Source: Methylomonas rivi (GTDB taxonomy: Bacteria > Pseudomonadota > Gammaproteobacteria > Methylococcales > Methylomonadaceae). Taken from it: a stretch of DNA of 41,236 bases. The notes under the pieces were generated by a model. It was not told the DNA's origin and ran no database searches. It saw only the letters and a program-made list of their open reading frames with translations. Below, piece by piece: positions 1-41,236 of this stretch. The DNA lies in contig NZ_JANIBK010000024.1 of NCBI RefSeq assembly GCF_024505165.1, forward strand, positions 1 to 41,236, in the 5' to 3' direction. The stretch's first letter is position 1. Each line of letters opens with the position of its first letter. The translations under genes were made by a program, and so were the position numbers.

Positions 1-534
1 TGGCATTGCCGGCGGGCCCGGGGCGACATGCCGGCGGTATTTTTTTCCCGCCACGGCGAAAGTCAGTATTATTTCGACATATTGTCGGGTTTAGCCGCCG
101 AGGGCAGCGTGTCGCCCAGCCGCTTCAGCCTCTCGGTTCACAATGCCATCGGCGGCCTGCACAGTTTGCACAGCGAAAGCTTCCAGCCTTATGTCGCCTT
201 GGCCGGCGGCGGCGAAGGCTTTTTCACTCCTTTTTTGGAAGCCGCCGGCTTGTTGCTGGAAGCCCCGCAAGTATTGGCCGTCTGGTACGAACAACCCCTA
301 CCGGAAGCTTGGCTAAGCGATTCCGCACCCTCCGGCCAAACTTGGGCCTTAGCCATGGTTTTGAGCCAAGCCGGCCAAACCGGCCCGCAACTGAATCTGT
401 TCCGAGAAGCGGCGGACAATACCGCGAACAGTGACGACGAAGCCGGCCTGTTGCCGGCCATGCTAAGCAATCGCCGTCACGGCAGCTGCCGGCTGGAACG
501 CTCGTGCTGGCACTGGAATTTAGACTATGCTTGA
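1..534 (+). CDS. Beta-ketoacyl synthase-like chain length factor (5' end outside window)
   Basis: Only the C-terminal 177 residues are visible; the frame is open from base 1, so the gene begins upstream. The segment around residues 16-20 (SRHGE) and the following FSLSVHNAIGGL stretch match the beta-ketoacyl synthase-like N-terminal family found in aryl polyene clusters, where this protein is the non-condensing chain length factor partner of a ketosynthase (ApeC in the E. coli cluster). No catalytic Cys-His-His arrangement is visible here, which fits a chain length factor, but the upstream part cannot be checked. Its stop overlaps the start of the acyltransferase by 8 bases, so the two are translationally coupled. 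It is expected to act in the cytoplasm on ACP-bound polyene intermediates. The family call is good; the partner ketosynthase is not in this window. Confidence 0.8.
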   Translation, partial: WHCRRARGDMPAVFFSRHGESQYYFDILSGLAAEGSVSPSRFSLSVHNAIGGLHSLHSESFQPYVALAGGGEGFFTPFLEAAGLLLEAPQVLAVWYEQPLPEAWLSDSAPSGQTWALAMVLSQAGQTGPQLNLFREAADNTANSDDEAGLLPAMLSNRRHGSCRLERSCWHWNLDYA

Positions 535-1306
535 GCGCCTTGATTACTGCTGGCGTTTGTTCGGCACCGGGTTGAGTTTTTTTCTGTTCGGCGCCATGGG
601 CATCCTGGTTTGGGGGTTGTTGTTTCCTGTATTCGAGCCCTTCCTGGGCCGGGGGGAAACTAAAAAACGCCGCACCCGCAGGCTGATGCAAGGTATTTTC
701 CGGGTTTACATGGATTTCATGCATCTGATCGGTATTCTGAATTACCAAGTGCGGGGCCGGCGGGAGCTGCTTGCCGCCGACGGCAATCTGGTTATCGCCA
801 ATCACCCTTGCTTGCTGGACATCGTGTTTCTGATTTCGCAAATCCCCAATGCCACCTGTATTGTGAAACCCGCATTGATCCGCAATCCGTTCATGCGCAT
901 TCCCATCCGCGCCATGGGCTATATCTATGCCGAGGATCCGGAAATGCTGGTGGCGCGCTGCGCGGAAGAACTGAACGCGGGCGGCTCGCTGATCATTTTT
1001 CCGGAAGGTACCCGCACCACGCCCGGCAAACCCGTCAAATTTCAACGCGGCGCCGCCGCCATCGCTCTACAAGCCCAGGCCAAACTTTTGCCGGTCGCCA
1101 TCGGCTGCCATCCAACCACCCTGACCAAGCGGGAAAAATGGTATCGGATACCTGAAAAGAGGTTTACTTTAAGCCTGCATGTAGGGGATCATATACGGTT
1201 AACGCCAGTTTCCGGGGACAGCTGCCGCTCGCAATCGACAAGGCGGTTGACCCGGCAATTGGAAGCGTATTTTATCGAGCAATTGGCACAGCATGGAAAA
1301 TCTTGA
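527..1306 (+). CDS. 1-acyl-glycerol-3-phosphate acyltransferase-like (PlsC family)
   Basis: A 259-residue membrane-associated acyltransferase. It has an N-terminal hydrophobic segment (about residues 16-37), the HX4D catalytic motif at residues 93-98 (NHPCLLD) and the FPEGTR substrate-binding motif at 158-163, which define the PlsC/LPLAT family. Its position between the chain length factor and two ACPs is that of ApeD in aryl polyene clusters, so the inferred role is to move an acyl or polyene chain from ACP onto a lipid-like acceptor at the inner membrane. The start overlaps the upstream gene and the stop overlaps the first ACP by 14 bases. The substrate cannot be read from sequence; a housekeeping phospholipid role is less likely given the context. 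Confidence 0.85.
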   Translation: MLERLDYCWRLFGTGLSFFLFGAMGILVWGLLFPVFEPFLGRGETKKRRTRRLMQGIFRVYMDFMHLIGILNYQVRGRRELLAADGNLVIANHPCLLDIVFLISQIPNATCIVKPALIRNPFMRIPIRAMGYIYAEDPEMLVARCAEELNAGGSLIIFPEGTRTTPGKPVKFQRGAAAIALQAQAKLLPVAIGCHPTTLTKREKWYRIPEKRFTLSLHVGDHIRLTPVSGDSCRSQSTRRLTRQLEAYFIEQLAQHGKS

Positions 1307-1562
1307 AGCCGAGCTTAAACGTTTAATTATCGACATTTTCGAACTCGAAAACATCACTCCGGTTGAGATTGCTTCCGATACGCCGCTTTTCGGCGCAGGC
1401 TTGGGCCTGGATTCCATCGATGCATTGGAACTGGGCGTCGCCTTGAAAAAAAAATACAATATTCATATCGATACTCATGCAACCGGATTGGCCGAGCATT
1501 TCGCCTCGGTGAAAAATCTGGCCGGTTTTGTGGCATCGCAACAGGAAAATAAATCAGTATGA
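1293..1562 (+). CDS. Acyl carrier protein 1 of the polyene cluster
   Basis: An 89-residue acyl carrier protein. The phosphopantetheine attachment serine is Ser41 in the motif GLDSIDALEL, within a predicted four-helix ACP fold. Its position corresponds to ApeE in aryl polyene clusters. It should carry the growing polyene through thioester intermediates in the cytoplasm after activation by a phosphopantetheinyl transferase, which is not encoded in the window. It overlaps the acyltransferase by 14 bases and the second ACP by 4 bases. Confidence 0.9.
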   Translation: MENLEAELKRLIIDIFELENITPVEIASDTPLFGAGLGLDSIDALELGVALKKKYNIHIDTHATGLAEHFASVKNLAGFVASQQENKSV

Positions 1563-1807
1563 AAACCCAAGAAGATGTTTTTATATTCTTGCAAGCAATC
1601 ATGGCGGACATGTTCGAGCTGTCGCCCGCCGACATCGTCCCGACCGCAAACTTGAGCACGGATCTGGACATCGACAGCATCGATGCCGTGGATTTGATGG
1701 TCCGGCTGCGGGAATTGACCGGCAAGCGCATTAACCCGGAAGACTTCAAAAACGCCCGCACCATACAGGATGTCGTCGATACGGTGCATCGCATTACCTC
1801 TGCTTAA
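1559..1807 (+). CDS. Acyl carrier protein 2 of the polyene cluster
   Basis: An 82-residue acyl carrier protein with Ser40 in DLDIDSIDAVDL as the phosphopantetheine site. The ATG overlaps the TGA of ACP1 (ATGA). Two adjacent divergent ACPs are typical of aryl polyene loci (ApeE/ApeF), where one may carry the starter and the other the extender units; which does what here is not determinable. Ser40 is flanked by acidic and hydrophobic residues of the normal type, in contrast to the odd ACP-like protein at 30598-30870. Confidence 0.9.
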   Translation: MKTQEDVFIFLQAIMADMFELSPADIVPTANLSTDLDIDSIDAVDLMVRLRELTGKRINPEDFKNARTIQDVVDTVHRITSA

Positions 1808-1890
1808 TTGTCCATGCCCAACCGCAAACGGCTGTCGCCGCGGCAAAACCTATCGGCAGCCAAAGCCGCAACGCTAACGGAATTGCCGCC

Positions 1891-2451
1891 ATGCTGCGCA
1901 TCGGCCTAAACGGCTTGGCCTGGGCCGCCACGCTCGGCTACCCGTTTCTGGTCTGGTATTCGTTGGATTATTTTCAGCCCCGCGCAATCGCGCTGGCTTT
2001 AGCGGCGGTTTTTCTGCTGCGCCTGTTGGCCCGAAAACCAGGCCCAAAACCGGCCGGCATTACGGCGATGCTGGCGCCTGCCTGTCTGGTATTTTTATTG
2101 GCCATCGCCTTATTTAACGAAACCCGCTGGCTACTCAGCTACCCGGTATTGGTGAGTCTGGCGTTTTTTGCGGTTTTTGCCTACAGCTTGGTCTACCCGC
2201 CTAGCGCAGTAGAGCGGCTGGCCCGGCTGGAAGACCCGGATCTGCCGCCTAAAGGCGTGGCGTACACTCGCAAAGTCACCCTGGTCTGGAGTGTGTTTTT
2301 CCTTTGCAACGCCGGCATTTCCCTGGCCACCCTCTGGTACGGCGATCCCTGGCTGTGGAGCTTGTACAACGGCTGCCTGTTTTATATCTTGATGGGTCTG
2401 TTAATGGCCGGCGAAATGCTGGTTCGCCGTAAAGTGAAGGCAAGCTATTGA
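1891..2451 (+). CDS. Aryl-polyene cluster membrane protein (COG4648-like)
   Basis: A 186-residue integral membrane protein with about five hydrophobic segments (around residues 5-28, 34-46, 58-75, 83-102 and 133-174). It matches the COG4648-type membrane protein that follows the ACP pair in aryl polyene clusters (ApeG position). Its function is not established in the family. An 83-base gap separates it from ACP2, the only sizeable gap in this stretch. The AMP ligase that follows ApeG in the E. coli cluster is absent here and the dehydratase comes next. The start at 1891 is the first in-frame ATG; no strong ribosome binding site is visible. Confidence 0.65.
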   Translation: MLRIGLNGLAWAATLGYPFLVWYSLDYFQPRAIALALAAVFLLRLLARKPGPKPAGITAMLAPACLVFLLAIALFNETRWLLSYPVLVSLAFFAVFAYSLVYPPSAVERLARLEDPDLPPKGVAYTRKVTLVWSVFFLCNAGISLATLWYGDPWLWSLYNGCLFYILMGLLMAGEMLVRRKVKASY

Positions 2452-2831
2452 ACCCTTCCGCTCCGCTCGAACAAAACCCGGTGCTGTACCCTGAGCTCAT
2501 CGGCAGCCACCCAAGCAGCGAGGGGATTATTCTGTCTTTATGCATCCCGCGGGATTTGGCTTATTTTGCCGGACACTTCGAGCAAGTCCCTATCGTGCCC
2601 GGGGTGGTGCAAATCCAATGGGCCGTGCATTACGCCCAACGGTATTTAGGCTTGCAAGCGGTGTTTAGCCATATGGAAGCCGTGAAGTTCAAGGAACTGC
2701 TGCTGCCGGAACAGCACTTTGATCTGAGTTTGCGTTATCCGCCGCGAGCTTGTAAATTGGAGTTTCGATACCACTCCGAAACCCGAGAATACAGCTCCGG
2801 CAGGATTTACTTCCATGACGCTTCCGTTTAA
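2448..2831 (+). CDS. 3-hydroxyacyl-ACP dehydratase-like hotdog protein
   Basis: A 127-residue single hotdog domain. His43 lies in the sequence GHFEQVPIVPGV, equivalent to the catalytic His region of FabZ/FabA (HFPGxPIxPGV). It corresponds to ApeI, which removes water from the 3-hydroxyacyl-ACP to create each double bond of the polyene. The start is a TTG that overlaps the preceding stop (TTGA), and no ATG gives full coverage of the domain. The stop overlaps the glycosyltransferase start by 17 bases. Confidence 0.8.
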   Translation: MNPSAPLEQNPVLYPELIGSHPSSEGIILSLCIPRDLAYFAGHFEQVPIVPGVVQIQWAVHYAQRYLGLQAVFSHMEAVKFKELLLPEQHFDLSLRYPPRACKLEFRYHSETREYSSGRIYFHDASV

Positions 2832-3558
2832 GCCTTGCATCCTGATCCCGGTTTATAATCACGAGCAACCGTTGCCCGGCATCGTGGCGCGCTTGGCCGT
2901 ATACAACTTAACCTGCATTTTGATCGACGACGGCAGCCGGTCTTCCTGCGCCGACGTGATACGCGATTTGGCCGTGCAATACCCATGGGTGCAAGCTGTG
3001 CGCCTGGACGAAAATCGCGGCAAGGGCGGCGCCGTCAAGGCCGGCATGCTGCATGCCCATGACTTGGGCTATTCCCATGCCGTGCAAATCGACGCCGACG
3101 GCCAGCACGACCTGAGCGATTTACCGCAATTTCTCGCTGCGGCCGAAGCAGACCCGCAAGCGGTTGTGTTGGGCCAGCCGATTTTCGACGCCTCCATTCC
3201 CAAGCTGCGCTATTACGCCCGCTATCTGACACAAATCTGGGTGGTCATCAACACCTTATCCCTACAAATTCGGGATTCGATGTGCGGCTACCGGGTGTAT
3301 CCGCTGGATGCTTGCGCCCGCTTGATTAGCAACACGGTCCTTGAAGATCGCATGGCCTTCGATGTGGAGATTCTGGTTCGTCTGTATTGGCAGGGTTTGC
3401 GCATCGTTTCCATACCCACAAAAGTGGGATATCCGCAAGACGGCGTTTCGCATTTTCGCGGTTGGGAAGACAACCTGCGTATCAGCCTGACCCATGCCCG
3501 CTTGTTTTTCGGTATGTTGGCGCGCCTGCCGCAACTCGTGGCGCGGCATTGGCCATGA
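2815..3558 (+). CDS. Family 2 glycosyltransferase
   Basis: A 247-residue GT-A fold glycosyltransferase: N-terminal IPVYNHE nucleotide-sugar entry motif (residues 11-17), DDGS at 38-41 and the DxD-type motif in DADGQHD at 93-99. The mid-protein region resembles dolichyl-phosphate mannosyltransferase-like GT2 enzymes. In E. coli the equivalent protein (ApeJ) is a fusion of GT2 with an LpxL-type acyltransferase; here the two halves are separate overlapping genes. It probably adds a sugar to the lipid or polyene head group on the cytoplasmic side of the inner membrane. Overlap with the next gene is 4 bases (ATGA). Confidence 0.85.
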   Translation: MTLPFKPCILIPVYNHEQPLPGIVARLAVYNLTCILIDDGSRSSCADVIRDLAVQYPWVQAVRLDENRGKGGAVKAGMLHAHDLGYSHAVQIDADGQHDLSDLPQFLAAAEADPQAVVLGQPIFDASIPKLRYYARYLTQIWVVINTLSLQIRDSMCGYRVYPLDACARLISNTVLEDRMAFDVEILVRLYWQGLRIVSIPTKVGYPQDGVSHFRGWEDNLRISLTHARLFFGMLARLPQLVARHWP

Positions 3559-4538
3559 TGTCGGATAACCCGCCCAAACATTGGGCCGCGCTGGAAGAAA
3601 CCAGCCTGGTGTGGGGGATCAAAGCCCTGGTGTGGATTTACCGGATTTTCGGCCGTTGGGCGTTTCGATTGATTTTAATGCCGGTGGTCAGTTTTTACTT
3701 TTTCACCGGCGCCATCGCCCGCGACGCCTCGCGGGATTATTTGCGCCGCCTGAACCGCTATTTCCCCGATTTGCGCATCGGCAGCGGCTGGTGGCAAAGT
3801 TACCGGCATTTCCTCGGTTTCGGCGAGACCCTGCTGGATAAAATCATCGCCTGGATGGGCTATATCGATGCCGGCCGGATCGACTTTCCCAACCGGCCGC
3901 TTTTGCTGGAGCTACTGGAACAAAAACGCGGCGCCATGCTGGTCAGCGGCCATATCGGCAATCTGGAAATTTGCCAGGCCATCGCCAATCTGCGCGGCCA
4001 CATCCGTCTGAACATTCTGGTGCACACCCGCCATGCCGAAAAATTCAACCGCTTGCTGGGCGGCACTACCGGCAGCGCCACCATCAAACTGATTCAGGTT
4101 ACCGAACTGAACCCGGCCATCGCTATCGAACTGCAGGAAAAAATCGAAGGCGGCGAATTTTTGGTGATGGTGGGCGACAGAGTACCCGTACAAGGCGGCC
4201 GCACCATAACCGTTCCATTCTTGGGCGCGGACGCCGCTTTTCCTCAGGGCCCTTATTTGCTGGCCTCGCTGCTGCGTTGCCCGGTGTTTACCTTGTTTTG
4301 TTACGCCAGCCAGGGCCGCTATACAATCGATCTGCAACCTTTTGCCGACACCATCCGCATTCCACGCGCCGAGCCGCAACGCCGCGATATGTTGAAAACA
4401 TTGGCAAGGCGTTATGCCGAACAATTGGAAACCCATTGCCGTATCGCCCCCTTGCAGTGGTTTAATTTTTATCCGTATTGGCAGACCCCGGCCGAAACCG
4501 GGGGCAATAATCGGCAACAGGAGAACGACTCGCCATGA
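3555..4538 (+). CDS. LpxL/HtrB-type acyltransferase
   Basis: A 327-residue lysophospholipid acyltransferase of the lipid A biosynthesis (LpxL/HtrB) family. An N-terminal membrane anchor spans about residues 24-55, and the catalytic HX4E motif is at His133-Glu138 (SGHIGNLE). I chose the ATG at 3555, which overlaps the stop of the glycosyltransferase, over a longer reading from 3387 that would run far inside that gene. It corresponds to the C-terminal half of ApeJ and probably acylates the glycosylated polyene lipid. The context argues against a role in core lipid A acylation, though the family alone does not exclude it. Confidence 0.85.
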   Translation: MMSDNPPKHWAALEETSLVWGIKALVWIYRIFGRWAFRLILMPVVSFYFFTGAIARDASRDYLRRLNRYFPDLRIGSGWWQSYRHFLGFGETLLDKIIAWMGYIDAGRIDFPNRPLLLELLEQKRGAMLVSGHIGNLEICQAIANLRGHIRLNILVHTRHAEKFNRLLGGTTGSATIKLIQVTELNPAIAIELQEKIEGGEFLVMVGDRVPVQGGRTITVPFLGADAAFPQGPYLLASLLRCPVFTLFCYASQGRYTIDLQPFADTIRIPRAEPQRRDMLKTLARRYAEQLETHCRIAPLQWFNFYPYWQTPAETGGNNRQQENDSP

Positions 4539-4951
4539 TCCGCGCCGAAGTGGAATTAACCGTGCCCTTCTTCGATATCGACATGCTGGGCATTGCCTGG
4601 CACGGCCACTATTGCAAATACATCGAAATCGCCCGCTGCGCGATGCTGGACAAAATCGACTACGGCTATATGGCCATGCGCGCCACGGGCTACGTCTGGC
4701 CGATCGTCGACATTCAATTGCGCTATGTACGGCCGGCCAGATTCGATCAACGCATCAAGGTTTCGGCCGAATTGGTGGAATGGGAATACCGCATGAAAAT
4801 CAAATACCGCATTACCGATGCCGAATCCGGCGAAGTGCTGGCTAAGGGTCACACCGTGCAGGCAGCGGTCGATAGCGCCAGCGGCGAAATGAGTTTCGCC
4901 TCGCCGGCCGTCTTTCTGGACAAACTCGGGATCAAACCCGATGCGTCTTAA
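4535..4951 (+). CDS. Acyl-CoA/ACP thioesterase (4HBT hotdog family)
   Basis: A 138-residue hotdog thioesterase. The FFDIDMLGIAWHGHY segment at residues 12-26 carries the Asp-x-x-Gly-x-x-(Trp/His)-x-x-x-Tyr pattern of the 4-hydroxybenzoyl-CoA thioesterase family. It matches ApeK in position, the enzyme proposed to release or edit ACP-bound intermediates. A ribosome binding site (caggaga) lies 10 bases upstream, and the start overlaps the previous stop (ATGA). Its 3' end overlaps the TSUP gene by 11 bases, so translation probably continues into the non-canonical downstream genes. Confidence 0.8.
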   Translation: MIRAEVELTVPFFDIDMLGIAWHGHYCKYIEIARCAMLDKIDYGYMAMRATGYVWPIVDIQLRYVRPARFDQRIKVSAELVEWEYRMKIKYRITDAESGEVLAKGHTVQAAVDSASGEMSFASPAVFLDKLGIKPDAS

Positions 4952-5918
4952 TAAAAAACTCACGCTACTGATCCCGCCGCTGGCCTGGTTTGCGTGGTAT
5001 TTTTTGCCCGATTCGCCGCCTTTTTGGGCCATCGCCAAGCATTGGCCTATTTCATTGACCATGGCTTTCGGTTCGTTTGTCGCCGGCGCCACCAGCGAAG
5101 CCGGCGGCGCGGTGGCTTTTCCGGTATTCACCAAAATACTGGCCATTCCCGCCATGCAAGCCAAACTGTTTTCGCTGGCCACGCAGAGCGTAGGCATGGG
5201 CTCTGCCTTGCTGACCATTTTGCTGTTACGCATCCGGGTGGAATGGCGGGCAGTGTTTTGGGTGGTAGTGGGATCGGTGCCCATGCTGTGGCTGGGTTTC
5301 CAGATAGCCGAGCAGTTACCCGCCAGCGCGGTAAGAATGGTGTTTACCGTCATTCAAAGCAGCTTTGCCTTGGCGCTGTGGTGGCATAATCGCGATCCGG
5401 ACCGCGACCGGCATGATAGCCTGCCTGCTTTCGGCGGTCCGGAAAAGCTAACCTTGCTGGGCTTCGGCATGCTGGGCGGCCTGATCAGCGGCTTGCTGGG
5501 CAGCGGCCTGGAAATCATTGTATTTTCGGTATTGGTGTTATGGTTTCGGCTCTGCGAGAAAGCCGCGACACCGACGGTCATCGTCATGATGGTGCTGACT
5601 TCCTGGTCGGCTTTCGCGATGATTTATTGGTCGGACCGTTTCGTACCGCCGGTAACGGAATATTGGCTGGCCGCTATCCCTATCGTCGTCATGGGCGCGC
5701 CGTTGGGTGTTTACGTGTGTTCGCGCATGTCCAGAGTGGCGGTCGTTTATACCTTATTGGGCTTGATTGGGCTGGAATTGCTGTCGTCCCTGATCCTGAT
5801 TCCGCTGACTCCGCAACTGGGCCTGGCTGCAATCGCGCTGTTCCTGGGTTTTTCTTGCGTGTATTATTCTATGTACCGGTCTAAACGTTATCTGGATCGC
5901 CCGCCAGCACTTTCATAA
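4941..5918 (+). CDS. TSUP (TauE/SafE) family membrane exporter
   Basis: A 325-residue integral membrane protein with about eight hydrophobic segments. The GSFVAGATSEAGGAVAFPVF stretch (residues 44-63) and the later GMLGGLISGLLGSGLEI stretch are the paired glycine-rich repeats of the TauE/SafE sulfite exporter family. Substrates in this family include sulfite, sulfoacetate and other organic anions; nothing here identifies one. It overlaps the thioesterase by 11 bases, so it belongs to the polyene transcription unit although such a transporter is not a standard component of those clusters. It could move a pathway precursor or product, or be a passenger. Confidence 0.8.
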   Translation: MRLNKKLTLLIPPLAWFAWYFLPDSPPFWAIAKHWPISLTMAFGSFVAGATSEAGGAVAFPVFTKILAIPAMQAKLFSLATQSVGMGSALLTILLLRIRVEWRAVFWVVVGSVPMLWLGFQIAEQLPASAVRMVFTVIQSSFALALWWHNRDPDRDRHDSLPAFGGPEKLTLLGFGMLGGLISGLLGSGLEIIVFSVLVLWFRLCEKAATPTVIVMMVLTSWSAFAMIYWSDRFVPPVTEYWLAAIPIVVMGAPLGVYVCSRMSRVAVVYTLLGLIGLELLSSLILIPLTPQLGLAAIALFLGFSCVYYSMYRSKRYLDRPPALS

Positions 5919-5939
5919 TCCATCCATGAGGATATGCCA

Positions 5940-6503
5940 ATGCACAGAAAAACTTTCTTACTGGCCTTGCTAGGCCTGACCGTTTTACTGACAGGTTGTA
6001 AAAAAGAACTGAAACCGGATCAACTGGCTCCAGGCGTACAACCGGGGCAGATCTATTACACCCAGTTCAGCCTGTTTCAGGAAAAAAACAATTTCCGCAC
6101 CACCAACTACCGCAAAGGCATCTTGATTCCGATCAATACCGCCGTTAGCCTGCAGGCCATCAACAGCGGCCAAGCCGAACTCAGATTAGTGGAAAGCGGC
6201 CAGCCGCTGAGCATTGAGAATGTCCCCAAGCACACGATAGACGACATGCAAACCGCCTTTACAAAAATCGCCGGCACCGGCAAAGTCGATATGAACCAGT
6301 TTTCCGCGGCCGAAAAAGACGCCATTCTGGCCGGACAGGTCAAAAAAGGCATGAGCCGCAAGGCGGTTTTGGCAGCCATCGGTTATCCGCCGCAAAATGA
6401 AACACCCTCGCTAAACGGCAACGACTGGGTCTACTGGAAGCATCGTTTCGACCGCTTCGTCGTACATTTCAAAAACGACAAGGTGGAAAATATTGTCGAC
6501 TAG
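5940..6503 (+). CDS. Lipoprotein with BamE-like C-terminal domain
   Basis: A 187-residue predicted lipoprotein: a hydrophobic signal peptide ends in the lipobox LTGC (Cys about residue 20), followed by a Lys-rich mature start. The C-terminal 55 residues (GMSRKAVLAAIGYPP followed by Trp-Val-Tyr-Trp and a basic strand) resemble the BamE/SmpA fold. I chose the second ATG (5940) because the GAGGA ribosome binding site at 5928-5932 is 7 bases from it but only 1 base from the ATG at 5934. Likely sited in the outer or inner membrane facing the periplasm. Function unknown; its place in the operon suggests help with envelope delivery of the polyene product. Confidence 0.75.
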   Translation: MHRKTFLLALLGLTVLLTGCKKELKPDQLAPGVQPGQIYYTQFSLFQEKNNFRTTNYRKGILIPINTAVSLQAINSGQAELRLVESGQPLSIENVPKHTIDDMQTAFTKIAGTGKVDMNQFSAAEKDAILAGQVKKGMSRKAVLAAIGYPPQNETPSLNGNDWVYWKHRFDRFVVHFKNDKVENIVD

Positions 6504-7809
6504 CAACGGTATTCCACGGCGTTGCGATGTGCTGGTAATCGGCGGCGGCCCGGCCGGTTCCAGCGTGGCGGCCTTGTTGGCCAAGCAAGGCATAAATGTG
6601 GTGTTGCTGGAAAAAGCCCAACACCCGCGCCCGCAAGTGGGGGAAAGCCTGATTCCCCATGTCTGGAAATATGCCGAGCTGACCGGCGCCGCGCCGCTGA
6701 TGGAACAGCAAGGCTTTGTCGCCAAGGCCGGCGGCATTACGGTGTGGAACGGCAAAATCCATAGGATCGCCTTTGCCGAGTTCGGCTTCACCCGCCCCGC
6801 TCTGCATGTAGAACGGGACATTTTCGATGAATTGTTGATAAAACACGCCGAACGGCAAGGCGCGCAGGTCTTTCAACAGGTAACCGTGCGGGAAGCTAGA
6901 TTGGAATTGGAGCAGCCGGAAGTCAATTATCTGGACAAACGCGGCGGCGACACCTGCGAAGGCGCGATTTGCTGCCGGTTTGTGATCGATGCCAGCGGTT
7001 CGTCCGCCGTGCTGGCGGGACAGTTCAAATCCAAACGCCTGATCGATTCGAGCATGCGTTTTTTATCCTTGTGGGGGCATTTCAAAAACGCCCGCTATGT
7101 CGGCGCCGATGGCCGCAGTTATGCGGCCCGCGAGGTCGTTAAAGTCCGGCCGGTCACCTTTGTTACGTCGTTTGAAGACGGCTGGATCTGGCATATTGCC
7201 ATGCGCCAAGTTGCCAGCGTCGGCTTGGTCATCAACACCGACCGGGCTCGCGCCATGGATAAAAATCAACGCGAAGGCTATTTTCTGCACACGCTGAAAT
7301 CCGCCCCTTATTTGGACCGGCTGCTGGATGGGGCCGAATACCTGGAAAGCTCGTTCAGCCAACGGCCGGACTATTCCTATTACTCCAGTAAATTGTGTGG
7401 GGAAAATTTCTACTGTATCGGCGATGCCGCCTCGTTTGTCGATCCTATATATTCCCACGGCGTGCTGAACGCCTTTTACAACGCCTGCATCACCGCCTTG
7501 GCCATCGCGGAATCCTTGCAAAATCCGGCCTATCGGGCCCGCCATGCCCAATTGTGCGAAAACCGTATTCGCCAGTTCTACGGTTTTTCCCGTTCGCTGG
7601 CCCTGGGCGAGTTTGGGGGTGACGGCGTGGATTCGGAACTGGTGAGCCGCTTCATGAGACAAGTGCCGCGAGTAGAATTGGAATTGATGCTGGCCGCGGC
7701 ATTTATGTCCGAACGTTCCGATAATTTCCACCAACTGGCTGAAAATGCCGGTCTCAACCTACAACCGACTCAAGCCAGAGCGCACGTTATGGAAAAGTTG
7801 ATGCTGTAG
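6493..7809 (+). CDS. FAD-dependent oxidoreductase, flavin-dependent halogenase-like
   Basis: A 438-residue flavoprotein. The N-terminal Rossmann motif GGGPAGSS is at residues 17-24, followed by VGESLIPH, a conserved pattern in the tryptophan halogenase/geranylgeranyl reductase superfamily. The stretch GWIWHIAM near residue 230 resembles the WxWxIP motif of flavin-dependent halogenases with Pro replaced by Met after Ala, and FVAKAGG carries a lysine where phenol-type halogenases have their catalytic Lys. GDAAS near residue 310 is the second FAD motif. The start is a TTG preceded by aggtgg six bases upstream; the gene overlaps the lipoprotein gene by 11 bases. It may halogenate or hydroxylate the aryl head of the polyene; a simple monooxygenase or reductase cannot be excluded. 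Confidence 0.7.
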   Translation: MSTSNGIPRRCDVLVIGGGPAGSSVAALLAKQGINVVLLEKAQHPRPQVGESLIPHVWKYAELTGAAPLMEQQGFVAKAGGITVWNGKIHRIAFAEFGFTRPALHVERDIFDELLIKHAERQGAQVFQQVTVREARLELEQPEVNYLDKRGGDTCEGAICCRFVIDASGSSAVLAGQFKSKRLIDSSMRFLSLWGHFKNARYVGADGRSYAAREVVKVRPVTFVTSFEDGWIWHIAMRQVASVGLVINTDRARAMDKNQREGYFLHTLKSAPYLDRLLDGAEYLESSFSQRPDYSYYSSKLCGENFYCIGDAASFVDPIYSHGVLNAFYNACITALAIAESLQNPAYRARHAQLCENRIRQFYGFSRSLALGEFGGDGVDSELVSRFMRQVPRVELELMLAAAFMSERSDNFHQLAENAGLNLQPTQARAHVMEKLML

Positions 7810-7833
7810 CAAGCCGCGACTTTAAAAACAAAG

Positions 7834-7908
7834 CCTCCGGGGTTGATCCCACCCGTCTCCATACGACCAAGCGGCGCTTGAAACCAGGAGTGGAATCTCA
7901 ACGGAGGA
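7834..7908 (-). terminator. Probable terminator of the VPxPA-CTERM gene
   Basis: On the - strand, just after the stop of the gene at 7914-8534, an imperfect long hairpin (outer arms CCTCCG and CGGAGG, with a perfect inner hairpin CAAGC/GCTTG at 7868-7880) is followed by a T-rich run. The orientation fits termination of the - strand gene; no T-run follows on the + strand. Confidence 0.5.
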
Positions 7909-7913
7909 TCAGG

Positions 7914-8534
7914 TTAAACGGTACGGCGTTTACGCAAGGTTAAAAAACCGACTATCCCTGTCAAAAAGCTCAACGCCGCCGGCGGCACGGGCACGCCGCT
8001 AATCGGACCGCCCGCATCCAAACCCTCATAGGGTTTTATGTTAGTAGCGTAGGCAATGGAGACGTTATTGCTGAGCAATGACGTGTCTGTAAAAAGCAAC
8101 TGCCAAAAATTCGGTGTCCAAGGGTTGGAAGTGCTACCGGTTTGCACCACCCATTTTTCATTGGCGGTACCCGCACTGGAAAGCCAGGCCACTTGAAAGC
8201 GGTTGGAAGCCGTCAGAATGCCGGCAGACGAAACGGTTGCGCCGTTAACTAGCGAAGCCACCGTGATGGTCCAGTCCTGGCTGCCTTGAGTTTGGCTAAA
8301 CGAGATATTCGCACCGTTGCTGAACTGGGCAATGGGTGTAGTCGTGAAAGCGGTTTCGGTATCCTCGAAAATGCCTAAGGTACTGGTTGGCGACCAGCTA
8401 ACCGGGCCGACCGCAAACGCCGGGAAACTAAAGAAATTGACTACATTGGCCGTCGGCTCCCAAATGCTGGCGGAAGCCAGATTGGAAAAAGCCAGTAAGC
8501 CGATAGCCATAAACCGATTAACGCTTGCTCTCAT
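7914..8534 (-). CDS. Secreted protein with VPxPA-type PEP-CTERM sorting signal
   Basis: A 206-residue exported protein. The N-terminus (about residues 8-23) is a Sec signal peptide ending in SASA. The C-terminus carries the tripartite PEP-CTERM-type signal: VPVPPAALSF, a hydrophobic segment SFLTGIVGFLTL, and a basic tail RKRR. This predicts processing by an exosortase, usually in bacteria that make exopolysaccharide; no exosortase is in the window. The body is Ser/Thr/Asn-rich with no recognised domain. A good ribosome binding site (agggag) precedes the ATG on the - strand. The gene is monocistronic, bounded by a terminator and a structured upstream region. Confidence 0.85.
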   Translation of the reverse strand: MRASVNRFMAIGLLAFSNLASASIWEPTANVVNFFSFPAFAVGPVSWSPTSTLGIFEDTETAFTTTPIAQFSNGANISFSQTQGSQDWTITVASLVNGATVSSAGILTASNRFQVAWLSSAGTANEKWVVQTGSTSNPWTPNFWQLLFTDTSLLSNNVSIAYATNIKPYEGLDAGGPISGVPVPPAALSFLTGIVGFLTLRKRRTV

Positions 8535-8947
8535 CCGTTTTCTCCCTGAATGAAATTGTCTGTGAAATAATTACGTCATATAGCGCATTAAAAATGCGAT
8601 ATGACTTATACATGAGGCATATTACGCATTGATGACAGAAATATAAGTGTTTTGAAACAAAATTAAGACAACACTTACGGCATTTCACGCACCACCGTGT
8701 ATAGTACCAATCTTAATCCCGGTAAAATACTGCCCTAAAGTACAAATCGCGCCCCACACTAAAAATACCCGGAAATAATTACGTCATATCCCACGCACTC
8801 AGACTTTACATCAAGGCATTTGACTCAATGACAACCGTATGACGGCCAATCGCTCGGAACGCCTTGCGCCCGCCAAGGCCGGCGCATTGTTCAATCCCGG
8901 AAACAATCTTGAATCGCCGCTTGCCTGCCGCTTAGGGGTTACTTAGA
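8535..8947. promoter_or_regulatory. Divergent intergenic region with an 18-bp direct repeat and a hairpin
   Basis: This 413-base stretch separates the divergent VPxPA-CTERM gene and moaB and contains no convincing gene. The sequence GAAATAATTACGTCATAT occurs exactly twice in the same orientation, at 8564-8581 and 8772-8789. The first copy runs into a hairpin at 8575-8605 (GTCATAT and CGCATT pairing with AATGCG and ATATGAC, two-base bulge), 40 to 70 bases upstream of the - strand start. A regulator-binding role for the repeat is inferred. Confidence 0.5.
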
Positions 8948-8974
8948 ATGCAAGACCATTTTCAGGAGACGCCG

Positions 8975-9496
8975 ATGACTGAAGCTCGAGAATTTTTGCC
9001 TTTAAATCTGGCCGTGTTGACCGTATCGGACAGCCGTACCGAGGCGAACGACTCCTCCGGCCAGACCCTGGTCTCCGGCCTGACGGAAGCCGGCCATCGC
9101 CTGCACGATAAAAAAATAGTGCCCGACGACATCTATCGGATTCGGGCCGTTGTCAGCCAATGGATTGCCGACCCAGCCGTTCACGCCATCATCAGCACCG
9201 GCGGCACCGGCGTCACCGGCCGCGACGGCACCCCGGAAGCCGTTACGCCGCTACTGGACAAAATGCTGGATGGATTCGGCGAAGTTTTCCGGATGATTTC
9301 CTACCAGGACATTAAAAGCTCGACCATGCAATCTCGGGCGTTGGCCGGCGTGGCCAACGGCACTTACATTTTTTGCGTACCGGGTTCTTCCGGGGCCTGC
9401 CGTACCGCCTGGGAAAACCTGATCAAGGATCAACTGGACTTCCGCACCCGCCCCTGCAATCTGGTGCAATTGATGCCGCGCCTGTTGGAGAAATGA
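8975..9496 (+). CDS. moaB: Molybdenum cofactor biosynthesis protein B
   Basis: A 173-residue MoaB/MogA-family protein. The core stretch IISTGGTGVTGRDGTPEA (around residues 69-86) is the conserved molybdopterin-binding signature, and the C-terminal FCVPGSSGACRTAW region fits. Family members bind or adenylylate molybdopterin before molybdenum insertion, in the cytoplasm. I chose ATG 8975 over 8948 because the AGGAG at 8964-8968 is 6 bases upstream of it. The stop overlaps the DUF423 gene start (ATGATGA), so those genes are probably co-expressed. No other molybdenum cofactor gene is nearby. Confidence 0.9.
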   Translation: MTEAREFLPLNLAVLTVSDSRTEANDSSGQTLVSGLTEAGHRLHDKKIVPDDIYRIRAVVSQWIADPAVHAIISTGGTGVTGRDGTPEAVTPLLDKMLDGFGEVFRMISYQDIKSSTMQSRALAGVANGTYIFCVPGSSGACRTAWENLIKDQLDFRTRPCNLVQLMPRLLEK

Positions 9497-9876
9497 TGCA
9501 AGCGCGTTTCATGTTATTTGCCGCCGTGGCCGGCTTTTTGGGGGTGGCCATGGGCGCTTTCGGCGCCCATGGCTTGAAAAACGTCCTGTCGGAACACTAT
9601 TTGGACATCTACAAAACCGCGGTAAGCTACCAAATGTGGCATGCGCTGCTACTGGCACTGATAGCCGCTCTCCCGCGGCAACCATGCCTGACTTGGGCCG
9701 GCTGGTCCCTGGTGGCGGGTATCGTCCTATTTTCCGGCAGTTTGTATTTACTGGCGATTCTGAAAATCGGCTGGCTGGGCATGATCACCCCGCTGGGCGG
9801 ACTGGCTTTTTTACTGGCATGGGGGCTGCTGGCCCATGTCGCGTTTCAACATCACCGGAGTTCAACTCATGGATAA
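9493..9876 (+). CDS. DUF423 family small membrane protein (YgdD-like)
   Basis: A 127-residue membrane protein with four hydrophobic segments. GxxxGAFGAHGL near the N-terminus and the later YQMWHALLLAL are signatures of the DUF423/YgdD family, whose function is unknown. Two adjacent ATGs are possible (9493 and 9496); the GGAG at 9487-9490 favours the second by spacing. The gene overlaps moaB by 4 bases and the PsiE-like gene by 8 bases. Confidence 0.85.
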   Translation: MMQARFMLFAAVAGFLGVAMGAFGAHGLKNVLSEHYLDIYKTAVSYQMWHALLLALIAALPRQPCLTWAGWSLVAGIVLFSGSLYLLAILKIGWLGMITPLGGLAFLLAWGLLAHVAFQHHRSSTHG

Positions 9877-10408
9877 GCCGCCCATTCGCCCGACAACCGC
9901 CACGCCTTCCCGCCCACCTGCCAACCGCAATTTACGCGACCCGGATAATGTCGAGGAAAAATTACCGCCAGTCGCGGAAGACGGCTTGATTAAAGTTCTG
10001 CATTATGTGATTCATTTTGCAATAAAGGTGCTGGCGGTCCTGATGACTCTAGTCATCCTGTGGGGCGTGGCCGATGTGTTTTATGTCATCTACCAACGGC
10101 TGATGACGCCACCCTTTATGTTGCTGACCGTCACCGACATTTTGGCGATCTTCGGCTCTTTTCTATCGGTATTGATCGCCGTGGAAATTTTTATCAATAT
10201 CACCGTCTACCTCAAATACGATGCACTGCCTATCAGGATGGTAATCGCCACCGCCTTGATGGCGGTAGCGCGAAAAGTCATTATGTTGGATTTCAAGGAT
10301 CTGGACTGGCCCTACATTGTCGCCATTGCGGCGGTCATCGTTGCGCTGGGACTTACTTATTGGCTGATCTCCTACAAACCCAAACCCGCCCCTCAAACCG
10401 AGCGATAA
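9869..10408 (+). CDS. PsiE-like phosphate-starvation-inducible membrane protein
   Basis: A 179-residue protein with a Pro-rich cytoplasmic N-terminus of about 45 residues and four hydrophobic segments after it. The region around DILAIFGSFLSVLIAVEIF and the AVARKVIMLDF segment resemble the PsiE family (phosphate-starvation-inducible E), a membrane protein of unknown function. ATG 9869 is preceded by CCGGAG at 8-base spacing, better than the upstream start at 9836 that lies deep in the previous gene. Only 3 bases separate it from pepN, suggesting a moaB-DUF423-psiE-like-pepN unit. Confidence 0.75.
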   Translation: MDKPPIRPTTATPSRPPANRNLRDPDNVEEKLPPVAEDGLIKVLHYVIHFAIKVLAVLMTLVILWGVADVFYVIYQRLMTPPFMLLTVTDILAIFGSFLSVLIAVEIFINITVYLKYDALPIRMVIATALMAVARKVIMLDFKDLDWPYIVAIAAVIVALGLTYWLISYKPKPAPQTER

Positions 10409-10411
10409 ACC

Positions 10412-13054
10412 ATGCGCGACGCCACCCCTCAAACCGTTTACCTGAAAGATTACACCCCGCCGGAATACCTGATCGACAGTGTCGAATTGAATTTCGATTT
10501 GGACGAGCAAAATACCCTGGTCGAATCCCGTCTGTGCATGCGCCGCAATCCGCAAAGCACCGATCCAGGCATGTCCTTGATACTGGCCGGAGAAGACTTG
10601 GAGCTGGTAAACATTAGCCTGGACGGCAAGCCGCTGGCGGAGGCCGATTTTGCGATTACCCCGGAGGCGATGACTCTCCATCGCGTGCCGCAAGACCGGC
10701 CCTTCGTCGTCAATATCGAGAACCGTATCAACCCCAAGGCCAACACTGCCCTGGAAGGCCTATACCTGTCCGGCAGCATGCTATGCACTCAATGCGAGGC
10801 GCAGGGTTTCAGAAAAATCACCTGGTTTCTGGACAGGCCGGACGTGATGACCCGTTTTAAAACCACATTAACCGCCGATAAAAGCCAGTATCCGGTTTTA
10901 CTGTCCAACGGCAATAAAATCGGCCAAGGCGAGCTGGAACACAACCGGCATTGGGTCGGCTGGGAAGACCCTTTCGCCAAGCCTTGTTACTTGTTTGCCC
11001 TGGTGGCCGGACAGCTGGCATGCGTGGCGGACAACTTCACCACCATGAGCGGGCGCCAAATTGCGCTGGAAATTTTTGTCGAACAACACAATGTCGACAA
11101 ATGTACCCACGCCATGCAGTCTTTGAAAAATGCCATGCGCTGGGACGAGGAAACCTACGGATTGGAATACGATCTGGATTTGTACATGATCGTCGCCGTC
11201 GATCATTTCAATATGGGCGCGATGGAAAACAAGGGGTTGAACGTGTTCAACACCAAATTCGTGCTGGCCCGGCCCGACACCGCCACCGACAGCGACTACG
11301 AACATATCGAAGGCGTGATCGGCCACGAATATTTCCACAACTGGTCGGGCAACCGCATCACCTGCCGCGACTGGTTCCAGCTGAGTTTGAAGGAAGGTTT
11401 TACCGTTTTCCGCGATCAGCAATTCACCGGCGACCGCACTTCGGCAGCGGTGAAACGCATCGAAGACGTCAATGCCCTAAGAACCCGCCAGTTTGCCGAG
11501 GATGCGGGGCCTTTGGCGCATCCGATCCGCCCGGAAGCCTACATCGAAATCAACAACTTTTACACCCTGACCGTCTACGAAAAAGGCGCGGAAGTGGTGC
11601 GCATGCTGCATACCTTGCTGGGCGCGGCGGGTTTTCGCAAAGGCTGCGACCTCTATTTCGCCCGCCACGACGGCCAAGCCGTTACCTGCGAAGACTTTAT
11701 CAACGCCATGGAAGCCGCCAATGGCGTCGAACTGAACCAATTCCGCCGCTGGTACTCGCAAGCCGGCACGCCGGTACTGACTGTCAGCCAGCAATTCGAT
11801 ACCCAGGCCCAACAACTGCGTTTAACCATGCAACAGAGCTGCCCGCCCACCCCCAACCAGCCGGAGAAGGCCCCGCTGCATATTCCGGTCAAACTGGGCT
11901 TGCTGGCTCCGGACGGCTCGCCGGCGCCCATCGTCCTCGACGGCAGGCAGCATGAGGAAATCACGCTAAACTTGACCCAATCCGAGCAAACCTTTGTGTT
12001 TGACAAACTGGCGCGGCAGCCGGTGGTTTCCCTGTTACGCGGCTTCTCCGCGCCGGTGAATTTAAACATGCCGCGCAGCCTGGAAGAGCTGGCGTTTTTA
12101 CTGCAACACGACAGCGACACCTTCAACCGCTGGGAAGCCGGCCAACAACTGGCGGTAAAAGTGATTTTCGATTTGATCGAAGATTTACACCAGCAACGGC
12201 CGCTGCATCTGAATGCCTTGGTGGTAAAAGCTTTCAATGGCCTGTTGGCCGAGGAAGGCGACGATTTGTCCTATCAGGCCTTGCTGCTGGCGCTGCCGGA
12301 CGAGAGCTATCTGGCCGGGCAAATGCCGGTAATCGACGTGGATGCCATTCATCATGCCCGCGAATTCGTCAAAACCACCCTGGCCCATGATTTGCTGGAC
12401 GACTTCGAACGGGTTTACCGTATCCACCACCGGGACGAATCCGGTAAGTTCAGTGCCGATGCCATCGGCAGACGGCGCTTGAAAAACGCCTGCCTGAGCT
12501 ATCTCAACCAACTGGAATCCGGCGCCAGCTACGCGCTGGCTAAAGCGCAATTCGAACAAGCCCGCAACATGACCGACCAAATAGCGGCCTTGTCGGCTAT
12601 CGTCAACAGCCACCACCCGGACAAAGCCGAGTGTCTGGACCGTTTTTACCAACAATGGCAACGCGAAGCCCTGGTTATCGACAAATGGTTTGCCTTGCAG
12701 GCCTCCAGCCACATGCCCGACACTTTTGCCACCGTACAACGTTTGATGCAACATCCGGCATTCGATATGCACACACCCAACCGGGTACGGGCCTTGATCG
12801 GCGCCTTCAGCCAAGCCAATCCGCTGCACTTCCACGCCAAAAACGGCGAAGGTTACCGCTTTCTGGCCGACCAGGTTTTGGCTCTGAATACCTTGAATCC
12901 GCAAATCGCTTCCCGCATGGTGACCGGTTTGGCGCAATGGCGCCGCTACGACGGCAAGCGCCAGGAATTGATGAAGCAGCAGCTGCATCGCATCGTCGCC
13001 ACCGAAGCGCTTTCGAAGGATGTTTATGAAATTGCCAGCAAGAGTTTGGCGTAG
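10412..13054 (+). CDS. pepN: Aminopeptidase N
   Basis: An 880-residue M1 family zinc aminopeptidase, close to the usual length of the proteobacterial PepN. The exopeptidase motif GAMEN lies near residue 270, and the zinc-binding HEYFH at 305-309 is followed by the third ligand Glu in SLKEGFTVF. It trims N-terminal residues from cytoplasmic peptides. The DUF3458-type Ig-like and C-terminal helical domains account for the remaining length. Its reading frame is intact, with several long overlapping antisense frames that I consider shadows. Confidence 0.97.
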   Translation: MRDATPQTVYLKDYTPPEYLIDSVELNFDLDEQNTLVESRLCMRRNPQSTDPGMSLILAGEDLELVNISLDGKPLAEADFAITPEAMTLHRVPQDRPFVVNIENRINPKANTALEGLYLSGSMLCTQCEAQGFRKITWFLDRPDVMTRFKTTLTADKSQYPVLLSNGNKIGQGELEHNRHWVGWEDPFAKPCYLFALVAGQLACVADNFTTMSGRQIALEIFVEQHNVDKCTHAMQSLKNAMRWDEETYGLEYDLDLYMIVAVDHFNMGAMENKGLNVFNTKFVLARPDTATDSDYEHIEGVIGHEYFHNWSGNRITCRDWFQLSLKEGFTVFRDQQFTGDRTSAAVKRIEDVNALRTRQFAEDAGPLAHPIRPEAYIEINNFYTLTVYEKGAEVVRMLHTLLGAAGFRKGCDLYFARHDGQAVTCEDFINAMEAANGVELNQFRRWYSQAGTPVLTVSQQFDTQAQQLRLTMQQSCPPTPNQPEKAPLHIPVKLGLLAPDGSPAPIVLDGRQHEEITLNLTQSEQTFVFDKLARQPVVSLLRGFSAPVNLNMPRSLEELAFLLQHDSDTFNRWEAGQQLAVKVIFDLIEDLHQQRPLHLNALVVKAFNGLLAEEGDDLSYQALLLALPDESYLAGQMPVIDVDAIHHAREFVKTTLAHDLLDDFERVYRIHHRDESGKFSADAIGRRRLKNACLSYLNQLESGASYALAKAQFEQARNMTDQIAALSAIVNSHHPDKAECLDRFYQQWQREALVIDKWFALQASSHMPDTFATVQRLMQHPAFDMHTPNRVRALIGAFSQANPLHFHAKNGEGYRFLADQVLALNTLNPQIASRMVTGLAQWRRYDGKRQELMKQQLHRIVATEALSKDVYEIASKSLA

Positions 13055-13103
13055 TGGTCACAATCACGTAAACTAGCGCCGAAATAACCCATTCGCAGCC
13101 AGC

Positions 13104-13697
13104 ATGAACCCACGTACCGCACAGGTCGAACGTAATACGCTCGAAACCCAGATCAAGATTGCCGTCAATCTGGACGGCAACGGCACGGCTACTTTTCGCA
13201 CCGGGCTGCCTTTTCTGGATCACATGCTGGACCAGATAGCCCGGCACGGCTTGATCGATATGGACATCGTATCGAACGGCGACCTGCACATCGATGCCCA
13301 TCACAGCGTGGAAGACATCGGCATTACGCTGGGACAGGCGTTTGCCAAGGCCCTGGGCGATAAAAAAGGCATCTACCGCTACGGCCATGCTTATTGCCCG
13401 CTGGACGAGTCCCTGTCGCGGGTGGCGGTGGATTTTTCCGGCCGGCCGGGTTTGTTTTACGAAGTAGAATTTAAACGCGCCTTTATCGGCGGTTTCGACG
13501 TCGACTTGTTCAAGGAATTTTTCCAGGGCTTCGTCAACCATGCCGGCGTCACCCTGCATATCGATAACCTGAAAGGCGGTAATGCCCATCATATTGCCGA
13601 AACCGTTTTCAAGGCCTTTGGCCGCGCCGTGCGCATGGCCATCAGCCCGGACCCGCGCATGGCGGGCATCATGCCTTCAACCAAAGGTAGTCTATAA
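13104..13697 (+). CDS. hisB: Imidazoleglycerol-phosphate dehydratase
   Basis: A 197-residue monofunctional HisB catalysing the dehydration of imidazoleglycerol phosphate to imidazole acetol phosphate. The two duplicated metal-binding motifs are visible: DAHHSVED around residues 69-76 and [14 protein letters not shown] near 167-180; [13 protein letters not shown] near the N-terminus is also characteristic. It lacks the histidinol phosphatase domain of the enterobacterial fusion, as usual outside that group. First gene of the visible his block, 39 bases before hisH. Confidence 0.97.
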
Positions 13698-13736
13698 TCC
13701 CCTTTAGCTGTTTTTCTTCCTAATTTTCTAGTTTTT

Positions 13737-14378
13737 ATGTCATCAGTTGCCGTTATCGATTACGGAATGGGTAATTTGCACTCCATCGCCAAAGCGCTTC
13801 AGCATGCCGACCCGCAAACCCAGGTGCAGATCAGCGCCGACGCCAAAGTGATTCAGGATGCCGACCGGGTGGTTTTCCCCGGCGTGGGCGCCATACGCGA
13901 TTGCATGCAATCTTTACGCGCATTGAATTTGGTCGAGCCGATCATGCAAGCGGCGCGCGAAAAGCCGTTCCTGGGCGTCTGCCTGGGCATGCAGGCTTTG
14001 TTGACCGACAGCGAAGAAAACGGCGGCATCGGCTGCTTGAATCTGTTTCCCGGCCACGTGCGCCGGTTTACCGACGGCTTGCGCGACCAGCACGGCGGGA
14101 TATTAAAAGTTCCGCACATGGGCTGGAACCGGGTCAAACAAAAATCCCATCCCCTGTGGCATAACATTGCTCAGGACAGCCGGTTTTATTTCGTGCACAG
14201 TTATTTCGTTACGCCGGATAGAGAGGAAGACAGTATCGCGACCAGCGATTACCCGGATCCGTTCACCTGCGCCTTGGCCCGAGACAATATGTTCGCCGTG
14301 CAATTCCACCCGGAAAAAAGTCAGGAGGTAGGCTTGCAATTGTTACAAAATTTCTTGCGCTGGGACGGCGCTGCTTAA
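13737..14378 (+). CDS. hisH: Imidazole glycerol phosphate synthase, glutaminase subunit
   Basis: A 213-residue class I glutamine amidotransferase. The catalytic Cys is in FLGVCLGMQ (around residue 82) and the His-Glu pair in FHPEKS near the C-terminus. It supplies ammonia to HisF for synthesis of imidazole glycerol phosphate and AICAR. The early motif VIDYGMGNLHS is typical of HisH. The gene lies between hisB and hisA, with a 75-base gap to hisA. Confidence 0.97.
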   Translation: MSSVAVIDYGMGNLHSIAKALQHADPQTQVQISADAKVIQDADRVVFPGVGAIRDCMQSLRALNLVEPIMQAAREKPFLGVCLGMQALLTDSEENGGIGCLNLFPGHVRRFTDGLRDQHGGILKVPHMGWNRVKQKSHPLWHNIAQDSRFYFVHSYFVTPDREEDSIATSDYPDPFTCALARDNMFAVQFHPEKSQEVGLQLLQNFLRWDGAA

Positions 14379-14453
14379 TGCCGTGCGCCGAAGCGCGCCG
14401 CGCACCGGCTTTTTTAACCTTTTGAGAAATGATTTAACCGTTGAGATTGAACT

Positions 14454-15200
14454 ATGTTGCTGATACCTGCAATTGATTTGAAAGAAGGGAAATGCGTTCG
14501 CCTGCGCCAAGGCCGGATGGACGACAATACGGTATTTTCCGACGACCCGGTCGCCGTGGCCGGCCGCTGGGTGGAAGCCGGCGCCCGCCGCCTGCACTTG
14601 GTCGATCTGGACGGCGCGTTTGCAGGCAAACCGCGCAATGCCGACGTTATTCATGCCATCGTGCAGGCTTATCCCGATATACCGGTGCAAATCGGCGGCG
14701 GCATCCGCGACGAGGACACCATCCAGGGCTATCTGGAAGCCGGCGTCGAATACGTGATCATCGGCACCAAGGCCGTCAGCGAACCCCACTTCGTGCGCGA
14801 TGTCGCTATCGAATTTCCCGGCCATATCATCGTCGGCCTGGACGCCAAGGACGGCAAAGTCGCCATCGACGGCTGGTCGAAACTTTCCCGCCACGACGTC
14901 ATAGACTTGGCTAAAAAATTCGAGGCCCAAGGCGTCTCGGCGATTATTTACACCGACATTTCCCGCGACGGCATGATGCAAGGCGTCAATGTCGAGGCCA
15001 CGGCCAAACTGGCCCGCGAAATTACCATCCCGGTCATCGCCTCCGGCGGCATCACCAATATCGACGATATTCGCGCCCTGGGCGAAGTGGCGCACGAAGG
15101 CATCATGGGCGCCATCACCGGCCGCGCCATTTACGAAGGCACTCTGGATTTTGCCGAGGCGGAAAAACTCGCCGAATCCTATGCCGACGTGGGCGCCTAA
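14454..15200 (+). CDS. hisA: Phosphoribosylformimino-AICAR ribotide isomerase
   Basis: A 248-residue (beta/alpha)8 barrel. [10 protein letters not shown] near the N-terminus holds the catalytic Asp, and [11 protein letters not shown] and [11 protein letters not shown] are the phosphate-binding half-barrel repeats. It performs the Amadori rearrangement of ProFAR to PRFAR. The second catalytic Asp lies in [11 protein letters not shown]. The gene is 34 bases ahead of hisF, with which it shares the duplicated half-barrel fold. Confidence 0.97.
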
Positions 15201-15234
15201 TGTTGCCAGCTCAATACACCATCAAGCATAACCC

Positions 15235-16008
15235 ATGAGCCTCGCCAAACGTATAATACCCTGCCTGGATGTCGATAACGGCCGCGTGGTTAAAGGCGTC
15301 AAATTCGTCGATATCCGCGACGCCGGCGACCCGGTGGAAATCGCCCGCCGCTACGACCGGGAAGGCGCCGATGAAATCACCTTTTTGGACATCACCGCCA
15401 CCCACGACAACCGCGATACCATCGTGCATGTGGTGGAACAGGTCGCCAGCGAAGTCTTCATTCCGCTGACGGTTGGCGGCGGCATCCGCACGCTGGATGA
15501 CATTCGCCGCATGCTGAATGCCGGCGCGGACAAAGTCGGCATCAACAGCGCGGCGGTATTTCGCCCCGAATTCGTCAAAGAAGCCGCGGAAAAATTCGGC
15601 TCGCAATGCATAGTCGTCGCCATCGACGCCAAAAAAGTCAGCCCGGAGGGCGAAGAAAACCGCTGGGAAATCTTCACCCACGGTGGCCGCAAACCGACCG
15701 GCATCGACGCGGTGGAATGGGCCGTAAAGATGATGAACTTCGGTGCCGGCGAAATTTTACTGACCAGCATGGACAGAGACGGCACCAAGTCCGGCTTCGA
15801 CCTGGCTCTGACCCGCGCCATCAGCGAAGCGGTCGGCATACCGGTGATTGCCTCCGGCGGCGTTGGCAACCTGGACCATCTGGCCGACGGCATCCTCGAA
15901 GGCAAGGCCGACGCAGTGTTGGCCGCCAGTATTTTTCATTTCGGCGAATACACCATCGAACAAGCCAAGCGCCACATGCAAGCGCGCGGCATAGAGGTGC
16001 GCCTGTGA
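15235..16008 (+). CDS. hisF: Imidazole glycerol phosphate synthase, cyclase subunit
   Basis: A 257-residue HisF barrel. [15 protein letters not shown] at residues 8-22 contains the catalytic Asp, and [15 protein letters not shown] carries the second; the [11 protein letters not shown] and [11 protein letters not shown] segments bind phosphate. It receives ammonia from HisH. Its TGA overlaps the GTG start of hisI by 4 bases, so the two are coupled. Confidence 0.97.
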
Positions 16009-16391
16009 GCGACAGTTGGCTGAATGAAATTCAATGGACCGAGGACGGCTTGGTGCCTGTCATCGCCCAACAGCACGATACAGGTCGGGTGGTCATGTTC
16101 GCCTGGATGAATCGCGAATCGCTGGCCCTTACCGTCAGCGAAGGTTATGCCGTTTATTGGTCACGCTCCCGCCAACGCCTGTGGCGTAAGGGCGAGGAAT
16201 CCGGCCACCGGCAAAAAGTCATGGACATACAACTTGATTGCGATGCGGATGTCATCTTGATTAAAATAGCCCAGGAAGGCGGCATTGCCTGCCATACCGG
16301 CCGCGAAAGCTGCTTTTACCGCAGCCTGGCAGACGGCGAATGGCAAACCAAAGACCCCGTCCTGAAAGACCCTAAATCCATCTACAAATAA
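16005..16391 (+). CDS. hisI: Phosphoribosyl-AMP cyclohydrolase
   Basis: A 128-residue monofunctional HisI starting at a GTG that overlaps the hisF stop (GTGA). The metal-binding DCDAD (around residues 81-85) and the Cys residues in [10 protein letters not shown] are present. It opens the adenine ring of PR-AMP to give ProFAR. There is no fused HisE pyrophosphatase domain, so hisE must lie elsewhere. The stop is 9 bases upstream of tRNA-Thr, so readthrough into the tRNA is possible. Confidence 0.96.
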
Positions 16392-16400
16392 AAGCCTAAA

Positions 16401-16476
16401 GCCGGCATAGCTCAGCAGGTAGAGCAGCGCACTCGTAACGCGAAGGTCGTAGGTTCGATTCCTATTGCCGGCACCA
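16401..16476 (+). tRNA. tRNA-Thr (anticodon CGT)
   Basis: A 76-nt tRNA with a 7-bp acceptor stem (GCCGGCA / TGCCGGC), a D-arm GCTC/GAGC, anticodon CGT at 16434-16436 in loop CTCGTAA, a T-arm with GTTCGAT, and an encoded CCA end. It closely resembles E. coli tRNA-Thr(CGU). Its 3' half is the attachment site of the following integrated element; because the repeat restores it exactly, the gene stays intact. Confidence 0.97.
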
Positions 16477-16479
16477 TTT
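16429..16479 (+). repeat. attL: attachment site core in tRNA-Thr
   Basis: A 51-base segment from the anticodon stem of tRNA-Thr to three bases past its CCA end. It is repeated exactly at 30158-30208. The identity ends sharply on both sides (C versus A before it, A versus T after it), as expected for a site-specific recombination core within a tRNA 3' end. Confidence 0.92.
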
Positions 16480-16543
16480 AAGCAGTTGATTTGTAAAAAC
16501 ATTCAACAAGATTGCCCGTCGAGTTGAAGCAACAGTCCGCAGC

Positions 16544-16563
16544 AAGGCGCAAATTTAGGCGCA
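16544..16563 (+). repeat. Candidate integrase arm site, left end
   Basis: AAGGCGCAAATTTAGGCGCA, itself two AGGCGCA units. An exact 20-base copy lies just inside the right end at 30023-30042, and a variant with two differences at 19192-19211. The positions near both ends and near the excisionase-like gene suggest binding sites for the recombination machinery; this is inferred. Confidence 0.55.
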
Positions 16564-16651
16564 GTGCTGCTTAACTTTGCTCAATGAGGCGGCGCATGAA
16601 CCCCAAAAAATTATCCAATTCGATTTCAATTTTCGTTGTTGGAGGTGTGTG

Positions 16652-17902
16652 ATGGCATACATCAGACCTTTGGCAAACGGAAACTTTAGAGCAGATGTCC
16701 GCATGAAAGGCATCGTCAAAAACAAAACCTTTCCTTCCGAAAAACTTGCTCAAGCCTGGGCGGATAAGATTGAGCGTAGCATCAAGACAATTCCGAATCT
16801 GGAAGCTGCCCAATTACTTGCCCTATCCGACACAGACATCGAGGCGATGGGCGGAGAAGAACTTTTCACACAATTGGGTGTTGATCTATTCACGATTCGT
16901 AACCAAGCTCGATTGGAAGTGATCAATGCCTTATCCAAAAAAGAGCTGTTGCAATTGTCACCGCAAGAAATCGAAAACATGGGCGGCGCTGAATTATTCC
17001 TACAAGCCGGCAAACGAATCCGATACAAAACCTTCCGCGAAGTCTGCGGGGAATATTTGTCCAAATGGAACAAAAAGGATTATCGCAACCAAATGGCTAG
17101 GGTTAACTACTGGTGCGAAATATTCGGTGACCGATTTATGACCGACCTGGATGTTTTTGACATCCGGGAACATATCGACGGCATGATCGACGATGGAATA
17201 CGCGGCACCACCATTAACCGGAAAAAGGCTGTGTTATCCAGCGTCTTCAAATATGCAGTAAGTCGGGGCTACATCGATACCAATGTTGTTCGTGATGTCG
17301 TGGTCGAAAACGATACCAAACAACGTGACCGCGTCTTGAGCGCGGATGAGCGCCAACGGCTGTTGAATGCTTGCCGTGAATCGCATTGGGATAAACTTTA
17401 TCTCCTGGTGTTGATGGCTATGACAACCGGCGCACGTAAAGGCGAGCTGTTAAAACTACGTTGGTGCGACATCGATTTTAAAAATAATTCGACCTATCTT
17501 GCCGACACCAAAAACGGTGAAGCCAAGGAATTGCATTTTCCGCCGGCAGTCATGGTTGAACTGAAATGCTTACAGGAAATCGGCAGTGGTCTGATCTTCG
17601 CGGGAGGCAATCCTTCAGAGCCGATGGATTTTCGCAAAGCCTGGAGCAAAGCTTTAAAAATGGCCGACATTTCCGAAAAAGATATTTTGAACTCAGATGG
17701 TAGCGTCAAACTGGAAAAATTCACCTTCCACTGCCTACGGCATGGGTTCTGCTCTGCGCTGTCCGACTCCGGCAAGGAAATCAATCAGATTGCCAAACTC
17801 GCTGGCCATAAGAGTATTCAAACGACTATGCGCTACATTCATCAAGGGCGAGACCAAAAGCGGGAGATCGTAAATGAGCTTGCTCAAGCCTTTAAACTAT
17901 AA
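16652..17902 (+). CDS. Tyrosine-type integrase of the island
   Basis: A 416-residue tyrosine recombinase. Catalytic residues appear in the standard order: Arg in TTGARKGELLKLRW, His-x-x-Arg in HCLRHGF, the LAGHKS box and the Tyr nucleophile in TMRYIHQ near the C-terminus. The N-terminal 130 residues hold an AP2-like arm-binding region and an odd duplicated segment (ALS/KELL...EMGGEELF and KKELLQLSPQEIENMGGAELF). I chose ATG 16652 because GGAGG lies 6 bases upstream, over a longer reading from 16577. It should catalyse integration and excision at tRNA-Thr, in the cytoplasm. It sits 173 bases after attL. Confidence 0.93.
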   Translation: MAYIRPLANGNFRADVRMKGIVKNKTFPSEKLAQAWADKIERSIKTIPNLEAAQLLALSDTDIEAMGGEELFTQLGVDLFTIRNQARLEVINALSKKELLQLSPQEIENMGGAELFLQAGKRIRYKTFREVCGEYLSKWNKKDYRNQMARVNYWCEIFGDRFMTDLDVFDIREHIDGMIDDGIRGTTINRKKAVLSSVFKYAVSRGYIDTNVVRDVVVENDTKQRDRVLSADERQRLLNACRESHWDKLYLLVLMAMTTGARKGELLKLRWCDIDFKNNSTYLADTKNGEAKELHFPPAVMVELKCLQEIGSGLIFAGGNPSEPMDFRKAWSKALKMADISEKDILNSDGSVKLEKFTFHCLRHGFCSALSDSGKEINQIAKLAGHKSIQTTMRYIHQGRDQKREIVNELAQAFKL

Positions 17903-18000
17903 TCGAGCCTCAATAGTCCTGTCAGATTTGATCAAAACCTGAAGGCAATAGGCTTGCTTTACTAACCGCTATAAATTTATTTACGTTCAATGGGGTGTTA

Positions 18001-18771
18001 ATGAAAAAATCTCCAAATTTACCTAACTGGTTTAAGCTTGAAAGCTATTATGGCATGGAGACATTAACCCCCAAAGAATGGCTGGAAAACCTTTCTGAAA
18101 GACAGTTTTTTTTATCAAGCCTTGAATATTCAAGTAGTATTGACGCCTCATTCGCTGATAAGTATTTTCAAGGAATAATAACTGATCCTTTGCGAAACAA
18201 AAGATATTGGGCTGAAGGATTACAGCCATCTAGCGCAGTTTCTACTTTAACCAATTTAGGCGCGTGCACTATTGCTCAGACGCTAAAATTCACAGCACCT
18301 CAGTCTGTTCTGTCCATAAAGGATTACAAAGATTTGGTTAGACATTCACGTAGATCACTTTTTGATGAAAATACAAAAGAATATTTACAGAGCGATTTTA
18401 GAGACAGGACAAGTCACACTCGAGTCACAGTGAATCTTTACGCGAATGATGAACAGATAATTGCGGACTTTAAAAAATGGTTAGAAAAGGTAAGGCAAGA
18501 TAAAAATTTAGTCGCACCCAAAAAACTATTTAACGAAGTTGATTTTAAAGAGTGGGCTGAATACATGATATTACCTTACCTAGATTTAATTATATGGAGT
18601 AAATATAACGAAATAAAAATAACACAACCAGTTCTAGGCAACGTCCTCTTTCCTGATGAGATAGTGGATACCACTGAACGAATACGCAGAACAATAAAAC
18701 CCAAAGCTGAATGGCTTATGCAAGAATCGACTATTAATGCATTAGCCCTCCAGTTATCTTCAAGCGTCTAG
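18001..18771 (+). CDS. DUF6387-like hypothetical protein
   Basis: A 256-residue soluble protein with a start, LPNWFKLESYY, and overall layout reminiscent of the DUF6387 family seen next to integrases; I hold that name tentatively. No catalytic motif, signal peptide or membrane segment is visible. The gene is clearly richer in A+T than its neighbours, with many Lys, Asn and Ile codons, which suggests a separate origin. The ATG at 18001 has TGGGG 5 bases upstream, better than the GTG at 17995. Function unknown; positional association with the integrase suggests cargo that travels with the recombination module. Confidence 0.7.
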   Translation: MKKSPNLPNWFKLESYYGMETLTPKEWLENLSERQFFLSSLEYSSSIDASFADKYFQGIITDPLRNKRYWAEGLQPSSAVSTLTNLGACTIAQTLKFTAPQSVLSIKDYKDLVRHSRRSLFDENTKEYLQSDFRDRTSHTRVTVNLYANDEQIIADFKKWLEKVRQDKNLVAPKKLFNEVDFKEWAEYMILPYLDLIIWSKYNEIKITQPVLGNVLFPDEIVDTTERIRRTIKPKAEWLMQESTINALALQLSSSV

Positions 18772-18804
18772 AAATTAGCGACACAGTAAATTGGGTTTTT
18801 AATG

Positions 18805-18835
18805 CCGGTATTCATTATTTTAAATGTGATACCGG
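18805..18835. promoter_or_regulatory. Inverted repeat upstream of the excisionase-like gene
   Basis: CCGGTAT and ATACCGG form 7-base arms separated by 17 bases, about 90 bases upstream of the gene at 18924. There is no T-run, so an operator or recombination-protein site is likelier than a terminator. Confidence 0.35.
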
Positions 18836-18923
18836 TGCGAAAATCAGCAGATCGCTTCCCTCGTTATAATTCTTCTCCCTTGATTTAATAGCCAAAAATT
18901 GTGAAACAACATGAGGCTATACC

Positions 18924-19139
18924 ATGCAAGACCAACCCGCAGTTACCCTAACCGACTTGGTTCCATACCAGTCTGTTCCCGATAAATTCCCCCACTTGTA
19001 CAGCCGTAAAAGCTGGCAATGGGTCGTCAAACAACGTCAACACAACGGACTTGCTAGAGCCTTTCGCAAGGTCGGCAAACAGCTTTTCGTAAATACCCAA
19101 GTTTTGGCCGAGTGCATCGATTCGCAGCTTGCGGATTGA
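18924..19139 (+). CDS. Small DNA-binding, excisionase-like protein
   Basis: A 71-residue protein (VPYQSVPDKFPHLYSRKSW..., then GLARAFRKVGKQLFVN). The layout of a helix-turn-helix followed by a basic wing with KVGKQLFVNTQVL is like AlpA/Xis-type recombination directionality factors, which commonly accompany such integrases. GAGG lies 7 bases upstream of the ATG. A variant copy of the putative arm site lies 53 bases downstream of its stop. Assignment is by size, position and pattern, not by a decisive motif. Confidence 0.6.
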   Translation: MQDQPAVTLTDLVPYQSVPDKFPHLYSRKSWQWVVKQRQHNGLARAFRKVGKQLFVNTQVLAECIDSQLAD

Positions 19140-19191
19140 TTCGCATAAGAAATGCGATGCAAAGCCAGTTCTGACGCGGCCCTTATTCGAT

Positions 19192-19211
19192 AAGGCGTAA
19201 ATCTAGGCGCA
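19192..19211 (+). repeat. Variant copy of the arm-like repeat
   Basis: AAGGCGTAAATCTAGGCGCA, differing at two positions from the repeats at 16544-16563 and 30023-30042. It sits between the excisionase-like gene and the next gene. Confidence 0.45.
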
Positions 19212-19237
19212 AATTTCCCGGTTTTTAACAAAAAGAC

Positions 19238-19258
19238 TTCAACTCGACGGGCAAATCG
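19238..19258 (-). repeat. Inverted copy of the sequence at 16510-16529
   Basis: Read on the - strand, this segment contains the 20-base sequence found on the + strand at 16510-16529 (GATTGCCCGTCGAGTTGAAG) with one extra T near its start. The pair brackets the integrase, DUF6387-like and excisionase-like genes. Confidence 0.55.
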
Positions 19259-19290
19259 AAGGGAAATTGCGCCGATCACGACTAGCAAAT

Positions 19291-19695
19291 ATGGCAAAGC
19301 GAAAGAACAAGCTCAAACTTGATTTTGATCAGCGCGGCGGCGTCATGGTGGTTTCTCGTGCAATGCGCGAGTCATACGCCTACGAAACGATGCCGTCCGA
19401 GGCCAAAGTATTGATGGACTTACTACAGATGCAATGGAGAAACGAAAGGCCCGTTGCCTTTGGCGTAAGAGAAGCGGCTAAGAAAATCGGTTGCGCCGTC
19501 AATACGGCTTCCAGATCGTTCAACATCCTACATGAACGGGGATTCATCGTCTGCGAAAACGAATCCTTATTCAATAGCAAAACTGGCAGCAAAGCGCGCG
19601 AATGGCGTTTGACCTGGATGCCATTTGAACACCGAAATCCAACCCACGACTGGGAGAAATGGAATGCTAAAAACAAACCAACCGTATCAAATTGA
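19291..19695 (+). CDS. Winged-helix-like protein of the island
   Basis: A 134-residue basic protein. Residues 45-95 (PSEAKVLMDLLQMQW followed by GVREAAKKIGCAVNTASRSFNILHERGFIV) have the pattern of a winged helix-turn-helix with recognition helix NTASRSFNIL, as in plasmid/element replication-control or helix-turn-helix regulators. The N-terminus MAKRKNKLKLDFDQRGG is rich in basic residues. ATG 19291 was preferred over an upstream start at 19267. It could regulate island genes; it might also be a replication-linked protein. No enzymatic motif seen. Confidence 0.6.
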   Translation: MAKRKNKLKLDFDQRGGVMVVSRAMRESYAYETMPSEAKVLMDLLQMQWRNERPVAFGVREAAKKIGCAVNTASRSFNILHERGFIVCENESLFNSKTGSKAREWRLTWMPFEHRNPTHDWEKWNAKNKPTVSN

Positions 19696-19754
19696 AGCAC
19701 GCAGACTGCATTTGTGTGCTGCATTTTGATACAGAAAAAAGCTCGGAATTAATT

Positions 19755-19831
19755 TGTGTCTTAAAAACCGGCACGCTGACAACCAAATTCAACGCGTTAG
19801 CTAGTCGCTGCATGATGCGTTTTAAGACACA
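19755..19831. repeat. Perfect 12-bp inverted repeat upstream of the HTH/recombinase pair
   Basis: TGTGTCTTAAAA at 19755-19766 is matched exactly in inverted orientation by TTTTAAGACACA at 19820-19831, with a 53-base spacer, 42 bases upstream of the gene at 19874. It could be an operator for the HTH protein or a recognition site for the second recombinase. Confidence 0.6.
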
Positions 19832-19873
19832 CCTACTTTAACCATGCCCCTTTTGTTACCAGATCAAAACTAA

Positions 19874-20314
19874 ATGGCTAAGCTGCAAAATCCCAACCGG
19901 GCCAAAATCCACCGCAACTACACAGTAGAAGAAACGGCCACGTTGTTCTCGGTCCACAAAAATACCGTGCGATTATGGTTAAAAGATGGCTTGCCGACGA
20001 TTGACCAAAAGCGCCCTGTCCTGATCAGTGGAGCTGACCTGCGCAGTTATTGGCAAAACAAACGGGTAAGCAAAAAGCGTAAATGTCAGCCCTATGAAAT
20101 TTACTGCCTGCGCTGTCGGATACCACAACGCCCGGCTGAAAACATGGCTGATTACGAACCACTCACTGCGGATAACGGACGTTTGATTGGACTGTGTCCA
20201 GACTGCGGCAGCATCATCAACAAGTTTGTCAATTTCATCCGTCTGGACGAAATTCGCGACCATCTGGACATCACACAAACGAAAGCACTGAAACACATAA
20301 GCGAGAGCGATTAA
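19874..20314 (+). CDS. Helix-turn-helix plus zinc-ribbon protein
   Basis: A 146-residue protein. Residues 16-50 (YTVEETATLFSVHKNTVRLWLKDGLPTI) are an excisionase/MerR-type helix-turn-helix. The C-terminal half has CLRC and CPDC pairs (around residues 77-80 and 111-114) forming a probable four-Cys zinc ribbon. It is directly followed by a tyrosine recombinase 39 bases downstream; the two probably form a functional pair in which this protein guides or regulates the recombinase. A perfect inverted repeat precedes it. I infer the partnership from adjacency. Confidence 0.7.
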   Translation: MAKLQNPNRAKIHRNYTVEETATLFSVHKNTVRLWLKDGLPTIDQKRPVLISGADLRSYWQNKRVSKKRKCQPYEIYCLRCRIPQRPAENMADYEPLTADNGRLIGLCPDCGSIINKFVNFIRLDEIRDHLDITQTKALKHISESD

Positions 20315-20353
20315 CCCCTCCTAAACAGTGACTTCAAATAGTGAGTTAAAACC

Positions 20354-21466
20354 ATGACCAAACACAATGCCAAGAACGAACGTATTAAGCGCCAATACTT
20401 CATCTTTTTAAAAGAAGCCAAGCGCCAGAACGAGTGCTCAGTCGATGCCGTGGCCAAGGCCATCAGTCGGTTTGAAACCTACACAAAATACCGCGATTTT
20501 AAGGCTTTTCATTATCAGCAAGCCGTTGGCTTCAAAGCTGATCTGGCCAAACAGAGCAATCAGCAAACCGGCAAGCCGCTGAGCAAATCGACCATGAATT
20601 CGACGCTTGGGCAGTTGAAAGCCTTTTTCCAATGGTTAGCCATGCAGCCGGGCTATAAATCCAGTGTGCGGTATACCGACACCGAATATTTCAACTTATC
20701 GGAAAAAGAGGTGCGCATCGCCACAGCCAAGCGCCAAACCCGCGTGCCGACCCTTGAGCAAATCAAGCATGTCATCGCGTCGATGCCGGGCGACTCACTC
20801 ATCGAGCAGCGTAACCGTGCATTGCTGGCCTTTACCTTATTGACCGGCGCCCGAGACAGCGCGATAGCATCAATGAAGCTAAAGCATGTCGATCTGACAG
20901 CAAATTGTATCTTTCAGGATGCTAGAGAGGTCAAAACGAAGTTCAGCAAGACCTTCACCACCTATTTCTTTCCTGTCGGCGATGAGATTCAGCAACTCGT
21001 GGTGGACTGGGTTAGTTACCTGAAATCAGAATTGCTGTGGGGCAATGATGACCCCTTGTTTCCAAAAACCAATGTCATCAATGGCGAGGACCGGGTCTTT
21101 ATTGCTTCGGGTATCAAACCTGAGCACTGGAGCAATGCTACGCCAATCCGCAGTATTTTTCGTGAAGCCTTTGAATCCGCAGATTTGGCTTATTTTAATC
21201 CGCACAGCTTCCGCAAAACCTTGGTCACACTTGGGCAGCAACTTTGCCAAACACCAGAAGAATTCAAATCCTGGAGCCAAAACTTGGGCCACGACGACGT
21301 ATTAACCACCTTGTACAGCTATGGCGAGGTGCAACAACATAGGCAAGGCGAGATTATTCAGCAATTGAAATTGCCACGCTCTTCGAGCAACCAAAATGCT
21401 GAAGAATTTGCCCGAGCTGTCGTCAAGGCAATGGCTAATCAACAAATACAACAACAAGGTGTTTGA
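20354..21466 (+). CDS. Second tyrosine-type recombinase
   Basis: A 370-residue tyrosine recombinase distinct from the tRNA integrase. The N-terminal SAM-like/core-binding domain ends near residue 115 (TRVPTLEQIKHVI begins the catalytic domain). Catalytic Arg is in LLTGARDSAI, then HSFRKTLVT, LGHDDVLTT and the Tyr in LYSYGEV. It is not adjacent to an att site in the window and pairs with the HTH/zinc-ribbon protein upstream. It could mobilise the defence cargo as a sub-element, or act on the 12-bp inverted repeat. It lies 132 bases before the ImmA/IrrE-type gene. Confidence 0.88.
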   Translation: MTKHNAKNERIKRQYFIFLKEAKRQNECSVDAVAKAISRFETYTKYRDFKAFHYQQAVGFKADLAKQSNQQTGKPLSKSTMNSTLGQLKAFFQWLAMQPGYKSSVRYTDTEYFNLSEKEVRIATAKRQTRVPTLEQIKHVIASMPGDSLIEQRNRALLAFTLLTGARDSAIASMKLKHVDLTANCIFQDAREVKTKFSKTFTTYFFPVGDEIQQLVVDWVSYLKSELLWGNDDPLFPKTNVINGEDRVFIASGIKPEHWSNATPIRSIFREAFESADLAYFNPHSFRKTLVTLGQQLCQTPEEFKSWSQNLGHDDVLTTLYSYGEVQQHRQGEIIQQLKLPRSSSNQNAEEFARAVVKAMANQQIQQQGV

Positions 21467-21598
21467 TGAAAACTCAAAATCAATAGCTGATAGATAGTCG
21501 GCAAAGCATATAAAAGCTATAATCTGCAATCGAATTCGGCTTTAAAACTTTGCCGCATGGGAAATAAATTTCAATAATCCAAACAAAAGAGGTGAATC

Positions 21599-22621
21599 AT
21601 GACGACAGCAACTTCGCACATGAAGCGCCTGTACAGCAAGTTACAAACAGTCGGCTACAACAAAAAATACATTGAATCTCTGTTGCCTGATTGGTGGGAT
21701 GACGCTATTGCCGATACACCTGCCGGTCTGCAACAAGCCAGCCTGATTTTGGGGCAGCGTTTTGGTATTCGCTCCGAAACTTTATGGACGGATAGTGCAG
21801 AGCTTGACTATCGCCTTCCACAAGGCATGCGCTTCAAACATCGTGACAATGTCGAAACCGACGATTTAACTATTGCTTGTGCCTTGGCTCAAACACTGGC
21901 ACGGATTGTTTTAAAAGCTTTTCCTGCAAGGCCACTACCTGATTTTTATCCTGATGCTGGTGAACTACGCAAGCAATTGTTAATAAACAAACCGTGGATT
22001 AGCTTTCAGGATTTATTGCAACATTGCTTAGATTTAGGTATTCCGGTAATTCACCTAAGCCATTTACCGAAAAAGGTTAAAAAAATGGAGGGCTTGGCGT
22101 TCCAACATAATGGCCGTCCGGTTATTGTGTTAACCGGCAAGCGCACCCACGGCTACCTGTTGTTCGATCTAGCTCATGAATTAGGGCATATCACGTTGCG
22201 TCACGTTACTGCCGAGCGCTCGGTCATTGACCGGGAAATTGATTCCGAGGCCGAAGATGATGATGAACGCGCAGCCAACCGTTTTGCGTTGGAATTGATA
22301 ACCGGTGATCCCACCTGCCGAAGTGTGCCAAATGGGCGGAATCTTAGAGCGAATGAACTTGCCAAATCGGCAGTCATGTTTGGTGAAAAGCACAACATCG
22401 ATCCAACGCATATCGCTCTTAATTACGCACATACCTCTGAAAAATCGTTGAATCTAAAGCGTTGGCCAGTTGCCATTGCCGCAATAAAACTGATTGCCAA
22501 TGACACACCAACTGATCAACAAATTTTGCGAGAAGCTTTACTTAACACTTTGGAGCTTGACGAACTGAGTGAAGACGACTACGCGCTATTGCAAACCCAT
22601 TTGTCGGAAAACGCCGATTGA
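21599..22621 (+). CDS. ImmA/IrrE-type metallopeptidase-domain protein
   Basis: A 340-residue protein with the zinc protease motif HELGH at residues 193-197 and the downstream acidic DDERAANRFALEL segment that supplies the third ligand in the ImmA/IrrE (M78) family. The N-terminal 150 residues have a helical region (no classic HTH recognised). AGAGGTG lies 5 bases upstream of the start. Its stop overlaps the TTG start of the PIN-domain gene (TTGA), so the two are translated as a pair. Family members cleave or antagonise regulators in toxin-antitoxin, phage immunity and mobile element control. Here the substrate may be a regulator or the PIN partner's control; that is inferred. Confidence 0.85.
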   Translation: MTTATSHMKRLYSKLQTVGYNKKYIESLLPDWWDDAIADTPAGLQQASLILGQRFGIRSETLWTDSAELDYRLPQGMRFKHRDNVETDDLTIACALAQTLARIVLKAFPARPLPDFYPDAGELRKQLLINKPWISFQDLLQHCLDLGIPVIHLSHLPKKVKKMEGLAFQHNGRPVIVLTGKRTHGYLLFDLAHELGHITLRHVTAERSVIDREIDSEAEDDDERAANRFALELITGDPTCRSVPNGRNLRANELAKSAVMFGEKHNIDPTHIALNYAHTSEKSLNLKRWPVAIAAIKLIANDTPTDQQILREALLNTLELDELSEDDYALLQTHLSENAD

Positions 22622-23286
22622 TTGTTCTAGCCGACAACGACATCATTCTAAAGCTGGCGCAATGTGATTTGCTGCAAGTCCTGCCCGATATATTCGGTCA
22701 AACTTGGAGCCAGCTTTTTATTACGCCAACCGCTAAATTCCAACTATTACCAAAAAAAACAGGTAAAGCGCTCAGTAAATGCGGCAATCAGGAAACGTTA
22801 GATCGTTTAACCCAATTTCTTGCACAAGCACAAGTCCTGACAGCTGCACAAGATCAAGAATTATTGGACAAGCTGGATAATATTGAAGACATCCACGGTG
22901 ACAATGGCGGCGAAAAATTGTTATTTGCCGCTGCCGTTGAATTGGAAAATCCGATAGTAATAACAGGCGATAGGACTGCTTTGCGAGCTGTGCTGGAAAA
23001 CAAAGAGATTATTCCCACCGTATTTTCAGCACTGCAAGATTCAGTCGTCACTTTTGAAACTGCGCTATTGTTGGCGATGAATCAATTAGGTTTTGCTATC
23101 GTTAAATCTAAAATTCTCGCTTCACCGCTGCTGACTTCATCCAAGCCCGACGGCATGCTACGTTTTGCCATAAAGAGCGAAACCGGTGAAGCGGATTTTG
23201 TTGAATGCCTCTGTTCATATTCAAAAGAAGTGATTCCGCTATTAGCTTTCAAGTCGCATTTGCCGCCAGCACTCAATCAACCTTAA
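22618..23286 (+). CDS. PIN-domain-like protein partnered with the ImmA/IrrE-type protease
   Basis: A 222-residue protein. The N-terminal IVLADNDIILKLAQ carries acidic residues at 6 and 8, Glu99 sits in DNGGEKLLFAA and Asp118 in VITGDRTAL. This order of acidic residues across an alternating beta/alpha stretch fits a PIN nuclease, with an extra C-terminal region of about 90 residues of unknown nature. The start is TTG, overlapping the protease stop by 4 bases. An RNA-cleaving role is expected from the fold if the acid cluster is functional; the pairing with an ImmA/IrrE-type protease next to restriction genes is the notable part. Confidence 0.65.
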   Translation: MIVLADNDIILKLAQCDLLQVLPDIFGQTWSQLFITPTAKFQLLPKKTGKALSKCGNQETLDRLTQFLAQAQVLTAAQDQELLDKLDNIEDIHGDNGGEKLLFAAAVELENPIVITGDRTALRAVLENKEIIPTVFSALQDSVVTFETALLLAMNQLGFAIVKSKILASPLLTSSKPDGMLRFAIKSETGEADFVECLCSYSKEVIPLLAFKSHLPPALNQP

Positions 23287-23303
23287 CGGACTAAAACCAA
23301 CCC

Positions 23304-24851
23304 ATGCCCTTACTCGACTGGTTAAACAAACAGGATGCTGTGCGCACGGTGCAGAAAGTGCCTTATCGCTTGCTGGAAGCGGTGCCAGAACTGAGTGCGG
23401 GCGATGCCAATGCCGAAAACTTGTTAATTCAGGGCGACAACCTGGAAGCTTTAAAAGCTTTGCTGCCGCTGTATGCCGGCAAAGTGAAGTGCATTTATAT
23501 CGATCCGCCTTACAACACCCGCTCGGCGTTTACCCATTACGACGACAATCTGGAGCATTCGCTATGGTTGAGCCTGATGTATCCACGATTGGAGCTATTG
23601 CGTGAATTGTTAGCCGAAGACGGTAGCATCTGGGTATCTATTGACGACAACGAAGCGCATTATTTAAAAGTGATGATGGATGAAGTATTTGGGCGGGGGA
23701 ATTTTGTAGCAAATGTTATTTGGCAGAAAAAGGCTTCCCCTCAAGCCAACTCGGTTTGGCTTTCGGATAGTCATGATCACATAATTTGTTTCGCGAAAAA
23801 TAAAGACGCTTGGTGCCCAAAACTTTTAAAGCGCACAGAAGCAGCTGATGCCCGCTTTTCTAATCCTGATAATGACCCTCGAGGTGTTTGGACTTCTGGT
23901 GATTTCACGATTAGCTTGACTGGCGGACAACGTGGGGCGCAATTTGCAAAAACAGGCCAAAGCAACAACTTGTTCGAAATTACTACGCCGTCGGGGCGAA
24001 AGTTATGGCCTACCAAGGGCAGATGCTGGGGATCAACTGAAGAAAGATTTTTGGAACTTTATAAAGATAACCGTATTTGGTTTGGAAAGAATGGTAGTAA
24101 CGTTCCACGCATAAAGCGTTTTTTATCTGAAGTACAAGACGGAATCGTTTGTACAACAATTTGGTTACGCTCAGAAGTTGGTGATAATCAAATATCGAAA
24201 AAAGAAGTGATGGCTTTTAATCAGGAAGACGTGTTTTCAACACCAAAACCTGAAAGTCTTATTGAACGAATTTTTGAAGTAGCAACCAATTCCAACGATC
24301 TAATCCTTGACAGCTTCCTTGGTTCCGGCACAACCGCCGCTGTAGCCCACAAAATGGGCCGTCGTTACATCGGCATAGAAATGGGCGAGCATGCGCAAAC
24401 TCATTGCCAGCCGCGCCTGAAAAAAGTCGTCGAAGGTGAGCAAGGTGGCATTTCCCAAGCCGTCAATTGGCAAGGTGGCGGTGGCTTTCATTATTTCCGG
24501 CTGGGTGAAACCATATTCGACGAGTACGGCTCGATTCATCATAATGTGCGTTTTGCCGCACTGGCTGCGCATATCTGGTTTTGTGAAACCCGTGTGCCGC
24601 TGGCCAAGCCTGCCGATACGCCGTTGCTGGGTGTGCATGACAATACCGCTTATTACCTGCTGTACAACGGCATTTTGGGCGACCGTCGGCCACAAAGCGG
24701 TAATGTACTGACACAATCCGTGCTGGATGCCTTGCCCAGCCATGATGGCCGCAAGATCATTTACGGCGAAGCCAGTCGCTTCCAAAAAGCTAGACTGGAG
24801 GTAGAAAACATTGTCTTTAAGCAGATTCCTTATGATGTGAGGGCGGTGTAA
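23304..24851 (+). CDS. Type III-like DNA methyltransferase (Mod)
   Basis: A 515-residue beta-class N6-adenine or N4-cytosine methyltransferase: motif IV DPPY at residues 67-70 precedes the AdoMet-binding motif I (DSFLGSGTTA, around residues 335-345). The region between holds the target recognition domain. It starts 17 bases after the PIN gene and its TAA overlaps the res ATG by 1 base. At 515 residues it is shorter than classical EcoP-type Mod (about 640). It methylates the recognition site to protect host DNA and directs the Res subunit. The specificity cannot be read from sequence. Confidence 0.93.
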   Translation: MPLLDWLNKQDAVRTVQKVPYRLLEAVPELSAGDANAENLLIQGDNLEALKALLPLYAGKVKCIYIDPPYNTRSAFTHYDDNLEHSLWLSLMYPRLELLRELLAEDGSIWVSIDDNEAHYLKVMMDEVFGRGNFVANVIWQKKASPQANSVWLSDSHDHIICFAKNKDAWCPKLLKRTEAADARFSNPDNDPRGVWTSGDFTISLTGGQRGAQFAKTGQSNNLFEITTPSGRKLWPTKGRCWGSTEERFLELYKDNRIWFGKNGSNVPRIKRFLSEVQDGIVCTTIWLRSEVGDNQISKKEVMAFNQEDVFSTPKPESLIERIFEVATNSNDLILDSFLGSGTTAAVAHKMGRRYIGIEMGEHAQTHCQPRLKKVVEGEQGGISQAVNWQGGGGFHYFRLGETIFDEYGSIHHNVRFAALAAHIWFCETRVPLAKPADTPLLGVHDNTAYYLLYNGILGDRRPQSGNVLTQSVLDALPSHDGRKIIYGEASRFQKARLEVENIVFKQIPYDVRAV

Positions 24852-27511
24852 TGTTTGCGTTAAAGGATTACCAAACCCGCGCCTTGTCTGCCTTGTCGAC
24901 TTTCTTATCCGATGCCCGCAGCGGTTCGGTAGCCGAGGCATTTCAGCAAAGCTATCTTGATCAAGGTTTGCCGCCAATTGCCTATCGCCACTATGACTTC
25001 GGCGAATTGCCTTATGTCTGCCTGCGCTTGCCAACCGGCGGCGGTAAAACCGTACTGGCGTCTTATGCCGTGAGTGTGGTGCAGAAAGCCTATCTGGAAC
25101 AGGACTACCCGGTGGTGTTGTGGCTAGTGCCCACCAACACAATCCGCGAACAAACCTTGGAAGCGCTGAAAACCGTGGGGCATCCATATCGGCAAGCGCT
25201 GGAAAACGAGTTTGGTCTGGATCGTTTGCGGGTGTTTGATGTTGGTGAGGTGACGCAGATTCGCCGCCAGGACATAGGCCGCAAAACGCTGGTGATTGTC
25301 GGCACTTTGGCCGCGTTGCGGGTGGAAGATACCAGCGGGCGCAAGGTGTATGCCTATCACGAGGATTTTGAAGCGCATTTTGTTGGTGCTACTGATCCTG
25401 AAAACAAGCTGGATCGAATCAGCGAAAAAGATGTGCAGGAAAACGGATTACGCATTGAGGACATTGGCAAAATCAAAGCGTCGTTTGCCAACTTGCTGGC
25501 TTTGCATCAGCCGCTGGTGATCATGGATGAGGCTCATAATGCCCGCACTAAACTCACCTTTGATACATTAAAACGCTTGCATCCGGCTTGCATAGTCGAA
25601 TTTAGCGCCACGCCGGATGTTAGTGCGACATCGGCATCGAACGTGCTGTATCGCTGTTCGGCTTCTGAATTAAAAGCCGAACACATGATCAAGCTGCCGA
25701 TTGTGTTGACTGAGCATAAAGACTGGCAAGCGGCGGTGCGGGATGCCTATTTGACTCGTAAAAAGCTGGCTGCGGAAGCGGGAAATGAAAGCGATTATGT
25801 ACGGCCTATTGTGCTGTACCAGGCCGAAGCGAAAAATGGCGAGGTGACGGTTGAAGTGCTGAAAACACATTTGATCGAACAGCTCAAGATCGACGAACGG
25901 GAAATTGCGATTGCCACGGGCAATCAACGCGGATTAGATGGCATAAATCTGTTTGCCCGCGATTGCTCAATCAATTACATCATAACCATCGAAGCCTTGA
26001 AAGAAGGTTGGGATTGCTCGTTTGCCTATGTATTTTGTTCGGTGAAGGATGTTAAATCCAGTAAGGATGCCGAACAATTGTTGGGCAGAGTGTTGCGGAT
26101 GCCGTATGCCAAACGGCGCAATAGTGAGGCATTAAACCGGGCTTATGCACATTTGGCGTCGCCGGATTTTGCCGTGGTTGCCAAGCAATTGACTGACAAA
26201 TTGATCGATATGGGATTTGAGGCAATGGAGGTTGCCGAAAATTTAGTGCAGGGCAATCCCAATCAAAACGATATTTTTGATGGAGCGAACGCGTCATTTG
26301 TCCGTACCGAACCCGCGTTGCGGCTCGAGCTGGATACTAAGCCCGAGTTATCGCCGGATTTGTTCGCCAACGTGGTGGTAACAGAAACCAAGCAAAATAC
26401 CTATGCCATCGAAATCAAGGGCGAGGTATCGGCGGAAACCAAGGCGCAGTTGTTAAAAACTGTCACCGGGTCGCAAAAGCAACAGCTAAGCGCCCAAATC
26501 GAACAGCATAATTTACGTGTGGCCGTTGCCCGTGCGCCGTCGCAACGCGGCGAGGTTTTCGCGCCCTTGCCGCAACTGTGTTGGAAACAAGATAATTTCT
26601 GGCAGTTATTGGATAACGAAGCCTTTTTGCACTGGCGTGGCGATTGGTCGTTATTAGATTTTCCGGCGGAACTGCCGCATTTTAAATTGGTACAAACCGA
26701 GCATACCTTTGAAGTGGATATGGCCGGCAAAAAACTGGTATACCGTCTGGCAGATCAGAATCAGGCATATAACTGGGATTGGGTGCCAAACGCTTTCAGT
26801 GAAAACGATCTTCTGTTTTGGTTGGAACCGCAAGTTAGGCAAATCGGCCTGATTCCTGCGCAGTTGCGTAGCTTTTTGGTCAAACTGATTGCAAATCTGA
26901 CTAAATCACAAGGTTTGCCGCTGACCGGTTTGGTACGCAGTAAATACGCCTTGGCGCGAGCGGTGCGCGAGCAGATAGAAATTTTTCGGCAACAAGCTGC
27001 CAACAAGGGTTTTCAATATGCCTTGTTTGAGGATAACGACGGTCTGGAAACGCGCTTCGATCATGTCTTCGAATTTTCGCCCGGCTACTATCCAGCCCGC
27101 CCGCCGTTGTATGAGGGGCGTTATCAGTTTTCCAATCATTTCTATCCGGTTATTGAGGATTTGAAAGAAAGCGGCGAAGAATTTGAATGCGCCAAGCTGA
27201 TCGACAGCCATCCGAAGGTTAAGCACTGGATCAGGAATTTAGTCAATCGGGATGGCGCGTCGTTACGTTTCCCATTGGCTAAAGGTTGGTTTTATCCCGA
27301 TTTTGTCGTGGAACTGCTTGATGGCCGGATGTTGGTCGTTGAATATAAAGGCAAGGTATACGCTACCAACGATGATTCCCGAGAAAAACGGGCGGTCGGT
27401 GAGTTGTGGGCGCGAAAAAGCGGCGGCAAGTGTCTATTCTTGATGGCGGAGTTGAAGGATGCCCAAGGGAAAGGTGTTTTTCAACAGCTTGATGATGTAA
27501 TCGGGTTGTAA
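24851..27511 (+). CDS. Type III-like restriction helicase-endonuclease (Res)
   Basis: An 886-residue SF2 helicase with Walker A LPTGGGKT around residues 60-67, DEAH at 226-229 and a C-terminal PD-(D/E)xK nuclease: YPDFVVEL near 815 followed by VVEYKGK near 830. This is the type III restriction subunit layout: ATP-driven translocation followed by cleavage. It is coupled to mod by overlapping codons. The frame is complete. Together with Mod it should restrict incoming unmodified DNA. Confidence 0.93.
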   Translation: MFALKDYQTRALSALSTFLSDARSGSVAEAFQQSYLDQGLPPIAYRHYDFGELPYVCLRLPTGGGKTVLASYAVSVVQKAYLEQDYPVVLWLVPTNTIREQTLEALKTVGHPYRQALENEFGLDRLRVFDVGEVTQIRRQDIGRKTLVIVGTLAALRVEDTSGRKVYAYHEDFEAHFVGATDPENKLDRISEKDVQENGLRIEDIGKIKASFANLLALHQPLVIMDEAHNARTKLTFDTLKRLHPACIVEFSATPDVSATSASNVLYRCSASELKAEHMIKLPIVLTEHKDWQAAVRDAYLTRKKLAAEAGNESDYVRPIVLYQAEAKNGEVTVEVLKTHLIEQLKIDEREIAIATGNQRGLDGINLFARDCSINYIITIEALKEGWDCSFAYVFCSVKDVKSSKDAEQLLGRVLRMPYAKRRNSEALNRAYAHLASPDFAVVAKQLTDKLIDMGFEAMEVAENLVQGNPNQNDIFDGANASFVRTEPALRLELDTKPELSPDLFANVVVTETKQNTYAIEIKGEVSAETKAQLLKTVTGSQKQQLSAQIEQHNLRVAVARAPSQRGEVFAPLPQLCWKQDNFWQLLDNEAFLHWRGDWSLLDFPAELPHFKLVQTEHTFEVDMAGKKLVYRLADQNQAYNWDWVPNAFSENDLLFWLEPQVRQIGLIPAQLRSFLVKLIANLTKSQGLPLTGLVRSKYALARAVREQIEIFRQQAANKGFQYALFEDNDGLETRFDHVFEFSPGYYPARPPLYEGRYQFSNHFYPVIEDLKESGEEFECAKLIDSHPKVKHWIRNLVNRDGASLRFPLAKGWFYPDFVVELLDGRMLVVEYKGKVYATNDDSREKRAVGELWARKSGGKCLFLMAELKDAQGKGVFQQLDDVIGL

Positions 27512-27519
27512 ATATCAAT

Positions 27520-28530
27520 ATGTCTATGGAATTTAATGACATCCTGCTTTACACCGACACCCACGGCAAGGTGAAGGTCGAAGTCATCTTTGAAGATGAA
27601 AGCTTCTGGCTTAGTCAAAAAAAGATGGCGGAGTTGTTCGCCGTCAGTGTGCCAACCATCAACGAGCATTTGCAAAACATCTTTAAAACGAACGAATTGT
27701 TAGAGCCGGCAACTATTCGGAAATTCCGAATAGTTCAACGCGAAGGCAGCCGCGACGTAAACCGCGAAATTGACTTCTACAACCTGGATGCCATTATCGC
27801 CGTCGGCTATCGCGTGAATAGCCATAGCGCCACGCAATTTCGTATCTGGGCCACGGCTACGCTGAAAGAATTCATCATCAAAGGCTTTGTACTGGATGAT
27901 GAGCGACTAAAGCAAGGTAAACGTTTCGGCAAGGATTATTTCGATGAGTTGCTGGAGCGAATCCGGGAAATCCGCGCCAGCGAGCGGCGTTTTTATCAAA
28001 AGATTACCGACATTTACCGCGATTGCAGCAGCGACTATTTGGAAAACGCCGAACAAACCCAGCGGTTTTATAAAGCCGTGCAAAACAAGCTGGAATGGGC
28101 TATTACCGGGCAAACCGCGCCAGAGTTGATCCACAATCGCGCCAATGCCGATCATCCAAACATGGGCTTGCAAACTTGGAAAAACGGCCCGAACGGCAAA
28201 ATTTTAAAAACCGATGTGTCGGTCGCGAAAAACTATTTGCAGGAAAAGGAACTCAAAGAGCTAGAACGGATTGTCACCATGTATCTGGATTACGCGGAAA
28301 ACCAAGCGGCCCGGCAAATTCCAATGAAAATGGCCGACTGGATTCAAAAACTGGATGCATTTTTAGCTTTCAACGACTATGAAATCCTGAATAATCTCGG
28401 TAAGGTTAGCCGAGCAGTCGCGGAAAAATTAGCGCATCAGGAATACGAGAAATTCCGAGTCATCCAAGACCGCAATTTCGAGAGCGATTTTGATAAAAGT
28501 GTTAAGAAAATGCTGAAAAATAATGATTAA
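27520..28530 (+). CDS. RhuM family protein
   Basis: A 336-residue homologue of the RhuM family (Virulence_RhuM). The start MSMEFNDILLYTDTHGKVKVEV, the HTH-like LSQKKMAELFAVSVPTINEHL (about residues 32-52) and the conserved NYLQEKELKELERIV segment are characteristic. Its molecular function is unknown; RhuM genes are frequent neighbours of restriction and defence loci in islands. It begins 8 bases after res and overlaps the next gene by 8 bases, so it seems co-transcribed with mod-res. Confidence 0.88.
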   Translation: MSMEFNDILLYTDTHGKVKVEVIFEDESFWLSQKKMAELFAVSVPTINEHLQNIFKTNELLEPATIRKFRIVQREGSRDVNREIDFYNLDAIIAVGYRVNSHSATQFRIWATATLKEFIIKGFVLDDERLKQGKRFGKDYFDELLERIREIRASERRFYQKITDIYRDCSSDYLENAEQTQRFYKAVQNKLEWAITGQTAPELIHNRANADHPNMGLQTWKNGPNGKILKTDVSVAKNYLQEKELKELERIVTMYLDYAENQAARQIPMKMADWIQKLDAFLAFNDYEILNNLGKVSRAVAEKLAHQEYEKFRVIQDRNFESDFDKSVKKMLKNND

Positions 28531-29317
28531 CACAAACCATGTCGATTTAGTCATTCAGTTTTCTTTGCTGGTAGCAGGCGAAGAGGATGACAACTTTAGT
28601 CGGCAACTGGGGCCTATGCATCTGATTAAGTATCTTTATTTGGCTGACCTGAGTTATGCCAAACGTAACAATGGGCAGTCGTTCACCGGCATTGATTGGC
28701 AGTTTTACAATTTTGGCCCTTGGTCTGCGTCGGCTCACGCCCGCATAGAGCCGGCGCTGAATGCCATTCATGCCAGCAAATACGAGTTTCCGAGCGATTA
28801 CGGGGACAAAAACGAATGGATAAGATGGTCTTTGCACGATAGCCGACTACTTGATGAAAAACGGCGCACGCTTCCCCCTACAATCACCACCAATTTAACG
28901 AGCTATGTTCACAAATATGGAAAAGACACTCCTAGTTTGCTGGATTTTGTTTACAAAACTAAGCCGATGCTTTCCGCTGCACCTAACGAATATTTAGATA
29001 TTGCTCTTGAATTAGACAACTCCCCAACGAGCCATGAAAGCGCCCCAACGCTTCGGATGGCTAGTCTTTCCAGTAAGAAGCAAAAACAGTTGCAGCAGAA
29101 AATGGCTGCATTGCGTGATCTACATAAACAACGTAAATCAGACGCACCAAGACTAATTAATCCAGTGCCAAACCCCAGATTTGACGAGGTTTATCGTGAC
29201 GGTGTTACCTGGTTGGAGTCTCTGTCCGGCGAACAACTTAACCCCGGCGAGGTTACGGTTGAGTTTTCAACCGATGTTTGGAAATCGACAACAAGGAAAG
29301 GTGAAGATGTACCCTGA
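28523..29317 (+). CDS. SocA/Panacea-type antitoxin-like protein
   Basis: A 264-residue protein. The N-terminal 110 residues, with LIKYLYLADLSYAKRNN and TGIDWQFYNFGPWSASAH, match the pattern of the DUF4065/Panacea (SocA) domain, a widespread antitoxin domain that neutralises many unrelated toxins. The C-terminal half (from about residue 170) is a basic, coiled-coil-like region, KKQKQLQQKMAALRDLHKQR, followed by a tail with no recognised domain. It overlaps RhuM by 8 bases and the following gene by 11 bases. By analogy with Panacea operons, its neighbour would be the toxin. The call rests on pattern only. Confidence 0.6.
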   Translation: MINTNHVDLVIQFSLLVAGEEDDNFSRQLGPMHLIKYLYLADLSYAKRNNGQSFTGIDWQFYNFGPWSASAHARIEPALNAIHASKYEFPSDYGDKNEWIRWSLHDSRLLDEKRRTLPPTITTNLTSYVHKYGKDTPSLLDFVYKTKPMLSAAPNEYLDIALELDNSPTSHESAPTLRMASLSSKKQKQLQQKMAALRDLHKQRKSDAPRLINPVPNPRFDEVYRDGVTWLESLSGEQLNPGEVTVEFSTDVWKSTTRKGEDVP

Positions 29318-30020
29318 AGATAGTTTGCAGTCAATTGTTGCCCCAAGTCCGTGGTGGACAAAAAACGAGAGCAACAAATTATGCAGGGGAGCACTTGTTT
29401 TTTCTTTTGCTCCGCATGTCGATCAGGTTCCCTATACCTTCGAGCCGATTGGACGCAAAACTGCTACTGAACATGATTCAGCGATTGTTTTAGTTTCTCC
29501 ATTGAAGGTTAGTCAGCCATTAAAAAAAGCCGCCTTACCAGTTGCGGCGATGACACTACATGAAAGTGAAGTTTGGGCGGCTTATCGAGCTAAGAAGCGA
29601 CCGTGCTTAGTTTTTAGTGTCGAAAGCCTATCTGTTGATAAAACGCTCACTCAGGGCAAGCCAAATCACGCTACAGCCCCGACATTTTTAGCCGCCCCGT
29701 TTTACGGTGTGGATAAAAACGTAAAACGCTCGGGATACAGCCCTGAATTTGTAGAAAGGGTTCGCCATTGTGAGTATTCACAATTTCATTGGGATAAATT
29801 GCCCCTAACCAACGGCCCCGACGAGTCAATTCTTAGACTTGATCATCTCCAACCATTTGGCGCGCATCACGACGCCTACAAAGTATCCGACTATAAACTT
29901 AGTTCGGATGCTATGGATATTCTGGATGAACTACTTCGTTGGCTGGTATGGGGCGGAGTGCCCGAAGAAAGCATGATCCTGGCTTATAGGGAAATGATCG
30001 AGTCAATTTTTACATCGTAG
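29307..30020 (+). CDS. Unknown protein partnered with the SocA-like gene (candidate toxin)
   Basis: A 237-residue soluble protein that I do not recognise. It overlaps the SocA-like gene by 11 bases and has aaggaaaggt just upstream of the ATG, so its expression is coupled. The first half (residues 28-105; CRGALVFSFAP, SAIVLVSPLK, PVAAMTLHESEVWAAY, RPCLVFSVE) has alternating strands and a Pro-Cys-Leu-Val-Phe pattern faintly similar to small SH3-like barrel RNases such as PemK, but this is weak. The C-terminal helix bundle is unassigned. As the second gene of an apparent antitoxin-toxin pair it is a toxin candidate. It is the last gene before the right attachment site. Confidence 0.7.
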   Translation: MYPEDSLQSIVAPSPWWTKNESNKLCRGALVFSFAPHVDQVPYTFEPIGRKTATEHDSAIVLVSPLKVSQPLKKAALPVAAMTLHESEVWAAYRAKKRPCLVFSVESLSVDKTLTQGKPNHATAPTFLAAPFYGVDKNVKRSGYSPEFVERVRHCEYSQFHWDKLPLTNGPDESILRLDHLQPFGAHHDAYKVSDYKLSSDAMDILDELLRWLVWGGVPEESMILAYREMIESIFTS

Positions 30021-30022
30021 CC

Positions 30023-30042
30023 AAGGCGCAAATTTAGGCGCA
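30023..30042 (+). repeat. Candidate integrase arm site, right end
   Basis: An exact copy of the 20-base sequence at 16544-16563 (AAGGCGCAAATTTAGGCGCA), 115 bases inside attR. Having the identical sequence at both ends argues for a role in excision or integration. Confidence 0.55.
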
Positions 30043-30157
30043 CTAATCAAACGAACCTAAACAAACTTAATCATACCCACTCAAAACAAAACAACTTGAA
30101 ACTATTGATATTTAAGGAATATACTATAGTTTCACGTTGTTTCAATTCGTCTAATAA

Positions 30158-30208
30158 GCACTCGTAACGCGAAGGTCGTAGGTTCGATTCCTATTGCCGG
30201 CACCATTT
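30158..30208 (+). repeat. attR: right attachment site of the island
   Basis: The 51-base copy of the tRNA-Thr 3' portion. It begins at the anticodon stem and lacks the 5' half of the tRNA, so it is not a functional tRNA gene. It marks the island's right boundary. The 78 bases after it are A+T-rich and contain no gene. Confidence 0.92.
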
Positions 30209-30286
30209 TTAATTTATTTTTCAATTATTTAGAAAATTAAACAATCAACGGAAAAAGTAAACTTTCCACTTTCTTTCCATACGTAA

Positions 30287-30487
30287 TCAAAATTCACGAC
30301 CGGAAAGCGGATTCAACTGCCTAACTTCATCATGAAAATTCGGGGAAAGGTGAGCATAACGCATGGTTACAGTTAAGGAGGAATGACCGAGCAATTGTTG
30401 CAAGCTTTTCAGATTACCACCCCTCATCACGTAATGACTGGCAAAGGTATGCTGGAGAACGTGGGCGAGTTGGCCAGACGGTACAGG
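30287..30487 (-). pseudogene. Remnant C-terminus of a phage-type tyrosine integrase
   Basis: On the - strand, about 65 residues (LAHVLQHTFASHYVMRGG, then LQQLLGHSSLTVTMRYAHLSP) match the C-terminal catalytic domain of P2-type integrases, including the LGHSS box and the catalytic Tyr. The N-terminal three quarters are missing. The His-x-x-Arg motif reads HVLQ, so the catalytic Arg has become Gln. It lies just outside the right attachment site and is a relic of an earlier element, not part of the present island. Confidence 0.8.
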
Positions 30488-30548
30488 CGGTTTGTGTTCC
30501 GGCTTTCTCCTGTAATCGAAAACATGCGTGGGAACGGAACGTGGACAC

Positions 30549-30576
30549 AAAAAAACCGGTGTTACCCGGTTTTTTG
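30549..30576. terminator. Bidirectional rho-independent terminator
   Basis: A hairpin with arms AACCGG and CCGGTT flanked by an A-run before and a T-run after, so it can work on either strand. It lies 22 bases past the stop of the ACP-like gene on the - strand and probably ends that transcript. Confidence 0.75.
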
Positions 30577-30597
30577 CCACCAAGACTCAAACTTAAT

Positions 30598-30870
30598 CTA
30601 GTGGATTTGTACTTTAGCCACTTGGTCGACAACATCTTGAACGGTTTTAACTTCGCTAAAATCGATATGTAAATCGTTAAACATATCCATAATTGACGCA
30701 TCAAGCTGTTTTTGAATGGGTGACGTCATGCCTAAATCGATTTTCAGATCACTATCCGGATATACTTCATCAACATCCAAATCGAAAGTATCCGCAATCA
30801 CAAAATATACCGCCATAGACATCATGTTTTGCATGCTTTCGACTTCGTTTACACCCAATTTGCCACACAT
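30598..30870 (-). CDS. Acyl-carrier-like protein with altered attachment motif
   Basis: A 90-residue protein with the length and helix pattern of an ACP. DLKIDLGMTSPIQKQL (around residues 41-56) aligns with the usual DLGADSL region: the Ser is kept but the preceding Asp is Thr and the following Leu is Pro. GAGGAG lies 9 bases upstream of the ATG at 30870 on the - strand, so I end the gene there even though the frame stays open for 114 further codons upstream. Terminated by the hairpin at 30549. It is unlinked to the polyene ACPs and to any synthase. It could be a non-phosphopantetheinylated structural ACP homologue or a specialised carrier. Confidence 0.65.
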   Translation of the reverse strand: MCGKLGVNEVESMQNMMSMAVYFVIADTFDLDVDEVYPDSDLKIDLGMTSPIQKQLDASIMDMFNDLHIDFSEVKTVQDVVDQVAKVQIH

Positions 30871-31398
30871 TATTAATACTCCTCGTTTGATTACGTTGGG
30901 GATAGTGTGGTTAATTTCCCTCTTAAAATCCTTGCGATAATTATCAGAATTGTTATACCTCATGTGACCCGATTCAAATAACAACAAATCCAGCGTTACT
31001 TGGCCGGCTTGTCGGCCATGATTTTTAAACGGTTTTATTTCCGGCGTGCCCGGCAAAATCGACTTAAAAACGCGACGCAATGCGCCGCGCATTTGAGACG
31101 AAACCGGGAAAAGTTCCTTATTTTCCCCACGGCCAATTAATTGTTGCCAGGCATGATATTTTTGCCTGTTTATTAACCGTTGGGAAAATGTCATGCTTTC
31201 CCTTGGTTGCATGGTTCAACCAACAGCCCATACCAATGGACGGGGTTGATTTGGACGCTATCCCGGTATTTCGGCGATTGCCGGAGAGCTGGTTAATACC
31301 GTTCGCCAAACCAAGGCGCGTCGGGTGATAATCGGCCTCAATAAAACCGTTAAGCCCATGCTACAACCTGAAATCGGCGCCGCCGGGATTCCTTGCAC
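30871..31398. other. Region without a convincing gene
   Basis: On the - strand the ACP-like frame stays open to 31212 but the extra sequence has no family features. On the + strand a 50-codon frame (31250-31402, open after a stop at 31247) ends in TGA overlapping the ATG of the regulator at 31399 (ATGA); it looks like the tail of a truncated or degraded gene once coupled to the regulator. No promoter or terminator was identified with confidence. Confidence 0.5.
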
Positions 31399-32043
31399 AT
31401 GAACAATAAAATAACCGCCGTATTAGTGGACGATCATGCCGTGGTAAGGGCTGGTTTTCGCCTGCTGTTGTCTAGCGGCGACAAAATCGAAGTGGTCGGC
31501 GAAGCTGCGCGGGGCGAACAGGCCATTCAGCTCTATCAGGAATGCCGACCGGATGTCGTGGTCATGGATCTATCGATGCCCGGCATAGGCGGCCTGGAAA
31601 CCATACGCCGCATCGTGCAGCGCGATAGCGAAGCCTTGATTTTGGTATTCAGCGTACACCACGAACAAGTCTACGTCAGCCGGGCATTGAATGCAGGCGC
31701 CAAGGGTTATATCACCAAAAATAGCGCGCCGGAGCTTTTAACGGAAGCGATTGCCGCCATCATGCGCGGCGAATGTTTTGTTGAGCGTGGCTTGCTGAAA
31801 AACCAGCAGGATCCGCAACCCTCTAACGACCACCAGGCCATACTGGCCGAATTTTCACCGCGCGAGTTCGACGTATTCAGGCTGTTGGCGGAAGGCATGA
31901 CCGCGCAGAAAGTCGCCGACCAGCTATGTCTTGGGCATAAAACCGTCGCCAATTACGCCACCCAGATCAAGAAGAAACTCCAGGTCGACACCACCACCGA
32001 ACTTGCCCACATTGCCGTCAATTTGGGCATGCTGCAACGCTGA
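31399..32043 (+). CDS. NarL/FixJ-type response regulator
   Basis: A 214-residue response regulator: receiver domain with DDH near residue 12 and phosphoacceptor Asp57 in VVVMDLSMPG, Lys in GAKGYITK, then a LuxR-type helix-turn-helix (SPREFDVFRLLAEGMTAQKVADQL, VANYATQIKKKL). The ATG at 31399 gives the natural start; a TTG at 31393 is possible. A regulator of this type called MxaB controls methanol oxidation genes in methylotrophs, and the position next to mxaD fits, but two such regulators are present and I cannot say which corresponds. No histidine kinase lies nearby. Confidence 0.88.
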   Translation: MNNKITAVLVDDHAVVRAGFRLLLSSGDKIEVVGEAARGEQAIQLYQECRPDVVVMDLSMPGIGGLETIRRIVQRDSEALILVFSVHHEQVYVSRALNAGAKGYITKNSAPELLTEAIAAIMRGECFVERGLLKNQQDPQPSNDHQAILAEFSPREFDVFRLLAEGMTAQKVADQLCLGHKTVANYATQIKKKLQVDTTTELAHIAVNLGMLQR

Positions 32044-32187
32044 GCCGAGCGCGCCGGGGATACGCCCACGGCGGCCCGGGAAACAACGCCGCAAAAAGTG
32101 AAAAATCCCTTCGGCACGTCGTGGATTTATCCCGATGCCATAAGCAGCAAGCCGCCGATAATGCAGCTTTTTGTAAGCGGAAACGAT

Positions 32188-32715
32188 ATGCGAAATCTCA
32201 TTCTATCTTTGCTGGTGTTTTTTTCGAGCCTGTCTGCGCATGCCCATGGGCCCACGCCGCAAAAAGCCAAGGAAGCCATCGCCATCAACGCCCCCGTGGC
32301 TAAAGTCTGGGGAATTGCGAAACAGTTCGGCGCGATAGCCGATTGGCAGCCCGATTTGAAGCAAAGCACCGGCGACGGCCTGCTGCAATCGGGCGGCAAG
32401 CGTACCCTGACCTTTCAAAACGGCCAGAGTCTGGTGGAGGAGCTGGATTATTACAACGAGCAGGAACACGAATACAGCTACAGGCTAAAAACCGAAAATC
32501 CCCAGGCTTTCCCGACCAGTTCGCACACGGTCGAACTGAAAGTCAACGCGGGCGATACCCCTGACAGCAGCGTAGTGACTCTAAAAAGCCGCTTTTATCG
32601 CGGCGACACCGGCAACACGCCGCCCGCCGAGTTAAACGATGAAGCCGCGGTCAAGGCCATGAACCAATTCTTCACCCATGCGCTGAACGGCTTAAAAAGC
32701 AAAGCCGAACAATGA
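32188..32715 (+). CDS. mxaD: MxaD, periplasmic methanol dehydrogenase accessory protein
   Basis: A 175-residue exported SRPBCC (START-like) domain protein. The first 20 residues are a signal peptide (RNLILSLLVFFSSLSAHAHG), and the body begins AIAINAPVAKVWGIAKQFGAIADWQPDL, the start of the polyketide-cyclase-like fold. In Methylobacterium, MxaD stimulates the interaction of methanol dehydrogenase with cytochrome cL in the periplasm. An upstream start at 32098 would bury the signal peptide, so I chose 32188. It sits upstream of mxaF rather than late in the mxa operon as in Methylobacterium. Confidence 0.8.
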   Translation: MRNLILSLLVFFSSLSAHAHGPTPQKAKEAIAINAPVAKVWGIAKQFGAIADWQPDLKQSTGDGLLQSGGKRTLTFQNGQSLVEELDYYNEQEHEYSYRLKTENPQAFPTSSHTVELKVNAGDTPDSSVVTLKSRFYRGDTGNTPPAELNDEAAVKAMNQFFTHALNGLKSKAEQ

Positions 32716-32758
32716 CCCTGTCTCGGGCCGTTGACTATTTGAATTTAGAGGAGGCGAT

Positions 32759-33352
32759 ATGAAAACACATCAAGCAAAAATAATTATCCTGATAACCCTG
32801 TTGCAAGCGCATTTTGCGGCGCTTGCCGAAGAACAGGCCTATCAGCCGGCGGAATACCAGCCCAAAATCTCCTATGCGGAACCCGAGGCAAGTACGCCCC
32901 CCGCCAGGGCCGTGCCCGAAACCGCCACCGAACAACCGGCCCCTATGTCTGAAGTTGTCTCAACCGCCGCGGCCACGCTTGAGGCAAGCGGCCCTACACC
33001 AAAGAACTCCGTCGGCGGCGAAGCCAAGGCCGCCGATAGCGCGGAGCTTGCCGTCGCCGAAAATCCGCCGCCATCGGATTCAAACTTGGCTCTATTTCTG
33101 ATGGCCGTTTTGGCTGGGGCGGCCGTTTGGTTTATGCGACAAAAAACCTCGCGCCAACATAGCGCGGACGTTGTGTCCGGCGCTACCTTGGGAACAGCGT
33201 CCGCCTCTACCGGCGTGGAAAGATATCTTGCCAGGCAGCAAGCCAGCGAGAAAACCGGCGTGGAAAAATATCTGGCGAGACAAACCGACAGCATGCCTGC
33301 CACCGGCGTTAGCAAATATTTGGCGAAACGGGCGGCGAGCGGTAAAAATTAA
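32759..33352 (+). CDS. Single-pass membrane protein with three TGVxxYLA repeats
   Basis: A 197-residue protein: signal peptide (residues 1-23), a Pro/Ala/Glu-rich periplasmic region (24-108), one transmembrane segment (about 109-126), then a basic tail. The tail contains three copies of a ten-residue motif at 151-160 (TGVERYLARQ), 166-175 (TGVEKYLARQ) and 182-191 (TGVSKYLAKR), which by the positive-inside rule should be cytoplasmic. GAGGAGG lies upstream of the start. I do not recognise a named family. The repeat of a short linear motif suggests multivalent docking to a cytoplasmic partner. Its place in the mxa locus suggests a link to methanol oxidation. Confidence 0.7.
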   Translation: MKTHQAKIIILITLLQAHFAALAEEQAYQPAEYQPKISYAEPEASTPPARAVPETATEQPAPMSEVVSTAAATLEASGPTPKNSVGGEAKAADSAELAVAENPPPSDSNLALFLMAVLAGAAVWFMRQKTSRQHSADVVSGATLGTASASTGVERYLARQQASEKTGVEKYLARQTDSMPATGVSKYLAKRAASGKN

Positions 33353-33459
33353 AGGCCGTTCAGCCGACTCCGCGACACACCCGCCGGGAACGGATTCCCG
33401 GAAAAGTTTGCATTGGGATAAGGCGCGTCGAGGTCCGGCCTACGCATGCATGCTCAAGT

Positions 33460-34110
33460 TTAGGCATTTTTGACAATGCCGTGCCGGCTGGCCAACAGGG
33501 CCAGTTCGGACAGGGTTTTCACGCCCAGCTTTTCCTTGATCGCGGTGCTGTGGTTGCCGACGGTTTTATAGCTTAAACACAGGTTTTCCGCCGCTTCCCG
33601 CGTGGTTACGCCGGTGGCCAGCAAGCAAAAAATATCGAATTCGCGCGGCGACAGCGCTTTGATTTTAGCCGTTTCGTCCTGGTCGACGGCTGAGTTGATC
33701 GCCAACTGCTGGGCCAGCTCCGGGTCGACATACGTACCGCCCTCGGCGATCGTGCAGACGGCGGTAATCAGGGTCTCCGGCGCATTGCTCTTGGTGATGT
33801 AACCCTTGGCCCCGGCCTTGATGGCGCGAGTGACGTAAACCAATTCGTTATGGATGCTGAACACCAGAATTTTACAATTGCCGTGCCGGCCGAGCAGGCG
33901 GCGAATACTTTCCAGCCCGCCCAGGCCGGGCATCGACAAATCCATCACCACCACATCCGGCAACTGCCGGGAATAAAGCTGGCAGGCGGTTTCGCCGCGG
34001 TCGGCTTCGTAAATATGGCCTATATGCTCGGACAGCGACAGGTAAGCCTTGTAGCCGGCCCTGACGACGGCATGGTCGTCCACCAGTAACACATTGATTT
34101 TATCCGGCAC
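33460..34110 (-). CDS. NarL/FixJ-type response regulator divergent from mxaF
   Basis: A 216-residue response regulator with phosphoacceptor Asp57 in VVVMDLSMPG, the conserved Lys in GAKGYITK, and a LuxR-type HTH (SPREFDIFCLLATGVTTREAAENL, GNHSTAIKEKL). It is clearly a paralogue of the regulator at 31399. It is transcribed away from mxaF across a 356-base intergenic region, a common arrangement for a regulator of the divergent operon; MxaB is the methylotroph name for such a protein. No cognate kinase is seen. Confidence 0.88.
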   Translation of the reverse strand: MPDKINVLLVDDHAVVRAGYKAYLSLSEHIGHIYEADRGETACQLYSRQLPDVVVMDLSMPGLGGLESIRRLLGRHGNCKILVFSIHNELVYVTRAIKAGAKGYITKSNAPETLITAVCTIAEGGTYVDPELAQQLAINSAVDQDETAKIKALSPREFDIFCLLATGVTTREAAENLCLSYKTVGNHSTAIKEKLGVKTLSELALLASRHGIVKNA

Positions 34111-34466
34111 GCGATAGCTCCCTTATTCAAAATAAACGGCAAAAACACCCGGCGAATGTCCGGCTCTTCTCCCGCCATCTTGCCAATTTTTCCCCGCCTA
34201 AACCATGGGAGCTTTTCCTGTTTCTTACTGTCGGCGGGCCGGGCGCAACCGGGAATGTTCCCCGGGATTTTTCTTGCTAATTTCCCGGCGATTTGAGGGA
34301 TTCTTCCGTAACGGGCCCGGATACGCTTTCTATACCATTTATGGCAGCGTGGCCTGACCGGTTGCTTACCCGTGATGCGGTTATGATCAAGAACGCTGGT
34401 TAGCAAAAACTGATTTCAACCGGCAGCGCCACGCCTCTTTTAAAGAATAAAAATCCTGGAGGAAAC
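34111..34466. promoter_or_regulatory. Divergent mxaF / regulator control region
   Basis: A 356-base region between the regulator and mxaF. A possible -10 TATGAT lies at 34382-34387, about 80 bases before the start; the best upstream hexamer, TTGCTT at 34362-34367, is only 14 bases away, so I do not claim a sigma-70 promoter. GGAGG at 34458-34462 is the mxaF ribosome binding site. No gene is evident. Confidence 0.4.
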
Positions 34467-36275
34467 ATGCAACAACTCGATTTGCGCGTAGTGGGGAAAA
34501 CCGCCGCATTAGTGGCGGGCGGCATCCTGAGCGTGGCGCAACCGGCGCAGGCTAACAAAGAGCTGGAGCAGCTCGCCAAGCAAAACACCAACTGGGTCAT
34601 GCAGACCAAGGATTATGCATCCACCCATTTCAGCGAAATGATCGACATCAACGCCAACAACGTCAAAAACCTGAAAGTGGCGTGGTCGTTCTCGACCGGC
34701 GTTTTAAACGGCCACGAAGGCGGCCCGCTGGTGGTCGACGGGGTCATGTACGTGCATACCCCGTATCCGAACAATGTGTTCGCGATCAGCCTGGACGAGC
34801 CGGACAAGATTTTATGGCAGTTCAAGCCCAAGCAAAACCCGGCCGCCCGCGCGGTGGCCTGTTGCGACGTGGTGAATCGCGGTCTGGCCTATGCGCCGGC
34901 CGGCAAGGATTATCCGGCGACCATCTTCCTGAACCAGTTGGACGGCCACGTCGTCGCGCTGAACGCCAAGACCGGCGAGCTGCTATGGAAAATGGAAAAC
35001 TCCGACATCGCCATGGGTTCGACGCTGACCGTCGCGCCTTTCGTCGCCAAGGATAAGGTCATCGTCGGCACCTCCGGCGCCGAGCTGGGCGTACGCGGTT
35101 ACGCCACGGCCTACAACATCAAGGACGGTAAACAAGCTTGGCGCGTCTATGCCACGGGTCCAGACGAAGACATCAAATTGTCGAAAGACTTCAACAGCGC
35201 CAACCCGCACTACGGCCAGTTCGGTCTGGGTCTGAAAACCTGGGAAGGCGATGCCTGGAAGATCGGCGGCGGCACCAACTGGGGCTGGTACGCTTACGAC
35301 AGCGACCTGGAAATGCTGTACTACGGTTCCGGCAACCCGGCGCCCTGGAACGAAACCATGCGTCCCGGCGACAATAAGTGGACCATGACCATCTGGGGCC
35401 GCGACATCAACAGCGGCGAAGCCAAGTTCGGCTATCAAAAAACCCCGCACGACGAGTGGGACTATGCCGGCGTCAACTACATGGGCTTGTCCGAGCAAGT
35501 GGTGGACGGCAAGAAGCGTAAATTGCTGACCCACCCGGACCGTAACGGTTTGGTCTATACCCTGGACCGCGAAAACGGCGACTTGATCAACGCCTTCAAG
35601 ATCGACGAAACCGTCAACTGGGTCAAGAAAGTCGATCTGAAAACCGGCCTGCCGGTGCGCGATCCGGAATATTCGACCCACATGGACCACCAAGCCACCG
35701 GCATTTGTCCGTCGGCGATGGGTTATCACAACCAGGGCATCGAATCCTACGATCCGAACAAGCAACTGTTCTTCATGGGCGTCAACCATATCTGTATGGA
35801 CTGGGAACCGTTCATGCTGCCGTATCGGGCAGGTCAGTTCTTCGTTGGCGCGACGTTGAACATGTATCCCGGGCCTAAGGGCACCTTGGGCCAAGTCAAG
35901 GCGATGAACGGCGTGACCGGCAAAATGGAATGGGAAGTTCAGGAAAAATTCGCGGTCTGGGGCGGCACCATGGCTACCGCCGGCGACCTGGTGTTCTACG
36001 GCACCCTGGACGGCTACATCAAGGCCCGCCACTCCAAAACCGGCGAAGAGTTGTGGAAGTTCAAACTGCCTTCCGGCGTCATCGGCCACCCGATTACCTA
36101 TAAACACAACAACAAACAGTATGTTGCGATTTACTACGGTGTCGGCGGCTGGCCTGGCGTAGGTTTGGTCTTCGACCTGGCCGATCCGACTGCCGGTCTG
36201 GGTGCGGTGGGTGCGTTCAAGGAATTGGCGCACTACACCCAAATGGGCGGCGGCGTGATGGTGTTCTCGCTGTAG
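34467..36275 (+). CDS. mxaF: PQQ methanol dehydrogenase large subunit (calcium type)
   Basis: A 602-residue periplasmic quinoprotein with an N-terminal signal peptide ending near AQA. It oxidises methanol to formaldehyde with PQQ. Landmarks: adjacent Cys132-Cys133 (ring-like disulfide contacting PQQ), Glu206 in GAELG, Asn290 in GNPAPWN, catalytic Asp332 in DEWDYAGVN. Position 334, two after the catalytic Asp, is Ala; lanthanide XoxF enzymes have Asp there. The start is preceded by GGAGG. It heads the mxa transcription unit, expected to form an alpha2beta2 complex with MxaI and to pass electrons to MxaG. Confidence 0.97.
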
Positions 36276-36369
36276 GTAAGGCGGCAGGGCACGCATCGCG
36301 AACCGGGTTGGGTCCGTATCGGGTCAAACCGAAAACGGTCTGCGGCGCGTACCCTGCAACTAACAAATC

Positions 36370-36437
36370 GTAGGCCGGCATAAGCGATAGCGTTGCCGGC
36401 AAAAAGCCGGAAACACCTTCGGCTTATTCCGGCCTAC
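36370..36437. repeat. REP-like palindrome between mxaF and mxaJ
   Basis: GTAGGCCGGCATAAGC at 36370-36385 pairs with GCTTATTCCGGCCTAC at 36422-36437 (one mismatch). Such palindromes are typical REP/BIME elements; here it could shield the abundant mxaF transcript from 3' decay. A related partial sequence occurs at 39451-39465. Confidence 0.7.
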
Positions 36438-36459
36438 CCGACGACCTGGACATATATCC

Positions 36460-37302
36460 GTGAAAAAAAAAATACACATTTTTACTGCGTTAGCGCTGGG
36501 CCTGGGGTTTGCCACGGCCCAAGCTGAACAACCGACATTGAAAGTCTGCACCGCCGAAAACGAGATGCCTTACTCCAATAAAAACGGCGAGGGTTTTGAG
36601 AACAAGCTGGCGCAATACCTGGCCGAGCAACTGGGCCGCAAGCTGGAAACGGTAACCTGGACCGATCCGCGCTATTTCATCCGCGATTATGTCGACAAAG
36701 GCTTGTGCGACGTGGTGATGGGCGTCGATTACGGCGATCCCAGACTGTACACCACGGTACCTTACTACCGTTCCGGCTATGTCTTTATCAGCCGGGAACA
36801 GGACGAACTGGATCTGCAAAACTGGGACAGCGCGGCGCTGCAAAAAGCCAAGCGCATCGCCTTTATTCCCGGTACCCCGGCGGAAACCATGTTGCGGGCC
36901 ATCGGCCGTTACAACGACATGTTCAACTACCAACAGGAACTGGTGGGCTTTAAATCCAAGCGCAACCAGTACATCAAGTACGAAACAGAAAAACTGGTCA
37001 CCGAAGTGGCGTCGGGCAAGGCCGAAATCGCCATTCTGTGGGGACCGGCGGCGGCGCGCTATGTCAAGGCCTCCGCCGTACCTTTAACCATGACTGTGAT
37101 ACCGGACGACAACCACCGCGCCGACGGCCAGAAAGTCGGTTTCCATTACAGCACCGCCATCGGGGTGCGCAAGGGCGAAACCGCTTTGTTGGAACAGTTG
37201 AACCGCGTCATCCGCAAACAACAGGACGAAATCGACGAATTGCTGGAAGCGGAAGGCATTCCGCTGCTGGACGAAGCCGAGACCGCCCTGTCCATGAACT
37301 AA
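36460..37302 (+). CDS. mxaJ: MxaJ, periplasmic methanol oxidation protein
   Basis: A 280-residue exported protein of the periplasmic substrate-binding-protein-like fold. Signal peptide spans residues 1-22; PTLKVCTAENEMPYSNKNGEGFENKLAQ is the typical start of the mature domain. It is needed for active methanol dehydrogenase in methylotrophs and is thought to act in assembly or PQQ/metal handling. The start is a GTG with a weak ribosome binding site. It follows a REP palindrome and sits 16 bases before mxaG. Confidence 0.95.
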   Translation: MKKKIHIFTALALGLGFATAQAEQPTLKVCTAENEMPYSNKNGEGFENKLAQYLAEQLGRKLETVTWTDPRYFIRDYVDKGLCDVVMGVDYGDPRLYTTVPYYRSGYVFISREQDELDLQNWDSAALQKAKRIAFIPGTPAETMLRAIGRYNDMFNYQQELVGFKSKRNQYIKYETEKLVTEVASGKAEIAILWGPAAARYVKASAVPLTMTVIPDDNHRADGQKVGFHYSTAIGVRKGETALLEQLNRVIRKQQDEIDELLEAEGIPLLDEAETALSMN

Positions 37303-37318
37303 ACAGGAAAACATTTTA

Positions 37319-37795
37319 ATGAGATTGAACAACTATTTAAGCGCCGCCGTCGCCGCGCTGGCCGTTGCAGCCGTTGCGCCGGTCCAGGCCGACATCACCT
37401 TGCGGCATGCCCTTACCGGCGAAACCCTGGATTTGAGCTTTGCCAAAAAAGGCGGCAATACCGAGCAATTCAAGCAATTCATGCAAACCGGTAAAAACCC
37501 CTACAACGGTAACGAAGCAGCCGTCAAGAAAGGCGAAAGCCTGTACATGACCGGCTGTTCCGGCTGCCACGGCCACGAAGCCGAAGGCAAACTGGGGCCC
37601 GGACTGGCCGACGACTACTGGACTTATCCGCGCAACGCCACCGACCAGGGTTTGTTCGAGCTGCTGTTCGGCGGCGCCAACGGCATGATGGGCCCGCAAT
37701 ACGTCAATTTCAGCACCGACGACATGCTGCACATCATGGCCTTCATCCGCCACATCTACAAAGGCGATCCGAAGAAGGCCGATTGGTTGAAGTAA
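37319..37795 (+). CDS. mxaG: Cytochrome cL (MxaG)
   Basis: A 158-residue periplasmic c-type cytochrome, the specific electron acceptor of methanol dehydrogenase. It has a signal peptide (about 1-25), heme-binding CSGCH at residues 80-84 and the candidate axial Met at 123-124 in NGMMGPQY. The length agrees with the family. It lies in the classical order mxaF-J-G-I. Confidence 0.96.
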   Translation: MRLNNYLSAAVAALAVAAVAPVQADITLRHALTGETLDLSFAKKGGNTEQFKQFMQTGKNPYNGNEAAVKKGESLYMTGCSGCHGHEAEGKLGPGLADDYWTYPRNATDQGLFELLFGGANGMMGPQYVNFSTDDMLHIMAFIRHIYKGDPKKADWLK

Positions 37796-37827
37796 ATCCC
37801 GCACCCTGGACCTTTGCCGGTTCGACT

Positions 37828-37905
37828 CGTTCCCACGCGCTGCGTGGGAACGAAGATTTGCCGCGGCGCGGCCAAGCCCTGCATTCCCACGCAGCGCGTG
37901 GGAAC
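37828..37905. repeat. Pair of inverted palindromes between mxaG and mxaI
   Basis: Two short palindromes built on TTCCCACG / CGTGGGAA (37828-37852 and 37883-37905), each self-complementary and inverted relative to the other. They are REP-type repeats. They can form stable hairpins that may protect or attenuate mRNA between the two genes. Confidence 0.75.
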
Positions 37906-37932
37906 CAGGAAACAATTTATCAGGAGATCAAC

Positions 37933-38211
37933 ATGAAAAAATTACTGTTTTTAAGCGCGATATTAGTGGTATTGGGCCTGTCCGGCACCGCAAACGCCTA
38001 CGACGGCACCAAATGCAAGGAAGCCGGCGTCTGCTGGGAGCCCAAACCCGGCTATCCGGACAAAGTGGCCGGCAGCAAATACGACCCCAAGCACGATCCC
38101 AACGAACTGAACAAGCAAGCGCAATCGATCAAGGAAATGGAAACCCGTAATGCCAAACGCACAGAGATCTTGGCTAAAACCGGCAAGTTCGTTTACGACG
38201 TCGAGGAATAA
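37933..38211 (+). CDS. mxaI: Methanol dehydrogenase small subunit (MxaI)
   Basis: A 92-residue secreted small subunit. A signal peptide (about 1-22) is followed by YDGTKCKEAGVCWEPKPGYPDKVAGSKYDPKH, the characteristic beginning of MxaI with two Cys residues, and a long Lys/Glu-rich helix. aggaga precedes ATG 37933, so a longer in-frame start at 37783 inside mxaG is not used. It wraps around MxaF in the alpha2beta2 enzyme; its presence marks this as a calcium-type system, since XoxF enzymes normally lack it. Confidence 0.95.
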   Translation: MKKLLFLSAILVVLGLSGTANAYDGTKCKEAGVCWEPKPGYPDKVAGSKYDPKHDPNELNKQAQSIKEMETRNAKRTEILAKTGKFVYDVEE

Positions 38212-38345
38212 CCTTTTTCGGCCTCCCCACGCGCCGCCAAGGAGGGCGGTAACGCCATACGGGTTCGCAGCATCCGTATGGTTGAATGCCGCCGGTGACG
38301 GATAACCGGCGGTTTCAAACCCTAAACCTAAGTTTGAGACTCTTG

Positions 38346-38371
38346 CTCCGGGCCTGCCCCGGAGTTTTTTT
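38346..38371 (+). terminator. Rho-independent terminator after mxaI
   Basis: Arms CTCCGGG (38346-38352) and CCCGGAG (38358-38364) with a 5-base loop, followed by seven T. It lies 134 bases after mxaI and 35 bases before mxaR. It would end or attenuate the highly expressed mxaFJGI transcript and separate mxaR and later genes. Confidence 0.85.
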
Positions 38372-38405
38372 ACAACAGAATAATAACCACGGCGCAACCG
38401 AAGCC

Positions 38406-39425
38406 ATGACAAGCGAAACCGAACTCACCGACTGGCGCGGCAAAGCCCTGCATTTCGAGCGGCAAATCAATCAAACCGTGATCGGCCAGCAACAGGCCGT
38501 GCGCGATCTGCTGCTGGCGGTTTTCGCCCGCGGCCATGTGTTGCTGGAAGGCCAGGTCGGGGTCGGCAAAACCACCTTGCTGCGCGCCGTGGCCCAAGGT
38601 TTGGGCGGACGCTACCAGCGCATCGAAGGTACCATCGACCTGATGCCGGCCGACCTGATTTATTACACCTATTTAAACAGCGATGGTCGGCCCTGCGTGG
38701 ATCCGGGACCGCTGTTGAAGCAGGGCGAAGAATTGGCGATTTTCTTCTTCAACGAAATCAACCGCGCCCGCCCGCAAGTGCATTCGCTATTGCTCAGAGT
38801 CATGGCGGAGCGCAGCGTCAATGCGTTTAACCGCGATTACGCCATGCCGCATGTGCAAGTGTTCGCCGACCGCAACCGGGTCGAGCGCGAGGAAACCTTC
38901 GAACTGCCGGCCGCGGCCCGCGACCGCTTCATGATGGAAATCAGCATCGACACCCCGAACGAGGACGCGGTGCTGGACGAACTGATGTTCAACCCGCGCT
39001 TTCACGATGTCGACAGCTTGATCGGCGGCATCGACAGCGGCCTGATCGCCTATTACCAACTCAACCGGCTGGCGGCGCAAATTCAACAGCATGTGCAAAC
39101 CAGCCCCACCCTGCACCGCTATGCGCTGGATTTATGGAAGGCCAGCAGCCGGCCCGGCGCTTACGGCATTCGTTTGAGCGATGTCGAGATGGATCAATTG
39201 ATACAGGCTGGCGCCAGCCCCAGAGGCATGAGCTATTTTATCCGCGCCGCCAAGGTCAGGGCTTGGCTGGAAAACCGCGCCATGCTGCTGCCGGAAGACA
39301 TGCAGGCGGTATTTCGGGTGACGATGGCGCACAGAATTTTTCTACATCCGATGTATGGCTACCGCAAGGAAGAATTGATGCCGGCGTTGATAGAAGGGAT
39401 TTTGAATGGGATTGCCGCGCCGTGA
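38406..39425 (+). CDS. mxaR: MoxR-type AAA+ ATPase (MxaR)
   Basis: A 339-residue MoxR AAA+ ATPase. Walker A is in EGQVGVGKTT (around residues 50-59) and Walker B in AIFFFNEINRARP. MoxR proteins act as chaperone-like ATPases with VWA or DUF58 partners, here MxaS; in methylotrophs mxaR is required for active methanol dehydrogenase. I chose ATG 38406, since the longer frame from 38286 crosses the terminator. The 680-base repeat region and an extra gene separate it from mxaS, whereas these are usually adjacent. Confidence 0.93.
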   Translation: MTSETELTDWRGKALHFERQINQTVIGQQQAVRDLLLAVFARGHVLLEGQVGVGKTTLLRAVAQGLGGRYQRIEGTIDLMPADLIYYTYLNSDGRPCVDPGPLLKQGEELAIFFFNEINRARPQVHSLLLRVMAERSVNAFNRDYAMPHVQVFADRNRVEREETFELPAAARDRFMMEISIDTPNEDAVLDELMFNPRFHDVDSLIGGIDSGLIAYYQLNRLAAQIQQHVQTSPTLHRYALDLWKASSRPGAYGIRLSDVEMDQLIQAGASPRGMSYFIRAAKVRAWLENRAMLLPEDMQAVFRVTMAHRIFLHPMYGYRKEELMPALIEGILNGIAAP

Positions 39426-39559
39426 TGGTGGTGTTGGATTTTTAGAGTATGTAGCCCGGAATAAGCCGGTAGGCGTTTCCGGGGGAAGGCTTTATGGATT
39501 GTTGGCTTGCGGTTTGGTGTCGCTATCGCGACGGTTTTTTAATGCCAAAAGAAACGACA

Positions 39560-39709
39560 CCCCATGCCGCGTTAATCCTGCGCGCCGAAGGCTTTGAACG
39601 GGGTTTTCCGAAGGGGGGGCCCAGCCCCTGCGAAAAACGCGATGCATCCCTGCATCGCCCCTAGCGGGCTGATCCGTTCAAACCCTCCGGTGCGGCGCGG
39701 CATCAGGGG
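39560..39709 (+). repeat. Structured palindromic element, copy 1
   Basis: Outer arms CCCCATGCCGC and GCGGCATCAGGGG; inner stem GGCTTTGAACGG (39590-39601) with CCGTTCAAACCC (39674-39685); hairpin GTTTTCCG (39603-39610) with CGAAAAAC (39631-39638); hairpin CGATGCA/TGCATCG (39640-39657). The same architecture recurs inverted in copy 2 with different stem sequences that still pair. Confidence 0.75.
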
Positions 39710-39842
39710 ATAAAACCTCGGCCGGTGATCTGGCGGTTTGTGCGCAAGAACAGGGGATATGTTTTGAGCTTGTTTTCTCGTTCCCAAACTGGAGCTTGGT
39801 TACCAGCGTGGAAATGGTCTGTCGGAGTAGAAGGGGTTTCTT

Positions 39843-39994
39843 CCCCTTATGCCGCGCCGAGCACCGGAATGTTTGGCGGGATTCGCCCGAAGGGGTGCGG
39901 CAAGGATGCCGCACGTTGCTTGCAGGGGCTGGGAAGCCCCTTCAAGCAACCCCCGCTAAACATTTCGGAGCGCAGGATCAAAGCGGCATCGGGG
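39843..39994 (-). repeat. Structured palindromic element, copy 2 (inverted)
   Basis: Read on the - strand it has the same outer arms and order of stems as copy 1. Pairings on the + strand: ATGTTTGGCGGG (39869-39880) with CCCGCTAAACAT (39952-39963); GTGCGGC/GCCGCAC (39895-39914); GTTGCTTG (39915-39922) with CAAGCAAC (39943-39950). Stem sequences differ from copy 1 but pairing is conserved. Confidence 0.75.
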
Positions 39995-40105
39995 CCGCCT
40001 TTCTTTTGGATACTTTTCTTTGGCGGAGCAAAGAAAAGTATCGCGCCCGCCGGTGCGCGAACCGGCATAAAAAACCGTCGCGATAGCGACACATAATAAA
40101 AGCCT

Positions 40106-40732
40106 ATGAACATCAAAGAACTAACCAAACAAATCATCCCCAAATCCGGCCTAAACCACTGCGCCGAAACCTACCTCACCTGGGCCGGCGTCGGCCTGGT
40201 CGGCTCCTTCGTGGCGACGACGCTGGACGCCCAGGCCGAGCTGGCTTACGCCGCCTATTACACCAACGCCGTCAACGACGCGGTGGGTTACAACTTCTGG
40301 ATATTGCTGGCGGTGATAGGTCTGTTGTTGTTCGGTCTGAGTTTGCCGCTGATTTATCTGTCATTGCATGTGCCGCAAGCCAAAATCGTTACCGACCAGT
40401 TCAGACGCCTCAGTTACACCTTTTTTCTGGTGGCTTTCGACGAAGGCGGGCTGATGATAGGCATCCTGATCGCCAATTGGCTGCATACCAGCGACAAAAT
40501 GGCGCTGCTGGCGGATAAGTCCTTCCTGTTCAGCGATGTCGGGCTGCTGCCGATACTAGCGCTGGCCTTCGTCAATTCCTTTTTATGGCTGCTCGGCGAA
40601 GCAATATATAACCGCGACGACAAAAGTTATTCCGGCGTGGTCGGCTTGATTATGGCAACGCCGATCAAATATCTGGCGCCGGCTTATCTGAGCTCCGCCG
40701 GCATCATGTTGTATCTGATCGTCAGCCAATAG
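40106..40732 (+). CDS. Unrecognised five-pass membrane protein in the mxa operon
   Basis: A 208-residue protein with about five hydrophobic segments (around residues 25-42, 61-87, 107-128, 150-168 and 180-206). Short charged loops, including VPQAKIVTDQFRRLSY, lie between. I do not recognise a family. It lies between the repeat region and mxaS, with mxaS starting 4 bases after its stop, so it is probably co-transcribed and perhaps coupled with mxaS. Published mxa operon orders (mxaR-S-A-C-K-L-D) do not include such a gene to my knowledge. No clear ribosome binding site is visible. Confidence 0.65.
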   Translation: MNIKELTKQIIPKSGLNHCAETYLTWAGVGLVGSFVATTLDAQAELAYAAYYTNAVNDAVGYNFWILLAVIGLLLFGLSLPLIYLSLHVPQAKIVTDQFRRLSYTFFLVAFDEGGLMIGILIANWLHTSDKMALLADKSFLFSDVGLLPILALAFVNSFLWLLGEAIYNRDDKSYSGVVGLIMATPIKYLAPAYLSSAGIMLYLIVSQ

Positions 40733-40736
40733 CACC

Positions 40737-41236
40737 ATGAGCAAGGCCATTCAATCCTTTCACTACCGGCTGGCGCATCCCGGCTACAGCGTGTTTCCCG
40801 GCGCCCACCCCGGCGAAATGACCGGCGGCGGCCAGTTGTTCAAGCGCCACGAGCCCTTGCTGGCCAGTCCCGATCCGCGCCGCATCGATTTGCGCGCCAG
40901 CCTGCTGGATCCGTTCGGCGGCTACCGGGTGCGGGTATTTCAGCAGCACAGCAAGCTTAACGTGTATGCAATTGCCGATTTGTCGGCATCGATGACTCTG
41001 GCCGGCCGGCAGGACAAACGCCAAAATCTCGCCGAGCTGGTGCTGTCCGCCGCCCAATCGGCCTTACAGTGTGGCGACAGTTTCGGTTTTATCGGTTGCG
41101 GACAGCGCCTGGAGCAACGTTGGACGCTGCCGGCCGGCTCATCCCTGCAACCGGTCAGGGAAATGCTGAACCGCTTGCCGGCGCTGACGGCGCAAGCCGG
41201 CGCCGACAGTCTGGCGCGGATTGCGCCGTTGTTGCC
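40737..41236 (+). CDS. mxaS: MxaS, DUF58 family protein (3' end outside window)
   Basis: The first 166 residues are visible and the frame runs off the end. PDPRRIDLRASLLDPFGGYRVRVFQQHS, then YAIADLSASM, is the start of the DUF58/VWA-like domain, with the DxSxS metal-site-like pattern in DLSASM. MxaS is the presumed partner of the MoxR ATPase MxaR in methanol dehydrogenase maturation. The rest of the operon (mxaA, C, K, L) would be expected to follow. Confidence 0.88.
   Translation, partial: MSKAIQSFHYRLAHPGYSVFPGAHPGEMTGGGQLFKRHEPLLASPDPRRIDLRASLLDPFGGYRVRVFQQHSKLNVYAIADLSASMTLAGRQDKRQNLAELVLSAAQSALQCGDSFGFIGCGQRLEQRWTLPAGSSLQPVREMLNRLPALTAQAGADSLARIAPLL

Follow-up and report, generated by a model that had tools for sequence, protein, structure and literature searches.

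The window, that is, the whole 41,236-nucleotide stretch of Methylomonas rivi DNA that was analysed, carries a paired structured element inside the mxa operon. The element begins 91 bp downstream of the stop codon of a gene for a MoxR-type AAA protein and ends 13 bp before an ORF of 208 amino acids, which is followed by a DUF58 gene. We take the first and last of these genes to be mxaR and mxaS, respectively. An earlier, sequence-only reading had placed the element between these two genes, and both are present as neighbours, but the 208-aa ORF separates the element from the DUF58 gene. The window also encodes a PQQ methanol/ethanol dehydrogenase (34467-36275). The features at the locus are as follows.

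38286-39425, + strand: gene for a MoxR-type AAA protein (family search), upstream flank
39517-40092, no strand: entire paired element, read here as a cassette slot, with inverted ends and tips outermost (inverted repeats and comparison of orthologous sites)
39517-39716, + strand (inward reading): left end, or copy 1, a deletion derivative composed of a tip (39517-39541), a remnant of the middle and a core (39560-39709)
near 39519-39533: left-end tip matching the P0 hairpin of the right end
39590-39601/39674-39685, + strand: stem P5 of copy 1
39603-39616/39625-39638, + strand: stem P6 of copy 1
39639-39646/39651-39658, + strand: stem P7 of copy 1
39717-39834, no strand: interior of about 118 bp, without a cargo ORF of at least 80 aa
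39835-40092, - strand (inward reading): right end, or copy 2, full length at about 258 nt; its selected outward strand is +
39843-39994, - strand: right-end core, comprising P3 to P8
39952-39963/39869-39880, - strand: stem P5 of copy 2
39937-39950/39915-39928, - strand: stem P6 of copy 2
39907-39914/39895-39902, - strand: stem P7 of copy 2
40010-40041, - strand: long hairpin P2 of the right end
40023-40026 with 39995-39998, - strand: pseudoknot PK2 of the right end, formed by P2 loop bases
40042-40066, - strand: segment holding P1 of the right end, in which 40061-40066 pair with 40049-40054 (counted from the unit start at 40092)
40055-40059 with 40042-40046, - strand: pseudoknot PK1 of the right end (counted likewise)
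40076-40090, - strand: tip hairpin P0 of the right end (A1 structure, counted likewise)
40106-40732, + strand: 208-aa ORF, downstream flank, without a Pfam or NCBIfam match
from 40737, continuing past the window edge: DUF58 gene

The proposal that the locus contains two inverted structured copies was borne out. The inverted-repeat arms extend for 103 nt with 73% complementarity, the outermost 25 nt (39517-39541 and 40068-40092) match perfectly as terminal inverted repeats, and the named stems are present. Each copy also folds better than all of 200 dinucleotide shuffles (z = -5.68 for copy 1 and -7.71 for copy 2). The GTCGCTATCGCGACGG repeat, which had been thought to bracket both copies from outside, is instead the tip of each copy, and a full copy runs for about 258 nt from 40092 down to 39835. 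Copy 1 keeps the tip and the core, without P1/PK1 and most of P2 between them; it is a deletion derivative, the orthologous left ends of genomes G013 and G026 being full length. The two copies are real, but the better reading is of a single cassette, with the copies as its ends and an interior that is exchanged among strains.

A full end comprises a tip hairpin (P0), an H-type pseudoknot, a long hairpin and a branched core. The loop of P1 pairs with the bases just 3' of it (PK1), the loop of the long hairpin P2 makes a second pseudoknot (PK2) with bases after the hairpin, and the core consists of P3 to P8. A structure of 82 pairs was drawn by eye on an alignment, called A1, of 69 full ends of the genus, and for this reason the structure is not independent of A1. 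In this alignment, 96.5% of 5586 cells are paired across the 82 pairs and 69 ends, two-sided changes occur in 43 of the 82 pairs (634 such cells), and the covariation score is 0.286, versus 0.088 in shuffles. None of 500 shuffles was as high in pairing, in pairs with two-sided changes, in the number of such cells or in covariation score. The count of further pair types is not above that of shuffles (77 versus 78.8, with 412 of 500 as high). Sliding the partners by 1-3 columns lowers pairing to 39-45%. The bases of both pseudoknots covary, and the weak pairs of the structure are 156-182, 157-181 and 135-240. At class level, 60 matches, of which 54 are distinct, were aligned by fitting to the model, which tilts the alignment towards the structure; 93.3% of its cells are paired, versus 61.2% on average in its shuffles, and two-sided changes occur in 48 of 48 pairs.

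Compensatory changes between the two copies in the window had suggested that the folded form is selected, and the comparison of many copies strongly supports this idea, both in the 69 genus ends, where pairing held when the copies were checked for stems that stop pairing, and in the class-level alignment. Chance pairing, or a resemblance between unrelated repeats, is ruled out by the covariation of 69 copies relative to shuffles and slid partners. The fold is therefore under selection. In some ends (L315:790-1112, L338:602-927, L323:2290-2617 and L341:566-962), P2 or the vicinity of P7/P8 has gained additional hairpins, and the adjoining pairs and the partner of the P2 loop stay in place.

At gathering scores, no Rfam family corresponds to the element, and the only match in the window is a tRNA elsewhere. 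A match to RsmW (29.6 bits, with 52 needed) and two matches to microRNAs fall below threshold and were treated as chance. The covariation suffices to define a structured family absent from Rfam 15, and searches of open-access published papers found no description of the element.

Mismatches within the helices differ between the two strands. In the aligned, inward sense of A1, there are 18 G.U and 90 A.C cells. In raw counts without tree correction, the outward strand has 71 G.U versus 18 A.C cells in the 69 ends (about 4:1, once pairs in which other mismatches exceed 15% are left out), G.U exceeds A.C in 46 of the 69 ends individually (with the reverse in 4 and equality in the rest), the 30 rows of less than 85% identity have 35 versus 13, the 120 ends scored in paired elements have 198 versus 43, and the class-level alignment has a smaller excess of 90 versus 46. 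The G.U-tolerant strand is the one read from core to tip, that is, outward from the interior. Because G.U exceeds A.C on the outward strand only, selection acts on a single strand and not on a symmetric cruciform. Thus, where the initial reading had offered either RNA or cruciform DNA, a folded strand of either RNA or single-stranded DNA is retained, but a symmetric double-stranded cruciform is disfavored. Ends downstream and upstream of a cargo gene are equally preserved (97.9% versus 97.3%, p = 0.11, 43 elements), which makes a simple role at the 3' end of the cargo mRNA unlikely.

The M. rivi genome contains 97 BLAST matches to the region and at least 37 core matches. Ends occur in 34 of 37 genomes of the genus, and a search of the same 37 genomes found no matches to the element in G023, G028 and G030. 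The core model, R1, has matches in 35 of 81 genomes of the family and in 25 of 229 genomes of Gammaproteobacteria at an E-value of 0.001, and in 4 of 249 genomes of the phylum, all of the same class, at 0.0001; each set includes the M. rivi genome. Pairs in -/+ order are found in other families (G126, G150, G197, G237 and G238), and pairs in the opposite order, tip to tip, in G277 and G121. In two Xanthomonas sp. loci (L203:5466-6054 and L172:6910-7483), the ends likewise lie tip to tip, the reverse of the Methylomonas arrangement, and flank a REP-like palindrome of the GTAGGAGCGGCTTCAGCCGCGAC type. The tip-out arrangement is therefore not universal.

A pattern for the long hairpin matches at least 117 stretches. 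The matches listed include Xanthomonas, Lysobacter, Dyella, Luteimonas, Acidovorax, Silvimonas, Solimonas, Methylobacter, Aggregatibacter, Actinobacillus, Desulfobacterales and Desulfobulbus metagenome-assembled genomes, and others. A core match at an E-value of 0.01 is present in 47 of the 80 hairpin loci listed, so the long hairpin spreads more widely than the recognizable core. Apparently solitary ends with the same hairpin are found in Aggregatibacter (L193:4440-4700) and Acidovorax (L186:3020-3260); model R1 recognizes the core weakly in the latter and does not recognize it in the former. Eleven plasmid records match, only over 42-48 nt around the long hairpin, and searches of phages gave no match to the element.

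Methylomonas ends are mostly arranged as inverted pairs, with tips outermost, around AT-rich and mostly unknown cargo. In 71 scanned Methylomonas loci, 66 of 84 cases of adjacent ends less than 6 kb apart are tip-out pairs, and the others are in -+ (8), -- (6) and ++ (4) order; the 66 pairs represent 62 distinct interiors (four elements were fetched twice), and many loci were picked for looking paired. A fairer sample comes from G020, in which 14 of 16 single-hit regions from the hit list hold a pair, one of the 16 (L302) having been known beforehand. Interiors of the Methylomonas pairs range from 91 to 2745 bp, and the GC content is 41% in interiors longer than 300 bp, 53% in flanks and 58% in ends. 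Within a single element, the ends are 79.8% identical to each other, versus 77.7% (38 of 2000 permutations as high), such that homogenization between them is slight at most.

The cargo was surveyed by using 70 distinct ORFs of at least 100 aa. Pfam searches assigned 29 families; in the best 25 listed, Y1_Tnp and DUF4145 have two members each, and the others, which include NYN, DUF1780, DUF1152, Mrr_cat, AlbA_2, HNH, LprI and transposases, have one. PADLOC matched eight models, each in one of the 70 proteins, and we claim no defence system. A REP-associated tyrosine transposase (NF047646) is cargo in the same slot of G000 and G024 (L033:2304-2966 and L120:2757-3356), and a diverged stretch of it remains in G025. 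We rejected RAYTs as a recurrent cargo, because L033 and L120 are one orthologous site, and L289 and L307 are one shared site without a Pfam match.

At orthologous sites, the flanks persist, and the interior is replaced by unrelated AT-rich genes. With all genome pairs compared at each of 12 sites with matching flanks, interiors are unrelated (less than 30% of the shorter one aligns) in 111 of 122 comparisons. The other 11 have at least 30% in common, and several of these are between less related genomes (at site 1, G008 with G011, G007 with G019 and G020 with G025). A few of the comparisons have one unmatched flank (G011, G017 and G007 at site 6). At the mxa site itself, interiors measure 570 bp (G026), 321 bp (G013), 467 bp (G021) and 134 bp (G016). 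Close pairs of genomes show the same pattern. At one site of G008 and G007, the flanks are 98% and 96% identical, and 4% of the interior is common. At site AB1 of G025 and G024, the flanks are 99% and 98% identical, and none of the interior is common. Over 600 kb in each of the latter two genomes, five paired sites are shared, with interiors 0-18% common at AB1-AB3, 46% common at AB4 and without a long match at AB5; the statement that cargo differs at all of these sites would be wrong, given AB4. In G008 and G007, 25 regions yielded 18 pairs. Five of these could be matched through one flank or both; the interiors differ at three of the five sites (one with 150 bp in common) and are the same at two.

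Two cargo proteins that were searched for in the 37 genomes were each found in two, both times at the same site. One family of interiors occurs at two different sites with about 69% identity (AB3 in G001, and mxa in G026 and G021), and therefore some movement between sites takes place. The left end at AB3 is 100% identical between strains in which the interior differs, and the left end at AB5 is 98% identical at its tip but declines to 82% towards the interior.

Sites that lack some or all of the element were also found. At the mxa site, no end was found in the stretch from G022 or G015, G017 retains the outer portions of its two ends but neither cores nor an interior, and G036 has a left end without inner stems. 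The mxa site of G010 (L098, 656-731) has two facing tips with little between them, a REPIN-like remnant that represents a deletion of ends and interior. Site 2 holds a pair in nine genomes; in G014 and G027, it has no end, and its flanks lie close together, and in G012 and G019, no end was found between flanks 12.6 and 5.9 kb apart. Site 1 has a single recognizable end in the stretches from G012 and G002, with an additional fragment in G012. Because unoccupied sites exist, slots must be founded somehow. The flanks of one slot are far apart in some genomes, for example, in G026, G013 and G016 at site 1, which suggests chromosomal rearrangements with end points at the elements.

A sharp outer boundary lies at GTG, next to four T-rich positions that come before it, and the inner boundary fades after GGG and an A-rich stretch. 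No target-site duplication was noticed by eye at the junctions viewed. Directly outside the tips, strains differ over about 5-40 bp, and flanks further out are mostly 95-100% identical (AB1, AB5 and site 1). Simple flank recombination does not account for these 5-40 bp; the action of an enzyme at the tips might do so.

Several known systems share features with the element. Integron gene cassettes carry small, mostly unknown cargo and have recognition elements that are conserved in structure more than in sequence. The element resembles them in both respects, but it forms no one-directional array, and each cargo has two ends in an inverted pair. An integron integrase exceeds the cut-off in 45 of 81 genomes, including that of M. 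rivi, and is below it in G007, G008, G018 and G049, which have at least 37, 29, at least 37 and 19 core matches, respectively. An integron is thus not supported, given the four unit-rich genomes without an integrase over the cut-off and the inverted pairs of ends. Mobile insertion cassettes and other IS-ended passenger elements have inverted ends around passenger genes, no transposase, and ends that are those of an IS. Inverted ends around transposase-free passenger genes are found here also, but no IS with these ends was seen among the sequences compared here. The perfect 25-bp terminal repeat and the sharp outer boundary are likewise as in MITEs or other insertion-sequence derivatives.

Correia repeat enclosed elements of Neisseria are similar in being numerous, small, intergenic inverted-repeat elements whose location is mostly kept between strains, but the passages cited describe a conserved core, in contrast to the variable interior here (PMC2649163). 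REPINs, which in the cited passages are built from a pair of short REPs separated by about 71 bp (GI group), are also inverted pairs of structured extragenic repeats with compensatory changes and a possible single-strand substrate (PMC3116915). In place of short REP palindromes and a short spacer, however, we find ends of about 258 nt with two pseudoknots and interiors of 91-2745 bp, that is, gene cargo of up to 2.7 kb. Minimal mobile elements (MMEs) of Neisseria are described, in the passages cited, as whole-gene cassettes that vary between the same two conserved neighbours and are incorporated by homologous recombination only (PMC3898611). Here too, strains differ in the cassette that lies between a given pair of conserved neighbours (111 of 122 comparisons, and three of five G008/G007 sites). 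The identity patterns of units and flanks fit incorporation by homologous recombination in part. As far as these passages go, MMEs are defined by their flanking genes (PMC3898611), whereas here one family of folded ends, found across Gammaproteobacteria, bounds tens of slots per genome. The element appears to work like a minimal mobile element and resembles an enlarged REPIN; the favored mechanism is one already known.

On balance, we lean towards a cassette locus that undergoes allelic exchange at fixed sites by homologous recombination, with ends that fold as single strands. A fixed chromosomal slot would be bounded by two inverted ends of about 258 nt, each one folded strand, and its cargo would be replaced mainly when incoming DNA recombines with homologous sequence at that site, through crossovers located either in the flanks or inside the ends. 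Neither an exchange event nor a recombinase was observed in the genomes compared, and homologous recombination is deduced from the patterns. The two ends are preserved to the same degree in either orientation of the cargo gene, and the fold therefore presumably acts at the level of a single strand, which would be single-stranded DNA or an RNA that each end produces separately from the cargo gene. Exchange by homology would not by itself explain why the fold is conserved, and the fold might found, protect or resolve the slot. The slot in the window contains no gene, and part of the middle is missing from its left end.

A less probable explanation is a non-autonomous transposon, a giant REPIN or mobile insertion cassette, in which a Y1 (RAYT- or IS200-like) enzyme acting in trans moves end, cargo and end as a unit. 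Selection on one strand and inverted structured ends would suit enzymes that act on single strands, and the T-rich bases before the tips, the unoccupied sites, the REP-associated transposase genes inside one slot (G000 and G024) and the short tip-to-tip remnants of G010 point in the same direction. Y1 transposases are present in 72 of 81 genomes and in 33 of 35 genomes with ends, but end-bearing G064 (seven core matches, 99% complete) and G060 (three, 76% complete) lack a Y1 match, which weakens RAYTs as the general mover and departs from the RAYT association of REPINs. Moreover, in M. rivi, ends lie within reach of only one of 10 Y1 loci, five G024/G025 sites kept their slots while interiors changed, both traced cargo proteins stay at their own site, and the eye detected no target duplication.

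It is improbable that each end works simply as RNA, with an outward transcript that forms a stable RNA, insulator or processing signal shielding operon neighbours and with passive exchange of cargo. G.U-tolerant covariation, pseudoknots and extra hairpins within helices are typical of functional RNAs, and the element in the window sits inside an operon; however, ends on both sides of a cargo gene are equally preserved, and no Rfam family is matched at the gathering score. A double-stranded palindromic repeat or cruciform with no single-strand role would account for the high copy number and inverted repeats, but the strong strand asymmetry of mismatches and the covarying bases of two pseudoknots make it very improbable.

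Beyond the allelic exchange that we favor, a new class of cassette systems can be proposed tentatively, in which the folded ends are the substrate of a putative enzyme that swaps small genes at fixed slots, from methanotrophs to Xanthomonadaceae. Such an enzyme-driven class would in effect be an integron without an array and without the integron integrase. If the cassette reading as a whole is right, tens of slots per genome in many Gammaproteobacteria would trade small unknown genes at the same address, and a single recognizable bounding element would provide a handle for finding accessory genes. It would then become testable how gene exchange relates to a large fold specific to one strand, a feature that usually points to functional RNA.
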